Positions 1-64,000 of a stretch of DNA of 64,000 bases are shown here, one piece after another (position 1 is the first letter of the stretch; each line of letters begins with the position of its first letter). Source of the DNA: Sulfurimonas hydrogeniphila (lineage in GTDB: Bacteria > Campylobacterota > Campylobacteria > Campylobacterales > Sulfurimonadaceae); assembly GCF_009068765.1 (NCBI RefSeq), contig NZ_CP035534.1:1736001-1800000 (forward strand), written 5' to 3'. Made by a program: the position numbers and the translations under genes. Below the pieces are notes generated by a model. It made no database searches. It saw only the letters and a program-made list of their open reading frames with translations, and was not told where the DNA came from.

Positions 1-915
1 TCTTTTCCTTGGTTCTAAAGGTACATTATCTTGCGTTTCAATATAAAAAAATACAGTTTTAACTGCTTTACTAGCTACATTATCATTTTCAATACTAAAA
101 CTAATTCTTACATCATTATTGCCATATATTTTTTGCTGCCAATCTTGTGTAAATGTAACCGATACAGCATTTATGATTTTTGATGTTGTAGCTTTCTTTT
201 GGGCATTATTTAAATTTGATATTTCTAAAAAAGTTTTATTACCCATAATGCTTTCTAATTTACGAACAGCTCCATAACCTTTAGCATCTTTGTTTGCACT
301 TTCTAAATCTGAAATTAAAATTTTATCAGGCAATAAATCACTAAAGTCACTAAATAATATTATGTTAGGAGTTAAACGCCAAAATTCAACAGCAATTTCA
401 TCTTTTTTATTATCTACATCTATAATAAACTCTTTAATTTCTATTTCTTCTCCACTCTCATTTGTATTTGTTACAACAGAAGACAATACAGCACCTTTTA
501 ATAACCCAATTATTCCTCCATTCAGTTTAATAGTTAAAGTGTCACTATTATGATCATATTCTTTTGTAATTGTAAATTCTTTAATTTTTTTAATTTTTTC
601 TACATCTAAAAAATCTTCTTCTTTTATTACAAACTTTTCTTTTAATTCACTTATTAAGTCTTTTATAAATTTTTCTGAATCTATAATTTTATAAGTACAA
701 GAAACTGATTGTATATAATTTTCTTCTTGCTCTTCTTCAAAATTCAGCGTATCTCTATCAAATGTTTCTTCCTCGTAGGACTTTAAAGCTTCTAAAACAG
801 AACTTTTCCCTGATTCATTTTGACCTGCTAGAACAAATAAGTCATCTGTAAATACAATATCTCCCGAATCCTTAATGCTTCTATAGTTTTTAATTCTTAC
901 TTTGCTAAGTTTCAT
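1..915 (-). CDS. OLD-family AAA ATPase / ATP-dependent endonuclease, N-terminal part (cut by window edge)
   Basis: The frame is open from the ATG to the first base of the window, so only the first 305 residues are present. It starts with a RecF/OLD-type ABC-ATPase head (an IKNYRSIKD-like strand) and a clear Walker A GQNESGKSS at residues 31-39, followed by the LEAL helix usual in this class. Signature motif, Walker B and any Toprim nuclease domain would lie outside the window. OLD-family proteins use ATP binding to control DNA cleavage and often belong to phage-defence loci. It is third in a minus-strand series after hsdR and a DUF1016 nuclease gene, 90 bases after the latter, which supports a defence role by context. 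A non-nuclease SMC-like ATPase is the alternative, because the C-terminal half cannot be seen. Confidence 0.75.
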   Translation of the reverse strand, partial: MKLSKVRIKNYRSIKDSGDIVFTDDLFVLAGQNESGKSSVLEALKSYEEETFDRDTLNFEEEQEENYIQSVSCTYKIIDSEKFIKDLISELKEKFVIKEEDFLDVEKIKKIKEFTITKEYDHNSDTLTIKLNGGIIGLLKGAVLSSVVTNTNESGEEIEIKEFIIDVDNKKDEIAVEFWRLTPNIILFSDFSDLLPDKILISDLESANKDAKGYGAVRKLESIMGNKTFLEISNLNNAQKKATTSKIINAVSVTFTQDWQQKIYGNNDVRISFSIENDNVASKAVKTVFFYIETQDNVPLEPRKR

Positions 916-1004
916 AAATTTATTATTCCTTTATACATACATGTGATATTTAAATATTTTTGTCTCTTTTTCTTTATTGTAACATTCTTTAATAATTATT
1001 TGCA

Positions 1005-2020
1005 TTAAATCTCCAAAACATCCCTCTCCAACTCAGCCTTTAACTCTTCTTCTGTAGGAAAATACATCTGATACTTGGAGACAAAAAGTTGTTCGTTGTC
1101 TTTGAGGCTGGAATATTTGACGACAGTATTGTCTTTGTCAGCACAAAGAATTATACCTATGGTTGGATTATCTTCAGGCGCTTTTTCTAATTCGTCGAAC
1201 ATATTAACATACATATCCATTTGTCCTATATCTTGGTGAGTGAGCTTGCCTCGCTTTAGGTCTAAAATGACAAAACACTTCAAGATATAGTTATAAAACA
1301 CCAAATCTATGTAAAAATCACTAAGCTCTGTCTGAACCCTCTTTTGTCGTGCTACAAAGGCAAATCCACGCCCAAGCTCTAATAGAAACTCTCTTATTTT
1401 AGCTATGAGCTCTGCCTCTAGATCGTTTTCCCTAAAAGATGGATTGTCCTCTAGTTCTAAAAGTTCCAACACATACGGATCTTTAATGATGTCTTTGGCT
1501 ACAAGCTTCATAGACTTTGTCTTCTCTTGTGCCTCTTTTGTTCTACCGGGGCTTTCTCTCTGCTGGAGAGTAGGCATTCGTAGTAGTGTGAGTGTATCTG
1601 TCTTTCCATTGCTCTTACACTCCAGTTAGATTTGGTAGACTCTTGCATATACCATTCTCTAGCATCTCTCTTTTCAATTCTTAGAAGAAGTACATAGTGG
1701 CTCCATGTCAATTGTGCAGACAGTGTCTGCAAATTTAAAAATGACAAATAGAATTTTTTCATATTATAAATATTTCTTTTACTAAACCCTTTACCAAAAT
1801 CTTCTGTAAGCTTATGAGATAGCTCTTTTATGAGTGCCTTACCATACTCTGCCCTCTCTTTGCCTCGTTGTTCTTCTTCAACTATCTGTTGCCCTATATG
1901 CCAATAGGCTTCAACCATGATAAAGTTTACTGACCTATAGGCATTATCTCTAGCATTTTGAAGTATATTTTTAATACTATTATAAAAGTTATTGTCTGCA
2001 ATTTCCATTTTATCTATCAT
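1005..2020 (-). pseudogene. YhcG/DUF1016-type PD-(D/E)XK nuclease gene, broken by one frameshift
   Basis: Two overlapping reading frames make one protein. Bases 1508-2020 encode the DUF1016 N-terminal helical domain (YWHIGQQI, SKRNIYNMKKFY and the WSVRAMERQI region). Bases 1005-1577 continue with the C-terminal nuclease domain (KDPYVLELL, FYIDLVFYN, LDLKRGK), which holds the catalytic D and the D/E-x-K-like LDLKRGK. Adding one base to the four-base G run at 1548-1551 (C on the coding strand) joins them into a 338-residue protein of normal family length with no other defect. The start ATG overlaps the hsdR stop as ATGA, so the two are translationally coupled. The break is either a real inactivating indel or a consensus error. 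DUF1016 proteins are nucleases of the restriction-endonuclease fold, often found in defence regions. Confidence 0.85.
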
Positions 2021-4350
2021 CTATAAATCTCCCTCTGCAACTCAAAATATTCATTTCTCATTTCAGCAATTCCGCCAAAGTTATTTGCAACTTCTCTTAC
2101 ACTGCCAAGCCCACTTAAATCAACTAACTTTGCTAGTTTGTCTTCATCAAGCTCTTTCACACCATCTTTTTTGTATCGCTCAAGTATGAACTCTATGAAC
2201 TCTTTGGCTTTTTCATTGTGATGTTTTTCTATAAACTCTGAGTGTTCTACTGCAAAGACTCTTTCACTTCTTGTCTTAATATTAAGATTAAAAGAGAGGT
2301 GGGCGAGTACGTCATATATGTCGCTATTTTCTGCATCAAAGATTATTTTGAGGTCATTTAACTGTGCTTCATCGATGTTCATCTCTTTTAGTTTATTGAG
2401 CAGGTCTTTTCTATTTGTTGGGTTACTCCAAATACTACGGAGTCCATCTTCATCATTGTAAAACTTGCCAAGTACTCCTATGAGAAGTTCTAAATAGTCC
2501 TCTGTTTTTAAAGGGATTCCGTCCATACCGACATAAGTGGTCTCTATGTTGATAACTTTGAGTTTTTTACCCTGTATATCTATGGTTACTTTTTCATTTT
2601 TTGGCGACTCACCTTCAGGTGGTTCTGTTGGTTGGGTGTCATCATTTTCACCGTTTTTCTTATCTTTTTGTGTTCTTGGCGTTCTTTCTTCTTGTACATT
2701 TTCTCCATCCCACGCAGGGTCATAAAAAAGATTGGTCGCTCCGACAAAATCCATAATGGTAAAAAAATCTTTGCCCTCATAAACTCTCGTTCCTCGACCT
2801 ATTATCTGTTTAAATTCTGTCATTGATTTTATAGGAGCAGTTAAAACTACATTTCTCACATTTTTGGCATCCACACCTGTTGTAAGCATTTTTGAACTGG
2901 TGAGTAGTGTAGGTATATCTCTGTCGTTGTTTTGAAACATCTCTAAAAAGTTACGACCGATGTCACCCTCATCTGAGGTTACTCTCACGCAGTAGTTATT
3001 GTCTTTAACAGTTTTGAACTTGTCTATTGCAATTTTCATATCAAGCGCATGTTTTTGGTTCACACAAAAAATTATAGATTTATCCATAGGGTTCATATTT
3101 TGCAGGATGGTTTTTGCGATGAGTTCAGTCCGTTTTGGAATGACTACTTGTTTTTCAAACTGCTCTAGTTCTACTATCTGCTTCTCTAACTCACCTATTA
3201 TGATGTCATTAGGGTCAAATCTGTACTCGTCTATATTGGTTTGAATTCTCTTTACCTTGTAAGGTGTTAAAAAACCATCGTTTATGCCATCTTTGAGAGA
3301 ATATTCATAGATAGGTTCTCCAAAGTATTTGTAAGTATCTCCGTTATCATCTCTTTTTGGTGTCGCTGTTAAACCTAAGTGAACAGCACTGCCAAAATGA
3401 TTGAGTATATCTCTCCAAGAACTTTCATCATTTGCACTGCCACGATGACACTCATCTATGATGATAAGGTCAAAAAAGTTAGCTGGATACTGTTTATAGT
3501 AGGCGTACACATCGTCCTCTTGCTCTTCCTCACTCATATCTGCAACTCTGTTTTTATTTTCTGCGATAGATTGATAGATGGCAAAAAATATGTTACCAGC
3601 GGTAGGCACTCTACCACCTCTTTTTTTAATAACTTTTCCGTTAATCTCAACACAATCTTTCTCAAGTGGATTGAATGTATTCATAGATTGGTCTTTGAGT
3701 ACATTTCTATCGCTCAAGAAAAGTATCTTGGGCCTTCTATCGCTTCCGTCTTTATTCCACTTCGATTGAAATAATCTGTATGCTATTTGAAAAGCGATGT
3801 AAGTTTTGCCTGTTCCGGTTGCGAGAGTCAACAAAATTCTTCTCTTTTCATTGGCAATAGCTTCTATACTCTTTTGCACAGCAATTTGTTGATAAAAACG
3901 AGGTCTCATCGTCCCTTCAATGTAAAAAGGATAAGTGATTACATCTTTTTCTTTAGCAGATTGTTTGCCATATTTTCTAAAAAAAAGTTCATCAGGAGTT
4001 GGATAGTTTTGTATAAACTTACCTTTTCCCTCTATAAGAGAGTGTTCATAAATTTTATGTCCGTTTGTTGTATATACAAAGTCTATCTTTAATCGCTGGG
4101 CATAATTTATAGATTGTTGCAATCCATCGAGTGGGTCTTTTGATTCGGCTTTTGCTTCGATGATGGCTAGGTTGGTATTTTTATATGTAAGCAGGTAATC
4201 AACAAAGTATCTTTTACCGCGTTTGCCGCCTATAAGCTTTCGCCCATCGGTAAAATAATATTCTCTTACTATATTTGATTCTAACCAACCACTCTCCTTT
4301 ATAGATGGGTCGATTAGTTTTGAACGAGTATCTGATTCTGAGTATGCCAT
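2017..4350 (-). CDS. hsdR: Type I restriction enzyme, HsdR (R) subunit
   Basis: This is the ATP-dependent translocase and nuclease subunit of a type I restriction system. The N-terminal PD-(D/E)xK nuclease domain shows D51 and an E65-A-K67 pair. It is followed by an SF2 helicase/translocase with Walker A (ATGTGKT), the DEAD-box variant DECH, motif III (LTATP) and a late QIIGRGTR motif VI. The C-terminal third resembles the EcoEI R C-terminal domain. At 777 residues it has the normal length of the EcoEI-like subgroup. No HsdM methylase or HsdS specificity subunit lies in the window. They may lie beyond the left edge on the same strand, since downstream genes continue that way. It is first in the visible series, coupled by a 4-base overlap to the DUF1016 gene. 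Confidence 0.93.
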   Translation of the reverse strand: MAYSESDTRSKLIDPSIKESGWLESNIVREYYFTDGRKLIGGKRGKRYFVDYLLTYKNTNLAIIEAKAESKDPLDGLQQSINYAQRLKIDFVYTTNGHKIYEHSLIEGKGKFIQNYPTPDELFFRKYGKQSAKEKDVITYPFYIEGTMRPRFYQQIAVQKSIEAIANEKRRILLTLATGTGKTYIAFQIAYRLFQSKWNKDGSDRRPKILFLSDRNVLKDQSMNTFNPLEKDCVEINGKVIKKRGGRVPTAGNIFFAIYQSIAENKNRVADMSEEEQEDDVYAYYKQYPANFFDLIIIDECHRGSANDESSWRDILNHFGSAVHLGLTATPKRDDNGDTYKYFGEPIYEYSLKDGINDGFLTPYKVKRIQTNIDEYRFDPNDIIIGELEKQIVELEQFEKQVVIPKRTELIAKTILQNMNPMDKSIIFCVNQKHALDMKIAIDKFKTVKDNNYCVRVTSDEGDIGRNFLEMFQNNDRDIPTLLTSSKMLTTGVDAKNVRNVVLTAPIKSMTEFKQIIGRGTRVYEGKDFFTIMDFVGATNLFYDPAWDGENVQEERTPRTQKDKKNGENDDTQPTEPPEGESPKNEKVTIDIQGKKLKVINIETTYVGMDGIPLKTEDYLELLIGVLGKFYNDEDGLRSIWSNPTNRKDLLNKLKEMNIDEAQLNDLKIIFDAENSDIYDVLAHLSFNLNIKTRSERVFAVEHSEFIEKHHNEKAKEFIEFILERYKKDGVKELDEDKLAKLVDLSGLGSVREVANNFGGIAEMRNEYFELQREIYR

Positions 4351-4441
4351 TAAACCCTACTAAAATTATTTAATCTATTTTAGCAAAAATTAACCGCTAT
4401 GTAGATGAAAGTTTGATGATACTCTCTTTAAAAACTAAAAA

Positions 4442-4687
4442 TCAGATGTTTTTGCGAGAAAAAGAGGAGATATTTGAATCAAAAAAAATTTCACTGCAGC
4501 ACAAATCTTTTTGATGGCAATACTCTAATATCTCAACAAAAGGAGTAGAGTTCCTTTTTTTGATTGTTGCAAATTTTGATTGGGAAATATTTAGTAAATT
4601 TGCCACATCCTTATCATATACTTTCGTATTTGATCCATTCGCAATATGCTCTTTGAAAACTTCTATAATCGTTCGAAAATCTCTCAT
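4442..4687 (-). CDS. Small phage CI-like helix-turn-helix protein
   Basis: An 81-residue protein matching only the N-terminal DNA-binding domain of phage CI-type repressors: a helical start (FRTIIEVFKEHI), then DKDVANLLNISQSKFATIKKRN as the helix-turn-helix, then EILEYCHQKDLC. The C-terminal S24-like oligomerisation/peptidase domain of full CI repressors is absent. An upstream in-frame start exists, but the ATG chosen here has an AGGAG five bases before it. It lies between a response regulator gene and hsdR, all on the minus strand, 91 bases before hsdR. It could act as a control protein for the restriction genes, but this is inferred from position only. Confidence 0.7.
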   Translation of the reverse strand: MRDFRTIIEVFKEHIANGSNTKVYDKDVANLLNISQSKFATIKKRNSTPFVEILEYCHQKDLCCSEIFFDSNISSFSRKNI

Positions 4688-4751
4688 TCTTACTCCTAAG
4701 AGCAACAATATAACCAAGAAAAATCAAGAAAGCTAAAAATATGTCAATTTG

Positions 4752-5426
4752 TTAACATATTTTATACCCTACTCCGCGAACTGTTTGTATATAGTCTTTT
4801 GACTTGTCCGGGTCTATCTTCTCTTTGAGCCTGTTGATGGCAACATTGACAGTCTTGTACTGGTGGTTTTCACTGTCACCCCAAACATTTTCAAGCAGAT
4901 AATCCCTGTCAAGTACACTGTTTTTATTTAAGATAAATTCACTTAAAAGATCAAATTCAAGCTTTGTCACATCAACAGGTCTTCCGTCTACATGTAATGT
5001 TCTGCTGCTTTTGTCAAGCAGTAAATCTCTAAAAAGCAATTTTGAATTATTGTATTTTTTTGAAGTTCTTTTTAACACAGATCGGATGCGAAGGACCAAT
5101 TCTTTCATATTAAACGGTTTCGTGATGTAATCATCTCCGCCTCGCAAAAAGCCACTCTCAATATCTTCATCTCTGTCTTTTGCACTTAAAAATATAACGG
5201 GTATATCAAGCCCCTCATCACGTAGTTTTGCAACAAACTCACTTCCTTCAACACCGGGAAGGTTCCTGTCCATTATAAGTAAATCTATATCTTCTTCATC
5301 TAAAATCTGCACAACTGTTTTTGTATTTAAAAAGCCTATTGTTTCAAATCCCTCTTTTTCCAGGGTGTATTCCAACAGTTCGAGCAAATCTTCCTCATCT
5401 TCAACTATTACTATATTTGCACTCAT
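4752..5426 (-). CDS. OmpR/PhoB-family two-component response regulator
   Basis: A 224-residue protein with an N-terminal receiver domain and a C-terminal winged helix. The receiver has the acidic pocket (VEDEED, residues 8-13), the phospho-acceptor D53 in IMDRNLPG, the conserved S81 and K103 (ITKPF). The winged helix ends in the usual RGVGYKI motif of OmpR/PhoB DNA-binding domains. No histidine kinase gene is adjacent, so its partner and signal are unknown. The downstream neighbour on the same strand is the small CI-like HTH gene, 64 bases away. Confidence 0.9.
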   Translation of the reverse strand: MSANIVIVEDEEDLLELLEYTLEKEGFETIGFLNTKTVVQILDEEDIDLLIMDRNLPGVEGSEFVAKLRDEGLDIPVIFLSAKDRDEDIESGFLRGGDDYITKPFNMKELVLRIRSVLKRTSKKYNNSKLLFRDLLLDKSSRTLHVDGRPVDVTKLEFDLLSEFILNKNSVLDRDYLLENVWGDSENHQYKTVNVAINRLKEKIDPDKSKDYIQTVRGVGYKIC

Positions 5427-5512
5427 AAATATGCCTTAATATTTTTTATAATTATATCAAAGATTCTATGGTATAATAAATCAATTGCGGAAATTTTGAA
5501 GAGGAAAAAAAG

Positions 5513-5962
5513 ATGTTTGTTTCATCATACAATACATATATACCAAACAAGCACACATCAAAAATAGATAAAAATACGCAAAATGAAAGAGACAATTTCT
5601 CTCAAGAGCAAGAAAAAGTATTCTCAAAAAGCCTTGAAAAAGTTGTTGCTTCTTCTGTAAAAATACCACTCAATTATATTTCAAACTATAAGTCATTACA
5701 CAACCAGCAGTTACTGCAACAGCAAAATACACCCAAAAAAGAGTATGCCAAAACAAAATTTGAAAAAATAAAAAAAATCAGCAGTGCCCAGAATGCCTAC
5801 AGTGAAAATTCTCACTATTTTTCTCTTGCGCAAAAACCCAAAACAGCGTTAACACAAGAGGTCAAACAGCCTGAAAACATACAACGCAACACTCTTTTAA
5901 AACAGAAATTTATCAATACCTATATTGCAAATGACAACTACTACAGAGTAACTGCCGCCTAA
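5513..5962 (+). CDS. Unknown protein, Lys/Gln/Asn-rich
   Basis: A 149-residue protein not recognised as any family. It has no signal peptide or membrane segment. It is hydrophilic and low-complexity, rich in lysine, glutamine, asparagine and serine, and probably partly disordered. The start is well supported: a GAGG ribosome-binding site lies about eight bases upstream and a TATAAT box at 5472-5477 gives a short leader. It is monocistronic, flanked by the divergent response regulator gene and by the convergent ymdB-like gene, whose stop overlaps its own by four bases. The clean promoter and ribosome-binding site argue that it is a real gene. Confidence 0.6.
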   Translation: MFVSSYNTYIPNKHTSKIDKNTQNERDNFSQEQEKVFSKSLEKVVASSVKIPLNYISNYKSLHNQQLLQQQNTPKKEYAKTKFEKIKKISSAQNAYSENSHYFSLAQKPKTALTQEVKQPENIQRNTLLKQKFINTYIANDNYYRVTAA

Positions 5963-6765
5963 TCCAGCCATGCCTCGGTTTTAATCACTCTGCTGTCATC
6001 AAAAATTTTCAGTTTATATGCTTCACTGCATTTGCCGTCATTGATTTGCATGACAGCCATCTGCAGAATTTTTTTACACTTTTTTGGAATATCAAAATGC
6101 CCTTTTAGACCTGTCAAAAACTGTTTTACAGGAACATCCTTGTCCATGCCTATAATATTGTCACGGCATCCTGTAAGCCCTATATCACTCATATATGCCG
6201 TACCGTTTACAATTTGAAAATCATCAGTGCCTACATGAGTATGTGTCCCGATAATTCCGCTTACTTTTCCCTGAAGCATCATCATCAGTGCGCGTTTTTC
6301 ACTTGTAGCCTCAGCATGAAAATCAACAAAAATATTTTTTATCTCCTGCGTGTGCAGCTCCTCAACCGTATTTTTTGCACAGCGAAAGGCATTGTCGGTA
6401 TAGGGCATTGCATAGTGCCCCATTATATTAAGGACAGCAAGTTTTTCACCCTTTATATCATAAACACGCAGACCGGTTCCCGGTACTTCCTCAGGATAAT
6501 TATGGGGCCGCAGCAGTTCATGCGTATCTAAAAGAGGAATAATCTCTTTTTTATCCCAGGTATGATTGCCTCCGCTCATAACATCGATGCCGTAGGAGAA
6601 GAGTTCATTTGCATTTTTGAGTGTCAACCCAAAACCGTGAGAAGCATTTTCATAATTTGCAATGACAAAATCTATTTTGTGTTCTTCTTTTATTTTCTTC
6701 AGATAATCCCGCAACATAATACGTCCGGGCTGACCTAGTATATCGCCTATAAATGCTATTTTCAA
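5959..6765 (-). CDS. ymdB: YmdB-type metallophosphoesterase (TIGR00282 family)
   Basis: A 268-residue calcineurin-like phosphoesterase of the YmdB family, whose studied members hydrolyse 2',3'-cyclic nucleotides. Metal-binding motifs appear in family order: GDILGQPG near residue 7, ANYENASHGFG, GGNHTWD, DFHAEATSEK and GTHTHVGTDD. The protein is cytosolic, with no signal peptide. The start codon is TTG, the only start that keeps the first beta strand (KIAFIGD). It is divergent from the amidoligase gene across 82 bases that hold -10 boxes for both directions. The physiological role in this phylum is not established. Confidence 0.88.
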   Translation of the reverse strand: MKIAFIGDILGQPGRIMLRDYLKKIKEEHKIDFVIANYENASHGFGLTLKNANELFSYGIDVMSGGNHTWDKKEIIPLLDTHELLRPHNYPEEVPGTGLRVYDIKGEKLAVLNIMGHYAMPYTDNAFRCAKNTVEELHTQEIKNIFVDFHAEATSEKRALMMMLQGKVSGIIGTHTHVGTDDFQIVNGTAYMSDIGLTGCRDNIIGMDKDVPVKQFLTGLKGHFDIPKKCKKILQMAVMQINDGKCSEAYKLKIFDDSRVIKTEAWLD

Positions 6766-6835
6766 TGTATAATTCTTTTCGTTTGTTTTTTAGAATTATA
6801 GCCAAATCTTTTCCCTGTTTTTCTTTAAAAAACAG

Positions 6836-6848
6836 TATAATTACAGTA
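6836..6848 (+). promoter_or_regulatory. -10 box positioned for a leaderless amidoligase mRNA
   Basis: TATAAT at 6836-6841 is followed by exactly six bases and then the ATG. With the usual -10 to +1 distance, transcription would start on the A of the ATG. No Shine-Dalgarno-like sequence precedes this ATG. The start site is inferred, not measured. Confidence 0.5.
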
Positions 6849-7858
6849 TGAATCATTTTATGCAACCACCTGTACGTATCAACGCTTCAAATGAGCTTCG
6901 AAAAGTCGGCTTTGAACTTGAATACAGTGCCATTGAGTTACAAAAAAGTGCAGAATTACTTATTGAAACTTTAGAATCCGGCAGTATGGAAAAAATAAAT
7001 CCTTATCATTACAAAATCAGAGATACCTGCTGTGGCGACTTTAATCTTATCCTTGATTTTCAGTTTCTTATTTCACAGGGTTTGCAAAAATGGCTGCAGA
7101 ATATAGGACTTGACCAGTTTATCGAAACAGAAATCGCACTGGCTTTGGAAGAGTTCATAGCCACCCTTTCTCAAACTATCGTGCCTTATGAAATCACAAC
7201 ACCGCCGCTTCCTTTGGATAAAATTGCAATTATAGAGAAGATAAAAGAGACGTTTCGAATAAACGGAGCACTTGGAACTGATGCCAATCCTCTCTATGCC
7301 TTTGGCTTTCATATCAATCCTCAGGCCTTCTCTTTTGAAGTAAAAGAAATTATTGATACACTCAGGGCCTTTTTCATTCTTTATGAGACGCTTGTGCTAT
7401 GGCTGCAACCTGATATTGTACGCAGAATCAGCCCCTATATCAAACCTTTTGAAGAGGAGTATATACAAAAAGTACTCAAAGCCTCTTACAAACCGGATAT
7501 GAACCGGTTTATCTGTGACTATCTGCAATATAACCCTACCCGTAATCGCGCACTGGACCTCTTGCCTCTGCTTGCCTGGATAGATTCCAATCAGGTTTTC
7601 AAGACACTTCCCGAAGAAAAAATTTCACCACGTCCTGCCTATCATTATCGCCTTCCAAACTCCAAGGTTGACAAAAAAGAGTGGCACACTTACGATGCCT
7701 GGAACAGCTGGGTCATCATTGAAAAACTCGCTCAAGACAAAGAGATGCTTGCACAACTTGCCGGCGAATACAGCAAATACCTCACTGACCCTTTTTCGTT
7801 TTTGAAAAAAGAGAAGTGGTTGCAGCAGGTAAATGTATGGCTGAAAAAACAAATATAA
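6848..7858 (+). CDS. Putative amidoligase
   Basis: A 336-residue protein assigned to the Amidoligase_2-like group of the carboxylate-amine ligase (glutamine synthetase fold) superfamily. Supporting motifs are the N-terminal GFELEY strand, the YEITTPPLPLDKI segment (compare the family E-(I/L)-(V/T)-(S/T)-PPL) and the GFHINPQ metal/ATP-site segment. Such enzymes join a carboxylate to an amine using ATP, but substrate cannot be predicted. It overlaps a C26-type peptidase/amidotransferase gene by 22 bases, so the two products probably act together on a gamma-glutamyl or similar amide. The family call rests on a few motifs and could shift to a neighbouring ATP-dependent ligase family. Confidence 0.65.
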   Translation: MNHFMQPPVRINASNELRKVGFELEYSAIELQKSAELLIETLESGSMEKINPYHYKIRDTCCGDFNLILDFQFLISQGLQKWLQNIGLDQFIETEIALALEEFIATLSQTIVPYEITTPPLPLDKIAIIEKIKETFRINGALGTDANPLYAFGFHINPQAFSFEVKEIIDTLRAFFILYETLVLWLQPDIVRRISPYIKPFEEEYIQKVLKASYKPDMNRFICDYLQYNPTRNRALDLLPLLAWIDSNQVFKTLPEEKISPRPAYHYRLPNSKVDKKEWHTYDAWNSWVIIEKLAQDKEMLAQLAGEYSKYLTDPFSFLKKEKWLQQVNVWLKKQI

Positions 7859-8511
7859 TCATAACAGGCTCAAGCAAAGGAAGTCGCAGTGCCTGGATGA
7901 CAAGTCGTGCTTTGCTCACGCTTTTTGGTGTGAATGCAAGGTTTTTGCATCCTGATAATTGGGACAAGAACACCCAAATGGATGGGCTTGTGCTTACAGG
8001 AGGTGTGGATATTGATCCGCATACTTTTCATACATCCAGGCACCCCAGTGTAAAAAAAACCGAACCACTGCGTGATGCAATGGAACTCTTTTTACTTGAG
8101 CGCGCACTCACACAAAACATTCCCGTTATGGGAATATGCAGAGGCATGCAGCTTATCAATCTCTTTATGGGCGGATCACTTCACCCGCATATACCGGAAA
8201 TGGATTTGGATTTTAGACATCCGCATTCTCTGCTGCCTCAAAACACCATCAAAATAGAACCAAAAAGCCATCTGCATAAAATTCTCAAAGCCGAAAAATT
8301 AAAAGTCAATGCCCTGCATCATCAAACAGTGAGAACACTTGGAAAAGGGCTGAAAGTTGCAGCAAAAGATACAAACGGCCTCATACAGGCCATTGAAACA
8401 GACAATGAAGACTTCATTCTGGGTCTGCAGTGGCACCCGGAGTTTATGCCCTATCACTGGAGTACCTACCGCATTTTTGAAGCTTTTTCCAAAGAGATAA
8501 AAATCAGATAA
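7837..8511 (+). CDS. Class I glutamine amidotransferase-like peptidase C26 (gamma-glutamyl hydrolase type)
   Basis: A 224-residue protein of the PuuD-like C26 family. It shows the GGVDIDP segment, the nucleophile elbow GICRGMQ with the catalytic Cys, the LHHQ segment and the LQWHPEF motif supplying catalytic His and Glu. These enzymes hydrolyse gamma-glutamyl amide bonds. The start was moved seven codons into the open frame, to an ATG preceded by AGCAGG at good spacing, still overlapping the amidoligase gene. Pairing with an amidoligase suggests that one product makes and the other trims or recycles the same gamma-linked bond. The 3' end overlaps the convergent yqaA-like gene by eight bases. 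Confidence 0.85.
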   Translation: MAEKTNIIITGSSKGSRSAWMTSRALLTLFGVNARFLHPDNWDKNTQMDGLVLTGGVDIDPHTFHTSRHPSVKKTEPLRDAMELFLLERALTQNIPVMGICRGMQLINLFMGGSLHPHIPEMDLDFRHPHSLLPQNTIKIEPKSHLHKILKAEKLKVNALHHQTVRTLGKGLKVAAKDTNGLIQAIETDNEDFILGLQWHPEFMPYHWSTYRIFEAFSKEIKIR

Positions 8512-8914
8512 AAAAAAGTGCCAACAGTATATAACGAATACCTTTTGCAAACAGAACAAGCAAAAAAAATCTTTTAAAGTTATAATGCAGAGCACCGGCT
8601 ACAAAAGTAATAGGGTCACCGATGATCGGAGCCCAGGAGAGCAGCAGCACGATGGCACCGTAACGATCAAACATTGATTCGGCTTTTTTATACGCTCTCA
8701 TTTTTACATATTTTTTCTGTGCCAGATAATCAACCCCTTTTTTGCCCAAAAAGTAGTTCAAACAGGAACCAAGGGTATTGCCGAGTGTAGCAACACCCAG
8801 CAGAGCATAAATATTGTAACCGGCGGTAATATCATAAACCAATACAGCTTCACTCACTACCGGCAATAAAGTCGCGGCACCGAAAGCGCTTAAAAAAAGA
8901 GTAATATAGACCAA
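8504..8914 (-). CDS. YqaA-family inner membrane protein (VTT/SNARE-associated fold)
   Basis: A 136-residue multi-pass membrane protein of the small YqaA branch of the DedA/VTT superfamily. Typical segments are LFLSAFGAATLLPVVSEAVL at the start, GNTLGSCLNYFLG and the SWAPIIGDPITFVAGAL motif that holds the conserved Gly/Asp/Pro residues of the re-entrant loop. The start codon is TTG, immediately after the mfd stop, so translation probably depends on ribosomes finishing mfd. It is the last gene of the long minus-strand block. Transported substrate is unknown; larger DedA relatives flip phospholipids or undecaprenyl phosphate. Confidence 0.8.
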   Translation of the reverse strand: MVYITLFLSAFGAATLLPVVSEAVLVYDITAGYNIYALLGVATLGNTLGSCLNYFLGKKGVDYLAQKKYVKMRAYKKAESMFDRYGAIVLLLSWAPIIGDPITFVAGALHYNFKRFFLLVLFAKGIRYILLALFFI

Positions 8915-11908
8915 CTAGAGCACTTTTGGTTTGCTGTTTCTTAAATAGTACAGTGTTGCTTTAATAATGTCATCATCATCTTTCGAATCTGATTTTATTG
9001 TCTCCTTGGACTCATTTAAATAGGTAAATGTGATATTTTGTCCATAGTTTGAAATCGTTTTGATTTTTTTCTCCAGGGACAAAAGTTTAATAACCATCAA
9101 TTCAAAAAACTGTTTGGTAGGAATGTCCAATTCGCCAAAACGGTCAATTACCTCTTCTTCTATTTCATAGATCTCCACAGCACTTTCACACTGGGCAAGT
9201 CTTCTGTAGATATCTAAACGCAACCTGTCTTCTTGTACAATTTCATCACTGATAAAAGCGGATATGCTCAGTTTTACATCTACCTTTGCCCGCTCTCCCT
9301 CGGCTGTATTGCTCAACTCTTTTATAGCATCTTCAAGCATTCGAAGATACAGAGAGTAGCCGATATTTTTAATATGTCCGCTTTGTGCATCTCCTACAAG
9401 ATTCCCGCCGCCGCGAATTTCCAAATCATGATGTGCCAGCACAGAACCCGAACCTAAAAAGGAGTTCGATTCTAATGCCAAAAGGCGTTTTTTGGCTTCA
9501 TCTGTCAAATTTTCTTTGTTTTGTACAATAAAATAGGCAAAACCCTCATTGTGTCCACGACCTACACGCCCGCGAAGCTGATGCAAATCTGCTATACCAA
9601 ATCTGTCTGCACCGTCTACAATGATGGTATTGACACGGGGCATATGAATACCGCTCTCAATAATGGAGGTGGCTATCATGACATCATATTCGCCTGCTTC
9701 AAATTTCAGCAGCTCTTTTTCTGTTTCCACTGCCGATATTTTAGAATGCAGCATCAGCATTCTCAAGTCAGGTAACAGGGCCTGCAGTTCTCCCAGTTTT
9801 ATAGGCATATGGTCAATTGAATTGTGCACATAAAAAACCTGACCGCCACGACGAAGTTCTCTCAAAATAACCTCTTTTATCAGCTTTTCATCATACTCTT
9901 TTACAAAAGTCCTTACACCCTGGCGCTCACTCGGCGCTGTCAATAGCTGACTCATTGTTTTTATGGAACTGAGTGCCTGATTGAGTGATCGCGGAATCGG
10001 TGTTGCACTCATAGAGAGCAGATGCACATTATGGTAGAGCTCTTTGATTTTCTCTTTTTGCTTCACGCCAAACTTGTGTTCTTCATCTATAATAACGACG
10101 CCAAGTTTCTTAAATTCCAGTCCAAAAAGCGTATGCGTCCCGACAACACAATCTATTTCACCGCTTGCCAGCCCTTTAATAACTGCATTTTTCTCTTTTG
10201 TGGTGACAAATCTGTCAAGTTTTGCATAACGGATACTCAAATCTTTAAACCGCTCATCCAAAGAACGCCAGTGCTGTGCTGAAAGCAGTGTAGTTGGTAC
10301 AATAAATGCCGACTGATAGCCTGACTTGTAGGCTGCATAAATAGTGTTGAGTGCGATTTCTGTTTTACCAAAACCGACATCTCCGCTTAAAAGTCGGTCC
10401 ATTATATGCCCTGAACTCATTTGTGAGAGTATCTCCTCAACAGCCTGAGTCTGGTCATCTGTATATTCAAAGCCTGAAAGTGCCTGAAACTGCTCCAGCT
10501 CTTTTTTATCCAAAGAAATCTTTGGTGCTTTTATAAGCGCTCTTGCTGCTGCCGTGTTAACAATCTGTCCTGCAATTTCAAGCAGCCTTTTTTTTACCTT
10601 TGCCTTGAGTTTGCCAAAGCTTCCTTTTCCCAGCCTGTCCAGTACAGGTGTCGCACCGCCTCCTGCGATGTAACGGTCAATATAGTCGAGGTTTTCTACA
10701 GGCAGCAGTATTTTATCATCACCGACATATTTAATGACGATAAAGTCTTTGACTCCGCCGAGTATTTCGGTTTTTTCAATTTTTTCAAAGATACCGACAC
10801 CATAATCTTCATGAACTACATAATCACCTGCTTTTAAATCATCCAAAAGAATAGAGGTTTTTCTTCTGCGGCGTTTTTTATCGGCTTTGTTCAGTGATAT
10901 AACCAGCTCATCAGGTGTAATAATATTTAATATATAAGGAGCCTCTACAATGCTTAAACCTGTTGTATCATAAATACCGGCCTGTTTTATTGTCGCATTA
11001 TTTGCAGCAATGAGCGTTACTTTCTTGTTTGGATGTACTTTTAAAAGCTGGGCGGCATTGACAACAACCAACTCTTTGACGGCATCGTTTTCTTCTAACA
11101 ATTCAAGATCAAAAGCATCTCTTGGAAGCTGCGGATTGTTTATACCGTAGGCATCTTTGAGTATATTGTCTAAATTTCTGACAAGTTTGACATTTTTGCC
11201 TGCTAAAAAATTCTCTGCCAATTCATCAAGATGCCAAAAGCCCAAAGAGGCTACATCTTTGTTGAGTGCATCAAATTCACTCTTTTGTATTTTTTGATGC
11301 AAGGCATTGTAGGATGCTTCATCCAGAGCATAAAAAGCACTTCGTATTTCTACACTTTCCAAATCATCGCCGAGGGTTCTTTGTGTTTCAAGGGCAAAGG
11401 ATTTTATTTGTTCTATTTCATTGTCAAAGAGGGAAATTCTTATCGGATTTTCGGAAGAAGGCACAAAAATATCTATAATATCCCCACGATGAGAAATTTC
11501 ACCTGCAACCTGTACCATATCAACAAAAGTGTATCCCCAGTAAAGCATCTGCTCTTTAAACTCTTTGAGATTAATCTCTGAGCCAAATTCAAGCCTCATC
11601 TCACCGAGCAGCTCTTTTTTTGGCAAATGAAAGAGAAGTGTTTTTAAAGGAGATATTACAAGTGGTTTTTTCGCGCAAAAATAGTATGTTCTTAAAGCAA
11701 AACAGAGTTCGTGCAACTCTTCTTTGTAAGAACGCAAATCATCACCGTAACCTGGTCTGAAATCGGGAAAAACAACAACATCCCGTCCAAAAAACTTTGC
11801 TACATTTTCAAGTTCATATGCTTCTTTTGCATCTTCACATACCAAAACTTCAAGGGCATCTTTTTGTGCATTGTTTTTAAAATGATTAAATAAAATTGCC
11901 TGTGACAT
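8915..11908 (-). CDS. mfd: Transcription-repair coupling factor Mfd
   Basis: The 997-residue ATP-dependent translocase that removes RNA polymerase stalled at DNA lesions and recruits UvrA. Domains in order: a UvrB-like N-terminal region, the CarD-like RNA-polymerase-interacting domain (LKAGDYVVHEDYGVGIF), RecG-like translocase modules with Walker A (GDVGFGKTE), DEEH box, SATPIPRSL and GRVGRG motifs, and the C-terminal autoinhibitory TRCF domain. Length is slightly shorter than the E. coli protein, as usual in this phylum. Its ATG shares one base with the bactofilin stop (TAATG). uvrB, its nucleotide-excision repair partner, is at the other end of the window. Confidence 0.97.
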   Translation of the reverse strand: MSQAILFNHFKNNAQKDALEVLVCEDAKEAYELENVAKFFGRDVVVFPDFRPGYGDDLRSYKEELHELCFALRTYYFCAKKPLVISPLKTLLFHLPKKELLGEMRLEFGSEINLKEFKEQMLYWGYTFVDMVQVAGEISHRGDIIDIFVPSSENPIRISLFDNEIEQIKSFALETQRTLGDDLESVEIRSAFYALDEASYNALHQKIQKSEFDALNKDVASLGFWHLDELAENFLAGKNVKLVRNLDNILKDAYGINNPQLPRDAFDLELLEENDAVKELVVVNAAQLLKVHPNKKVTLIAANNATIKQAGIYDTTGLSIVEAPYILNIITPDELVISLNKADKKRRRRKTSILLDDLKAGDYVVHEDYGVGIFEKIEKTEILGGVKDFIVIKYVGDDKILLPVENLDYIDRYIAGGGATPVLDRLGKGSFGKLKAKVKKRLLEIAGQIVNTAAARALIKAPKISLDKKELEQFQALSGFEYTDDQTQAVEEILSQMSSGHIMDRLLSGDVGFGKTEIALNTIYAAYKSGYQSAFIVPTTLLSAQHWRSLDERFKDLSIRYAKLDRFVTTKEKNAVIKGLASGEIDCVVGTHTLFGLEFKKLGVVIIDEEHKFGVKQKEKIKELYHNVHLLSMSATPIPRSLNQALSSIKTMSQLLTAPSERQGVRTFVKEYDEKLIKEVILRELRRGGQVFYVHNSIDHMPIKLGELQALLPDLRMLMLHSKISAVETEKELLKFEAGEYDVMIATSIIESGIHMPRVNTIIVDGADRFGIADLHQLRGRVGRGHNEGFAYFIVQNKENLTDEAKKRLLALESNSFLGSGSVLAHHDLEIRGGGNLVGDAQSGHIKNIGYSLYLRMLEDAIKELSNTAEGERAKVDVKLSISAFISDEIVQEDRLRLDIYRRLAQCESAVEIYEIEEEVIDRFGELDIPTKQFFELMVIKLLSLEKKIKTISNYGQNITFTYLNESKETIKSDSKDDDDIIKATLYYLRNSKPKVL

Positions 11909-12279
11909 TACTTTCCTGTTTCTTTTACTATTGAGTTTCCCTGAAAAATACCTTTGGCCTCTATGACAAGTTCAAGCGAGGTAATTTCGCCATTTACATG
12001 TCCTGCCGCTTTTATCTCGACACGGTCTGCATGTATACTCCCCTCAACCAGGCCTTGAACCACGAGACGCTTTGTTGTAATATCGCCTTTTACATGTCCG
12101 TTTTTACCCACATTCACCTCTTTGGACGACTTTATAAACCCCTCTAACTCTCCGTCTATATAAAGATTGCATGTAAGTTCTATTTCGCCTTTGATTTTTG
12201 CTCCGGCTGTGACAATTGCTGTGTTTGCATCTGTTTTATCACTTTTATCCGTGATGTTGCCATTATTAAAGATTGCCAT
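11908..12279 (-). CDS. ccmA: Bactofilin (CcmA-type polymer-forming cytoskeletal protein)
   Basis: A 123-residue bactofilin. The core (about residues 20-115) is a run of short beta-helix rungs, for example GAKIKGEIEL, IDGELEGFI, HVKGDITT, LVEGSIHA and HVNGEITS, which stack into a right-handed helix and polymerise without nucleotide. In H. pylori CcmA works with the Csd peptidases to set helical cell shape, and the same neighbours occur here. The first 100 bases lie inside the M23 peptidase gene in another frame. A GGAG ribosome-binding site precedes its ATG, so the overlap is real coding. Confidence 0.93.
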   Translation of the reverse strand: MAIFNNGNITDKSDKTDANTAIVTAGAKIKGEIELTCNLYIDGELEGFIKSSKEVNVGKNGHVKGDITTKRLVVQGLVEGSIHADRVEIKAAGHVNGEITSLELVIEAKGIFQGNSIVKETGK

Positions 12280-13139
12280 GGTATCTTTTTCTCCTTTTTA
12301 AAAATTTCATCATAATTTTGCTGTGTCCATTTTATAAAATAATACGGATTTAATGCACGGTGAATAAAGCGTATTTCATAATGCAAATGCGGTCCGTTAC
12401 TGAGCCCGGAATTGCCTGTATAGGCAATTAAATCACCTTTTTTTACAAATTGTCCTGACTTTACCACAATTTTGTTTAAATGTCCAAAGTACGATTTAAA
12501 ACCATACACATGTTCGAGTATGACAAGTTTTCCAAAACCGCTGCGCCTGTGCAGCCCTGCCCATTCAACAATACCGTCAGCCGTTGCATACACAGGAGTA
12601 TTGAATTTCGCTTTCATGTCAGAACCACGATGAAACTCTTTTTTATGCAGTGTCGGGTGTATTCTGTAGCCGAATTTGCTTGTAATTCCATGGTATTTTA
12701 CAGGGGATCCGCTTGGTATAAGTTCCAGCAGTGTTGCTCTGTGCGATGAACTGAGCATTGTCATATTTACTCTTTCGGCCAAAGATTCAGTCGCAAGAGG
12801 TTTGAGCCCTATGAGCGTTTCAATCTGAGACAAAGAATCTGAAAGTTCATCAAGCTCTTTTTCTTTTGCCAAAAGGGAATGTGTTGTACTCTTCATCTCT
12901 TTTTGCAAGGCTTGATTTTGACGCAGCATCTCTTTATATGCCTGTGCCACTTCATTTTTTTTACTCTGCAGTTTATCTACACTGGCATTTAAATACAAAA
13001 TAGTTCCTGCGGCAATCAGTACAATACTCAGTAAAAAAAGTCCGGTATACAAAAAAGCTTTTTTTATAAACTTGTGAACATTAAACTGCTTGACACCGTT
13101 GTCATCATGAATAGTAACCGTAAAATGATTATCCACCAT
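12180..13139 (-). CDS. M23 (LytM) peptidoglycan endopeptidase, Csd1-like
   Basis: A 319-residue inner-membrane-anchored peptidase. It has a short cytosolic N-terminus, one membrane helix (about residues 30-52), a periplasmic coiled coil (about 55-105) and a C-terminal LytM domain with the zinc ligands in HRGSDMKA and GPHLHYEIR. All metal-binding residues (H, D, HxH) are present, so it should be active. In H. pylori two such genes, csd1 and csd2, lie between folC and ccmA. Here only one is present. The C-terminal tail past about residue 285 is Lys/Gln-rich and is the part overlapped by the bactofilin gene. It overlaps folC by 11 bases. Confidence 0.88.
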   Translation of the reverse strand: MVDNHFTVTIHDDNGVKQFNVHKFIKKAFLYTGLFLLSIVLIAAGTILYLNASVDKLQSKKNEVAQAYKEMLRQNQALQKEMKSTTHSLLAKEKELDELSDSLSQIETLIGLKPLATESLAERVNMTMLSSSHRATLLELIPSGSPVKYHGITSKFGYRIHPTLHKKEFHRGSDMKAKFNTPVYATADGIVEWAGLHRRSGFGKLVILEHVYGFKSYFGHLNKIVVKSGQFVKKGDLIAYTGNSGLSNGPHLHYEIRFIHRALNPYYFIKWTQQNYDEIFKKEKKIPWQSLIMATSRIKVIKQMQTQQLSQPEQKSKAK

Positions 13140-14274
13140 GCACCTTCAAAAATGTTTCCACAACACTGAAGGAGCCAAAAACAAGATAATTTTTATTTGC
13201 ATCTATTCCTTGAAAGCTTGTGTGTTTCATCTGCAAATCCTCTATTGCCTTTTTGAGTTTGCTCAATTCTTCTATTCTTTTATCTTCTACCGCTATAATT
13301 TCCACATGTTCAATTATCGGCTGTAAAACAGTAAGTATTTCACTGTAATTTTTATCTTTAAAACTATTATAAACCAATATATATTTATTCTCTTTTAAAC
13401 TTTCATAAATTGAACGTGCTGCAAGCGTGTTGTGTCCCACATCTATCAGTATGTTTGTCTCTAATTGAGAAAGTCTGCCAAATAATTTTGCATGCTTAAA
13501 ATCTTCTGCTTCGTACGAAATGCCCAGACTCTTTAATGCCGCGATACTTACCATTAAATTTTCTTTTAAATAGCACGCCAACCTGTGATACCTGGCAATT
13601 TTTTCAATCTTCGCTTTGTCTTGTGCATCTAAAAGTTCACTGTAATCTGCGACATGGATATTTTTTTCCTGTGCGATTTTTTTGGCAATCTGCATCACTT
13701 CTTTATGTGGCTGTTTGGACACAATTACTTTTTTTTGCATAGCATTGAGTTTTGTCGTGGCTATGGACAAAATATCCGAACCCAAAAAAGCTTCATGATC
13801 AAAACCAACCGGTGTCACAAGTGTTAAAATATTTTCAAATACCGCTGTTGCATCATGCTCTCCGCCAAGCCCTGCCTCAAGAACAATATAGTCACACTCC
13901 TGATACAAAAAAACTGCCAAAAGTGTTGTATATTCAAAGTAGCTTAATGAATCTGCATCCTGGGGATCCAACAGTGATAAAAGCTTTTGATGCGCTTCGT
14001 TTAAGAGTATATCACTGACATTTTCTCCGTTGAACCAAATGCGTTCATTGAAAGTCAGTATATGCGGAGAGGTATAATGCCCCGTAGTAAACCCCAAAGA
14101 GTACAAGGCTGACGCCAAAAAACGTCCTGTTGTCCCTTTTCCGTTTGTGCCCACAAGATGAATAATTTTTGGCAATTTTAATGAAGCTTTGATTTTTGCG
14201 TATACTCTGGGCATACGGGTGTAGTCTATGGTGTCATAATATAATGGTTTGCTGCTAAGAAATTCCTCTAACAC
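13129..14274 (-). CDS. folC: Dihydrofolate synthase / folylpolyglutamate synthase
   Basis: A 381-residue Mur-ligase-fold enzyme that adds glutamate to dihydropteroate and to folates. It shows the P-loop GTNGKGTTGR near residue 43, the FolC signature GHYTSPH and FNERI, and the LEAGLGGEHDATA segment that binds metal and substrate. Short for the family (usual length 400-430) but complete at both ends. The start is GTG, two bases after the diguanylate cyclase stop. Its position between lptE-side genes and the M23 gene is the same as in H. pylori and C. jejuni. Confidence 0.93.
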   Translation of the reverse strand: MLEEFLSSKPLYYDTIDYTRMPRVYAKIKASLKLPKIIHLVGTNGKGTTGRFLASALYSLGFTTGHYTSPHILTFNERIWFNGENVSDILLNEAHQKLLSLLDPQDADSLSYFEYTTLLAVFLYQECDYIVLEAGLGGEHDATAVFENILTLVTPVGFDHEAFLGSDILSIATTKLNAMQKKVIVSKQPHKEVMQIAKKIAQEKNIHVADYSELLDAQDKAKIEKIARYHRLACYLKENLMVSIAALKSLGISYEAEDFKHAKLFGRLSQLETNILIDVGHNTLAARSIYESLKENKYILVYNSFKDKNYSEILTVLQPIIEHVEIIAVEDKRIEELSKLKKAIEDLQMKHTSFQGIDANKNYLVFGSFSVVETFLKVHGG

Positions 14275-14276
14275 GT

Positions 14277-15824
14277 TTATTTTTTATACTCCACTCTGTT
14301 TCTTCCCTCTTTTTTGGCTTTATACAGATACTCATCGGCAGAATTTATCGTCGCGTCAAGCGAAATATGATCACTTCTTTGCGCAACACCGGCACTCACA
14401 GTCACTTTAATACGCTTGCCTTTATATACAAAACGAGTCTTTTCAACATGCTTTCTCACCTTTTGGGCAAAAGTCACACCACCTTCCAAATCCGTCTCAC
14501 TTAAAAGTGCCAAAAATTCTTCGCCTCCAAAACGCCCGACTATATCCACTGTTCTACTCTCTTTTTTGAGTATTTTGGCAAATGCCGCCAAAACCGCATC
14601 CCCGGCTTCATGTCCAAAGGTATCATTTACTTTTTTAAAAAAGTCTATATCAAACATAACAATGACAAAATTATGCCCATAACGTTTGTACTCTGCCTCT
14701 TTCATCGTTAAAAACTCATCAATCGCGCGCTTGTTATACAACTTCGTTAAAAAGTCCTCTTTTGATTCCTGTTTTGCTTCTTCAAGCTCTTTTTCAAGTG
14801 TACGGACTTTTTTGCTCAAAGCTTTGACTTCCTCACTGTGTCCTTGCAAATCTTTACTTAAAAGATGTGTATTTTTCTCTAAGGCAACAGCAATTGTAAA
14901 AAGTTTTTTATGTGCAAGTGCAAAGTTTACAGTTGATTCTTCCGTATAAGATTCCAACTCAAGTTTTATTTTTTGTATTTCGGCATTTGAGTTGTCAGAA
15001 CTCTCTATCATGTCTATAAGACGCAGTGAAAGTTTATCGAGAACTCCGTCAATAGACTCTACCATCTCTTTGACAGTTTCTTTGTCAAGTGCTATGCGCA
15101 AAGATATGGCTGACCTGATTTCATTTTCAACACTTTCATGTTCAAGCAGTTCAGGATTTTTCTGGATTTTTTCACTCAAAGCTGCAATCGTATCATTCAC
15201 ACTCGAAGCAATGGAGGGAACAAAAGAAGCTATCAAAAGTTTTGATATTTTCTGTAAATCCACACTTTGGTTTTCTTGTGCACCAACACATTCCAAATGT
15301 AAATTTTCAATAGTTTTTTGTAAATCCCGCGTATCTACATCACCGTACTCTTTCAATTTTTGCAAAAAAGCATCATCATAAGTAGTTAAAAAATTGACCC
15401 ATCGTTGTCGAAACTGGTCCAACTGTTCAGGCTGGGCGCCATGCTCTATAAGTTCCAGAGTTTTTTGTGCAAGCTCACCCGCTTCTTTGTTGTGCAGTAC
15501 AGTAATAACCTGCAGTACCCTTTTTGTCAGTAATGTTTGGGATTCAAGCAGGTTTGAACACTGCGTAGGGTTGGTTCTGTTGAGTTTTGAAATCAGCAAA
15601 CGTACAAACTCATGCATCGTTTTTATATTGTATTTTTTGAGCTCTTTTTGTAAGTCTTTGTTGAGCATGGCATTGAACTTGTCAATATGTTGACAATCTT
15701 CAACCTGCATATTTGCTTTTTGCGCCTCTTTGCAAAATGCTTCTGCATAAAAGTCAGGAGTCAGTAATTTTCCTTCGAGTTTTAATCTTTTGACAGCTTT
15801 ACTTATGATTGTTTGTATAGTCAT
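14277..15824 (-). CDS. GGDEF diguanylate cyclase with long helical sensor region
   Basis: A 515-residue protein that should make cyclic di-GMP. The C-terminal GGDEF domain (about residues 350-515) has the active-site GGEEF, the metal-binding FDIDFFKKVND and the GHEAGD segment. No RxxD inhibitory site was seen before GGEEF. The N-terminal 330 residues are all helical, ending in a coiled coil that probably links dimerisation to activity, and have no recognised sensor domain or membrane segment. The start used has AGGAG nine bases upstream; a longer frame begins 18 codons earlier without that support. It sits between lptE and folC in a block otherwise devoted to envelope and housekeeping functions. 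Confidence 0.9.
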   Translation of the reverse strand: MTIQTIISKAVKRLKLEGKLLTPDFYAEAFCKEAQKANMQVEDCQHIDKFNAMLNKDLQKELKKYNIKTMHEFVRLLISKLNRTNPTQCSNLLESQTLLTKRVLQVITVLHNKEAGELAQKTLELIEHGAQPEQLDQFRQRWVNFLTTYDDAFLQKLKEYGDVDTRDLQKTIENLHLECVGAQENQSVDLQKISKLLIASFVPSIASSVNDTIAALSEKIQKNPELLEHESVENEIRSAISLRIALDKETVKEMVESIDGVLDKLSLRLIDMIESSDNSNAEIQKIKLELESYTEESTVNFALAHKKLFTIAVALEKNTHLLSKDLQGHSEEVKALSKKVRTLEKELEEAKQESKEDFLTKLYNKRAIDEFLTMKEAEYKRYGHNFVIVMFDIDFFKKVNDTFGHEAGDAVLAAFAKILKKESRTVDIVGRFGGEEFLALLSETDLEGGVTFAQKVRKHVEKTRFVYKGKRIKVTVSAGVAQRSDHISLDATINSADEYLYKAKKEGRNRVEYKK

Positions 15825-15840
15825 GTAATCTTCTCCTGAT

Positions 15841-16359
15841 TTATAGTTGTGATCCTTCTGCTGAGACCTGTGCAACAAAAGATGCTATAGCCTTGATGGC
15901 ACTGAATTTTATCGCATCAAATCGTTCCTGATCTGTTATAACAGCATTTGGTACAACCGAAAAGTCATAGGTACCTCTTGCCGTATACGTTTTTTTAATA
16001 TTTTTTGATTCTCTTGCAATCTTTAAAACAATTTTTGCCCGATATGCAATAATATACCCTTCTGCATTATACTGAATTGGCGAATAACTCGGTGGTGTCA
16101 GAGAAAAATTCAACGTTGTATCGGCATGGGATTTGTCTGTTAGAGAGGCATGAAAAATTTCCACAATGGCGCTGTCTACCGCATCTTTTATTAAAACAGT
16201 ATTTTGGGGATCCAAAGCTGAAATGACAACATGTGTGTATATTTTTGAACCAATGACACTTCTGGCATACTTTGAACTTGGCTTATATCCGCATGCATTC
16301 ATTGAAACAAGAAGAATCAAAAGAACAAATACCTTCAATGCATGTGAATATTTTCTCAT
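15841..16359 (-). CDS. lptE: LPS-assembly lipoprotein LptE
   Basis: A 172-residue predicted outer-membrane lipoprotein. The signal peptide (about residues 8-22) ends in SMNAC-GYKPSS, a lipobox-like cleavage site giving Cys23 followed by the GYxP sequence typical of LptE. In the cell LptE plugs the LptD barrel and helps insert lipopolysaccharide into the outer leaflet. Sequence outside the N-terminus is poorly conserved across phyla, so the call rests on size, lipobox, the GYKP motif and its position next to leuS, as in H. pylori (HP1546) and C. jejuni. It begins two bases after leuS ends. Confidence 0.82.
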   Translation of the reverse strand: MRKYSHALKVFVLLILLVSMNACGYKPSSKYARSVIGSKIYTHVVISALDPQNTVLIKDAVDSAIVEIFHASLTDKSHADTTLNFSLTPPSYSPIQYNAEGYIIAYRAKIVLKIARESKNIKKTYTARGTYDFSVVPNAVITDQERFDAIKFSAIKAIASFVAQVSAEGSQL

Positions 16360-16361
16360 TC

Positions 16362-18833
16362 TTAGCCCTTTACAACAATATTGACAAGCTTTTTAGGAAC
16401 AAAAATCTCTTTGACAATCTCTTTGCCTTCAAGCCACTTGGCAATATTTTCTTTTGCTGCTGCAATAATTGTCTCTTTATCAGCATCAGCGGCAACTTCA
16501 ATTTCCCCTCTTTTTTTCCCGTTGAGAGAAACACCCAAAGAGATGCTCTCTTCTACAAAAACTTCTTCTACTGTTTCTTGCGGAGCCAGGTTGTTCAGTT
16601 TGAAATATTGCTCACTGATTTCATGACAGGTATGAGGAATAACAGGTTCCATAATCGAGCTGAGTATCCAGTATCCTTCCGTCCATACATCTGCATTTTT
16701 TTGTGCATTGAGCGCATTCATCGCCTCCATGACACCGGCAATCATTGTATTAAATGTGTATCTTTCATTATAAACATCTTCGGCACGTTTGAGTGCTTCA
16801 TAGACTTTTTTACGGGCAAATTTCTCTTCTTTACTCAAGTCTGCATGATTGATTTCAGGCTTCTCGTTACATGTAAAGACATTTGCACTTCGCTCAAAAA
16901 ATCTTTTTATAAACTTATAGGCACCTTCAACAGCACTGTCATTCCATTCAAGTTCCTGTGTCGGCGGTGCGGCAAAAAGTATAAACAGACGTGCCGTATC
17001 TGCACCGTATTTCTCAATGATGGCATCAGGGTCAACCGTATTGCCCTTTGATTTGCTCATTTTGGCCCCGTCTTTAAGTACCATTCCCTGGGTTAAAAGT
17101 TTCTCAAAAGGTTCATCCAAATCAATATAACCCAAATCACGGAACACTTTTGTAAAAAAACGCGCATATAAAAGGTGTAAAATCGCATGTTCTATCCCAC
17201 CGATGTAATGATCAACACCTTCATGCCCTTTTTGGTGCATCCAGTATTTTATCTGCTCAGGTGAAAATGCCTCTTTTTCCCAGTTTTGAGGCGATGCACA
17301 AAAACGCAGGAAATACCAGGAGGATTCTACAAAAGTATCCATCGTATCTGTTTCACGAACAGCATCTTTGCCACACTCCGGACATTTACAGTGTTTCCAT
17401 GTCGGGTGTTTTTCCAAAGGATTTCCCTCTCCTGTAATCTCTACATCATCCGGCAGAGCCACAGGAAGATTCTCTTTTTTCTCCATAACAAGACCGCACG
17501 CCTCACAATGAATAAAAGGAATAGGTGCACCCCAGTATCTTTGACGACTCACACCCCAGTCTTTGAGTTTATAGTTTGTCGTCTTTTTGCCCAAACCTTT
17601 TTGTTCAAACACAGCTATGATTTTTTCCTGTGCCTCTTGAGAGTTCATCCCTGTAAATTCGCCGGAATTTATAAGCTCACCGACTTCTGTAAAAGCAGAT
17701 TTTGAAAAGTCATGTTCTGTTTTAAAAGGCTTGATAACCGGTTTTACAGGCAGGTCATACTTTTTAGCAAAATCATAATCTCTCTCATCATGTGCAGGTA
17801 CGGCCATAACCGCTCCGCTTCCATAATCCATCAATACAAAATTTGCCACCCAGACAGGAATTTTTTCTCCTGTGAGCGGATGCGTTACATGTAAACCAAG
17901 CGAAACACCCGATTTCTCTTTTTGCCGCTCGATTGAAGAGGTGTTTTTCATAGTCTCAATTTGTGCAATAACCGAATCATCAAGCAATTTGTTCTCTATC
18001 ATATACGAAACAATTTCATGTTCAGGTGCCAAAGCCGTATAACTCACACCGTAAATTGTGTCAGGTCTTGTTGTAAAAACATCAAAACACTCAAATGTAT
18101 GCGAAAGTTTTGCTTGACTTGCTTCATCAAAGTGTAAATCAAAAGCAAGTCCGTTTGACTTGCCTATCCAGTTTTCCTGCATCGTCAGAACCTGTTTTGG
18201 CCAGCCACCTTCAAGTTTTTTCAAATCATTTAAAAGTTCGTCTGCATAGGCAGTAATTTTAAAATAGTACTGATTCATCTCTTTTTTGACAATCGGTGTG
18301 TCACATCGCCAGCAACATCCATCCACTACCTGCTCGTTTGCCAAAACAGTCTGATCATGCGGACACCAGTTAAGCATCCCTTTTTCACGGTACAGCAGAC
18401 CTTTGTTATACATATCTATAATGAAGCCCTGTTCAAACTTCGTATAAAGCTCATCACTTGTGGCAAATTCACGTTTGCGTGAAAAAGAGAAACCCAGAGA
18501 ATAAAATTCGTTTTTCATATAGTCAATGTTGTCATAGGTCCAGCTTTTAGGATGTGAACCGTTTTTTATAGCAGCATTTTCCGCAGGCATACCAAAGCTG
18601 TCAAAGCCAATCGGGTGTAAAACATTTTTGCCCTGCTGTCTGTGGTAACGCGCAAAAGCATCACTGATAGAGTAGTTTCTTACATGTCCCATATGCAGAC
18701 GTCCGCTTGGAAAAGGAAACATTGAAAGAATGTATTTTTTCTCTTTGGTAAAATCTTCACTCGGCTCAAAACTTTCGTTTTGATTCCAGTATTCCTGCCA
18801 TTTTTTTTCTATAGTTTTTGCGTTATATTCCAA
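16362..18833 (-). CDS. leuS: Leucyl-tRNA synthetase
   Basis: The 823-residue class I aminoacyl-tRNA synthetase that charges tRNA-Leu. The HIGH motif appears as HMGH in the first 60 residues. The editing CP1 domain has the threonine-rich TTRPDTIYG segment. KMSKS is intact as KMSKSKGN. The leucine-specific segment around WYFLRFCAS and a C-terminal anticodon-binding domain complete the order. Length is normal for bacteria. It is followed after two bases by lptE and preceded after 14 bases by the DUF6394 gene. Two copies of the iterated palindrome TACATGTA lie in it. Confidence 0.98.
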
Positions 18834-18847
18834 TTTTATTCTTCCTG

Positions 18848-19186
18848 TTAATATTCTTCGTGTGTTTTACTGCTCTCAATGTAGACAAGTCCCATTGAAA
18901 ATACATTGGCAATCAATGCACCGATTGCCAGGGCAATTGCCCAGGAATCATTCTGCACAATAACCAAAAAGACAAATGCCGGAATCAGGTGCAGGTCTGC
19001 CACCAAAGAAGATGCCAACAGTTCGGCTGAAAGCAGATTACGCACACCGATTTTTAAAATTGTTGAAATCAGATTCACACTTGCGGCTATAAACAATGAA
19101 ATAGCCGTATTTTCATATAAAAACCCTGCGATCGATGTAAGACTCATTAATGAAAAAAATACGTATACTACTTTACCCCAATCCAT
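18848..19186 (-). CDS. DUF6394-family small membrane protein
   Basis: A 112-residue protein with about four predicted membrane helices, first helix near the N-terminus ([11 protein letters not shown]), last near [11 protein letters not shown], and a short polar C-terminal tail. It matches the Campylobacterota-limited DUF6394 group known from the same place between secF and leuS (HP1548 position in H. pylori). Function is unknown. The ATG shares one base with the secF stop, so it is translated from the secDF mRNA. Constant linkage to secDF suggests, without proof, a link to membrane protein export. Confidence 0.75.
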
Positions 19187-20157
19187 TACATAACTCCTGA
19201 TTCAAACTGTTCGCGCATTCTGTTTTTTTCTGCTTCTCTTTTTGCTTTTTCTGCCAGTTTTGCATGATAGTTTTTCACATCAAAACCAAACAGTATCAAC
19301 AACGGTGAAGCAACAAAGATGGACGAATATGTTCCTACGATTATACCTACCAAAAGCGTAAATGCAAAGGCATGAATAATCTCTCCGCCAAACATAAACA
19401 GTGTAAAAACCACAAAAAAGGTCGTTAAAGAGGTCAGTGTCGTACGGGCAAGCGTTCTTGTGATAGATTCATTGATAATCTCTGTCAAATTCGCTTTTTT
19501 GGATTTTGTAATCCCTTCGCGGATACGGTCAAAGACAATAATTGTATCGTTGAGCGAATATCCCAAAAGTGTCAGTATTGCAGCAAGTACATCAAGATTG
19601 ACATCAATCTGAAAGAGAGCCACCGCACCCATTGCAATCGAAACATCATGCACTAACGCGGCTATAGAAGCCACGGCAAATCGCCATTCAAATCGAAATG
19701 CCACATAAACAAGAATCGCGGCTATAGAGAGAAAAAGTGCCATAAGCCCTTTCTCTTTTAACTCTGAACCTACTTTTGGACCTACAATATCAACACGGCG
19801 AATCGTAAAATTGCCTGTACCCTGCAGTGCTGCTCTTGCAACATCACCGATGTCTTTTGCTACACTCGCACTCGATGTTTTCATACGAATGACAACTTCA
19901 TCCGGAGAACCGAACTCACTGATGGAAGCACCGTCAAAAAGTTTGTCTGCCTGCAGTTTTTCCCGCATCGCTTTGATAGGGGCTTTTGTGTCATACTTTA
20001 CCTGAACAATCGTTCCTCCGGCAAAGTCGATCCCGTAATTGAGTCCTTTTGTCGCCAAAATCGCATATGAAGCCAAGATAAGAATAATTGAAACTGCCAT
20101 CGCAATTTTTGATTTACCCATAAAATCAATGGGCTGTTTATACTTAAAAAATTCCAT
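19186..20157 (-). CDS. secF: Protein translocase subunit SecF
   Basis: A 323-residue six-helix inner membrane protein that with SecD uses the proton gradient to help pull exported proteins through SecYEG. The first periplasmic loop starts with the family motif GIDFAGGTIVQV. The C-terminal membrane half contains ALVHDVSIAMG and the LNDTIIVFDRIRE segment with conserved D and R residues needed for proton transport. It lies two bases after secD, in the order yajC-secD-secF. Confidence 0.97.
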   Translation of the reverse strand: MEFFKYKQPIDFMGKSKIAMAVSIILILASYAILATKGLNYGIDFAGGTIVQVKYDTKAPIKAMREKLQADKLFDGASISEFGSPDEVVIRMKTSSASVAKDIGDVARAALQGTGNFTIRRVDIVGPKVGSELKEKGLMALFLSIAAILVYVAFRFEWRFAVASIAALVHDVSIAMGAVALFQIDVNLDVLAAILTLLGYSLNDTIIVFDRIREGITKSKKANLTEIINESITRTLARTTLTSLTTFFVVFTLFMFGGEIIHAFAFTLLVGIIVGTYSSIFVASPLLILFGFDVKNYHAKLAEKAKREAEKNRMREQFESGVM

Positions 20158-20159
20158 AA

Positions 20160-21725
20160 TTATCCTTTAATCCCAAACCAGAAACGGTAATTTTTGCTTT
20201 TGCCCATTTTAGGTTCAAGCATCTGATAAATTCCGTGTGTTCCGAGAATTGCAGTGAGCATAGATGCCAAAATACCGATACTCATAGTAATGGCAAACCC
20301 TTTTATAGCACCTGTACCATAGACATACAAGACAACAGAAGCAATCAGCGTCGTGATATTTGCATCCAAAATTGCCGTCATTGCGTTTGCGTAGCCTTCT
20401 TCTATGGCCTTGTGCATAGATTTTCCCTCATAAATGAGTTCACGGATTCTTTCGGTAATAATGACATTCGCATCCACCGCCATACCGACCGTCAGGACAA
20501 TACCTGCCATACCCGGCAGCGTCAACGTCGCACCAAAAAGACTCATAACCGCCAAAAGAATCAACAAGTTTGCAATCAGGGCAATATTTGCAATTACCCC
20601 TGCCATACGATAATAAACCATCATAAAAACAATAACAAGAATAAAACCGCCTATCAGCGCTATCATAGATGCTTTGATACTGTCAGCACCCAGACTTGGG
20701 CCGACAGAACGTTTTTCCATCATATATATTGGCGCCAATAATGCACCCGAACGCAGCGCAATTGCCAAATCTTTTGCCTCAAGCACTGTATAGTTTCCGG
20801 AAATCTGTCCGCTGCCTCCGCCGATGCGTTCATTAATATTCGGTGCAGAGTAGACTTTTCCGTCAAGTACGACTGCCAGACGTTTGCCTACGTTTTTGCC
20901 GGTAAAATCACCGAAGATGTCAGCACCCTCTGCATTGAGTTTAAAATTAATCACCGGACGGTTGTTTTGGTCAAAACCGACATTTGCACCGGTAAGCATC
21001 CCGCCATCCAGAATAGGAATTTCATGCACAAGATATTTGATTTTAGGATTTTTCACATCTTCTAAAATAACATCACCGTATGCCGCCGCATCCGCATCGC
21101 TCATATTGTAAACCCGTGCATTTCTGGCTTCATCAACTGCCATCATTTCAAGTTTTGCCGCACGAGAAATCAACTCGCGTGCACGCTGTTCTTCCTGCGG
21201 TGTTTTAATCCCCGCAAGCTCTACAAGTATCTTGTCTTTTCCCTGACGTGCGACAACGGGCTCTGAGAGTCCGAACTGGTCAAGTCTGTTTCTGATCGTT
21301 TCAATTGCCTGCGAGACTGCCTGCTGTTTTGTTTTTTCTATCTCTTTAGGCGTCAGACTCAAGGTTATGACAGAACCTTTGTGTGTAACTTTCACACCTT
21401 CAAGTTTTGATAAAAAATCATCAAAGTTTTTAATCTCGTCACTATCAAGCACTTCAAAAGTTACACTTTTGCTGTCAAAGCTCAATCCGTCTATTAAAAT
21501 GTCATTACGTTCTGCAAAGTGTTTGATACTTGCCGCTATTGATTTAATACGTGATTTAGTCGCTTCCTCGGTTTTCACACCGAGCAGCATATGCAGTCCA
21601 CCCTGTAAATCAAGGCCTAAGGTTATTTTTTTGCCGCTTTGGGTCTGTAAAAGTGATGGAAGAGAAAATACAATTCCAAACACTATTGCCAGAGCAAAGA
21701 TGACTATGCGATAATTAAGCTTCAT
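20160..21725 (-). CDS. secD: Protein translocase subunit SecD
   Basis: A 521-residue six-helix membrane protein with a large periplasmic P1 head. Visible motifs: LGLDLQGGLHMLLG after the first helix, the P1 base/head region (about residues 60-330), and the C-terminal half with the AVDANVIITERIRE segment carrying the Asp and Arg used in proton movement. The ATG chosen overlaps the yajC 3' end by 11 bases. A TTG six codons upstream is possible but has no better ribosome-binding site. Confidence 0.96.
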   Translation of the reverse strand: MKLNYRIVIFALAIVFGIVFSLPSLLQTQSGKKITLGLDLQGGLHMLLGVKTEEATKSRIKSIAASIKHFAERNDILIDGLSFDSKSVTFEVLDSDEIKNFDDFLSKLEGVKVTHKGSVITLSLTPKEIEKTKQQAVSQAIETIRNRLDQFGLSEPVVARQGKDKILVELAGIKTPQEEQRARELISRAAKLEMMAVDEARNARVYNMSDADAAAYGDVILEDVKNPKIKYLVHEIPILDGGMLTGANVGFDQNNRPVINFKLNAEGADIFGDFTGKNVGKRLAVVLDGKVYSAPNINERIGGGSGQISGNYTVLEAKDLAIALRSGALLAPIYMMEKRSVGPSLGADSIKASMIALIGGFILVIVFMMVYYRMAGVIANIALIANLLILLAVMSLFGATLTLPGMAGIVLTVGMAVDANVIITERIRELIYEGKSMHKAIEEGYANAMTAILDANITTLIASVVLYVYGTGAIKGFAITMSIGILASMLTAILGTHGIYQMLEPKMGKSKNYRFWFGIKG

Positions 21726-21981
21726 CCTCGAACTTCTTTGCAATGGAATCTTTTGTAATTTTTACGAGTGTATCATCATTGAGTTTTACTGTCAAAAAGT
21801 TCTCTTCAACTTTATGAACAACAACGATAAAACCGCCGTTAGTGATGACTTTGTCACCTTTTTTAAGAGATTCAATCATCTCTTTTTTGGCCTTGGCCTC
21901 TTTTTGCTGTGGGCGAATAATTACGAAATACATAATTGCAATTAAAAATACAAACGGTAGTAGTTGGGAGATAATTTCCAT
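21715..21981 (-). CDS. yajC: Preprotein translocase accessory subunit YajC
   Basis: An 88-residue single-pass protein. One N-terminal helix (LLPFVFLIAIMYFVIIRPQQK) ends in the RPQQKEAKAKK motif diagnostic of YajC, then a small cytosolic beta domain with GDKVITNGGF. YajC associates with SecDF. A GAAGGAAG ribosome-binding site precedes the ATG, and a TATAAT-like box further upstream in the 84-base gap shared with lnt probably drives the long downstream block. Confidence 0.96.
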   Translation of the reverse strand: MEIISQLLPFVFLIAIMYFVIIRPQQKEAKAKKEMIESLKKGDKVITNGGFIVVVHKVEENFLTVKLNDDTLVKITKDSIAKKFEDEA

Positions 21982-22053
21982 ATCTTGTGCTTCCTTCTCT
22001 TATAAAATTGCAGCGATTATACAAAAAATATACTAATAAGCTCTTAAATTCAG

Positions 22054-22066
22054 TACAATTTCAAAA
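22054..22066 (+). promoter_or_regulatory. -10 box positioned for a leaderless lnt mRNA
   Basis: TACAAT at 22054-22059 is followed by six bases and then the lnt ATG, with no Shine-Dalgarno sequence between. Transcription would be expected to start on the A of the ATG. Confidence 0.45.
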
Positions 22067-23274
22067 TGAATTCCTTAACAAAAAATATTTTACTCGCAAT
22101 TGGCACGGCTGCACTTTTCAGTGCTTTTATCTATTTGGAATATTTTGGCATTGAAAATAAATTTCTCAATACCCTTTTTGGACTTGGAGCAATAGCACTG
22201 CTTCTTAGCATTCCTAAAAAAGCGGTTCTTTTTAGCGGTTTTTTTATAGGACTCTTTTGGTTTTACTGGATCGGTTTCAGTTTTAAATACCAGGGTGTCG
22301 GCTACATGGAGCCTTTTGTTACTCTCGGCTTCGGCATTCTCTATCTTCTCTTTTTTGCACCGCTTGCCTTTACAGACAAGCCCTATATACGGGCCCTACT
22401 GCTTTTTGGGCTCAGCTTTTTTGAACCGCTTGGCTGGAACTGGATGAAAATTGAGCTCTTGTTTGTCAACAGTTATATAGGTGTTTACAAATATCAGTTG
22501 GCGGCCGTTTTGCTCGCCCTCTCCCTGCCTTCACTGATAAAAAACAAAAAATACAGATATTTGCCTCTTTTGCTTCTCGTCTTTGCCTATAACTACGGCT
22601 ATCCAAAACAGTATGATGCGCCCCTGAAAATAAAGCTGGTACAAACAGAAATCCCCCAAAGTGTCAAGTGGGAGAGAAGCAGCCTCTACCCTACCGTTGC
22701 CATGATTTTTGAAAAAATCCGTCAGGCACAGGCAGAAGGCTATGATGTTGTCATATTCCCCGAATCTGTCTTCCCTCTTTTTATGAATGAAATGCCGAAA
22801 CTGATGCAGGAACTTCGTAAGGCTTCTGAAAAAATCACTGTCATAGCCGGTGCACTGATGCGTGAAAACAATCTCAACTACAATGTCACCTATATGTTTG
22901 ACAAAGGCAGATACAAGGTTGCCAAAAAACTCATTCTGGTTCCTTTTGGCGAGTACATTCCTCTGCCAAAATTTGCACAAAAATTCATCAACGATACTTT
23001 TTTTCAAGGATCAAGTGATTTTGTTACGGCAAAAAAACCGACAGACTTTGTCATAAAAGGTATCAGGTTCAGAAATGCCGTCTGTTATGAGGCTACATGT
23101 AAAGAGCTCTACAATGGCAATGTAAAATATATGATTGCCATAAGCAACAATGCATGGTTTACCCCTTCTATTGAGCCGACACTGCAGAAGTTGCTTTTAG
23201 AGTACTATGCCCGAAAAAACGGTGTGACAATTTACCACGCAGCCAACATGAGCGGCACAGGTGTAATCAAATAG
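22066..23274 (+). CDS. lnt: Apolipoprotein N-acyltransferase
   Basis: A 402-residue inner membrane enzyme that adds the third acyl chain to lipoproteins. The N-terminal 170 residues form several membrane helices including FYWIGFSFKY. The C-terminal nitrilase-fold domain carries the catalytic triad region: Glu in FPESVFPLF, Lys near the KKLILVPFGEYIPL segment and Cys in NAVCYEATC. It is shorter than the E. coli protein but typical for Campylobacterota. It is divergent from yajC, as in C. jejuni. It supplies the maturation of lipoproteins such as LptE encoded on the other strand. Confidence 0.95.
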   Translation: MNSLTKNILLAIGTAALFSAFIYLEYFGIENKFLNTLFGLGAIALLLSIPKKAVLFSGFFIGLFWFYWIGFSFKYQGVGYMEPFVTLGFGILYLLFFAPLAFTDKPYIRALLLFGLSFFEPLGWNWMKIELLFVNSYIGVYKYQLAAVLLALSLPSLIKNKKYRYLPLLLLVFAYNYGYPKQYDAPLKIKLVQTEIPQSVKWERSSLYPTVAMIFEKIRQAQAEGYDVVIFPESVFPLFMNEMPKLMQELRKASEKITVIAGALMRENNLNYNVTYMFDKGRYKVAKKLILVPFGEYIPLPKFAQKFINDTFFQGSSDFVTAKKPTDFVIKGIRFRNAVCYEATCKELYNGNVKYMIAISNNAWFTPSIEPTLQKLLLEYYARKNGVTIYHAANMSGTGVIK

Positions 23275-23289
23275 TAATAATTTCTTTGC

Positions 23290-23295
23290 TATAAT
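23290..23295 (+). promoter_or_regulatory. -10 box of ppk1
   Basis: TATAAT lies 34 bases before the ppk1 ATG in the short lnt-ppk1 gap, giving a leader of about 28 bases with an AAAGAAAGTGA purine stretch before the start codon. No convincing -35 hexamer was seen. Confidence 0.45.
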
Positions 23296-23329
23296 AAAGA
23301 AAAAACTTACCAAAGAAAGTGAAAATTTT

Positions 23330-25429
23330 ATGATAAACCTTAAAAATCCCAATCTTTATTTAAACCGTGAGCTTTCATGGTTACAGTTTAACACAAGAGT
23401 CCTCAAACAGGCACAGGATGAGTCTTTGCCGCTGCTTGAACGTCTCAAATTTCTTGCCATTTACGGAACAAATCTGGATGAGTTCTATATGATTCGCGTG
23501 GCAGGACTTAAAAAGCTTTTTGCCGCGGGTATTATCGTTTCAGGGGCCGACAGGCTGACACCTCTGCAGCAGCTTCGTGAAATCAGAAACTATCTGCATC
23601 AGGAACAGCAGGTTGTCGAGCACTGCAGAAGTGAAATATTTAAAAAACTTGAGCCTCATGGTATCAGTGTAAAGACATATGATGAAGTGAACAATCAGGA
23701 CAAACATAAACTCAACCAGTATTTCAATGAAAACATCTATCCGGTAATTATTCCCATTGCCATAGATGCCACACATCCTTTTCCACATCTTAACAACCTG
23801 AGTTTCGGGCTTATCGTAAAACTTCGCGATATGGACAACGAAAATATAGAACGCTTTGGAATTATACGTGTTCCCCGTGTTTTAAACAGATTTGTAGAGC
23901 TTGGAAACGGAACCTATGTACCGATAGAAAGTGTTGTGGAAAAGCATGTTGATGAACTTTTTCCGGGCTATGAGCTTATCAAATATGCCCCTTTTCGCGT
24001 GACAAGAAATGCTGATATTGCCATAGAAGAAGAGGAAGCTGATGACTTTATGGAGATTCTTGAAGAGGGGCTCAAACTTCGCCGTAAAGGAGAAATGGTC
24101 CGGCTTGAGGTCGGTTCAAATGCTGATGATGAAATCATTAACTTTTTTAACCGTCATGCACATATATACAAAGATGACATCTACAGATACCATACCTTTT
24201 TAAATCTCTCAAGTCTTTGGCAGATAGTATCGAACAAAAACTTTGCACATCTTTTGGCACCGGCATTTCAACCAAAAAATCTGCCGCCTTTTGAAAACAA
24301 TGAAGATATTTTCTCTATCCTGGAAAAGCAGGATGTCTTGATGTACCATCCTTATCAGAGTTTTGACCCTGTGGTAAATCTCATTCAACATGCGGCAAAA
24401 GACCCTGATGTTGTCTCTATAAAAATGACACTCTACCGTTCAGGGACAAAGTCGCCTATCGTCAAATCTTTGATGGATGCCAGTGAATCGGGAAAACAGG
24501 TTACCGTTATGGTTGAGCTAAAAGCACGCTTTGACGAGGAGAACAATCTCATTTGGGCAAAAGCGCTTGAAAAATCAGGAGCCCATGTTATTTACGGAAT
24601 TCAAGGGTTTAAAGTCCATGCAAAAGCGGCTTTGATCACAAGAAGAAAAAACGGAAAACTCAAGCAGTATGCCCATTTAGGCACAGGAAACTATAACCCT
24701 TCCACTGCAAAAATATATACTGACATGAGTTATATGACGAGCAAGGACACCATTACCAATGACTTAACACGCTTTTTTCACTTTTTGACAGGCTTTAGCA
24801 AAAAAGGAAAACTCAATGAGTTATATATGTCTCCTTCACAAATCAAGCCTAAAGTCCTTTCTCTCATTCACAATGAAACAAGACAGGGAAAAAACGGACA
24901 TATCATTGCAAAGGTAAACTCACTTGTTGACGATGATGTCATCAGAGCACTCTACAAAGCCTCTATAGCCGGTGTAAAAGTTGAGCTTATTGTACGTGGT
25001 ATCTGCTGTTTGAAGCCCGGTATCAAAGATGTCAGCGAAAATATAAGAGTTGTTTCCATTTTGGGAAAATACCTCGAGCATGCCCGTACTTTTTATTTTA
25101 AAAATGATGCATCAAAAGTCTATATCTCAAGTGCAGACTGGATGCCCCGAAATCTTGTGCGGCGTATAGAGCTTTTAACTGCCATCAAAGATGAAGATGC
25201 CAAAAAGAAAATTATACAGATTCTCAAACTGCAATGCTCCGACAATGCCCTTGCACATGAACTGCAAAGTGACGGATCCTATATAAAAATCAAGCCAAAA
25301 GAGGGGCAAAAGGTTATCAACAACCACAAACTTCTTGAAGACTATGTCAATCGCATTGCAAAAGCAACCAAAAAAGAGACCTCTACCTATGTGCAGCAGC
25401 TGGTTAACCGTCTCTTCATAGAAAGTTAA
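23330..25429 (+). CDS. ppk: Polyphosphate kinase 1
   Basis: A 699-residue enzyme that reversibly polymerises phosphate from ATP into polyphosphate. The four PPK1 domains are recognisable: N domain with LNRELSWLQFN, H domain, C1 with the SIKMTLYRSG segment and the phosphorylated His in FKVHAKAAL, and C2 with the second conserved His near YLEHARTFYF. The TGNYNPSTAKIYTD phosphate-binding segment is intact. It is a full-length family member with its own promoter. The gamma-carbonic anhydrase gene follows after 13 bases, so the two are likely co-transcribed. Confidence 0.97.
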   Translation: MINLKNPNLYLNRELSWLQFNTRVLKQAQDESLPLLERLKFLAIYGTNLDEFYMIRVAGLKKLFAAGIIVSGADRLTPLQQLREIRNYLHQEQQVVEHCRSEIFKKLEPHGISVKTYDEVNNQDKHKLNQYFNENIYPVIIPIAIDATHPFPHLNNLSFGLIVKLRDMDNENIERFGIIRVPRVLNRFVELGNGTYVPIESVVEKHVDELFPGYELIKYAPFRVTRNADIAIEEEEADDFMEILEEGLKLRRKGEMVRLEVGSNADDEIINFFNRHAHIYKDDIYRYHTFLNLSSLWQIVSNKNFAHLLAPAFQPKNLPPFENNEDIFSILEKQDVLMYHPYQSFDPVVNLIQHAAKDPDVVSIKMTLYRSGTKSPIVKSLMDASESGKQVTVMVELKARFDEENNLIWAKALEKSGAHVIYGIQGFKVHAKAALITRRKNGKLKQYAHLGTGNYNPSTAKIYTDMSYMTSKDTITNDLTRFFHFLTGFSKKGKLNELYMSPSQIKPKVLSLIHNETRQGKNGHIIAKVNSLVDDDVIRALYKASIAGVKVELIVRGICCLKPGIKDVSENIRVVSILGKYLEHARTFYFKNDASKVYISSADWMPRNLVRRIELLTAIKDEDAKKKIIQILKLQCSDNALAHELQSDGSYIKIKPKEGQKVINNHKLLEDYVNRIAKATKKETSTYVQQLVNRLFIES

Positions 25430-25442
25430 AGGAGCACGCCTT

Positions 25443-25970
25443 ATGTTACATGTATACAAAAATATAACCCCGACTGTAGGTAGCAGAAGCTGGATAGCGC
25501 CTTCTGCAGATGTTATAGGGGATGTCAGCTGCGGAGAGGACTGCTCTGTCTGGTTTGGCTGTGTCGTTCGCGGTGATGTGCATTATATAAAAATCGGCAA
25601 TCGTGTCAATATTCAGGATTTGAGTATGATACATGTAACGCACTACAAAAAAGAGGACAAAAGTGACGGAAATCCGACAATCATCGAAGATGATGTGACC
25701 ATAGGACATCGCGTCATGCTGCACGGATGTACCATAGAAAAAGCCTGTCTTATCGGCATGAGCGCTACTATACTGGACGGTGCGGTTATAGGCAAAGAGA
25801 GCATAGTCGGAGCAGGTTCGCTTGTGACAAAAAACAAAGTTTTTCCGCCACGCTCACTCATCATGGGAAGCCCTGCAAAAGTTGTCAGAGAATTGAGCGA
25901 GGAGGAGATAAAAGAACTTTACGCCTCTGCCTCACGCTATGTGGCGTTTAAAGAGGATTATGTTCTGTAG
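25443..25970 (+). CDS. Gamma-carbonic anhydrase family protein (YrdA/PaaY-like)
   Basis: A 175-residue left-handed beta-helix protein built from hexapeptide repeats (for example [28 protein letters not shown]). The metal-binding histidines are present in MIHVTHY and [10 protein letters not shown], and the trimer-core Arg/Asp in VVRGDVH is intact, so a zinc or iron site can form. Many family members have weak or no carbonic anhydrase activity, so the reaction is uncertain. The GGAG ribosome-binding site is eight to nine bases upstream. The 3' end overlaps the convergent argJ by 13 bases. Confidence 0.9.
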
Positions 25971-27136
25971 TCCGCATTTATTTTGACATATTCATACCCG
26001 AGATCGCAGCCAAAAGCTGTGAACTTTCCGTCTCCTATTCCCAAATCGCAATAAATGGTAAATGCTTCTCTTTTCATTATCTCACCGGCTTTTTGCTCCA
26101 TCACTGCATCGAAATACAGTGTTCCCCTGTCATAGACACAGACATCTTCAAAGGCAATACGCAGTTTTTCTTCATCCGCATCAGCACCGCTTGCACCGAT
26201 TGTTGAAGCGATTCTTCCCCAGTTTGGGTCTTCTCCGTAGAGTGCCGTTTTGACAAGTAAAGAATTGGTCAGCGCTTTGGCCACAATCTCTGCCTCCGCA
26301 TCATCTTTTGCCCCACTCACTTCATAGGTAACAAGTTTTGTCGCGCCCTCTCCGTCTCTTACCATTTCACGGGCCAAAAAACGCATAATTTTATAAAGAG
26401 CTTCTGTGAATGCTCTCCTGTGGTAAACTTTACTTTTTGCATTGCTGAGCAACATGACTGTGTCATTGGTCGAGGTATCTCCGTCAACACTTGCGGCATT
26501 AAAAGTTGTTTTTACATTTTCAGTTAAAATATTTTGCATTTCATCTTTGTCAACTTTCGCATCAGTTGTGATAAAACAGAGCATTGTAGCCATAGCGGGA
26601 TTAATCATACCCGCACCTTTTGCCATTGCACCAATGTGAAAACTGCTGCCGTCTTCAAGTTCGACTCTGTATGCAATCTGTTTTGAAAAAGTATCGGTTG
26701 TCATAATCGCTGCCGCCGCCGAACTGCCGTCTCGTTTTTTCAAATCAAAAAGTCTGGCACCGGCTATAATCTTCTCTTTTGGCAGTCGTACACCGATAAC
26801 ACCTGTTGAGCTCATTACAGGATTGTGCACTTCCTCCGGCAAGGTGGCTAAAATTTCTTCTATATCTTCAATACCTGCTTTTCCGGTCATAGCATTGGCA
26901 TTTTTAGAATTAATAAGTACAAAATTTGTTTGAAACTCACCTTTTGCTTTAAAGTGGCGTATAGGTGCTGCCGTCATTTTGTTTGTTGTAAATGCTGTTG
27001 CTATTTCACACAAGGTATCACTGTAAACAAAAGCCATATCTTTTGCTTTGTTCGGTTTTAATCCTGCACTGATACCATCCGCATAAAAACCTTCTGCCGT
27101 ACAAACCCCACCATCAACTTTTATCAACTTATACAA
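25958..27136 (-). CDS. argJ: Arginine biosynthesis bifunctional protein ArgJ
   Basis: A 392-residue enzyme that transfers acetyl from N-acetylornithine to glutamate and may also make N-acetylglutamate from acetyl-CoA. It is made as a proenzyme that cleaves itself before a Thr: the site is visible as [10 protein letters not shown]. The [26 protein letters not shown] and GEDPNWGR segments are all present. Length is normal. It overlaps the K+ channel gene by eight bases on the same strand and is last in an rpmB-channel-argJ series. Confidence 0.97.
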
Positions 27137-28259
27137 ACTTCAACTCCTTAGGTTTGACTCTTTTTGAAATCAGATCTTTTGTTATTTTAATCCCTTCCTG
27201 TGTGCCTATCACTAGAAGTTTCGATTCACTTGTCACCAAGGTATCTCCCTTTGGCATTCCAATAAGCTTTCCGTCTTTTCTGGTAATTCCCACAACTGAT
27301 GTGTTTGCAATTTCCCGGATATGTGTCTCTTTCAATTTTTTGAGAACTGCCCAACTGTAACGCGGCACTATGATCTCTTGCATATCCAAAGGATTGTCAC
27401 TTTTATATAAAAATTCTTCAAGCAGATTTTCCATATCGGGACGTGCCGCCATTGCAGAGACTCTTTGGGCTGTGAGTTTTGTCGGAGAAACGACAGTGTC
27501 TGCTCCAAGTTTTTTCAGCTTTTCCACATCACTCATTGTTTCTGCTGAGGATATCACATAATAGGGACGAGGCAAAAAATGTTCTTTCTCAAAAAGCCGC
27601 ACCGAAGCAATCAGCGCAATATTGTCAGCAATGGAACTCGACAAAGTAATCAAACCTTTTGCAGAAGAAAGATGTGCTTTGAGCATTGAAAGCTCAGCAT
27701 GAGGCTGTGCCTGCAAAAAATGCGGATATTTATGCTCTATTGCCCATTCGTGGATTTCAGCTCTTGGATCAATCACAATAAAAGGAATATGGTTTTTTCG
27801 CAACTGTTTTGTTACTTCTATTGTATAGTCATTATGATAGCACACAACAAAATGCTTTTTAAGTCTTGCTATTTTGTACAGCATTCTTCTCTCCTTCATT
27901 ATGGCAACAATATGCCCCTTGTTCAGTTCTGAAACCAAAATACCTATAGCACTTGAAAATACTGCAAACCCTGCAATAATTAAATTGATAGTAAAAATTC
28001 TTCCTGCGTTTGATATTGGAGCAATTTCACCAAACCCAACAGTAGTAAAAGTAATGGCCGTTTGATAAATTGCATCCATTATTGTAAAATTATCTATAAG
28101 AACATATCCGGATGTTCCTATTAACATTACAAATACTGTTAAAATTAAAGGGAGACGAAAAGCTTTAAGGTGGGAATAAACTTCAGGAAGAAGCTTGGGA
28201 TCAGGTTTGGGAGGGCTCTCCCAATTTAGGAACTTGCGAATCCTTGGTAAAAGATTCAA
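27129..28259 (-). CDS. K+ channel with RCK (TrkA-N and TrkA-C) domains
   Basis: A 376-residue ion channel subunit: two membrane helices (about residues 36-55 and 86-108) flanking a pore loop with selectivity filter TVGFG at residues 73-77, then a cytosolic TrkA-N (RCK) domain starting HFVVCYHND and a TrkA-C domain. It should form a gated tetrameric potassium channel. The first RCK glycine motif is atypical (CYHND rather than G-x-G-x-x-G), so nucleotide binding is doubtful. The start is TTG with AGGA eight bases upstream. The gene follows rpmB by 16 bases, as the KchA-type gene does in H. pylori. Confidence 0.9.
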
Positions 28260-28275
28260 AACTGATTCCTATAGT

Positions 28276-28464
28276 CTACGAATTTTTCTTAAGTGTGCGT
28301 AATTCTCTTGCAGAAATCTTAATCTTCTTCGTTGTACCGTCTTCTAATGTAATACGAACTGTTCTTAGGTTTAATAAAAAACGACGCTTTGTTCTGTTTT
28401 TTGCATGAGAAACATTGTTCCCACTCATCGGGCCTTTGCCGCTGATAGCACATCTTCTTGCCAT
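28276..28464 (-). CDS. rpmB: 50S ribosomal protein L28
   Basis: A 62-residue ribosomal protein beginning [12 protein letters not shown], with the family segments [15 protein letters not shown] and the C-terminal [11 protein letters not shown]. The start used has AAGGA eight bases upstream; a longer frame exists but adds unrelated residues. The 166-base gap to the divergent HDOD gene holds its promoter region. Confidence 0.97.
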
Positions 28465-28630
28465 TTGAGTATCCTTGAATGATATTTTAAAGTTGCGAAT
28501 TATAGCAAACAAAAGCAAAACTGCAACTTAAGCCTGTTTTGTTTTTTTTGAGAATATACTTTCTATACTTTATTTGAATTTTATCTTAATCTCGTTAGAA
28601 TATATAATATCCAACATAAAGTAGTAAAAT

Positions 28631-29428
28631 TTGATTACATTACAACAGATAGACGCATTTATAGAAAAAATACCGCCATCACCAAAGATTTTAAAACAGA
28701 CGCTCGCTTTGCTTGATCAGGGTGATCTGGTTCAAGCAGCAAAAGTGGCACAGAATGACCCTGCACTCAATGCCTATTTGAAAGAGTTGGTGAACAAACC
28801 TTTGTACGGGTTTAAAAATGAAGTCACAAATGTTTCTCAGATTTTTGGCATACTTGGTGTCTCAAGATCACAGCAGGCGGCTTACAACTATATGATCTCT
28901 TTGCTTTCTCCCGCAAAATGGAAACTCTTCAAACTGAACAAATCTTCTTTTTATGATTTACAGGCCGGACTCTCTGTTGACTGGCACAAAATTACCGCTT
29001 ATTTGCAGATAGAAGATAAAGACCTTCAGAGTGCTGTTGCTCTGCTCCCCGCTAGTATCATAGTATCCGAAGCACTCTTTTGTGAAAAAATTGAAGATGT
29101 AAAGCTTCTTAGAAGTGTAGATGAGATTGATCTCAACACCATATTGCAGAGACTCTGCAATATGGACCTGTTTGATATATGCGAAAGAATTTCCCAAAAA
29201 TGGGAAATGCCCAAAAATATTGCCGATATCATTCAGGCATCTTCCGGCATTAAACCGTCTCAGGATGAAACAAACAACAAACTTGGAAAATGGATGCATC
29301 TGCTACTCTTTTACACCCTGTCAAAACCTGTTTTTATTGAAGCCGGATTGAATGATTTTATTGACTTTCAAATTGATTTTGTCAGCGACATCTATGATGA
29401 CTTTTCAAAACTGATGGAGATTTCATGA
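28631..29428 (+). CDS. HDOD-domain protein
   Basis: A 265-residue helical protein. The N-terminal IPPSPKILKQTLALLDQGD and AAKVAQNDPAL segments match the HDOD fold, a metal-free relative of HD phosphohydrolases, and the GILGVSRSQQAAYNY segment follows in family order. HDOD proteins act as signalling or scaffold modules, often tied to c-di-GMP or chemotaxis. No GGDEF or EAL domain is attached. The start is TTG with a weak ribosome-binding site; the alignment to HDOD proteins from the first residues supports it. It overlaps the CheX-like gene by four bases (ATGA), so they are coupled. Confidence 0.75.
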   Translation: MITLQQIDAFIEKIPPSPKILKQTLALLDQGDLVQAAKVAQNDPALNAYLKELVNKPLYGFKNEVTNVSQIFGILGVSRSQQAAYNYMISLLSPAKWKLFKLNKSSFYDLQAGLSVDWHKITAYLQIEDKDLQSAVALLPASIIVSEALFCEKIEDVKLLRSVDEIDLNTILQRLCNMDLFDICERISQKWEMPKNIADIIQASSGIKPSQDETNNKLGKWMHLLLFYTLSKPVFIEAGLNDFIDFQIDFVSDIYDDFSKLMEIS

Positions 29429-30819
29429 GAGCGGTAATTAGAGAAGGAATCGGCGTATTTCACCCTCAGGGATTCCTTGACGGTTCGTCAGGAAGTTCCT
29501 TTCTGAGCATAGAAGATATAGATGCCACACTCAAAAGCAATGCTTCGATGATTCTTGTTTCACTAAAAAAAGTTATTTTCTTCAACAGAAACGGTTTGGA
29601 CACTTTTGTAAAAATGTTTCAAAAAGTCAGAAGCAAAAACCATATAATCGTCGGTTTTTGTGATTATGACAAAAAGAAATATGATGCTTTTAAAAAATTT
29701 TATGATGGCGATTTAAGTTTTTCACTCTTTAAAACTCAGCAAATCGCTTCTCTGTTTGCAGACGGGTTCAAAGAAAAAAATAAAAATATACTGCTTTACA
29801 GTGAAGACAAGTCACAAAGAGCCGCTCTGGCAATAGAGTTGCACAACAATGGCCACAACCCGATAGTTGCACAGACAAAAGAAGAGTTTTTGCAAAAAGC
29901 AAAAGTAGAAAATGCCTATGATGTCATCATAGAAGACACATATCTCGGGCAAATGGGACAAAAAGTTGCAACAAGAGTCACAGGCAATGCCATCATATAC
30001 ACTGTTTCTTCATTTTTGGATGCGGAAATAGGCAATACTTTTAATATAGCCTATCACAACAACTCCCTGCATGTCGGTTTTAGACTTTTTATCTTTGATG
30101 CCTACAAAGTTGTCAGTATGAACATTCATGCTCTTAATTTTTTCTCAAAGCTTGCATCATCTTCTGCCGAATACAATGCCACCATATGTTTTGTAGGCAT
30201 GTCTTTTGACAAAACACCTCTTTCTTTCAAAGAGACACTTGAAGATGCCGGCATCATGTTTTTTGAACAGATGGATGATATTTTGCAAAACAAAGAACTT
30301 TTGGACGAACTTGGTGCCAGCAGTGCAGCTGCGACAAAGAACAAACGTGCACTTAACAAAGTACTGGTGACAGAACTGCCAAGATTTATTGATGCAACTG
30401 TAGCCACTATAGAGATGATGACCAATTCAAAAGCCATCAAAGATGCGGCAAAAGTAGACAAAATTGAAATTACTGACAAAGATGGAAAAATAGCGAGCTC
30501 TATCGGTTTTTACGGAGACATTGACGGCATGGTTATGCTTGTTTTTCCGCTGGGCATTGCGAAAAAAGCCTGCGAACTGCTTATTGGGGAGAGTACTGAC
30601 GACAAAGAGATGATACTTGATACTCTGGCTGAACTTGTCAACATTGTCGGAGGAAAAGTAAAAACACTTTTGGCAGACGAACACATCAGTGTGGATATTA
30701 CCCTTCCTAGAACCTACCATAATGTTGAAGGACTGCTAGAAGTTGCCAAAGGAAAAAAAGGTGTTCAGGTTGATTTATCCTTTGATAATGACAAGTTTTT
30801 GTTTTTCTTAACAAGGTAA
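29425..30819 (+). CDS. Three-domain signalling protein with C-terminal CheX-like phosphatase domain
   Basis: A 464-residue cytosolic protein. Residues 1-110 look like a STAS-type or similar alpha/beta domain. Residues 115-230 resemble a response-regulator fold (NILLYSEDKSQRAALAIEL) but have no clear phospho-acceptor pattern. Residues 300-464 match CheX/CheC: the ELVNIVGG helix carries the paired Glu and Asn that these phosphatases use to dephosphorylate CheY. It is coupled to the HDOD gene upstream, so the pair probably forms one signalling unit acting on a receiver protein. The N-terminal domain calls are weaker than the CheX call. Confidence 0.72.
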   Translation: MRAVIREGIGVFHPQGFLDGSSGSSFLSIEDIDATLKSNASMILVSLKKVIFFNRNGLDTFVKMFQKVRSKNHIIVGFCDYDKKKYDAFKKFYDGDLSFSLFKTQQIASLFADGFKEKNKNILLYSEDKSQRAALAIELHNNGHNPIVAQTKEEFLQKAKVENAYDVIIEDTYLGQMGQKVATRVTGNAIIYTVSSFLDAEIGNTFNIAYHNNSLHVGFRLFIFDAYKVVSMNIHALNFFSKLASSSAEYNATICFVGMSFDKTPLSFKETLEDAGIMFFEQMDDILQNKELLDELGASSAAATKNKRALNKVLVTELPRFIDATVATIEMMTNSKAIKDAAKVDKIEITDKDGKIASSIGFYGDIDGMVMLVFPLGIAKKACELLIGESTDDKEMILDTLAELVNIVGGKVKTLLADEHISVDITLPRTYHNVEGLLEVAKGKKGVQVDLSFDNDKFLFFLTR

Positions 30820-30864
30820 AAGCTATTATAGTTTATAATTCCACAATAATTTAAAAGGAAGAAT

Positions 30865-31506
30865 ATGCAAGTAGCCCCTAGCGTTCTCTCGGCAGACTTT
30901 GGAAATTTGGCACGGGATGTACAGGAAATATGTGAAGCGGAATGTGATCTGGTACATGTAGATGTCATGGACGGGCATTTTGTACCCAATCTGACGATAG
31001 GGCCGGTTGTGGTTTCGGCTATAGCCAAAGCTGCCACAAAACCCCTGGATATTCATCTTATGGTCGAGAACAACACCTTTTTTGTAGAGCTTTTCGCACC
31101 TCTGCAGCCAAAATATATCTCTTTTCATATAGAAGAAGAAAAACACCCGCATAGGCTCATACAAAAAATCCGCTCTCTTGGTATCAAACCCTCTATAGTG
31201 CTCAATCCCAACACAATTCCCGAAGAATTGGAATACCTTCTTGGTGATTTGGATATGGTTTTGCTTATGAGTGTGAATCCTGGTTTTGGAGGGCAATCTT
31301 TCATAGATTCCGTACTTCCAAAAGCAAAAAAACTTGATGCTATGAGGAAAAGACTCAATCCCGAATGTCTTATCCAGGTAGACGGCGGGGTAAGTGACAA
31401 AAATATCCATGCACTCAAAGAAGCCGGCGTTGATGTTGTTGTTGCCGGCAGCTATGTTTTCAAGCACGAAGACAGAGCCAAAGCGATAAAGAGCTTACAA
31501 ATATAA
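30865..31506 (+). CDS. rpe: Ribulose-phosphate 3-epimerase
   Basis: A 213-residue TIM-barrel enzyme interconverting ribulose 5-phosphate and xylulose 5-phosphate. Family motifs are complete: SVLSADFGNL, HVDVMDGHFVPN with metal-binding His and Asp, HLMV, NPGFGGQ and VDGGV. An AAGGAAG ribosome-binding site and a TATAAT box at 30834-30839 precede it. Its stop overlaps the trpF ATG. Confidence 0.97.
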   Translation: MQVAPSVLSADFGNLARDVQEICEAECDLVHVDVMDGHFVPNLTIGPVVVSAIAKAATKPLDIHLMVENNTFFVELFAPLQPKYISFHIEEEKHPHRLIQKIRSLGIKPSIVLNPNTIPEELEYLLGDLDMVLLMSVNPGFGGQSFIDSVLPKAKKLDAMRKRLNPECLIQVDGGVSDKNIHALKEAGVDVVVAGSYVFKHEDRAKAIKSLQI

Positions 31507-32090
31507 TGCGTACAAAAATCTGCGGTATTACCTCTTATGAGGATGCTATGACGGCAATAGATGCCGGAGCTGATGCACTTGGATTTGTATTTTATGAAAA
31601 ATCTCCACGCTGCTTAACACCTGCTGAGGCAAAAAAAATTATTCAAAAACTTCCTCCTTTTGTTGAGAAAGTAGCCCTCTTTGTCAACGTCGATGCACAG
31701 ACAGTCAATGCTACATGTAAAGAGGTTGGTGCGACACTTGCCCAGATTCATTTTGAAGCAGACGAAGCATTTTATGAAGCACTGAAAATCCCTCATATCA
31801 AAGTTATAAGAGCACAAAAAAAAGAAGATGTCCTCCAATATGCTGATGAGTACAGACTTGTTGATGCCTACTGTGAAGCATATGGCGGTGCAGGAAAACA
31901 ACTTAATGCAGAATGGTTTGAGGGCGTTGAGTGTTCCAAAATAATTCTTGCCGGCGGCTTAACTCCCGACAACATTCAGGCTCTGAAAAAGTACAGTTTT
32001 TATGCTTTTGATGTCAGCAGCGGTGTAGAAATATCACACGGGAAAAAAGATGCAGCTAAAGTAAGAGAGTTTATACACAATGCTCACTGA
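31506..32090 (+). CDS. trpF: Phosphoribosylanthranilate isomerase
   Basis: A 194-residue TIM-barrel enzyme of tryptophan synthesis. Seen motifs: KICGIT with catalytic Cys, GFVFYEKSPR, the VFVN strand, a catalytic Asp in LVDAYCEAYGG, LAGGLTPDN and DVSSGVE. It overlaps rpe by one base and the DnaQ-like gene by 11 bases. No other trp gene is in the window, so trpF is separated from any trp operon. Confidence 0.96.
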   Translation: MRTKICGITSYEDAMTAIDAGADALGFVFYEKSPRCLTPAEAKKIIQKLPPFVEKVALFVNVDAQTVNATCKEVGATLAQIHFEADEAFYEALKIPHIKVIRAQKKEDVLQYADEYRLVDAYCEAYGGAGKQLNAEWFEGVECSKIILAGGLTPDNIQALKKYSFYAFDVSSGVEISHGKKDAAKVREFIHNAH

Positions 32091-32889
32091 TAATTTCAAT
32101 CTTGATGCCAAGAGCATTTCACGACTCTCTTCACGCGGGCTCTCTTTAAAAACACTCAAAGAGCAACTGAGCGAAGAACTTGAACTTTCCATAGAACTCT
32201 GGAAAGCACAGGGTTTACATGTAATCAGACACCAGGGATATTACTATTTCGATACAAAATTTATTCCTATCCATCAGGCAGAATTCTGTATCGTTGATAT
32301 CGAAACAAACGGTTCAAAAATAGAAAAACACCAGATCATTGAAATTGCTGCTGTAAAAGTAAAAAATGGAATAATCATAGACAGATTTGAATCTTTGGTC
32401 CATACCAAAGAAATTAATCCTCATATCACGGAGATTACAGGCATAACTGTCGATGATACAACAAATGCGCCTCAACTCAAAGATGTTCTGCAACGATTTA
32501 AACTCTTCTTGGGTAATGCCGTGTTTGTTGCCCATGATGTCAAATTTGATTACAGCTTTATATCCAAAAGCCTGCAAAAAATCGGCTTGGAACCCCTGCT
32601 AAACAGGAGTCTCTGTTCTCTTGCCTTGGCTGAAAGAACTATTGTCTCTTACAGATATGCACTTTCCTATCTGAATGAAACACTGCGATTAAATCCGGAA
32701 GCCAGGCATCACAGAGCCATGAGCGATGTCATTACAACCTATGGACTGTTTTTGTTAAGTCTGGAGAATTTGGATGAAGATATAAAAACGGTAGAAGATT
32801 TAATTAAGTTTTCAAAAGAGGCGCCAAGGCTGAAACGCCCAAAATTTGATCCTCTTTTAGAGATAAAAAAAGAGGAAAAAGAGCAGTAG
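32080..32889 (+). CDS. dnaQ: DnaQ-like 3'-5' exonuclease (DNA polymerase III epsilon type)
   Basis: A 269-residue DEDDh exonuclease. After about 70 residues of extra N-terminal sequence the Exo I motif appears as VDIETNG (D and E), Exo II as HDVKFDYSF (D) and Exo III as HHRAMSDV (H and D), so all catalytic acids are present. The proofreading subunit role is likely from the family and from its place beside rpe, as in C. jejuni. The N-terminal extension has no recognised domain. Its stop is three bases from the convergent accA stop. Confidence 0.9.
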   Translation: MLTDNFNLDAKSISRLSSRGLSLKTLKEQLSEELELSIELWKAQGLHVIRHQGYYYFDTKFIPIHQAEFCIVDIETNGSKIEKHQIIEIAAVKVKNGIIIDRFESLVHTKEINPHITEITGITVDDTTNAPQLKDVLQRFKLFLGNAVFVAHDVKFDYSFISKSLQKIGLEPLLNRSLCSLALAERTIVSYRYALSYLNETLRLNPEARHHRAMSDVITTYGLFLLSLENLDEDIKTVEDLIKFSKEAPRLKRPKFDPLLEIKKEEKEQ

Positions 32890-32891
32890 AG

Positions 32892-33827
32892 TTACTCCTT
32901 GAAAGCACCCGGTTTTGTGAGTTTTGCATAGCGTGCATTCATTCTCTCTTCTTCACTCATAGCTTTTAATTCGTCCACTTTTTGTAAAAAATACTCCTTA
33001 AGAACCTGTGCTGCTTTTTCTTTTTCTCTGTGTGCTCCGATTAAAGGCTCATCTATAATATCGTCAATCAAATCAAGCTCTTTTAAATCTGCACTGGTGA
33101 TTTTAAGTGCGTTTGTAGCAGTTTCTACTTTTTTAGGATCATTCCAAAGAATTGCAGCACATCCCTCAGGCGAGATAACACTGAAGATAGAATAACGCAT
33201 CATTGCAAATTTATCGGCAACGCCGATGGCAAGAGCACCGCCGGAACCGCCCTCTCCTATAACAATAGAAACCGTAGGAATTTTCAGTTCTGCCAGTTCA
33301 AGCAGATTTCTCGCAATAGCCTCGCTCTGGTTTCTCTCTTCTGCCCCTATACCAGGATAGGCACCCGGTGTGTCTACAAGCATAAGAAGCGGAATATTGA
33401 ATTTTTCTGCTAATTTAGCGGCACGGAGTGCTTTTCTGTAGCCTTCAGGATGCGGCATACCAAAATTTCGCTTCAACTTGTTTTTTGTTCCACGCCCTTT
33501 TTGCTCGCCGATAACCATAACTTTTTGATTGTCAATATACCCAATATAACAAAGAATAGCGGCATCATCACGGAAATGTCTGTCTCCGTGTATTTCATAC
33601 TTGTCTCTCATTATAAGATTAATATAATCCAGTGCATAAGGACGATCAAGATGGCGTGCCAGTTGAAGCTTTTGAAAGTCAGAAAGATTTTTATAAATCT
33701 TTGTAACTTCCTTATCTAATTTCTTTTTCAACTCTTCAACTGCGCCTTGATCATGGCGAACCTGTGCAGAGATTATATCTTCTTGAATAGCTTTTATTTT
33801 ATATTCAAAGTCTAAGTATGTAGCCAA
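32892..33827 (-). CDS. accA: Acetyl-CoA carboxylase carboxyltransferase subunit alpha
   Basis: A 311-residue crotonase-fold subunit which, with AccD, transfers carboxyl from biotin to acetyl-CoA to form malonyl-CoA. Seen: the N-terminal helical part, GDRHFRDD, the long G-rich segment around [14 protein letters not shown] and the oxyanion segment [12 protein letters not shown]. Length is normal. It lies 16 bases after fabF on the same strand, joining malonyl-CoA supply to the elongation genes. AccD is not in the window. Confidence 0.97.
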
Positions 33828-33843
33828 ATTAAATCCTTGTCAA

Positions 33844-35061
33844 TTAGATTTTTTTGAATATAAGAACGCCGTTTGTTCCGCCAAAACCAAATGAGTTACT
33901 CATAACAATGTTTAGATCTGCTTTTCTCGCACCTTCAGTAACATAATCCAAGTCACAGTTTTCATCAGGTGTTTCATAGTTGATTGTCGGAGGAATGATA
34001 CCGTCCCGCATCGCCATCAAACATGTAACAGCCTCTATACCGCCTGCTGCACCGAGACAGTGACCGATCTGTCCTTTGATAGAGCTCATCGGAGGACAGT
34101 TTTCTTTTCCGCCCAAAAGATCTTTCAGCGCTGCTGTTTCATTTTTATCATTTACCGGTGTACTGGTTCCATGTGCGTTGACATAATCAAGTTTCGGTTC
34201 ACCTGCCATTTTATAGGCAGCTTTCATCGCACGGGCAGGACCGTCCAATGATGGTGTTGTAATATGATTCGCATCACCGCTTTCACCAAAACCGATAATT
34301 TCACCGTATATTTTTGCACCACGCGCAACTGCATCTTCGTATGTTTCCAAAACAAGAGCCGCAGCCCCCTCTCCCATAACAAAACCGTCACGATTTGCGT
34401 CAAAAGGACGAGAGGCATGCTTGGGATCATCATTTCTTGTAGAGAGTGCTTTCATCGCGGCAAATCCGCCGACTCCCACACCTGTTATAGCAGACTCTGC
34501 CGAGACAACCAGCATTTTATCGGCTCCGCCGCATATAATGGTTTTTACCGCTTCACTGATTGCATGTGTTCCTGCGGCACAGGCTGTTACACTTGAAAGG
34601 TTTGGTCCTTTTGTTCCGTGTTCTATAGAAACGAATCCTCCCAGCATATTTACAAGAGCACCCGGAATAAAAAACGGAGAAATTCTTCTTGGTCCGCGAG
34701 TCTCTAAAATAACAGAACTTTTCTCAATGGAAGGGAGTCCGCCGATTCCTGAACCTGCACTGATTCCGAATCGCTCCATATCTGTATCTTCAGGAAGTGC
34801 CGCATCTTCCATCGCTTCTTTGGCAGCTTTGAGTCCAAGGTGGATAAATCTGTCTGCTTTTTTTACTTCTTTGGGAGGCATAACCGTAGCAGGATCAAAG
34901 TCTTTGACTTCTCCGGCTATTTTTACACTGAATTTTTCAGGGTCAAATATAGTGATGATGTCTATTCCGCATTCACCGTCACATATAGCTTTAAAAGAAC
35001 TCTCTTTATCGTGACCTACTGAATTTATCATTCCCAGACCTGTAACTACCACTCTTTTCAT
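33844..35061 (-). CDS. fabF: Beta-ketoacyl-ACP synthase II
   Basis: A 405-residue thiolase-fold condensing enzyme for fatty-acid elongation. The catalytic triad is complete: Cys in VTACAAGTHA, His in NAHGTSTPVND and His in GHCLGAAGG. GFGGTNG closes the protein. The start is the ATG of MKRVVVTGLG, with GGAG about ten bases upstream; 14 codons of open frame before it are not family sequence. A hairpin lies between acpP and this gene. Confidence 0.97.
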   Translation of the reverse strand: MKRVVVTGLGMINSVGHDKESSFKAICDGECGIDIITIFDPEKFSVKIAGEVKDFDPATVMPPKEVKKADRFIHLGLKAAKEAMEDAALPEDTDMERFGISAGSGIGGLPSIEKSSVILETRGPRRISPFFIPGALVNMLGGFVSIEHGTKGPNLSSVTACAAGTHAISEAVKTIICGGADKMLVVSAESAITGVGVGGFAAMKALSTRNDDPKHASRPFDANRDGFVMGEGAAALVLETYEDAVARGAKIYGEIIGFGESGDANHITTPSLDGPARAMKAAYKMAGEPKLDYVNAHGTSTPVNDKNETAALKDLLGGKENCPPMSSIKGQIGHCLGAAGGIEAVTCLMAMRDGIIPPTINYETPDENCDLDYVTEGARKADLNIVMSNSFGFGGTNGVLIFKKI

Positions 35062-35132
35062 TGAATATTCTCCATAAAATAATAAAATACTTTTAAAAAT
35101 CAATACAAAAATTAACTATTAAAAATATTTGC

Positions 35133-35161
35133 TTTCAAAGAGATGACTAACCTCTTTGAAA
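35133..35161 (-). terminator. Hairpin between acpP and fabF (likely partial terminator or processing site)
   Basis: On the minus strand, TTTCAAAGAG and its exact complement CTCTTTGAAA form a 10-bp stem with a nine-base loop, starting 15 bases after the acpP stop. The following U content is modest, so read-through into fabF is likely. This would let acpP mRNA be more abundant than fabF mRNA. Confidence 0.6.
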
Positions 35162-35175
35162 AATTAAAAAACTGA

Positions 35176-35403
35176 CTACTTGTTTTCGATATAGTTTACA
35201 ACATCTTGAACAGTTTGAATTTTTTCAGCTTCATCATCAGGAATTTCGATGTCGAATTTTTCTTCAAGAGCCATTACCAGTTCTACAACATCAAGACTGT
35301 CTGCACCTAAATCTTCTACGAATTTTGAATCCGGTTTTACTTCATCTGGGTTAACGCTTAACTGCTCAACTACTACTTCTTTAATATCATCTAAAAGTGC
35401 CAT
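35176..35403 (-). CDS. acpP: Acyl carrier protein
   Basis: A 75-residue four-helix acidic protein. The phosphopantetheine attachment Ser is in [11 protein letters not shown], about residue 36, with the acidic helix II ([13 protein letters not shown]) recognised by fatty-acid enzymes. Neighbours fabG and fabF confirm that it serves fatty-acid synthesis. An AGGAG ribosome-binding site precedes it. Confidence 0.98.
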
Positions 35404-35466
35404 TATAGCTCCTGTTTTTTTAAGTTTAAAATCCTGTAATTATAGCATAAATATCTTAGAGGACAT

Positions 35467-36213
35467 TTATGCCATGTTCATTCCGCCGTTAACTTTTAAA
35501 GTTTCTCCCGTAATGTAACTTGCATAGTCCGAAAGTAAAAAAGCTGTTGCGTTTGCCACCTCTTTTGCATCACCGAAACGGTTCATAGGAATCTTGTCTG
35601 TAAAACTTTTTTTCACCTCATCACTCAGCACTTCTGTCATTTCAGTTGCAATAAATCCCGGTGTGATAGTGTTGTATCGTATACCGCTTGTCGCAGCTTC
35701 AATTGCAAAGCTTTTTGTCATTGCGATAACCCCGCCTTTGCTCGCTGCATAGTTTGTCTGTCCGCCGTTTCCTGTTTCGCCTACAATCGAAGCAATATTG
35801 ACAACCGAACCGAATTTTTTCTTTCGCATAACTTTCATAGATTCGCGACATCCGATAAAAGCAGAGGTAAGATTAGCGTTAATAACAGCCATAAAATCTT
35901 CTGTTTTCATACGCAATGCCAGCTTGTCTTTTGTAATGCCTGCATTGTTTACAAGATAGGAAAGCTCACCGTCCGCATCCACTATTGTCTTTATCCCGTC
36001 AATAAAAGCTGCCTCATCGGTTACATCAAACCCGATAACCGCCGCACTGCCTCCCTCTGCTTCGATTGCCTCTTTTACCGCATCCGCTTCTTTTGCGCCG
36101 CTTCTGTAGTTTATCCACACCTTTAGACCAAATCCCGCCAAAGTTTTGGCGATTTCTGCACCTATTCCACGGCTTGCGCCTGTTACTAAAACATTTTTTC
36201 CGCTAAATTTCAT
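35467..36213 (-). CDS. fabG: 3-oxoacyl-ACP reductase FabG
   Basis: A 248-residue short-chain dehydrogenase that reduces beta-ketoacyl-ACP with NADPH. Seen: nucleotide-binding GASRGIG at residues 12-18, NNAG, catalytic Ser in NIASIVGE and the YxxxK pair in NYAASKGG. It ends with the GETLKVNGGM segment of FabG. A -10 box (TATAAT on the minus strand, 36278-36283) lies upstream, and the intervening leader contains a REP-like hairpin repeat. Confidence 0.96.
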   Translation of the reverse strand: MKFSGKNVLVTGASRGIGAEIAKTLAGFGLKVWINYRSGAKEADAVKEAIEAEGGSAAVIGFDVTDEAAFIDGIKTIVDADGELSYLVNNAGITKDKLALRMKTEDFMAVINANLTSAFIGCRESMKVMRKKKFGSVVNIASIVGETGNGGQTNYAASKGGVIAMTKSFAIEAATSGIRYNTITPGFIATEMTEVLSDEVKKSFTDKIPMNRFGDAKEVANATAFLLSDYASYITGETLKVNGGMNMA

Positions 36214-36248
36214 TATACCTTCCTTTAATTTTTTTGTAAAACACCCAG

Positions 36249-36271
36249 GCCTGCACTGAAGTACGGGTTCC
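36249..36271 (+). repeat. REP-like hairpin repeat, copy 1
   Basis: A 23-base element of the family GCCYGCACTGAARTACGGG plus TTCC. The stem pairs CCTG with CGGG (one G-U). It lies in the fabG-gpmI gap. On the minus strand it begins about where fabG transcription should start, given the -10 box at 36278-36283. A partly matching inverted stretch at about 36291-36310 may be a decayed second arm. Confidence 0.7.
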
Positions 36272-36356
36272 TGAAAAATTATACATTTTCGGAATCGGCA
36301 CTTTTTATGCTAAAGCATGAGTTGTGAGAAAACTGAATTTTTTTCTGTAGTGTCGG

Positions 36357-37838
36357 CTATACTTCTACCAAAGCTCCATCCATCTCTTTTGGAATCGGAA
36401 GTTCCATCAGCTTTAAAACCGTCGGGGCTATGTTGTTGAGCCCGCCCGGTTTTACTTTTTCAACACCCTGTGCATCCACAAAGCACCATACTTTTCCGAC
36501 CGTATGGTTTGTCAGCACATTGCCGTTTTCGTCCCGCATCTCTTCACAGTTTCCATGATCGCTTGTCAACACAAATGCATACTCTTTTTCTTTTGCTTTG
36601 GCATATATTTTTCCCAACTCTTCGTCAACAGCCTCGACAGCTTTCTTTGCCGCTTCAAAATCACCGGTATGTCCGACCATATCTCCGTTGGCAAAATTTA
36701 CCACTATAAAGTCATACTCCCCGTCCATTGCCTTACGAACAGCCTCACCAACCTCTTTTGCACTCATTTCCGGTTTCATATCATATGTTTTCACATTTGG
36801 CGAGGGAATCAAAACCCGTGTTTCATTTTCATACGGTTCATCAATTCCGCCGTTAAAGAAAAAGGTCACATGTGCGTATTTTTCCGTCTCTGCGGTATGT
36901 AACTGACGAAGCCCTGCGCTGGCAATCACTTCAGCCAAAGTATTTTTTGGCACATCTTTTCTAAACATCACAGGATAGGGAAAATTTTTGTCATATTCGG
37001 TAATTGTTGCAAGGTTTACATGCTGTACTTTTCTTTCAAATTTTGTAAAATTTTCATCAGCCAGTGCCGTTACCATTTCTCGCATTCTGTCACTTCTGAA
37101 ATTTACAGTAAGGACACTGTCTCCCTCTTTCATCCCCTCATATCCTGCAAATGCAGTCGGCTCGACAAACTCATCGGTTTCTCCAAGTGAATAAGAGTGC
37201 CCTATATAGACTTCAGGCGTCATGTCTGTTTGCGGTTGTGCAGATACAATAGCATCATAGGCACGCTTGATCCGTTCCCAGCGGTTATCTCTGTCCATTG
37301 CATAAAAACGCCCGGATATGGAAGCAATTGTTACATTTTCATTCAAATGCTTTTTTACTTCTTCTAAATATTTTTGTGCCGATGTTGGAGAGACATCTCT
37401 TCCGTCTGTAATAAGATGCAAAAAGACTTTTTTGCCGTTTTTTGCCGCAATATCAGCTATACCCATAAAATGATCTATATGCGAGTGCACTCCGCCGTCA
37501 CTCATCAATCCAATTAAATGCAGCCTGTCCGATTTTTGAAAAAGCTCTTGCAAAACTTCATTCTGTTCCAAAGAACCGTCTTTAAGTGCCAATGATATTT
37601 TGACCAGATCCTGATACAGAACACGTCCGCTGCCTATACTCATATGCCCAACTTCAGAGTTGCCCATCTGACCCTCGGGAAGTCCGACACTCAAACCAAA
37701 GGTTTCTATAAGAGCGTGCGGCACTTCATTAAAAAATTTGTCATACGCAGGTTTATTTGCATTATAAAATGCATTATGCTCTGTTTTTTCACAGTAGCCA
37801 ATACCGTCTGTTATGACTAAAATTGCTTTTTTACTCAA
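36357..37838 (-). CDS. gpmI: 2,3-bisphosphoglycerate-independent phosphoglycerate mutase
   Basis: A 493-residue alkaline-phosphatase-superfamily enzyme interconverting 3- and 2-phosphoglycerate. It shows ITDGIGY with the metal Asp, the catalytic Ser in MGNSEVGH, GRDVSP, RSDRMRE and the metal site SDHGNCEEM. The start is taken as TTG (LSKKAILVITDG) with AGGA about eight bases upstream; the open frame runs 19 codons further but those residues are not family sequence. It is divergent from mraY. Confidence 0.95.
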   Translation of the reverse strand: MSKKAILVITDGIGYCEKTEHNAFYNANKPAYDKFFNEVPHALIETFGLSVGLPEGQMGNSEVGHMSIGSGRVLYQDLVKISLALKDGSLEQNEVLQELFQKSDRLHLIGLMSDGGVHSHIDHFMGIADIAAKNGKKVFLHLITDGRDVSPTSAQKYLEEVKKHLNENVTIASISGRFYAMDRDNRWERIKRAYDAIVSAQPQTDMTPEVYIGHSYSLGETDEFVEPTAFAGYEGMKEGDSVLTVNFRSDRMREMVTALADENFTKFERKVQHVNLATITEYDKNFPYPVMFRKDVPKNTLAEVIASAGLRQLHTAETEKYAHVTFFFNGGIDEPYENETRVLIPSPNVKTYDMKPEMSAKEVGEAVRKAMDGEYDFIVVNFANGDMVGHTGDFEAAKKAVEAVDEELGKIYAKAKEKEYAFVLTSDHGNCEEMRDENGNVLTNHTVGKVWCFVDAQGVEKVKPGGLNNIAPTVLKLMELPIPKEMDGALVEV

Positions 37839-37927
37839 TTTTATTCCTATTAATAATTTTCTTGCGTGATTATACTCATATAATGTCACTTTCAAATAAC
37901 AAACAAGACTCTAATCAGGACAAATAT

Positions 37928-38989
37928 TTGCTATATTTTATACATCAGTTTCTCGACATAAATATTTTAGGCTATATTACTATTCGTGCCGGAATCGCTT
38001 TTTTTATTGCCCTCACTCTTACATTGTACTTAATGCCAAAATTTATACGCTGGGCCCAAAAAACATCCAGTGTGCAGCCTATTAACGAATGGGCACCGCA
38101 AAGACATCAGGAAAAAGTCTCGACGCCTACAATGGGAGGCATCGTCTTTATAGGTGCTACCATTATTGCCACACTTCTGACAGTCCGTCTTGACAATGCG
38201 TATGCTTTGGCCGGACTGCTTACCCTTGTGCTTTTTTCACTCATAGGCTTTTGGGATGATTTTGCAAAAATCAAAAAAAATGAAAATCTTGCAGGCTTTA
38301 AAGCAAGAACAAAACTGCTGCTTCAAATCATTTCAGCCCTTGCTGTTTCGTGTTTTTTATGTTACTTTGCTGATTTTAACACCGATTTGTATGTGCCTTT
38401 TTTAAAAACACCTCTTCTTGACATGGGTGCATTTGCCGTTCTTTTATGGGTTTTGGTCATTATTTCCACTTCCAATGCAGTCAACCTGACAGACGGACTC
38501 GACGGTCTTGCAACAGTGCCTTCCATCGTTGCCCTTGCCACTTTCAGTATTATCATCTATATTATAGGCAATGTCAAAATCAGTGCTTACCTGCTCATGC
38601 CTCATTTTGAGGTCAGTGAAGTAGCCATTATTGCCAGTGCCCTCATAGGTGCGCTTACAGGATTTTTGTGGTACAACTGCCATCCTGCAGAAGTATTTAT
38701 GGGAGACAGCGGTTCTTTGACCATAGGCGCATTTTTGGGATATCTGGCAATTATCAGTAAAAGCGAAATACTTCTGCTCCTGATTGGTTCCATCTTCGTT
38801 ATAGAGACGCTTTCTGTTATTCTTCAGGTAGGCAGCTTCAAGCTCCGTAAAAAACGGGTCTTTTTAATGGCGCCGATTCACCATCATTTTGAAATGAAAA
38901 AATGGGCGGAAAACAAAATTATCGTCCGTTTTTGGATTATTGCTATTCTTTCGAATATTTTGGCACTCATCACACTCAAAATCAGGTAG
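37928..38989 (+). CDS. mraY: Phospho-N-acetylmuramoyl-pentapeptide transferase
   Basis: A 353-residue ten-helix membrane enzyme that makes lipid I for peptidoglycan. The family motifs are complete: TPTMGGIVF, LDDFAK-like WDDFAK, NAVNLTDGLDGLA with catalytic Asp, GDSGSLTIG and the APIHHHFE loop. The start is taken as TTG because AGGA lies seven bases upstream and the result has the usual Campylobacterota length. An ATG at 37883 would add 15 polar residues; a TATACT box six bases before that ATG makes it a possible leaderless start. Confidence 0.94.
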   Translation: MLYFIHQFLDINILGYITIRAGIAFFIALTLTLYLMPKFIRWAQKTSSVQPINEWAPQRHQEKVSTPTMGGIVFIGATIIATLLTVRLDNAYALAGLLTLVLFSLIGFWDDFAKIKKNENLAGFKARTKLLLQIISALAVSCFLCYFADFNTDLYVPFLKTPLLDMGAFAVLLWVLVIISTSNAVNLTDGLDGLATVPSIVALATFSIIIYIIGNVKISAYLLMPHFEVSEVAIIASALIGALTGFLWYNCHPAEVFMGDSGSLTIGAFLGYLAIISKSEILLLLIGSIFVIETLSVILQVGSFKLRKKRVFLMAPIHHHFEMKKWAENKIIVRFWIIAILSNILALITLKIR

Positions 38990-38994
38990 AAAAC

Positions 38995-39558
38995 ATGAAG
39001 AACATAGCTATACTTTCATCGCATAACGGAAGCGGTCTCGATGCCATCTTTGAAGCTGTCAATGCAGGAATTTTATCGCTCAACATTGCCTTGGTTATTT
39101 CAAACAACACAGATGCCAAGGTTTTGCAAAAAGCAAAAAAATATGGGCTTACATGTAAACTTGTCAATGCAAAGACAGATACGGATCCTGATAAAACTAT
39201 TTACCGGCTGCTGAAAGAGTATCAATGCGAATATGTTTTTTTATCAGGTTACATGAAAAAGCTCTCTCCTTCGCTGACATCCAGTTTTACAATAATCAAT
39301 TCGCATCCCTCTCTACTGCCAAAATATGGCGGTGCCGGCATGTATGGACGCTTTGTACATGAAGCTGTCATAAAAAACAGAGAAAAAACAAGCGGTGTCA
39401 CTATTCATGAAGTCAATGAAAATTATGATGAGGGAAAAATCATCTTGCAAAAATCATTACAAATACTCCCTGAAGAGACGGTTGATTCACTTGAGAAAAA
39501 AATCAAAACCCTGGAAAAAAAAGCAATAGTTGAAGGGCTTGCTCTGTGTTTGAAATAG
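38995..39558 (+). CDS. purN: Phosphoribosylglycinamide formyltransferase
   Basis: A 187-residue enzyme that formylates glycinamide ribonucleotide with 10-formyl-THF in purine synthesis. Seen: SSHNGSGLDAI, the catalytic His in NSHPSLLPKYGG with preceding Asn, and the SGVTIHEVNENYDEGKII segment with the catalytic Asp. The start follows the mraY stop by five bases; an earlier in-frame start would overlap mraY without family similarity. Confidence 0.94.
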   Translation: MKNIAILSSHNGSGLDAIFEAVNAGILSLNIALVISNNTDAKVLQKAKKYGLTCKLVNAKTDTDPDKTIYRLLKEYQCEYVFLSGYMKKLSPSLTSSFTIINSHPSLLPKYGGAGMYGRFVHEAVIKNREKTSGVTIHEVNENYDEGKIILQKSLQILPEETVDSLEKKIKTLEKKAIVEGLALCLK

Positions 39559-40144
39559 CAGAGTACATAGGCATTATCGCTTTTTCAATGAGTGGCTTTT
39601 TTGTGGCAACCAGAAACAGGCTTGATCTGCTCGGTGTATTAGTCGCTACATTTCTAACGGCTCTTGGCGGCGGGATCATGAGAGATGTTACCGTAGCAAA
39701 AATTCCTTTTACTTTTTCGCATAACTATCCGGCACTGATTGTCATCTCTGTTTTGCTGCTTCTTATCATTTTTAAATTTCATCACCGCAACTCTATCGAG
39801 AACAAAGCTCTTTTTATTTTAAGTGACTCTATCGGTCTGGTCTCATTCAGTATCTCGGGGGCACTGATCGCCATAGAGAGCAGTTTCAATCTCACAGGCA
39901 TTATTGCCATGTCCTTTCTGACCGCAGTAGGGGAGGAATTGCACGTGATGTCATCATCAACGAAGTACCTTTTGTTTTAAAAACAGGTTTTTACGGAACA
40001 GTTTCTATTCTTATTGCCGTTATTTTATATGCACTGCATACTTTACATGTAACCACGTATACAAATATTTCTATCCTCTTTTTTGCTGCACTGACCCTTA
40101 GGCTTATTGCCTACTATGCCAAATGGTCTATCCCTTTACGATAA
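39546..40144 (+). pseudogene. TRIC/UPF0126-family membrane protein gene, broken by one frameshift
   Basis: The gene encodes two repeats of the TRIC (trimeric intracellular cation channel) fold, about six to seven helices. Repeat 1 carries FLTALGGGIMRDV. Repeat 2 should carry FLTAVGGGIARDV, but its frame shifts at the four-base G run 39930-39933. Adding one G restores a 199-residue protein, normal for the family, to a TAA at 40144. As written, translation ends at 39980 after 144 residues. The start is GTG, overlapping purN by 13 bases. Family members conduct cations or transport small metabolites. Confidence 0.85.
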
Positions 40145-40208
40145 CATTTATCATTAAGCTAAAAAAGAGTACCATTTACCTGATTTTAAAATAAAAACAG
40201 GGTTAGAT

Positions 40209-42908
40209 ATGAAAAACAGCTGGCATGCTCTTCATCAAAAAAAGATATTGGAAACCTTAAGCTCGGATTTGAATAAAGGACTTCAAGAAGATGAGGCAAT
40301 AAAAAGGTACAAACAATATGGTCCGAATCTTTTAAGTGTCAAAAAAACAAAATCTGCACTCCTTCGTTTTTTAAGTCAATTCAATCAGGCACTGGTCTAT
40401 ATTTTGCTGGCGGCTATTGTCATAAAAATATATCTGGGTGCCTACGTTGATGCCAGTGTGATCTTTGGTGTTGTTTTGCTCAATGCCATCATAGGATTCA
40501 TCCAGGAGAACAAAGCACTCAATGCACTGGCCGCTTTGTCAGAGTCTTTAGTTACAGTAAGCACTGTGTTGCGTGGCGGAAAAAAACAGCAGATTGATGC
40601 AAAAAAACTTGTGGTTGGAGATATTGTGTTGCTGCAGTCAGGAGACAAAGTCCCTGCTGATATGCGGCTTCTCTCATCCCGTGAACTGCAGATAGACGAA
40701 TCCGCCCTTACAGGAGAATCAACCCCTGTTTCAAAAACAAATACAATACTTCCCGAAGATGTTTCTCTTGCGGATCGTACCAATATGCTCTATTCGTCAA
40801 CTTTTGTCACATACGGTACAGGCACAGGCGTTGTTGTTGCAACAGGCGATGAGACAGAAATAGGTCATATTTCAAAACTGCTTAATGATGCAACCGTATT
40901 GGATACTCCTTTGACTCGTAAAATATCCAAATTCAGTCATCTCTTGTTATTGGTAATTCTCTTTTTGGCAACAGTCACATTTGCTGTAGGGCTATGGCAC
41001 GGTAAATCCTGGGAAGAGTTGTTTATGGCATCCATTGCACTGAGTGTTGCCATGATACCCGAAGGTCTGCCTGCTGTTATGACAATTATCTTGGCTATCG
41101 GTGTCGCACGCATGGCAAAACGAAATACAATCATTCGCCATCTTCCGGCTGTAGAAACCCTGGGAAGCACCACAATAATCTGTTCAGACAAAACAGGGAC
41201 ATTGACACGCAATGAAATGACCGTCCAGGAACTCTACTGCGCAAATGAGAAATTTGAGATAAGCGGAGTCGGGTATTCACCCGATGGAGAGATCCTCCAA
41301 GAAAACAAAAATTATGACAGCGGCAAGAACCGGACCCTTTTGGAACTCTTCAAAGCAGGAGTTTTATGCAATGATTCCAGACTCAAAAAGAGTGAAAAGG
41401 CATGGAGCATAGAAGGAGATCCTACGGAGGGAGCATTGCTGGTCTGTGCAAAAAAAGCGGCAATAGACACTGACGCATTAAGAGCTGACATGCCAAGGAT
41501 AGATGCGATCCCCTTTGAATCGCAATATCAGTATATGGCAACTCTGCATTTTGACAAAAAAACAAACAAATATATCATTTATGTAAAAGGTTCTGCAGAG
41601 AGTATTACCCAGCGATGCAGTACTGTTTTGGATATAAACGGTGAGCCTGTCCCTCTCGATGAGAATGACATTTTTATGCAGGTGGAGTCTATGGCAAAAA
41701 AAGGCTTAAGGGTCTTGGCCTTTGCCAGACTTGTCATAGAGCACAAAATAACCCTCGAACATGAACATATCTCTCACAATTTGGAGTTTATCGGTCTTCA
41801 GGGTATGATAGATCCGCCAAGAGAAGAGGCAATAATTTCGATTGAAGCATGCAAAACGGCAGGCATAGATGTAAAAATGATTACAGGGGACCATGCCATA
41901 ACAGCCACAGCAATTGCCAGGAAGATGGGATTAATCCATTCTGCGCAAAAAGATGAAAGCAGTGTCGTCATTACAGGAAATGCACTGAATAATTTACAAG
42001 AAAAAGAAATGCTCGAAGCTTCAAAAAATGCTTCGGTATTTGCCAGAGTAACACCGGAACAAAAACTGCGTATCGTCGAAGCCCTCCAAAGGAACAATGA
42101 AATTATTGCAATGACAGGAGACGGTGTCAATGATGCCCCTGCGCTTCGCAGAGCCGATATCGGAATTGCTATGGGGATCACAGGGACAGAAGTTGCCAAG
42201 GAAGCGGCAGATATGGTACTGACTGATGATAATTTTGCTTCTATAGAGGCAGCTGTCGAAGAGGGACGGGCTGTACTGGAAAATATTATCAAGTTTATCG
42301 GTTTCATATTGGCAACAAATCTTGGAGAGGGGCTTGTCATCATGGTTGCTATTTTAGCAAATGTCACACTCCCGATTCTTCCTGTTCAGGCCTTGTGGAT
42401 CAACATGACAGCTGCAGTTTTTCTCGGACTGGCTCTGGCATTTGAACCGCAGGAACCAGGTTTGATGCAAAAACCGCCGCATCCGCCATCTGCTCCGATA
42501 CTAAGAAAAGAGATGCTGATTCGTATCTTTTTGGTGGGTACTATGCTCCTTGGCGGCTCTTTTGGCTTATTTGAACTGGCACTCATGCACGGAAACAGTT
42601 TGGAAGAGGCCCGAACAATAGCAGTCAATGTATTTGCCGTTGGAGAATCTTTTTATTTGCTCAATTCCCGTTCACTGCGTTTTTCCATATTTAAGCTGGG
42701 ACTCTTCAGCAATCTCTGGATATGGATCGGTATTTTTTGCATGATAGGCGCTTCTGTTGCCCTGACATATCTGCCAATTATGAATAAAATGTTTCATACT
42801 GCACCGATCAGTTTGCATGACTGGCTCAATATATTTGCCGTTGGAGTGCTGATTTATGTTACAGTTGCCATTGAAAAAATAGTTCGGCAGCGGTATTCAA
42901 GCATATAA
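40209..42908 (+). CDS. P2-type cation-transporting ATPase (Ca2+-ATPase-like)
   Basis: An 899-residue P-type ATPase. Domain order is normal: N-terminal cation-ATPase domain, actuator domain with LTGESTPV, helix 4 with IPEGLPAVM, phosphorylation site CSDKTGTLTRNEM with the acceptor Asp, nucleotide domain and hinge TGDGVNDAPAL, then six C-terminal helices. PEGLP in helix 4 places it in the P2 group (Ca2+, Na+/K+ or H+-like). The exact ion cannot be told from this. It has no heavy-metal-binding N-terminal domain. It stands alone, 45 bases before the export cluster. Confidence 0.93.
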   Translation: MKNSWHALHQKKILETLSSDLNKGLQEDEAIKRYKQYGPNLLSVKKTKSALLRFLSQFNQALVYILLAAIVIKIYLGAYVDASVIFGVVLLNAIIGFIQENKALNALAALSESLVTVSTVLRGGKKQQIDAKKLVVGDIVLLQSGDKVPADMRLLSSRELQIDESALTGESTPVSKTNTILPEDVSLADRTNMLYSSTFVTYGTGTGVVVATGDETEIGHISKLLNDATVLDTPLTRKISKFSHLLLLVILFLATVTFAVGLWHGKSWEELFMASIALSVAMIPEGLPAVMTIILAIGVARMAKRNTIIRHLPAVETLGSTTIICSDKTGTLTRNEMTVQELYCANEKFEISGVGYSPDGEILQENKNYDSGKNRTLLELFKAGVLCNDSRLKKSEKAWSIEGDPTEGALLVCAKKAAIDTDALRADMPRIDAIPFESQYQYMATLHFDKKTNKYIIYVKGSAESITQRCSTVLDINGEPVPLDENDIFMQVESMAKKGLRVLAFARLVIEHKITLEHEHISHNLEFIGLQGMIDPPREEAIISIEACKTAGIDVKMITGDHAITATAIARKMGLIHSAQKDESSVVITGNALNNLQEKEMLEASKNASVFARVTPEQKLRIVEALQRNNEIIAMTGDGVNDAPALRRADIGIAMGITGTEVAKEAADMVLTDDNFASIEAAVEEGRAVLENIIKFIGFILATNLGEGLVIMVAILANVTLPILPVQALWINMTAAVFLGLALAFEPQEPGLMQKPPHPPSAPILRKEMLIRIFLVGTMLLGGSFGLFELALMHGNSLEEARTIAVNVFAVGESFYLLNSRSLRFSIFKLGLFSNLWIWIGIFCMIGASVALTYLPIMNKMFHTAPISLHDWLNIFAVGVLIYVTVAIEKIVRQRYSSI

Positions 42909-42953
42909 AGCAGTTTTGTATGGCATAATTTAGATTTAGGGGCAAAAAACAAC

Positions 42954-43916
42954 ATGACAAACGAAGAAATTTTTAGTAATGTTTTCAAGCAGCTCAAAAG
43001 TATTGCATCAAAAGATAAAAAAAATATTTTTTATCTTCTGTACTATTCTGTTATTGAAGCAATTTTACTGCTTGTGAGTCCGTTGACCTCAGCATTTATT
43101 ATTAACAGCGTACTGGCGCATGCTTCTATCTCCATCACTGTCTTAAGCATTGTCGTAATTGTCATTTTTTCACTTATTGCAATTTTGCAAGTCATAAAAG
43201 AGTACATCATAGAAAAATTTGAACAAAAAATATTTGTAAAAAATGCCATTAAAGTCTCTGAACTTGCGATCAACAATAAAAACAACCTTCAAAACAAAGA
43301 TAAAATCGACAAATATATGAACTACTTTTTTGATGTTGTACACATACAGAAACTTTTTCCGATTTTGCTCCTCAATGGTTCCAGCCTTATTATCAAGGTT
43401 GTCATAAGCCTGCTGCTTCTTCTTCTGTTTGATGTTTCCTTCTTTGTACTGGGCGTGGTTTTTATAATTATATTTGCGATTATGATTTTATTTTTAGGAA
43501 GAAAAAGCCCAAAAAATGCAGTCGCACGGTCTGATGCAAAACATAATGCCATATACTTTTTGCAAAGTATTCCCTTCTTAAACGATACAAGCCAAAGCAT
43601 ATCATCCAGACTGGATGGATATCTGACAAAATACATTTCAAAAAGACAGCAAATGTTTGCAATAATCATCAAACAGGTTGCGCTTACTTTTGTTACAGAA
43701 GGATTTATTTTGGCATCCTTCTTCATTTTGGGCGGTTATCTTGTTTTTGAAGGCATTGTCCCTATTGGAGAGTTCGTTGCAGCTGAGATCCTCATTATCT
43801 CTGTTGTCGGTGCCCTAAAAGAGTTTATTGAAAAAATAGATTATATTTATGACATGATTGAGGGTTTTTACAAAATCGACAAACTCTCTAAAGTCTTTGA
43901 AAGTGAAGAAACGTGA
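42954..43916 (+). CDS. ABC exporter-like membrane protein lacking an ATPase domain
   Basis: A 320-residue protein with about six predicted helices arranged like the type-1 ABC exporter membrane domain: helix pairs near residues 25-70, 140-180 and 240-285, with long charged loops between. The nucleotide-binding domain that normally follows in one chain is absent. The stop codon overlaps the HlyD-type gene start by four bases, and no Walker A motif was found in any frame nearby. The next two genes encode a HlyD adaptor and a TolC outer membrane protein. It either borrows an ATPase from elsewhere or works without one. Confidence 0.7.
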   Translation: MTNEEIFSNVFKQLKSIASKDKKNIFYLLYYSVIEAILLLVSPLTSAFIINSVLAHASISITVLSIVVIVIFSLIAILQVIKEYIIEKFEQKIFVKNAIKVSELAINNKNNLQNKDKIDKYMNYFFDVVHIQKLFPILLLNGSSLIIKVVISLLLLLLFDVSFFVLGVVFIIIFAIMILFLGRKSPKNAVARSDAKHNAIYFLQSIPFLNDTSQSISSRLDGYLTKYISKRQQMFAIIIKQVALTFVTEGFILASFFILGGYLVFEGIVPIGEFVAAEILIISVVGALKEFIEKIDYIYDMIEGFYKIDKLSKVFESEET

Positions 43917-45193
43917 AAAAATACAAATCATTGGAACTCGTCGAACCACATAAGTTTATAAAACACTGGATGCTTATTACCTTCTCTATTATATCAATTT
44001 TCATAGTTTTGCTTTTTTTGCCATGGCAACAAACTGTTTTCGGTATAGGAAAAGTAATCGCATTAAACCCTACTGAACGGGAGTACAACATAGTTGCAAC
44101 CGTTGATGGCGTAATAGAGAAGTTTTATGTGCAAGAAAATCAGGAAGTCAAAAAAGGGGAACTTCTTTTTTCAATGAGAGATTTGGACAAAGATTATCTG
44201 CAAAGGCTCCAGGATATCCAACAGCAGACACAAAACCAGATAAGCAATCTTACAATTAAACTTGAAAATCTAAAAAACAACCTCACCAATCAAAAAGAAA
44301 ACCTTGAAAACAAAATGAAAGCTTTTACTACAAAAATATCACAGCAAAGAAACAAAATCCTTGCTCTGCAGGAGAAAAAAACCGCACTGACCAACCAGGA
44401 AAAAATTGCCTTTATCAACTTTAAAAGAACGCAAAAACTTTTTCAAGACGGTATAGAATCAAAAAGAGCACTGGAGGTACAAAACAATGCGTACATATCA
44501 ACCAAAGCAGAACTTTCAATAATAAACACAAAAATAGAAAATGCCTACAAAGAGATATCAGTACTCCAAAATGAAAAAGATGCGATTTTCAATACACTGA
44601 CACAAAAGATAAACACCATAAAAAACAGATTGCTGGAAACAAAGAACAGCATAAATACACTTAAAAAGAATCTGCAAAACGAAAGTGTAAAACTTCTGCG
44701 CTATGAGAATAAAGACATTAAAGCCAAATCGGATGGTTATGTGGTCAGAATCTATCAAAATGACACAAACAAACTTCTCAAAAAAGGGGAGAAGATTCTC
44801 TTTTTTGTTCCAAAAGTAACAACAAGGGCCATCCGCCTTGAAGTCTCCAACTTCAATATGCCGCTTATTAAAAAAGGACTTGAAGCCCGTATAATATTTT
44901 ACGGATGGCCCGCTCTGCAGATTTCCGGATGGCCAAAAATCTCTCACGGAACATACGGCGGAAAAATTGCCACAACAGAACAAACGGCATATGATCAGAA
45001 TAACTACTATGCACTTGTTGTAGAAAATGAAAAAGACAGCAAATGGCCTCCGTCACATCTTTTAAGAAACGGAACACAGGCAAAGATATGGGTACGGCTC
45101 TCAACGGTTCCTATCTGGTATGAAATATGGAGACTCATATCGGCACAACCGCCAAAAATGGTCCATGTAAAAATAGATGAATCGAGTTTTTAA
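43913..45193 (+). CDS. HlyD-family periplasmic adaptor (membrane fusion protein)
   Basis: A 426-residue adaptor: one N-terminal membrane helix (about residues 21-41), the biotinyl/lipoyl half-motif around DGVIEKFYVQENQEVKKGELLF, a long coiled-coil hairpin (about 95-265, rich in Lys, Gln, Asn) and a beta-barrel C-terminal part with second lipoyl half AKSDGYVVRIYQ. It should bridge the inner membrane protein upstream to TolC downstream. The start is GTG, overlapping the upstream stop. A SGWPKISHG/TYGGKI segment suits type I secretion adaptors more than RND efflux adaptors. Confidence 0.85.
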   Translation: MKKYKSLELVEPHKFIKHWMLITFSIISIFIVLLFLPWQQTVFGIGKVIALNPTEREYNIVATVDGVIEKFYVQENQEVKKGELLFSMRDLDKDYLQRLQDIQQQTQNQISNLTIKLENLKNNLTNQKENLENKMKAFTTKISQQRNKILALQEKKTALTNQEKIAFINFKRTQKLFQDGIESKRALEVQNNAYISTKAELSIINTKIENAYKEISVLQNEKDAIFNTLTQKINTIKNRLLETKNSINTLKKNLQNESVKLLRYENKDIKAKSDGYVVRIYQNDTNKLLKKGEKILFFVPKVTTRAIRLEVSNFNMPLIKKGLEARIIFYGWPALQISGWPKISHGTYGGKIATTEQTAYDQNNYYALVVENEKDSKWPPSHLLRNGTQAKIWVRLSTVPIWYEIWRLISAQPPKMVHVKIDESSF

Positions 45194-46537
45194 ATGCAGA
45201 TAAAAAGCTTGCTTATCGTTCTTTTATGCAGTTACGGTTTTGCCCAGGAAGTATTTATCCAAAAAGACATCATAAACTATTTTAATGAAAAAAACCCTTT
45301 TTACTACGAAAAAGTGGGTGATATTTACATTAAAGAATACAATGAAATTTTCTACAAGGGTGCTTTTGATATAAAACTTGATGCAAACTATGAAAAAAAA
45401 GAGTACCCGCTCTCTACAGCAGAGTTTACAAAAGCAGGACTCAGGCAGTCTCTTGGAAACGGAGTGGAATTTTCAGCCGCATACAGAAAAGCAACAGGAA
45501 CACAAGAGTACAACAACATAAAAACATCCAAAGAGGGAGAAGCCATTGTCAACCTGCATCTTCCAGTTTTCAATATCATTAACAGCATCAGCAAAAACCA
45601 AAAGAATCTCTCTCTTGCCCAACAAAAGACAAAAATAGCAAAACTGCAATCACAGGACAAAATCATCAAATTTTATCTTGATGTATCAAAGCTCTATTAT
45701 AAACTTTTACTTCACAAAGAACTGCTCCAAGCAAACAGAGAACTTCTCAACAAAGCATATATTAATTTTGCGTTTATTGACAAAAGTATTCAAACCGGAA
45801 AATTGCCGCAAATAGCATTAACAGAGATAGAAAGTGAAATTATCAACAGAAAACAGAGAGTTGTACTGACAAATATGCAGTTTCAAAAAGTTTTTTACTC
45901 TTTTTTGCAATATCTCAATATTAGCAAAAAAGATTTTGATGCCAAGTATACACTTCCGGAATTGCCAAAGCAAAGTTCTTTGGAGCTGCTGCAGGATCAA
46001 GCAGTTCAAACAGCCTTTAAAAACAGTTTGCTTCTCAAAGCGTTACATGTAAAGGAAAAAGAAATAACAATTAAACAAAAGTACAATGAAGTCAAAAAGT
46101 ACCCAAAACTGGATGTCAATTTTTATGGTGTCTATGATTTGCAATACAAAGAAGGGTACAAAGCTACTTTTGATTTCAATCTTCCTTTACAGCGAAGTTC
46201 CTACAAAGGACAAAAAGGTGCCTATACAAAAGAAACGCTTTTGCTGCAAAACAGGATAGCACTCCAAAAGAGCAAACTAAGAACGGCCATCATTACAGTA
46301 CTGCAGGAGATAAAAACAAAAAAAGAGATTATAAATCTTGCAAAAAAAGAGGTGACTCTTAAACAGAAAGTTGAAGATGCGCAAAGAAGACGCTACAAGC
46401 TTGGCATAGGAAACCTGCTTACGCTCAACCAAAGAGAGATCATAACACTTCAGGCAAAACAAAAACTCCTCAGTGAATACTATAAACTTATAGAAAAAGA
46501 GCTGGAATTAAAATACATTCTAAGGGAGCCGCTGTGA
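45194..46537 (+). CDS. TolC-family outer membrane efflux protein
   Basis: A 447-residue outer membrane channel. The signal peptide (about residues 1-18) ends in GFAQEV. The body shows the two long helical repeats of the OEP family, rich in Lys/Gln, with TGKLPQIALTEIES in the first and RYKLGIGNLLTLNQRE in the second. It starts directly after the HlyD stop, completing a tripartite envelope-spanning export set. Confidence 0.85.
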   Translation: MQIKSLLIVLLCSYGFAQEVFIQKDIINYFNEKNPFYYEKVGDIYIKEYNEIFYKGAFDIKLDANYEKKEYPLSTAEFTKAGLRQSLGNGVEFSAAYRKATGTQEYNNIKTSKEGEAIVNLHLPVFNIINSISKNQKNLSLAQQKTKIAKLQSQDKIIKFYLDVSKLYYKLLLHKELLQANRELLNKAYINFAFIDKSIQTGKLPQIALTEIESEIINRKQRVVLTNMQFQKVFYSFLQYLNISKKDFDAKYTLPELPKQSSLELLQDQAVQTAFKNSLLLKALHVKEKEITIKQKYNEVKKYPKLDVNFYGVYDLQYKEGYKATFDFNLPLQRSSYKGQKGAYTKETLLLQNRIALQKSKLRTAIITVLQEIKTKKEIINLAKKEVTLKQKVEDAQRRRYKLGIGNLLTLNQREIITLQAKQKLLSEYYKLIEKELELKYILREPL

Positions 46538-46595
46538 ATCTTTTTAAAATATTGAGAAAAAAGTGTACAATGTTATTATACAAGGTGGTCATACT

Positions 46596-47117
46596 ATGAA
46601 AAATATTCAGATTGGAACCCGTTTTCTCTTTGTTCTTTCCAAAAGAATGTTTTTATTTTTTATTATTTGGATAATACTGGCAGACGGCGACATCTCTTCT
46701 CTTTGGATTGGCGTTCCTGCTGTATTGCTCTCATCCATAATCAGTCTTATCCTTGTTCCTCCTGTCTTTTGGAACTTTACTGCATTCCTGAAATTTATTC
46801 CGTTTTATCTTATACGCTCTCTTTTGGGAGGATTTGATGTCATGTTGCGTGTTTTTCATCCGGCTCTTCCGATAAACCCTGGTTTGCTAAAGTATCAGCT
46901 GCATCTTCCAAAAGGAGTACAGCAGGATATGATTGTCAATGTATTAAACCTGCTTCCGGGTACACTTTCAGTAGAAATTGAAAATAATTTGTTGTTGATT
47001 CATGTTTTGGATATTGGCAAAAATATCAAACAAGAGGTCCTGCTCATTGAAGATTATATCAATGAGATATTTTCCAAAAAGACCAACACTCAAGGTAGTT
47101 CAAATGAAAAGATTTAA
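46596..47117 (+). CDS. Na+/H+ antiporter (Mrp-type) subunit E
   Basis: A 173-residue membrane protein of the MnhE/MrpE family: two to three N-terminal helices, then a cytosolic domain with NVLNLLPGTLSVEI, the family signature, and HVLDIG. The AAGGTGG ribosome-binding site supports this ATG over an upstream GTG. It opens the antiporter operon, 58 bases after the TolC gene, with a TACAAT/TATTAT stretch between that could be its promoter. Subunit E does not form the ion path but is needed for assembly in studied Mrp complexes. Confidence 0.88.
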   Translation: MKNIQIGTRFLFVLSKRMFLFFIIWIILADGDISSLWIGVPAVLLSSIISLILVPPVFWNFTAFLKFIPFYLIRSLLGGFDVMLRVFHPALPINPGLLKYQLHLPKGVQQDMIVNVLNLLPGTLSVEIENNLLLIHVLDIGKNIKQEVLLIEDYINEIFSKKTNTQGSSNEKI

Positions 47118-48078
47118 AAACATACTCTGCATTATTGAAGATACACAAGCGAGCCAAAGCATTTTGCAACGCGCTGTCAAGTTGGCAACAGACAATCAGG
47201 CAAAACTGACAGTTGCGAGTGTTATTAGCAACTCAAAAGCCAGTTTTGGTATTTTGAAAAACTTTTTGGATATGGATGTAAAAACTCTTTTAAAAAAAGA
47301 AAAAACAAAAGAGCTTAAAGATTTGACACAGACTGTTTCAAACCAGTCAGATATTAAAATTAAAGTATTTTTCGGAACACCTTTTTATGAGATAATCTAT
47401 CATGTTTTGCTAGACAATTATGATCTGGTCATCAAAATGCCGGAAAATGCAAGTTGGATGCATCGATTGTTCGGGAGCAATGATATGCATCTTTTACGAA
47501 AATGTCCATGTCCGGTTTGGTTTATCAAAAAAAACAGCCCTGAATCTTTCAATCATATCATGGCTGCTGTCGATGTAAATATTGACACTGAAACGGAAGA
47601 AGAACCAGATACACAGGAAAAGCTAAACCATCAAATTCTTCAAATAGCAAGCTCTCTTGCTGTCAGCGAGTTAGCCCAATTACATGTACTGCATGTATGG
47701 GATGCTCCAGAAACAGCACTCATGCAGGGTGCATTTATAAAGATGCCGGATTCAGAAGTTATTAAATATGCACAGGAGATGCAGCATCTGCATGATTCAA
47801 AGCTGCAAGCACTCTTACGTGATGCAGCACATACGCAAATCGGTGATATGTTAAAATTTCTAAAACCGAATATTCATCTGCTGCGAGGTTTGCCAAATAA
47901 AATCATTCCCCAGTTTGCCCAAAAACTGCAAATTGATTTGATTGTTATGGGCACTGTCGCGCGAACAGGTTTGGCCGGAGTCATTATGGGAAATACAGCA
48001 GAAGACATACTCAACCAGATAGACTGTTCGGTTCTTGCCATCAAGCCTCCGGGATTTAAAACTCCTATATCCCTGTAG
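47104..48078 (+). CDS. Universal stress protein with two UspA domains
   Basis: A 324-residue tandem UspA protein. The second domain ends with VMGTVARTGLAGVIMGNTAE, which has the G-x2-G-x9-G-N/S/T-like ATP-binding pattern. The first domain lacks a clear version of it and is probably degenerate. It has no membrane segment and should be cytosolic. The ATG lies 14 bases before the end of subunit E and has AAGGT upstream, so it is a true member of the antiporter operon. This suggests nucleotide- or stress-dependent control of the complex. Confidence 0.88.
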   Translation: MKRFKNILCIIEDTQASQSILQRAVKLATDNQAKLTVASVISNSKASFGILKNFLDMDVKTLLKKEKTKELKDLTQTVSNQSDIKIKVFFGTPFYEIIYHVLLDNYDLVIKMPENASWMHRLFGSNDMHLLRKCPCPVWFIKKNSPESFNHIMAAVDVNIDTETEEEPDTQEKLNHQILQIASSLAVSELAQLHVLHVWDAPETALMQGAFIKMPDSEVIKYAQEMQHLHDSKLQALLRDAAHTQIGDMLKFLKPNIHLLRGLPNKIIPQFAQKLQIDLIVMGTVARTGLAGVIMGNTAEDILNQIDCSVLAIKPPGFKTPISL

Positions 48079-48086
48079 GTATGCAA

Positions 48087-48368
48087 ATGATGAATATTAT
48101 CTATACAGGTCTTGTAGTATTTTTGTTTCTAAACCTTATTGCAGGCATATGGCGTCTTGCCTATGGTCCGACAAATGAAGACAGAATCTTGGCATCACAG
48201 TTATTTGGTACGATTGCCATCATTATTTTGCTTTTGCTTTCGCAAATAAACGGACATGCCGCTTTGCGCAACATAGCACTGCTTTTTGCTTCACTCGCTG
48301 CTGTCACTGCAATAGCCTTTGTCCAAAGCAGTAGCAGAAAAAAACACAAAAGGCATGAAAATGATTGA
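48087..48368 (+). CDS. Mrp-type antiporter subunit F
   Basis: A 93-residue three-helix protein of the MnhF/MrpF family, with the LAYGPTNEDRILASQ segment between helices 1 and 2 that is diagnostic. Of three clustered ATGs, the second has TAGG at seven-base spacing and is used here; the first would be only two residues longer. It overlaps subunit G by eight bases. Confidence 0.88.
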   Translation: MMNIIYTGLVVFLFLNLIAGIWRLAYGPTNEDRILASQLFGTIAIIILLLLSQINGHAALRNIALLFASLAAVTAIAFVQSSSRKKHKRHEND

Positions 48369-48654
48369 CATTCTCTCTATCATATTTCTCCTGTTCGGAG
48401 CAGTTTTCTTTTTAGCCGGCACAGTCGGGCTTTTACGGCTGCCGGATGTTTATACCCGATTGCATGCTTTGACAAAAGCTGACAATATCGGTGTCGGTTT
48501 CATTGTACTTGCACTCTGTTTGCAGGCAGATTCGTTCTTTGAGATAGAAAAACTGCTGCTTATCTGGTTTTTGGTTTTTTTGGCAGGAGCAGGTGTCTCA
48601 CATTTAATCGCAAAAAACGCATTTCGCAACGGAATAAAAATATGGAAACGTTAG
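48361..48654 (+). CDS. Mrp-type antiporter subunit G
   Basis: A 97-residue protein of the MnhG/MrpG family with three helices. The signature LLRLPDVYTRLHALTKADNIG between helices 1 and 2 is complete. An AAGG lies seven bases before the ATG chosen; another ATG two codons earlier is too close to that site. It overlaps the MbhD-like gene by 13 bases. Confidence 0.9.
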   Translation: MIDILSIIFLLFGAVFFLAGTVGLLRLPDVYTRLHALTKADNIGVGFIVLALCLQADSFFEIEKLLLIWFLVFLAGAGVSHLIAKNAFRNGIKIWKR

Positions 48655-48905
48655 CAATCGTAGAATTTGTCTTTGACATGTTACTCTCAAGTTCATTGTT
48701 GTTTGTTGCCTATAAAACACTTACATGTAAAGACTTGTTTCAGGCTATTGTCTTTTTTATCGTCTTTGGTTTGTTAATATCTGTTGCATGGGGACGGTTG
48801 GGTGCTTACGATGTTGCTATGGCCGAAGTGGTTATTGGTGCCGGACTTACAGGGGCACTGCTGTTAAGTGCTTTGGTCAAACTCAAGAAAATGAATATAG
48901 ATTAA
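48642..48905 (+). CDS. MbhD/DUF4040-like antiporter subunit
   Basis: An 87-residue three-helix protein resembling the MbhD (DUF4040) domain, which in most Mrp systems is fused to the C-terminal end of the large MrpA subunit. The key segment GLLISVAWGRLGAYDVAMAEVVIGAGLTGALLL includes a membrane Glu important in this family. Here it stands as its own gene, as in Mbh/Mbs-type complexes of archaea. Confidence 0.82.
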   Translation: METLAIVEFVFDMLLSSSLLFVAYKTLTCKDLFQAIVFFIVFGLLISVAWGRLGAYDVAMAEVVIGAGLTGALLLSALVKLKKMNID

Positions 48906-48925
48906 AACAAGAGAGGGTATAAAGT

Positions 48926-49585
48926 ATGGTACGTTTTTTTACATTCATTTTAACAGCCCTTCTTTTTGCAGGCTTAACGTATACCGTTTTATCTTTACCT
49001 CAACAGACACAGGGTCTTGCCCAAACAGTAGGCTCACAAATGCAAAACAGCGGTGTTTCCAATCCTGTAACAGCGGTATTGATGAACTTCCGTGCCTATG
49101 ACACCCTCCTTGAGATGGCGGTTTTGTTTATTGCTCTTTTGGGAGTTTATTCATTGGGCAGTTCAGCAAGAGAGGCGAAGTCTCTTTTAAAAAGTCCTGT
49201 ATTAAAAAGATTGGGAGGGATTTTGGTTCCTGTATTGCTTTTGCTGAGTGCTTATATTTTATGGATTGGAGCACAGGCTCCAGGCGGTGCTTTTCAGGCC
49301 GGTTCTATTTTAAGTGCTACTGGAATTTTAATCTTTTTAAGCGGGTGGAAACTTGATTTGTCTTATAAAAATTTCTTTGTACGACTTCTTGCAAGTACAG
49401 GTTTGCTTGCTTTTGTTCTTGTTTCGGCAATCACACTACTGTTTTCTGATACACTTCTTGAATTTTCTGCAACAGAGGCTTCTTATTTCATTTTTATTCT
49501 TGAAGCCGCTGCAACTGTTTCAATAGCAATAACTCTGTTTAATCTTTTTTTTACTATTTTTGCACAACCAAAGGAAGAGAAGTGA
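48926..49585 (+). CDS. Mrp-type antiporter subunit B (MbhE plus MnhB domains)
   Basis: A 219-residue membrane protein. The first 90 residues (an N-terminal helix, then a helix starting YDTLLEMAVLFIALLG) correspond to the MbhE part that in MrpA-type systems ends subunit A. The remainder is MnhB-like, with APGGAFQAGSILSATGILIFL, the family signature. Its stop overlaps the subunit C GTG start (GTGA). Confidence 0.85.
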   Translation: MVRFFTFILTALLFAGLTYTVLSLPQQTQGLAQTVGSQMQNSGVSNPVTAVLMNFRAYDTLLEMAVLFIALLGVYSLGSSAREAKSLLKSPVLKRLGGILVPVLLLLSAYILWIGAQAPGGAFQAGSILSATGILIFLSGWKLDLSYKNFFVRLLASTGLLAFVLVSAITLLFSDTLLEFSATEASYFIFILEAAATVSIAITLFNLFFTIFAQPKEEK

Positions 49586-49890
49586 GCACACTGTTTTTCT
49601 ATGCTGTCGCTGGAATCGGACTTTTTTGTACAGGTTTGTATACACTCATTGTACAGGCCCATCTTTTGCGAAAACTGCTTGCCATAAACATTATGGGAAG
49701 CGGTGTTTTTCTTTTACTTGTCTCCCTCTCCATGCGCACTGCAGGCACACAGCCGGACCCGGTACCGCATGCCATGGTCATTACGGGGATAGTTGTTGCT
49801 ATATCCGCAACAGCCCTGGCCCTGGTTTTTATGATAAAAATTGCATTAAAAACAGGCAAAGCAGAGCTTTCAAGCCTGGAAGAAAAGTGA
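49582..49890 (+). CDS. Mrp-type antiporter subunit C (NuoK-like)
   Basis: A 102-residue three-helix protein of the MnhC/NuoK family. Helix 2 begins LAINIMGSGVFLLLVS and the next loop has the TQPDPVPHAMVITGIVVAISATALAL segment typical of MnhC. The start is GTG with AAGGAAGAGA upstream. Its final base is the first base of the next ATG. Confidence 0.9.
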   Translation: MSTLFFYAVAGIGLFCTGLYTLIVQAHLLRKLLAINIMGSGVFLLLVSLSMRTAGTQPDPVPHAMVITGIVVAISATALALVFMIKIALKTGKAELSSLEEK

Positions 49891-51356
49891 TGTATTTAAA
49901 ACTTGTATTAGCAACCCCTTGGGAAGTTTTTTTGATTTTATTGCCGATTTTAGGAGGATTATTCTCTTTTCTTTTGCCGAAATTCAATAAAGCTATCGGT
50001 ATTTCCACACTCATACTCACACTCTTTTTTGTAGTTTTTATTGCTCTGAAACTACGTACGCAAGGTGCTTTTTATCATCTTGTAGGCGGCTGGGATGCAC
50101 CCTTGGGTATAAACCTTTACATAGACGGTTTAAGTCTTGTTATGCTTGGACTGACTGCACTCATCGGAGTCGGAGCAAGTGTCTATGCAGGAAAATATTT
50201 TACGCAGACACAGTCTCTTTGGTTTTGGCCAATCTGGCTGTTTCTCATAGCCGGGATTAATGCTCTTTTCTTATCGCAGGATATCTTTAATTTTTATGTA
50301 ACTTTGGAACTTATCGGACTGGCCTCTGCTGCCCTGACTGCTTTGAGCAATACAAAAGAGGCACTGACAGGAGCTATGCGGTATTTGTTAGTGACACTGC
50401 TTGGCTCGCTTGCTTATCTTTTAGGCGTCGCTCTGTTGTATCATGGTTTTGGAAGTGTAGATATTGCCATTCTTTCAAATACAATAGAATCTACCCCTGC
50501 AGCATGGGCTGCAATGGGTCTGATGAGTGCCGGTTTGCTTCTTAAAAGCGCTCTTTTTCCTTTGCATTTCTGGCTTCCGCCTGCACATGCCAGTGCTCCT
50601 GCCCCTATAAGTGCAGTATTGTCGGCGCTCATCATCAAAGCTTCCATATATATACAGCTGCGCTTATGGATATCTCTTTTTTTTCCTCTGCATAATTTTT
50701 ATTTTGAAATATTTTTTGCTGTACTTGGATCCATAGCCGTTTTATGGGGCTCCGTTCAGGCACTTGTGCAGACTCGGCTGAAACTGCTCATAGCCTACTC
50801 CACAGTAGCGCAGGTAGGCTATCTTTTTCTTGCTTTTTCTTTGGCTTTGGGAGGGGTGTCTGTAGCATGGAGCGCACTTATCTATCTTATGCTCTCACAT
50901 GCACTGGCAAAAAGTGCTTTGTTCCTTGTAGCAGGAAATTTATTGCATTTTCACGGGCATGACCGTATCATTGATTTGGACCGTATTGCACAAAGGCTTC
51001 CTTTGAGTACTGCTGCTTTTGCTTTAGCGGGAGTGAGTATTATCGGATTACCCCTCAGTGGCGGTTTTATAGGCAAATGGTTTCTCCTTGAAGCATCACT
51101 TGCAGACAACAACTGGGGAATAACCGCAGTAGTTCTTCTGGGCGGATTGTTGGCTGCAGGATATATTTTCAAGGTTTTAGGGTTCACTTTTACAAAGACC
51201 ACTCGTACACAAAAGGCACAAAACATTCCTCTCTCAATGGAACTTGTACCTCTGTGTCTTGCGATAATGGCAATTTTGACAGGTTTTTTTGCCACACCAC
51301 TGCTTTCGCTGATACATATCGGAAATCCTTTTGGAAACATTGGAGCAGCCCCGTGA
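49890..51356 (+). CDS. Proton-translocating antiporter subunit, first NuoL/M/N-like (MrpD type)
   Basis: A 488-residue, about 14-helix protein of the complex I/Mrp antiporter-like family. The ion-path residues are present: Glu140 in helix 5 (DIFNFYVTLEL), Lys in KSALFPLHFWLP of helix 7 with nearby His, and Lys in GGFIGKWFL of helix 12. It carries a WDAPLGI segment near the N-terminus like MrpD. No MrpA-type C-terminal extension is attached. Confidence 0.87.
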   Translation: MYLKLVLATPWEVFLILLPILGGLFSFLLPKFNKAIGISTLILTLFFVVFIALKLRTQGAFYHLVGGWDAPLGINLYIDGLSLVMLGLTALIGVGASVYAGKYFTQTQSLWFWPIWLFLIAGINALFLSQDIFNFYVTLELIGLASAALTALSNTKEALTGAMRYLLVTLLGSLAYLLGVALLYHGFGSVDIAILSNTIESTPAAWAAMGLMSAGLLLKSALFPLHFWLPPAHASAPAPISAVLSALIIKASIYIQLRLWISLFFPLHNFYFEIFFAVLGSIAVLWGSVQALVQTRLKLLIAYSTVAQVGYLFLAFSLALGGVSVAWSALIYLMLSHALAKSALFLVAGNLLHFHGHDRIIDLDRIAQRLPLSTAAFALAGVSIIGLPLSGGFIGKWFLLEASLADNNWGITAVVLLGGLLAAGYIFKVLGFTFTKTTRTQKAQNIPLSMELVPLCLAIMAILTGFFATPLLSLIHIGNPFGNIGAAP

Positions 51357-52846
51357 GTTTTAACACATACATTCCCCTGTTTGTAGTTTTAAGTTCATTT
51401 CTGCCTGCTCTGATAATCTTCAGACTTTCAGAAAAGCAACATACTCTTCGTACACTTTTGAACCTTTCAGGGATTTTTATAACACTTGTTTTAGTCATAT
51501 GGATGTTTGTCGGTGTCTATTACGGAGAACATTATGAAATACGTTTTGCGCTTATCCAGAATCTTGATATCAGTTTGCGTGCCGGACCTTTTGCTCTTTT
51601 TTTTACAGGGCTTTCAAGTGTTTTGTGGTTTATAACCACAATCTATGCTATTGGTTATCTGGAGGGATCTGCGCATAGCAGCCGTTTTTTCGGGTTTTTC
51701 AATCTTTGTATTACGGCCACTATTGGCATTGCCTTATCCGGAAACCTCATCACTTTTTTGCTTTTTTATGAAATACTGACACTTTCTGCCTACCCTCTTA
51801 TTATCCATAGAGGTACTGAAGAGTCCCGTCTTGCAGGCAGCAGATACCTTCTCTATACTCTGATTGGAGGTGCCTTGTTATTGCTGGGAACAGTATGGCT
51901 TTATACATTAACCGGTACACTTGAGTTTACGCCAAAAGGATTTGTGCAAACAATACTGCAAGAGCATTCTTCGGCTCTTGTAATAATTTTCATCCTTTTA
52001 ATTGCAGGATTCGGTGTCAAAGCAGCACTCTTTCCTCTGCATGGATGGCTGCCGCAAGCCATGGTGGCTCCGGCACCGGTAAGTGCTCTCTTGCATGCAG
52101 TCGCCGTTGTCAAAGCAGGAGCATTCGGTATAGTACGCGTTGTATATGAAGTATACGGACTTGAAACAGCAGCTTTTCTTGGTTTGACAACACCTCTGGC
52201 TGTTATAGCTTCCATCACTATCATATACGGCTCTCTCAGAGCACTTTTTCAGGATAATCTCAAACGAAGGCTGGCTTTTTCTACAATAAGCCAGGTTTCT
52301 TATATCATCCTTGGTATTGCCATAGTGGGTCCCATCGCAACAACAGGGGGAATTATACATCTTGTGCACCAAGGTGTTATGAAAATCACTCTCTTTTTTG
52401 GAGCAGGAAATTTTGCAGAAACACTTGGCGTATATCAGGTAAGCCAAATGAACGGCATCGCAAAACGCATGCCCTGGACTATGGTGTCTTTTACTATCGG
52501 CGCCCTTGGCATGATCGGTATACCTCCGATTGCAGGATTTATTACGAAATGGTACCTGGGACTTGGTGCTTTGGAATCCGGGCAGGGGTGGGTAATAGCT
52601 GTACTTGCTGCGAGCAGTCTCCTGAATGCAGGATACTTTTTACCTATACTTTATCGAGCATGGTTTTTGGCACCTCCAAAATCCTGGCCTGATGAACATA
52701 ATTTTTCAAAAGGGGAAACAAAACTCAGTCTCTTATGGCCGCCGCTTATTACAGCATTTTTTGCTCTTTCTTTTGGTCTGTTCGCCGCTTCTCCCTGGAG
52801 TCCTTTAGCATGGGTGCATCTCATTACCCAGCGGGAGTTTTTTTAA
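51353..52846 (+). CDS. Proton-translocating antiporter subunit, second NuoL/M/N-like
   Basis: A 497-residue, about 14-helix family member. Glu140 (FLLFYEILTL), Lys in GVKAALFPLHGWLPQA and Lys in GFITKWYLG are all present, so it should carry protons or Na+. The GTG start overlaps the previous stop (GTGA) and has GGAG upstream; the frame is open 33 codons further but that part is out of family. YAIGYLEGS and HRGTEESRLAGSRYLLYTLIGG resemble the MrpA/NuoL N-terminal half. Confidence 0.87.
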   Translation: MSFNTYIPLFVVLSSFLPALIIFRLSEKQHTLRTLLNLSGIFITLVLVIWMFVGVYYGEHYEIRFALIQNLDISLRAGPFALFFTGLSSVLWFITTIYAIGYLEGSAHSSRFFGFFNLCITATIGIALSGNLITFLLFYEILTLSAYPLIIHRGTEESRLAGSRYLLYTLIGGALLLLGTVWLYTLTGTLEFTPKGFVQTILQEHSSALVIIFILLIAGFGVKAALFPLHGWLPQAMVAPAPVSALLHAVAVVKAGAFGIVRVVYEVYGLETAAFLGLTTPLAVIASITIIYGSLRALFQDNLKRRLAFSTISQVSYIILGIAIVGPIATTGGIIHLVHQGVMKITLFFGAGNFAETLGVYQVSQMNGIAKRMPWTMVSFTIGALGMIGIPPIAGFITKWYLGLGALESGQGWVIAVLAASSLLNAGYFLPILYRAWFLAPPKSWPDEHNFSKGETKLSLLWPPLITAFFALSFGLFAASPWSPLAWVHLITQREFF

Positions 52847-52847
52847 A

Positions 52848-54491
52848 ATGTATGAAACGTCTGTAAACAGCCTGCTCTTATTGGGTGTACTCTGGCCTCT
52901 AATGCTGGTTCCCCTGTTGTCTCTAAAAAAAATCCGTCCTATAACTTTATCGCTTGCTGCATGGGCAGGTATCCCTGCACTTTTTGCCGCTTTACTTGTC
53001 TCGCCTAGCATCGCTCATTGGAATTTTCCATGGTTGCTTCTTGGTATGAAAATCGGACTCGATGCCACAGGAACTCTTTTTTTGCTTGACAGTGCACTCC
53101 TTTGGTCTGTTGCCGGCATCTACACAAAAGCATATTTTTCCAAAGAAGACAGACAGATCTCTTTTTATAGTTTTTTTCTGCTTGCAATGGCCGGAAACTT
53201 TGGACTTGTAATATCTCAGGATATTTTCAGCTTTTATCTTTTTTTTACTTTAATGAGCTTTGCTTCATATGGACTTGTCGTCTTTAATAAAGACAAGGAA
53301 GCCTTTGATGCAGGATTAGTCTATATAATTTTGGTTGTTATTGGCGAAGTGATGCTTTTTGTTGCTTTTTTATTACTGGCGCAGACATCTGATGTAACTT
53401 CATTTGAATCTGTACGAACAGGATTTATAAACAACCCGAATAAAAATTTAGTAATCCTGTTGCTTTTTACTGCTTTTGGTATAAAGGCAGGGATTATCGG
53501 TTTACATGTATGGCTGCCTCTTGCGCATCCCGTAGCGCCCACACCTGCAAGTGCAGTTCTCTCCGGTGCAATGATAAATGCCGGACTTTTGGGATGGTTG
53601 CGATTCCTTCCATTAGGAGAGATCATCTCCCTCTACTGGGCAGCAGGCATTATACTTTTAGGTCTTTTAGCACAATTTTACGGAGTCATTATAGGCTTGA
53701 CACAACGTAATCCCAAAACACTTTTAGCCTATTCAAGCATAAGCCAGATGGGGATTATGACTATGCTTATAGGTTTTGGATTTTATCTGCCTGAGCATTG
53801 GAAGAGTATCTTGGCCGGTATCACTTTTTTTGCTTTGCATCATGGCCTCAGCAAAGGAGCTCTTTTTTTAGGTGTCGGCATGCTTGGCAGCACAAATAAA
53901 CTGCAAAGATATGCGATATGGCTCGGACTCTGTATACCTGCTCTTGCATTGGCAGCTGTGCCCTATAGCAGCGGCATGACAGCAAAATATTTGGTAAAAA
54001 GTTATACCGCGTACTTTGCAGCACCTTGGAGCAGTATGCTTTCCGTACTTCTTGTTATCGGCACTGTAAATACAACATTGCTTATGATAAGATTGCTGTA
54101 TTTGGTTCGGCCGGCTGCAGCTCCTTTTGGGGTCAGTACAAGTTTTTCTCTGCTTTGGCCTTGGATTTTGCTTCTTGCAGGCATTCTCTCTTTGCCATTT
54201 TCTTTAGACTTTTCTGTAGAAATTATGAGAGAGCTGAATGCCCTCCCTTTCCTGTACCCCTTGTTTTTGAGCATCTTTATCACTCTTTTTATAAGGAAAA
54301 TAAAAAAGTTTCAAAATATAAAACCTGTACCGGCAGGTGATATAGTCCTTTACTATGAAAAAGTTCTTCTTTTCTTAATCAGAAATGGCAAAAAATTTAA
54401 TTTTATTTTGCTTTACTACACTCGCTTTCTCTCTTTTTTAACTGCCAAAATCACAAAATTCTCAGATAAAATAGCAGCATGGATAAAATAA
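52848..54491 (+). CDS. Antiporter-like subunit, third NuoL/M/N-like, missing the helix-5 glutamate
   Basis: A 547-residue, 14-helix family member with an extra C-terminal helix and a Lys-rich tail. The helix-7 Lys (GIKAGIIGLHVWLP) and helix-12 Lys (SGMTAKYLVKSY) are present. Position 134, which aligns with Glu140 of the two preceding subunits, is Thr (SQDIFSFYLFFT). The frame and surroundings are clean, so the change is not caused by an indel. The subunit may be structural or use a different ion route. Confidence 0.85.
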   Translation: MYETSVNSLLLLGVLWPLMLVPLLSLKKIRPITLSLAAWAGIPALFAALLVSPSIAHWNFPWLLLGMKIGLDATGTLFLLDSALLWSVAGIYTKAYFSKEDRQISFYSFFLLAMAGNFGLVISQDIFSFYLFFTLMSFASYGLVVFNKDKEAFDAGLVYIILVVIGEVMLFVAFLLLAQTSDVTSFESVRTGFINNPNKNLVILLLFTAFGIKAGIIGLHVWLPLAHPVAPTPASAVLSGAMINAGLLGWLRFLPLGEIISLYWAAGIILLGLLAQFYGVIIGLTQRNPKTLLAYSSISQMGIMTMLIGFGFYLPEHWKSILAGITFFALHHGLSKGALFLGVGMLGSTNKLQRYAIWLGLCIPALALAAVPYSSGMTAKYLVKSYTAYFAAPWSSMLSVLLVIGTVNTTLLMIRLLYLVRPAAAPFGVSTSFSLLWPWILLLAGILSLPFSLDFSVEIMRELNALPFLYPLFLSIFITLFIRKIKKFQNIKPVPAGDIVLYYEKVLLFLIRNGKKFNFILLYYTRFLSFLTAKITKFSDKIAAWIK

Positions 54492-54540
54492 ACCAGCTAA
54501 AAAAGCATCCTACTATTTACAAATTAACAAATATATTTGG

Positions 54541-54546
54541 TATAAT
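54541..54546 (+). promoter_or_regulatory. -10 box of the tmRNA gene
   Basis: TATAAT lies 32 bases before the mature tmRNA 5' end, in the 87-base gap after the antiporter operon. This implies a 5' leader of about 25 bases to be removed, presumably by RNase P. The distal stretch TTTACAAATTAACA may hold a -35-like element, not clearly defined. Confidence 0.5.
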
Positions 54547-54578
54547 ATATTATTACTTTTAAAATAAGTAATAAATAT

Positions 54579-54953
54579 GGGGCTGACCTGGTTTCGACGG
54601 GATCTGGTGGCTCCCAACTGCATGTCGGACTGAGCATTCCGTTAGACGGCTCACAATTGCTTAAACGCAAACAATACAAATTATCGCCCAGCTTTAGCAG
54701 TAGCTTAAGTTTTAACCCCTCGTAAGAGGCGGGCTGCTTCACCTGTGGATTCTAAATAAGCAGGACTCGAAGTATAACCCTTCATTTAGATATATCTTAA
54801 GTCTGTCTCAGCTCAAGACGAATCCTTGAGACTGGTCTTGCGTAGCTTTGCAGGTTGTGTGAAGCAAGACGAGATTAAACAACCTTTCTAAGCATGTAGA
54901 CGTTGGGAGTAGCCAGGTTTCGGACTGCGGTTCGATTCCGCACAGCTCCACCA
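54579..54953 (+). ncRNA. ssrA: tmRNA
   Basis: A 375-base one-piece transfer-messenger RNA that rescues stalled ribosomes. The 5' GGGGCUGACCUGGUUUCGAC and 3' GGUUCGAUUCCGC...AGCUCCACCA ends pair as the tRNA-like domain, with the encoded CCA. The tag reading frame, bases 54667-54708, encodes ANNTNYRPALAVA and a stop. The ANNx start and the xPAxAxA-like end are the Campylobacterota type. The minus-strand open frames across it are shadows. Confidence 0.98.
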
Positions 54954-54967
54954 AACAGGACTGCAAC

Positions 54968-55462
54968 ATCTTTGGTAAAAAACTTGAATACATTTTTATA
55001 GCTGTCATCTTTATTTTTGGGAGTATTCTCATTTTCAACTCTTACCAAAGCTATCAATTTAAGCACAATCCTCTTCCACAAACATATATCAATCAAATAC
55101 AGGCAAAAGAGCAGGATGTTTTACAACACATGCAGGACAATTTTGGTTTCATTTACAGGTTTCCAATTATTATTACAGATAAAGTGCCGGGAAGACTTTA
55201 TGGTCTGACCTCTTACAAAAACGGAAAGATAAAGATATTTTTAAACAAAAAGGTAATGCAGGAGAGTATGCCTTATATGATTTCGGATGTAATCCCTCAT
55301 GAATATGCCCATGCTCTTCTTTTTAAACTCCATCAAAATGCTGTAAGAAATGATGGGCACTCCAGACTTTGGCAAGAAACCTGTAAAAGTCTGGGAGGAA
55401 AAAACTGCAGGCGCTATGTAGATCAAAAAGAGATTATCATGTCAAAAATGCCCTTTAAATAA
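54968..55462 (+). CDS. SprT-like zinc metalloprotease with N-terminal membrane anchor, apparent ATC start
   Basis: A 164-residue protein as given here: a membrane helix (about residues 9-23), then a SprT-like domain with HEYAH at 111-115 and a further His at 131 (DGHSRLW). A conventional ATG exists only at 55130, giving 110 residues without the helix and with a poor ribosome-binding site. The frame is open upstream to a TGA at 54860, with no ATG, GTG or TTG. An AGGA at 54957-54960 lies exactly seven bases before ATC at 54968, which would start the protein [M]FGKKLEYIF. Either ATC is used or the genome base is wrong or mutated. It begins 15 bases after tmRNA and probably shares its transcript. 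Confidence 0.65.
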   Translation: MFGKKLEYIFIAVIFIFGSILIFNSYQSYQFKHNPLPQTYINQIQAKEQDVLQHMQDNFGFIYRFPIIITDKVPGRLYGLTSYKNGKIKIFLNKKVMQESMPYMISDVIPHEYAHALLFKLHQNAVRNDGHSRLWQETCKSLGGKNCRRYVDQKEIIMSKMPFK

Positions 55463-55467
55463 TCTCC

Positions 55468-56151
55468 CTATTCGTCAATATCTCTTTGGGCATCTTGAAA
55501 ATAATATCCTGGAAATTCTATTTTTTGTAAAGATTTCAGCCCCTCTTCATTTTCTATGACTTTATACAGTTCCCCGTAAATAATCTGCGGTTCAAAAACA
55601 AAATTTTCTACAGTAGCTTTATTCTCCTGTGTTGCCAGGGATTCTGGTAAAAAAGTATCACAGACTACATCATAGTAACTCTCACGCAATAAATCATACT
55701 CATCCAGGTCTGTACTGCAGTCAAAATAGGAAAAGCTCATAGCCTCATCGCTGTTGTTTATTTCAAGACTCAGCATTATATTTGCTTTTCCCTGCTCTTT
55801 TCTTAGATATATTATATCGCCCTTGCATGCCTTTGTTAAGAGGTTTTTAATAGGTTTGAGTGTTTGATTGACCAGTTTAAAACTCTCCATTGAAATTTCT
55901 TTTTCTTCATTCTCTTCATCAGCACATGCAAGATACTCAATCTCCTCACCGTTCATGACTTTATATGTACATACGTCAGTTACAGCATCAAGCTCACCGC
56001 TTTGCGCATAAGCATCAATCTCTTCCATAATGCTTTTTATTTCTGATTCTTCGTTGATTTCCTCGTTTTCTAAATTAAATTCCTCAAAAGTCCCGACATT
56101 GCTCAGACTTACTATAGAAATATCACCTTCGATTATAATTTTTCTTTCCAT
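55468..56151 (-). CDS. Unknown acidic protein
   Basis: A 227-residue soluble protein, not recognised. It is rich in Glu and Asp (for example ENEEINEESE and ADEENEEKE), with alternating strand-like segments (RKIIIEGDISIV at the start) and no signal peptide or membrane helix. The start used has AGGAG five to six bases upstream. The frame is open 54 codons further, but that part includes the tRNA-Val gene in antisense to its function and reads GVTGSNPVSS, a standard tRNA shadow. It is convergent with the SprT-like gene, five bases apart. Confidence 0.7.
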   Translation of the reverse strand: MERKIIIEGDISIVSLSNVGTFEEFNLENEEINEESEIKSIMEEIDAYAQSGELDAVTDVCTYKVMNGEEIEYLACADEENEEKEISMESFKLVNQTLKPIKNLLTKACKGDIIYLRKEQGKANIMLSLEINNSDEAMSFSYFDCSTDLDEYDLLRESYYDVVCDTFLPESLATQENKATVENFVFEPQIIYGELYKVIENEEGLKSLQKIEFPGYYFQDAQRDIDE

Positions 56152-56252
56152 TGTATACTCCTGTCTGTTTTTTATGATTATACATCTTTTGGAATAAAAA
56201 GCAATGGAACTTAAGTAACAAATATGTGATTTTTTTATAAATTTTGTTATGA

Positions 56253-56327
56253 TGGTGCTCGATACTGGATTTGAACCAGTGACTCCTACCTTGTCGAGGT
56301 AGTACTCTACCACTGAGTTAATCGAGC
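56253..56327 (-). tRNA. tRNA-Val (GAC)
   Basis: A 75-base cloverleaf on the minus strand: acceptor GCTCGAT/ATCGAGC, D arm ACTC/GAGT, anticodon stem CTACC/GGTAG with loop TCGACAA giving anticodon GAC (Val), T arm ACTGG/CCAGT with TTCAAAT, then A and encoded CCA. It reads GTC codons (GTT by wobble). It is 101 bases upstream of the acidic protein gene on the same strand. Confidence 0.95.
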
Positions 56328-56467
56328 TGTAGTAAATGAAGAGTAAAATTCTACCAAAAAATCCTTAAACCAATTTTCTTTTTCAAACTTTTTGCGAATA
56401 TCTTTTTCTTTTCTATAATATTTTGAAAAACAATCTATTTTACTTTTAATTTATGTTTAGAAGTAGT

Positions 56468-56509
56468 ATAATTTCGCTCTAGAGATGATACACTGCTAAA
56501 AAGTATCAA
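56468..56509 (+). promoter_or_regulatory. pckA promoter -10 box and leader hairpin
   Basis: TATAAT at 56468-56473 gives a leader of about 56 bases. Within it, TGATAC at 56487-56492 and GTATCA at 56504-56509 form a 6-bp stem with an 11-base loop. No riboswitch family is recognised. AAGGT lies before the pckA ATG. The rest of the 208-base gap from the tRNA holds nothing else identified. Confidence 0.45.
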
Positions 56510-56535
56510 TTATTACATATACCACAAGGTAAACT

Positions 56536-58125
56536 ATGAGCATAACAAAAGAATTAGAAGATTTAGGACTTAAAAATGTCGGAAAAATTTATCATAACCT
56601 TGACTATGATGAATTAATCAAGCATGAACTTGAAAATGGTGAAGTAAGAAAAACCAAAACAGGTGCAACTGCTGTAGATACAGGTATATTTACAGGCCGT
56701 TCACCCAAAGACAAATATTTTGTTGACCGTGAACCATCTAATAAATACATAGCATGGGGAGATGTCAACCAAAAAATCAGTGAAGAAATTTTCAATGAGC
56801 TTCTGGATCTTTCCCGTGAACAGCTTTCTGGGAAAAATCTTTATGTGACTGATGTATACAGTGGCGCAAGTCCCGCTTCAAAAAAATCTATTCGTTTTGT
56901 GACAGAGATTGCCTGGCAGTCTCATTTTGTTAAAAATATGTTTATTCGCCCCACTCCTTCCGAACTTGCATCATTTAAATCTGATTTTACTGTTTTAAAT
57001 GCCTGTAAAGCTGTCAATGACAAATGGAAAGAACACGGCATGAACTCTGAAGTTTTTGTTCTCTTTGATATCGAAAGAAACATGGCTATAATCGGTGGTA
57101 CCTGGTATGGCGGTGAGTTGAAAAAAGGTATTTTTTCAATGATGAACTACTGGCTGCCGCTTGACGGAAAACTCTCCATGCACTGTTCTGCAAATGTTGG
57201 AGAACGCGGAGACACTGCTCTGTTTTTTGGACTGAGCGGAACCGGAAAAACAACACTTTCAACAGATCCAAAACGTGCCCTCATCGGTGATGACGAACAT
57301 GGTTGGGATGATTACGGCGTCTTTAACTTTGAGGGGGGATGTTATGCAAAAGTCATTAACCTTGACGCAAAAAGTGAACCTGAAATTTACGGTGCAATCA
57401 AAAAAGATGCACTTTTGGAAAATGTTGTTATGCATGATGACGGTGAAGTTGACTATGATGACGGTTCCAAAACCGAAAACACCCGTGTTTCTTATCCTAT
57501 TGAACACATAAAAAACCACAAGCCTGATTTAATGGCAGGACACCCTGAAAACATTATCTTTCTCTCTGCCGATGCGTTTGGTGTACTGCCTCCGGTTTCA
57601 AAACTGACCCGAGAACAGGCAATGTACTACTTCCTCAGCGGATACACTGCAAAAGTTGCCGGAACAGAACGTGGTATTACCGAGCCGGTTGCAACGTTCT
57701 CTGCATGTTTCGGTGAAGCATTTATGACGCTGCATCCTACAGTGTATGCCAAACTTCTCGGCGAAAAAATTGACAAACACAATGTAAATGTTTATCTTGT
57801 CAACACAGGTTGGACCGGTGGAGGATACGGTGTCGGCAAACGTATGAGTTTAAAAGACACCCGTGCATGCATCAATGCCATACTTGACGGTACCATCAAT
57901 GAAAGTGAATTTGATACAACAGAAACATTCAGACTGCAGGTACCTAAAACGCTGGGAGATATCAACCCTGACCTTTTAAACCCCAGAAATGCCTGGGAAG
58001 ACAAAGAGGCCTTTGACGCAACCCGCGACAAACTTGCAGATATGTTTGTGGAAAACTTTAAAAGATACCAGGATGCCGACAGCGAATTTGACTTCTCTGC
58101 AGCAGGTCCCAAGGTAGAAAAGTAA
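56536..58125 (+). CDS. pckA: Phosphoenolpyruvate carboxykinase (ATP)
   Basis: A 529-residue enzyme converting oxaloacetate and ATP to phosphoenolpyruvate, the entry to sugar synthesis. Seen: RSPKDKYFV, the P-loop-like kinase-1a [11 protein letters not shown], kinase-2 and metal site GDDEHGWDD, and the C-terminal [10 protein letters not shown]. Length is normal for the ATP-dependent class. It is monocistronic, with its own promoter and a hairpin overlapping its stop codon. Together with the reductive carbon metabolism expected in this group, it fits an autotroph that makes sugars from C4 acids, but that is inferred. Confidence 0.97.
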
Positions 58126-58145
58126 AAAGCTTTTTGGCTTTTTAC
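58122..58145 (+). terminator. Rho-independent-like terminator of pckA
   Basis: GTAAAAAGC and GCTTTTTAC form a perfect 9-bp stem with loop TTTTTG, starting at the stop codon. As the stem is A/T-rich with its own T run, it can end transcription of pckA and perhaps of the convergent DedA gene. Confidence 0.65.
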
Positions 58146-58162
58146 TCTTACTCTCTTTCAAG

Positions 58163-58723
58163 CTATTTTTTTTTCGTAGCCTTTTCCAGATAGATCCAAA
58201 CTGCTCCGCCGATAGTAAGCAAAATTACAGGGGCTATCCATTTGTTATCATTAATATACAGGGCAAACTTACTCAAAACAGCCCCGAAGTAGTAACTGCT
58301 CAAACCAAATGCCAAAGCCCACACAGCAGCTGCAAAAATATTTAATATTGCAAACTTTTTAAAGTCATATTTTGTCAATGCTATTGCAATCGGTACGACA
58401 GTTTTTAAACCGTATATAAACTTTTGAATAAAAATAACCCAATCCCCATGTTTTTTTATAAGTATATGTGCAAGTGCGAGTTTACGTCTATGTTTACGCA
58501 GCCCCTCAACCATCATAGACTTCTGGTATCTTGTCAGCCAAAAAAGTAAAACATCTCCAAGCGCATTGCCCAAAAAGGCAATACTGATTGAAAGTGTCAA
58601 ATCCATCTTCCCCATAAAACTCAAAACACCTGCTGCTACAAGTCCGATGAATCCGCCGCCTAAAGAGTATAAAAAAAGTCCTATATACCCGTATGTTGCC
58701 AAATTACTGAATGTATCTTCCAT
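58163..58723 (-). CDS. DedA-family (VTT-domain) membrane protein
   Basis: A 186-residue, about five-helix inner membrane protein. The VTT domain shows the GNALGDVLLFWLTRYQ segment and FIYGLKTVVPIAIAL, the place of the conserved F-x-R/K-G-x-x-P motif; here the usual Arg is replaced by Lys (GLKTVVP). DedA proteins flip lipid carriers or support envelope charge balance. It lies 123 bases after uvrB, separated by a REP-like repeat, and has GGAG upstream of its ATG. The smaller YqaA homologue near 8.7 kb is a distant relative. Confidence 0.85.
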   Translation of the reverse strand: MEDTFSNLATYGYIGLFLYSLGGGFIGLVAAGVLSFMGKMDLTLSISIAFLGNALGDVLLFWLTRYQKSMMVEGLRKHRRKLALAHILIKKHGDWVIFIQKFIYGLKTVVPIAIALTKYDFKKFAILNIFAAAVWALAFGLSSYYFGAVLSKFALYINDNKWIAPVILLTIGGAVWIYLEKATKKK

Positions 58724-58812
58724 ATTTTATTGTTGCTCCTTATTTATTGCTTTTTGCTTTCTAAATTGCTATATTTTTTTGTAACCCAGTCTTGAATCTT
58801 GAAAGACACAAA

Positions 58813-58835
58813 GCCCGCACTGAAATACGGGTTCC
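58813..58835 (+). repeat. REP-like hairpin repeat, copy 2
   Basis: A 23-base element GCCCGCACTGAAATACGGG plus TTCC, with a perfect CCCG/CGGG stem. It lies 12 bases after the uvrB stop. Read on the minus strand the stem is followed by CTTTGTGTCTTT, so this copy could also end uvrB transcription. Confidence 0.75.
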
Positions 58836-58846
58836 AAAAAGCAAAT

Positions 58847-60829
58847 CTAAAGTTTTTTAATTTTTGTGATTTCATCACGCAGTCGTGCCGCTTCTTCAAA
58901 ATTTAGCTCACGGGCAGCCTCTTTCATTTTTAAGGAAAGCTCTTTTATCATTGCTTTTCTTTCACTTGGCGGTATTTTATCCTGTTTTTTGTATTTTTGG
59001 TAGAGCCCGCCATGATCTTCAACTTTAAGATTTTCATCCAGGGCCCGTTTTGTTGTTTTTGGCGTTATGCCATGCTTCTTGTTATACGCTTCTTGAATTG
59101 CCCGTCTTGCATTTGTTTTGTCGATGGCTCTTTGCATAGAGCCTGTCATTTTGTTTGCATACAGAATAACCCGACCGTTTTCATTTCTCGCTCCGCGTCC
59201 TATAGTCTGTACAAGTGCCGTTTCACTTCGTAAAAATCCCTCTTTGTCCGCATCCAAAATTGCCACAAGAGAAACCTCCGGCAGATCCAGACCTTCACGC
59301 AACAGGTTGATGCCTATAAGCACGTCAAACTCACCCAGACGCAATGAACGAATAATTTGGTTTCGCTCGATTGTATCAATATCTGAGTGCATATACTGTA
59401 CTTTAATGCCCAAATCCGCCAAATATTTTGTCAGGGCCTCTGCCATTTTTTTCGTCAAAACCGTAATTAAAACACGTTCGTCTTTGACAATGGTCTTTTT
59501 AATCTCATCATGGATATCTTCTACCTGATTGTCTGATGGTTTTATCTCTATAACAGGGTCAAGCAGTCCTGTGGGACGGATAATCTGTTCCGCTTTGACT
59601 GCCGACATTTCCAACTCATATTCAGAAGGCGTTGCTGAAACAAAAAGATAATACGGTGCTTTGTTTATATACTCTTCTGCCTTTAGCGGACGGTTGTCGA
59701 GGGCTGACGGCAGACGAAAGCCGTAATCGACAAGCACCTCTTTTCTGGCTCTGTCACCCGCATACATCCCCCTGTATTGCGGCAGAGAAACATGGGATTC
59801 ATCTACGATAACAAGATACTCTTTATGGTTTTGTTCAAAATAGTCAAGCAATGTAAAAGGGGCTTCTCCCGGTTTTTTATTTGTCAAAAGTCTTGAATAG
59901 TTTTCAATACCCTTGCACATTCCGGTTGTCTGCAACATCTCCAGGTCAAATTCGACACGCTGTTTGAGTCTTTGATACTCGACTAATTTTCCCTCTTTTT
60001 GAAAATATGCCAAACGTTCATCAAGCTCTTCTTCTATGCGTTTGACAGCCACAGCCATTTTTTCCTGAGAAACACTAAACTGTGAAGTCGCATAAACAGT
60101 AACACTTTTATGCTCTTCAAGACGTTTGTTATCTATGACATCAAAGGTATAAATTGCCTCTATTTCATCACCGAAAAATTCGACACGGATTGCTTCTTGT
60201 TCAAAATACGGCGGATAGATATCTATGCTTTCTCCGTTCACGCGAATATGCCCGCTGTCAAAATAGCTGTCATTTCGGGAATATCCCATTTCCACCAAAC
60301 GCAAAAGCAGTTTCTTCTGCGCTATTTCATCACCGACGGCCAAAGACTGCACCATGTTTTGGTACTCCTCAGGATCTCCCAAACCATAGTTTGCAGAAAC
60401 AGAGGCGATGACGATAACATCATCATACGAAAGCAGGTTTGCCGTAGCGGAAAGTCGAAGACGTTCAAGTTCATCATTGATAGCGGAATCTTTTTCTATA
60501 AAAAGATCCTGACGCGGGATGTAGGCTTCAGGCTGATAGTAATCATAATAAGAAACAAAATATTCGACATGATTGTTTGGAAAAAACTGACGAAATTCTG
60601 AGTAAAGCTGTGCGGCAAGCGTTTTATTGTGTGTCATAATGATAGTCGGCATTTTTACATTTTCTATAACGCGTGCCATCGTATGGGTTTTTCCGCTCCC
60701 CGTGACCCCTTCAAGTGTCTGATAGCGATTCCCTTTCAGTATGGAGTCGGAGAGTTTTTTTATAGCTGTCGGTTGATCACCCGCCGGTTCATAGGGTGAT
60801 ACTACTTTAAATTCTGGTTTCTTTTTCAT
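58847..60829 (-). CDS. uvrB: Excinuclease ABC subunit B
   Basis: The 660-residue damage-verifying helicase of nucleotide-excision repair. Seen: Walker A GVTGSGKT, the beta-hairpin region [41 protein letters not shown], the QTIGRGARN motif VI, and a C-terminal UVR domain ([17 protein letters not shown]) that binds UvrC. The ATG used has no Shine-Dalgarno sequence but has a TATAAT box just upstream; a TTG six codons earlier lies within that box region and is less likely. Confidence 0.97.
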
Positions 60830-60842
60830 TAATGGAATTATA
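60829..60842 (-). promoter_or_regulatory. -10 box positioned for a leaderless uvrB mRNA
   Basis: On the minus strand TATAAT (60842-60837) is followed by seven bases and then the uvrB ATG. Transcription would begin at the ATG or one base before it. No ribosome-binding site is present. Confidence 0.5.
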
Positions 60843-60953
60843 GCCAAATGAAAGAAACATCAAAGATTATAATGTATTTCTGATTGATTTATATCAAGTA
60901 AACCTCTGCTATTATATAATATAATTTTATACAAAACAGACAAACGAGGTTTT

Positions 60954-61330
60954 ATGCAATACCAAACTATTACGAAAAAAAACATTCGCGTTATGGTTGA
61001 CCGCTTTTACAGCAGTGTACTCAAAGACGACCTTATCGCTGATTTTTTTATTGAAAAACTTGGGGATGAGATGATTTCGGATGAATGGCAGCATCATCTT
61101 AATCTTCTGACAGACTTTTGGGCAGCGATGACAACAGGCGACAACAGTTATAACGGTACCCCATAACACCGCACTTGGATATGCCCGGACTTAACAAAGA
61201 GAGTTTTCAAAGATGGCTGGAACTTTTTTCAGAAACTATAGACAGACTGTATGAAAAAAAAGCCGCAGATATTTTTAAGATCAGAGGTGAAATGATTGCA
61301 AATAATTTTATGAAACAATTGAAACTTTAA
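60954..61330 (+). pseudogene. Group III truncated haemoglobin gene, broken by one frameshift
   Basis: The first 70 codons match the N-terminal half of the Campylobacter Ctb-type group III truncated globin (RFYSSVLKDDLIADFF, HHLNLLTDFWAAM, YNGTP). The frame then meets TAA. In the next frame the protein continues as ITPHLDMPGLNKESFQRW to LKL and a stop at 61330. Adding one C to the four-base run 61159-61162 restores 125 residues, the normal family length, including the proximal haem His in PHLDMP. Family members bind oxygen or help with nitrosative stress. The AGGT ribosome-binding site and TATAAT-rich upstream region are intact. Confidence 0.85.
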
Positions 61331-61340
61331 ATTTTTTATT

Positions 61341-62477
61341 TTATAAATTTAGCACAACTGTAGGCACTTGAAAATGCCCACTGAAAATTATAGCCCCGAG
61401 TTCGCCCGTTACATCTACAACTTCGCCTATAAAATAGAGACCTTTTACTTTTTTTGATTCCAAGCCATTATATGTAAGCTCATCTGCCAAAACACCGCCT
61501 CTGCTTACCTCCGCTTTGCTAAAACCAAAATTTCCCGCAGGAGTAAAGGTATAATTGTGCAATGTTTTTAATGCCTCTTTGTCATGTTTGCTCAGTTTTG
61601 TACACTCTTTGTCTTTAAAATCTATCGCGGACAAAAGAGCTTTTGCAAGTCTTTTTGGCAAGGGGATGAGTGAACTCACCAGTTTTTTACTCTTTTGCAC
61701 CAAATCTAAAATATTTTTATTGGGCAAAAAGTCTATGCTTATTTCCCCTTTTTTCCAATAGAGTGAAGCAGAAAGTATGGCAGGACCGCTAATGCCTTTA
61801 TGCGCAAAAAGCATCTCTTCTTTGAGCATTTTATCTGCCACCTTTACATGTACATAGCAGCTCAGCCCGCTGAGCTCTTTCATCCAAAACTGCTCTTTTT
61901 GCAGTGTAAGCCCGACAAGTGCAGGCGTAAATTCTTTCACACCGATACCAAAGCTTTTTGCAATTTGCAACCCTACATCACTTGCACCAAGCGTTTGAAA
62001 ACTTTTTCCACCGGTGGCTACAACAACTTTTTTTGCCGTGTATTTGTTTTTGTCTGTCGTAACTGTAAAAAAATCTTCTGATTTGCTTACATGTAACACT
62101 TTGTTGTTCAAAATAATTTCACTGTTTTTTGCATTTTTTTTCAATACATTGATAATATCATCCGAAGAGTTTTTACAAAAATAGTAGCGTCCTTTTCTCA
62201 GCTCCAACGCTACCCTGTTTCTGTCCAAAAAGTCCAATAAATCATCTTTCGTGAATTGTTTAAAGGCTGCTGAGAGTAATCTCTCTTCACCGTCAAAATT
62301 ATTTATCTGCACATTGACATTGGTAATATTACATTTACCTCCACCGGAAATTTTGAGTTTCTTGGCAGCTTTTTCATTGCCCTCGATTATAGCGATGCTC
62401 ATTTTTTTACTTAGACTGCCTGCACACATCAGTCCACTCGCCCCGGCACCAAGAATAATTACATCATAGTTTTTCAT
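61341..62477 (-). CDS. BaiN/HI0933-family flavoprotein
   Basis: A 378-residue predicted FAD-dependent oxidoreductase. Seen: the Rossmann motif ILGAGASGLMCAGSL, the family signature KKLKISGGGKCNITN, VVATGGKSFQTLG, and the C-terminal GLYFIGEVVDVTGELGA that closes the FAD site. Its last segments are slightly shorter than in family members of about 400 residues. The reaction is not known for most of this family. It is convergent with the globin gene and has a -10 box six bases before its ATG. Confidence 0.88.
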   Translation of the reverse strand: MKNYDVIILGAGASGLMCAGSLSKKMSIAIIEGNEKAAKKLKISGGGKCNITNVNVQINNFDGEERLLSAAFKQFTKDDLLDFLDRNRVALELRKGRYYFCKNSSDDIINVLKKNAKNSEIILNNKVLHVSKSEDFFTVTTDKNKYTAKKVVVATGGKSFQTLGASDVGLQIAKSFGIGVKEFTPALVGLTLQKEQFWMKELSGLSCYVHVKVADKMLKEEMLFAHKGISGPAILSASLYWKKGEISIDFLPNKNILDLVQKSKKLVSSLIPLPKRLAKALLSAIDFKDKECTKLSKHDKEALKTLHNYTFTPAGNFGFSKAEVSRGGVLADELTYNGLESKKVKGLYFIGEVVDVTGELGAIIFSGHFQVPTVVLNL

Positions 62478-62489
62478 AGGCTAATTATA
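62477..62489 (-). promoter_or_regulatory. -10 box positioned for a leaderless BaiN-type gene mRNA
   Basis: On the minus strand TATAAT (62489-62484) is followed by six bases and the ATG at 62477. The predicted start of transcription is the A of the ATG, and no Shine-Dalgarno sequence exists. Confidence 0.5.
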
Positions 62490-62563
62490 CGGTATAATTA
62501 CACAAATATATCGTAATTTAAAATCAATTTTGATCTTATTGCCTTAAATGAAGCAGCTTTTTT

Positions 62564-62586
62564 GGAACGCGGACTTCAGTCCGGGC
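62564..62586 (-). repeat. REP-like hairpin repeat, copy 3 (inverted)
   Basis: On the minus strand GCCCGGACTGAAGTCCGCG plus TTCC. The stem CGGACT/AGTCCG is a perfect 6 bp; here the bases that mismatch in other copies are paired. It faces copy 4 at 26 bases distance, forming an imperfect inverted pair in the 246-base gap before rimO. Confidence 0.75.
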
Positions 62587-62611
62587 TGAGAGTGGCAAGA
62601 CTATTGCAACA

Positions 62612-62634
62612 GCCGGCACTGAAGTACCGGTTCC
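62612..62634 (+). repeat. REP-like hairpin repeat, copy 4
   Basis: A 23-base element GCCGGCACTGAAGTACCGG plus TTCC. Its stem is CCGG/CCGG: both arms differ from copy 2 and still pair, which indicates selection on the structure. Confidence 0.75.
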
Positions 62635-62640
62635 AAGAGG

Positions 62641-62659
62641 GCATTAAAGTACGGGTTTC
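62641..62659 (+). repeat. REP-like repeat, decayed copy 5
   Basis: GCATTAAAGTACGGGTTTC matches the right three quarters of the family with three changes and has lost the left stem arm. It directly follows copy 4. Confidence 0.5.
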
Positions 62660-62723
62660 AAAAAAGCCATTCAGAAAATGAATTTTAAATTGCCATGAAG
62701 CAAAAACAATACAAAGAAGAGAT

Positions 62724-64000
62724 ATGAGCAACAAACTCCACATAGTTTCACTCGGATGTACCAAAAACCTGGTCGATACAGAAGTGATGATGGGAAAACT
62801 ACAAAATTTTGAACTCACAGACAATAATGAAGAAGCCGATGTCATTATTGTCAATACCTGCGGTTTTATTGACGCGGCAAAAGAAGAATCAATCAATACC
62901 GTGCTTTCTCTGCATGATGCACGAAAAGAGGATTCACTTCTTGTGATGGCAGGCTGCCTGAGCGAGCGCTATCAAGAGGAGTTGATGGAGCAGATTCCCG
63001 AGGTTGATATTTTTACCGGTGTGGGTGATTATGACAAAATTGATGAGCTTTTGGTTGAGAAAAAGAGCCGTTTTTCTGATGAAGTGTACCTTATTGACGG
63101 TGCTGAGCGTGTTGTAACAGGTTCTACATACCATGCCTACATCAAACTCTCAGAAGGGTGTAATCAGACATGCAGTTTTTGTGCGATTCCCTCTTTTAAA
63201 GGTAAATTAAACTCGCGTAATTTAGATTCTATCGCCAAGGAAGTTGAAGGACTTGTCAAAAAAGGCTACTGGGATTTCTCTTTTGTTTCACAGGATTCAA
63301 GTTCTTATCTGCGTGACCAAAATATCAAAGACGGACTTTCTCTGCTTATTCAGAGAATTGAACTGATTGAGGGTGTCAAATCTGCGAGAATTCTCTATCT
63401 CTACCCTTCAACTACAAGCATGAAACTTCTGAAAAATATTGCAAAAAGCAAAGTGTTTCACAACTATTTTGATATGCCTATCCAGCACATTAACGATGAG
63501 ATGCTGCGTATTATGAAACGCGGATTCGGCAAAGAAAAAACACTCAAACTGCTGAACTACATGAGAAGCCTGCCAGACTCTTTTGTACGCACAAGTTTCA
63601 TCGTCGGACATCCGCATGAAACAGAGGCAATGTTTGATGAGATGTGTAATTTTGCACAAAATTTCGGCTTTGACCGCATCAATGTTTTTTCCTATTCTGA
63701 TGAAGAGACGACTTCAGCCCATGATATGCAAGATAAAATCTCAGAAAAAGTCAAAGCTGAACGTGCACAGATTCTTGGTGATATTGCAGCAGAGTGCACA
63801 AAAAAATCTCTTCAAAAAGAGGTCGGCAAAACCACACAAATCGTCATAGACGGGGAGAGTGATGAACATGAGTATCTTTTAAGCGCAAGAGAACTTATCT
63901 GGGCACCGGAGATTGACGGTGAAATTTATGTCAATGACAGAACGCTTGATGAAGATTTGGATTTTGGCAAGATTTATCCTGCTAAAATTACCGAGCTAGT
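62724..64000 (+). CDS. rimO: Ribosomal protein S12 methylthiotransferase RimO (3' end beyond window)
   Basis: The first 425 codons of a radical SAM enzyme that methylthiolates an Asp of ribosomal protein S12. The N-terminal domain has the three Cys of the auxiliary cluster (SLGCTKN, NTCGFI, AGCLSER). The radical SAM cluster motif CxxxCxxC is EGCNQTCSFCAIPSFKG. The C-terminal TRAM domain is under way at the window edge. FVRTSFIVGHPHET and the SxGC pattern favour RimO over MiaB. A GAAGAG purine stretch precedes the ATG. Confidence 0.95.
   Translation, partial: MSNKLHIVSLGCTKNLVDTEVMMGKLQNFELTDNNEEADVIIVNTCGFIDAAKEESINTVLSLHDARKEDSLLVMAGCLSERYQEELMEQIPEVDIFTGVGDYDKIDELLVEKKSRFSDEVYLIDGAERVVTGSTYHAYIKLSEGCNQTCSFCAIPSFKGKLNSRNLDSIAKEVEGLVKKGYWDFSFVSQDSSSYLRDQNIKDGLSLLIQRIELIEGVKSARILYLYPSTTSMKLLKNIAKSKVFHNYFDMPIQHINDEMLRIMKRGFGKEKTLKLLNYMRSLPDSFVRTSFIVGHPHETEAMFDEMCNFAQNFGFDRINVFSYSDEETTSAHDMQDKISEKVKAERAQILGDIAAECTKKSLQKEVGKTTQIVIDGESDEHEYLLSARELIWAPEIDGEIYVNDRTLDEDLDFGKIYPAKITEL

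Follow-up and report, generated by a model that had tools for sequence, protein, structure and literature searches.

ABC exporters are regarded as working through ATP hydrolysis by their nucleotide-binding domain (NBD), and a three-gene set in Sulfurimonas hydrogeniphila raises the long-running question of whether the transmembrane domain (TMD) of such an exporter can transport alone, and with what energy. The set occupies positions 42954-46537 of the window, by which the whole 64-kb stretch of DNA analysed is meant, and encodes on the + strand a 320-aa NBD-less protein with six TM helices (42954..43916), a HlyD-family periplasmic adaptor of 426 aa with a GTG start (43913..45193), and a TolC-family outer-membrane efflux protein of 447 aa (45194..46537). 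The TMD gene overlaps hlyD by 4 bases, the TolC-family gene abuts hlyD with zero gap, and the three genes are translationally coupled. The sequence-only reading had described exactly this arrangement of an ABC-type six-helix protein, HlyD and TolC, and it was confirmed by the open reading frames (ORFs), the Pfam matches and the fold model. The adaptor matched HlyD_3 (PF13437; 25.1 bits against a cut-off of 22.2) and, at an E value of 1.9e-19 that nevertheless fell under the curated cut-off, TIGR01843 of NCBIfam; the family alignment assigned it to the GWPxLQxSGWP...WYExWR subgroup of HlyD. The TolC-family protein matched OEP (PF02321) with 72.3 bits against a cut-off of 22.

The 320-aa protein had no Pfam match at all. 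In NCBIfam it matched NHLM_ABC1 (E 4.7e-9, profile positions 140-450 of 710), and this match was confined to the TMD part of the peptidase/ABC exporters. AlphaFold2, supplied with a 75-sequence family alignment, modelled the protein as the six-helix TMD of a type-1 exporter (pLDDT 91, pTM 0.84), with PrtD (the best Foldseek match), ComA, HlyB and PCAT1 as the closest solved folds and a Z of 26.9 across 308 residues of HlyB 8dck in VIA-align. The protein is thus predicted by the model to be a type-1 ABC exporter TMD that stops where the NBD would be expected to start. There is no space for a frameshifted NBD between the TMD gene and hlyD, and no NBD-like ORF exists across the whole window; Walker A, Walker B, signature, Q-loop and H-loop are all absent here; the earlier claim of a missing NBD without a visible frameshift held as well.

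A recent truncation, which full-length homologues in close relatives would have revealed, was looked for and ruled out, since every complete homologue in the genus and phylum (approximately 317-364 aa) is NBD-less. The TMD alignment has 24 intact Campylobacterota-type inner-membrane copies, among them that of an Aquificota MAG, and all of them lack the domain. The three-gene cassette is present in six further genomes of the same genus, with TMD proteins of 317-350 aa that are 44-63% identical and in flanking contexts that are mostly dissimilar; counting its own genome, an intact cassette was found in 7 of the 37 genomes of the genus searched. Searched with a profile, 397 Campylobacterota genomes gave six strong matches, the window's own among them, all six NBD-less, and the weaker matches were other proteins.

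A second possibility is that the set is what remains of a type I secretion system in decay, in favour of which stand the patchy distribution of the cassette and a 52-aa relic of the TMD gene in one genome (G010, locus L051, near 9936-10097), whose position is syntenic with that of the intact cassettes in L046, L057 and L059. That relic marks a recent loss, and the two observations together mean that the cassette is dispensable. Decay as a general account is refuted and all but excluded, however, because the genes carry no frameshifts or stops, the identical NBD-less form recurs in distant genera and in the Aquificota MAG, and the NBD was lost independently at least three times with the other domains retained. 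In four close NBD-less pairs the dN/dS of the TMD was 0.032, 0.072, 0.081 and 0.070, with similarly low values for HlyD, showing that the NBD-less TMD is under purifying selection. Within the same-genus cassettes the TMD is in fact more conserved than its two partners (identities of 44-63%; HlyD reaches 38-51% and TolC 34-40%).

Scanning GTDB contigs with the HlyD alignment yielded at least 577 confirmed relatives, of which the best 80 were retained, and the family HlyD was present in 53 of the 198 Bacteroidota genomes drawn. Three layouts occur ahead of or at this HlyD. An NBD-less TMD precedes it in all Campylobacterota examined and in one Aquificota MAG and, separately, in the Spirosomataceae (Spirosoma, Larkinella, Rudanella and Arsenicibacter). 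In Spirochaetota and two deltaproteobacterial MAGs the TMD is fused directly to HlyD as one chain through a short linker, and the NBD is missing (L073:112-2349, L090:585-2831, L091:2-2161 and L111:6618-9278). The third layout places a TMD-NBD protein ahead of HlyD. By neighbour clustering a TolC-family gene is the third member in 88 loci, and the three-gene set is a conserved one; no relative of it was found on viral contigs. The model of the fused TMD-HlyD protein was weak (pLDDT 77, pTM 0.39) and too poor to judge the packing of TMD against HlyD. Homologues of about 724 aa, such as that of L133, carry an N-terminal domain of about 140 aa (L133:5762-6190) with no Pfam match, which by appearance only may resemble a divergent C39-peptidase-like domain as in HlyB.

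While a fused ATPase is absent in the Campylobacterota, the homologues elsewhere revealed something beyond the sequence-only reading, namely that the NBDs remaining across the family are degenerate and that the domain has been lost several times. The scoring covered six hallmarks (Walker A, Q-loop, SGG, Walker B Asp, catalytic Glu and H-loop), and 55 family NBDs reached 0-4 of 6 against 5-6 for 19 canonical NBDs taken from the S. hydrogeniphila genome and its relatives. The canonical reference was chosen by Walker A and SGG, which biases these two hallmarks in its favour and leaves Q, E and H unbiased. A second sample of 33 NBDs from genome searches, mostly from Bacteroidota, retained Walker A in 32 of 33, SGG in 4, the catalytic Glu in 2 and the H-loop in 2, and the most intact family NBDs were those of Melainabacteria and Methylomonas members. 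In all 74 family pairs with TMD identity of at least 65%, the NBD was more diverged than its own TMD (divergence ratio 1.84), in contrast to MsbA-type controls, in which the NBD was better conserved than the TMD in 166 of 202 pairs (ratio 0.83). The pairs in both counts are not independent and MsbA is a different family, yet the contrast remains strong.

Phylogenetic analysis addressed how often the domain disappeared. On the TMD tree the NBD state must change three times, each change being forced by branches with good support, and the tree of HlyD, an independent marker, requires four changes, three of them forced; a single NBD-less clade was rejected on the HlyD tree (delta lnL 273.6, AU p 3e-51). 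Complete loss of the NBD therefore occurred on three or more occasions: in Campylobacterota, in Spirosomataceae, and in the Spirochaetota/deltaproteobacterial group in which TMD and HlyD form one chain. The deep long-branch joins of the fused group, L123 and the outgroup are uncertain, and the NBD-less groups of Campylobacterota and Spirosomataceae are clearly separate.

The sequence-only reading had left two alternatives, a distant ATPase that joins in or a set driven another way. According to the first, the NBD-less TMD would be energised either by a stand-alone NBD or by pairing with a full ABC half-transporter as a heterodimer. The genome contains about 30 PF00005 matches, some importers use shared or distant NBDs, and the Spirosomataceae retain a docking loop of full length (41-42 residues). 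The second intracellular loop (ICL2) of type-1 exporters docks on the NBD. Against a partner in trans, ICL2 measures 42 residues between two fixed columns in 48 of 48 NBD-bearing proteins, versus 36-37 in all 24 Campylobacterota-type copies and 33-38 in four fused TMD-HlyD proteins, and that of the 320-aa protein is 6 residues shorter than in all aligned NBD-bearing homologues; the length of ICL1 also varies in the Campylobacterota-type and fused groups. Only one NBD-less or fused locus, L067, has an NBD ORF in its flanks, several kilobases off and on the opposite strand. The ten stand-alone NBDs of the genome that were scanned gave their best matches to the NBDs of other systems (LptB, FtsE/LolD-like, MlaF-like and importer types), and the two read in context each adjoin their own permease genes. 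SecA was ruled out as a motor, a single copy being present in each of the seven genomes checked that carry NBD-less or fused systems. Given the short docking loop, the lack of an adjoining NBD gene, the fit of the NBDs to other systems and the single SecA, an ATPase in trans is unlikely, although it is not excluded, above all in Spirosomataceae. The second alternative is favoured and remains unproven.

The reading that we prefer, with a probability of roughly 0.6, is that the set forms an ATP-independent trans-envelope exporter or conduit, of which the assembly of the complex, the transport, the proton coupling, the class of cargo and the direction are all inferred. The ancestor was an exporter TMD with a fused NBD, whose catalytic motifs were lost in this family before the domain was deleted in several lineages, that of S. 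hydrogeniphila included. TMD dimers, HlyD and TolC would build a trans-envelope complex of type-1-secretion architecture without ATP hydrolysis, in which the TMD would still alternate or gate. Export by the TMD would be secondary-active or facilitative, drawing on the proton-motive force or on the gradient of the substrate itself. HlyD and TolC would then receive the cargo, which is more likely a small molecule or lipid than an RTX protein. Three HlyB dimers with six HlyD is the stoichiometry described for HlyB/HlyD (PMC11026475), and the 1:1 TMD-HlyD fusions agree with it.

Precedent for such a mechanism comes from engineered proteins, as LmrA and MsbA deleted of their NBDs are reported to export in a proton-coupled manner and, in the case of LmrA, to require E314 of TM6 for the dependence on delta-pH (PMC2704374, PMC4979069). 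Across 82 aligned TMDs with or without an NBD, Q132, K133, S193, K196, G260, G272, A276 and E278 are invariant in 82 of 82, P43 is invariant where covered, and E87, R231 and K307 are near-invariant; D300 is counted among the invariant or near-invariant charged or polar residues. E278 sits in the first part of TM6 in the AlphaFold2 model, at a position that is Q or N in the closest canonical exporters compared. It is inferred to be a candidate proton-coupling residue, on evidence that is indirect and rests on conservation only, without placement in a cavity and with its equivalence to LmrA E314 unestablished.

The sequence-only reading had seen no cargo gene with a C-terminal secretion signal beside the set, and indeed no RTX nonapeptide occurs in the 64-kb window and neighbour clustering detected no conserved cargo gene family; an unlinked or non-RTX cargo remains possible. 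Nor is any conserved cargo or partner found beside the cassette in Campylobacterota, where the flanks vary among most genomes. In 25 Bacteroidota loci, NBD-bearing and NBD-less alike, a TetR-family regulator adjoins the set (e.g. L104:6123-6833), codirectional in the NBD-bearing loci and divergent in the NBD-less Spirosomataceae, from which a small-molecule substrate may be inferred.

A non-transporting TMD would leave a similar sequence record, which is a point against the preferred reading and brings in a scaffold or passive conduit as a possible rival. Here the TMD would merely anchor and oligomerise HlyD, and the HlyD-TolC duct or tether would be loaded from the periplasm or the membrane. 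Anchoring would suit the TMD-HlyD fusions, the adaptor and TolC are almost always retained, and no energising partner is visible. Contrarily, HlyD has a TM anchor of its own, a six-helix domain of 320 aa is a costly anchor, and the conservation of E87, Q132, K133, S193, K196, R231, E278, D300 and K307 suggests mechanism over packing. The exporter reading is further weakened by the lack of any measurement of transport, substrate or energy coupling, by the absence of a conserved cargo gene that would point to the substrate, by the patchiness and dispensability of the cassette, and by the origin of the LmrA-MD and MsbA-MD results in one line of work on engineered proteins. A bolder version, to which we give rather less credence than to its negation, holds that a widespread tripartite family gave up ATP hydrolysis and became proton-driven trans-envelope pumps, discarding the dead NBD at least three times and sometimes fusing the TMD to the adaptor. 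Were it true, these pumps would add one more energy class of tripartite systems to ABC, RND and MFS, and would be a natural example of the disputed view that ABC TMDs are in essence secondary transporters.

Among known systems, type I secretion (HlyB-HlyD-TolC, PrtD and the LapB/NHLM exporters) is similar in its type-1 TMD fold, HlyD and TolC in a tight operon, and the present set meets three of its features, namely the exporter TMD, the HlyD-family fusion protein and the TolC-family channel. It differs in lacking the C39 domain, any RTX cargo that could be seen, and the ATP-hydrolysing NBD, which is found neither in the protein nor in the window and is degenerate in the homologues. Because this ATPase feature was tested and is unmet, the set is not a strict member of type I secretion. 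LmrA-MD and MsbA-MD share the exporter TMD without an NBD and the TMD carboxylates, and are reportedly proton-coupled secondary transporters (PMC2704374, PMC4979069), but they are engineered and stand alone, unlike a natural set of repeated origin that is accompanied by HlyD and TolC. Type I ABC exporters with one degenerate nucleotide-binding site have likewise lost catalytic NBD motifs while keeping the fold; they retain one working site (PMC7756269), whereas all the family NBDs examined here lack key motifs and several lineages are NBD-free. The SecA_DEAD-HlyD-TolC module of Planctomycetes and others also combines HlyD/OEP genes without an ABC ATPase, but it has secondary SecA and M50-like proteins (PMC4452313), while the present set has a real exporter TMD and the secondary SecA_DEAD protein is absent from all seven genomes checked, each of which has an NBD-less or fused set. 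The set is a variant of the tripartite/type-1-secretion architecture and, on the preferred reading, a natural counterpart of the engineered LmrA-MD and MsbA-MD. No earlier description of the family was found in the open literature searched, a scope that largely leaves out subscription journals. A natural family in which the NBD decayed and was then repeatedly lost, with selection on the TMD and the partners kept, makes the question posed at the outset directly testable, and the single-chain TMD-HlyD versions would be convenient for structural studies of the inner-membrane half of tripartite machines.

Several observations concern the surroundings of the set. The only PADLOC match, to LmuB over a coiled coil, was judged spurious, and a defence system was rejected. 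A transcriptome of Sulfurovum indicum is reported to show induction of TolC/HlyD genes on elemental sulfur (PMC10045233), and their membership in this exporter family is not established. Upstream on the same strand lies a gene for a cation-transporting P-type ATPase of 899 aa (40209-42908), ending 46 bp before the TMD gene; its role as a functional partner is unsupported, as none of the relatives examined has it next to the cassette. Subunit genes of a Na+/H+ antiporter (Mnh/Mrp-type) follow downstream at 46563-54491, beginning with an MnhE-like gene (46563-47117), and a partnership is unsupported here as well, since in most relatives they do not accompany the cassette. An exception is MAG L070, which shares homologous Mnh-type genes downstream of its own copy of the cassette.
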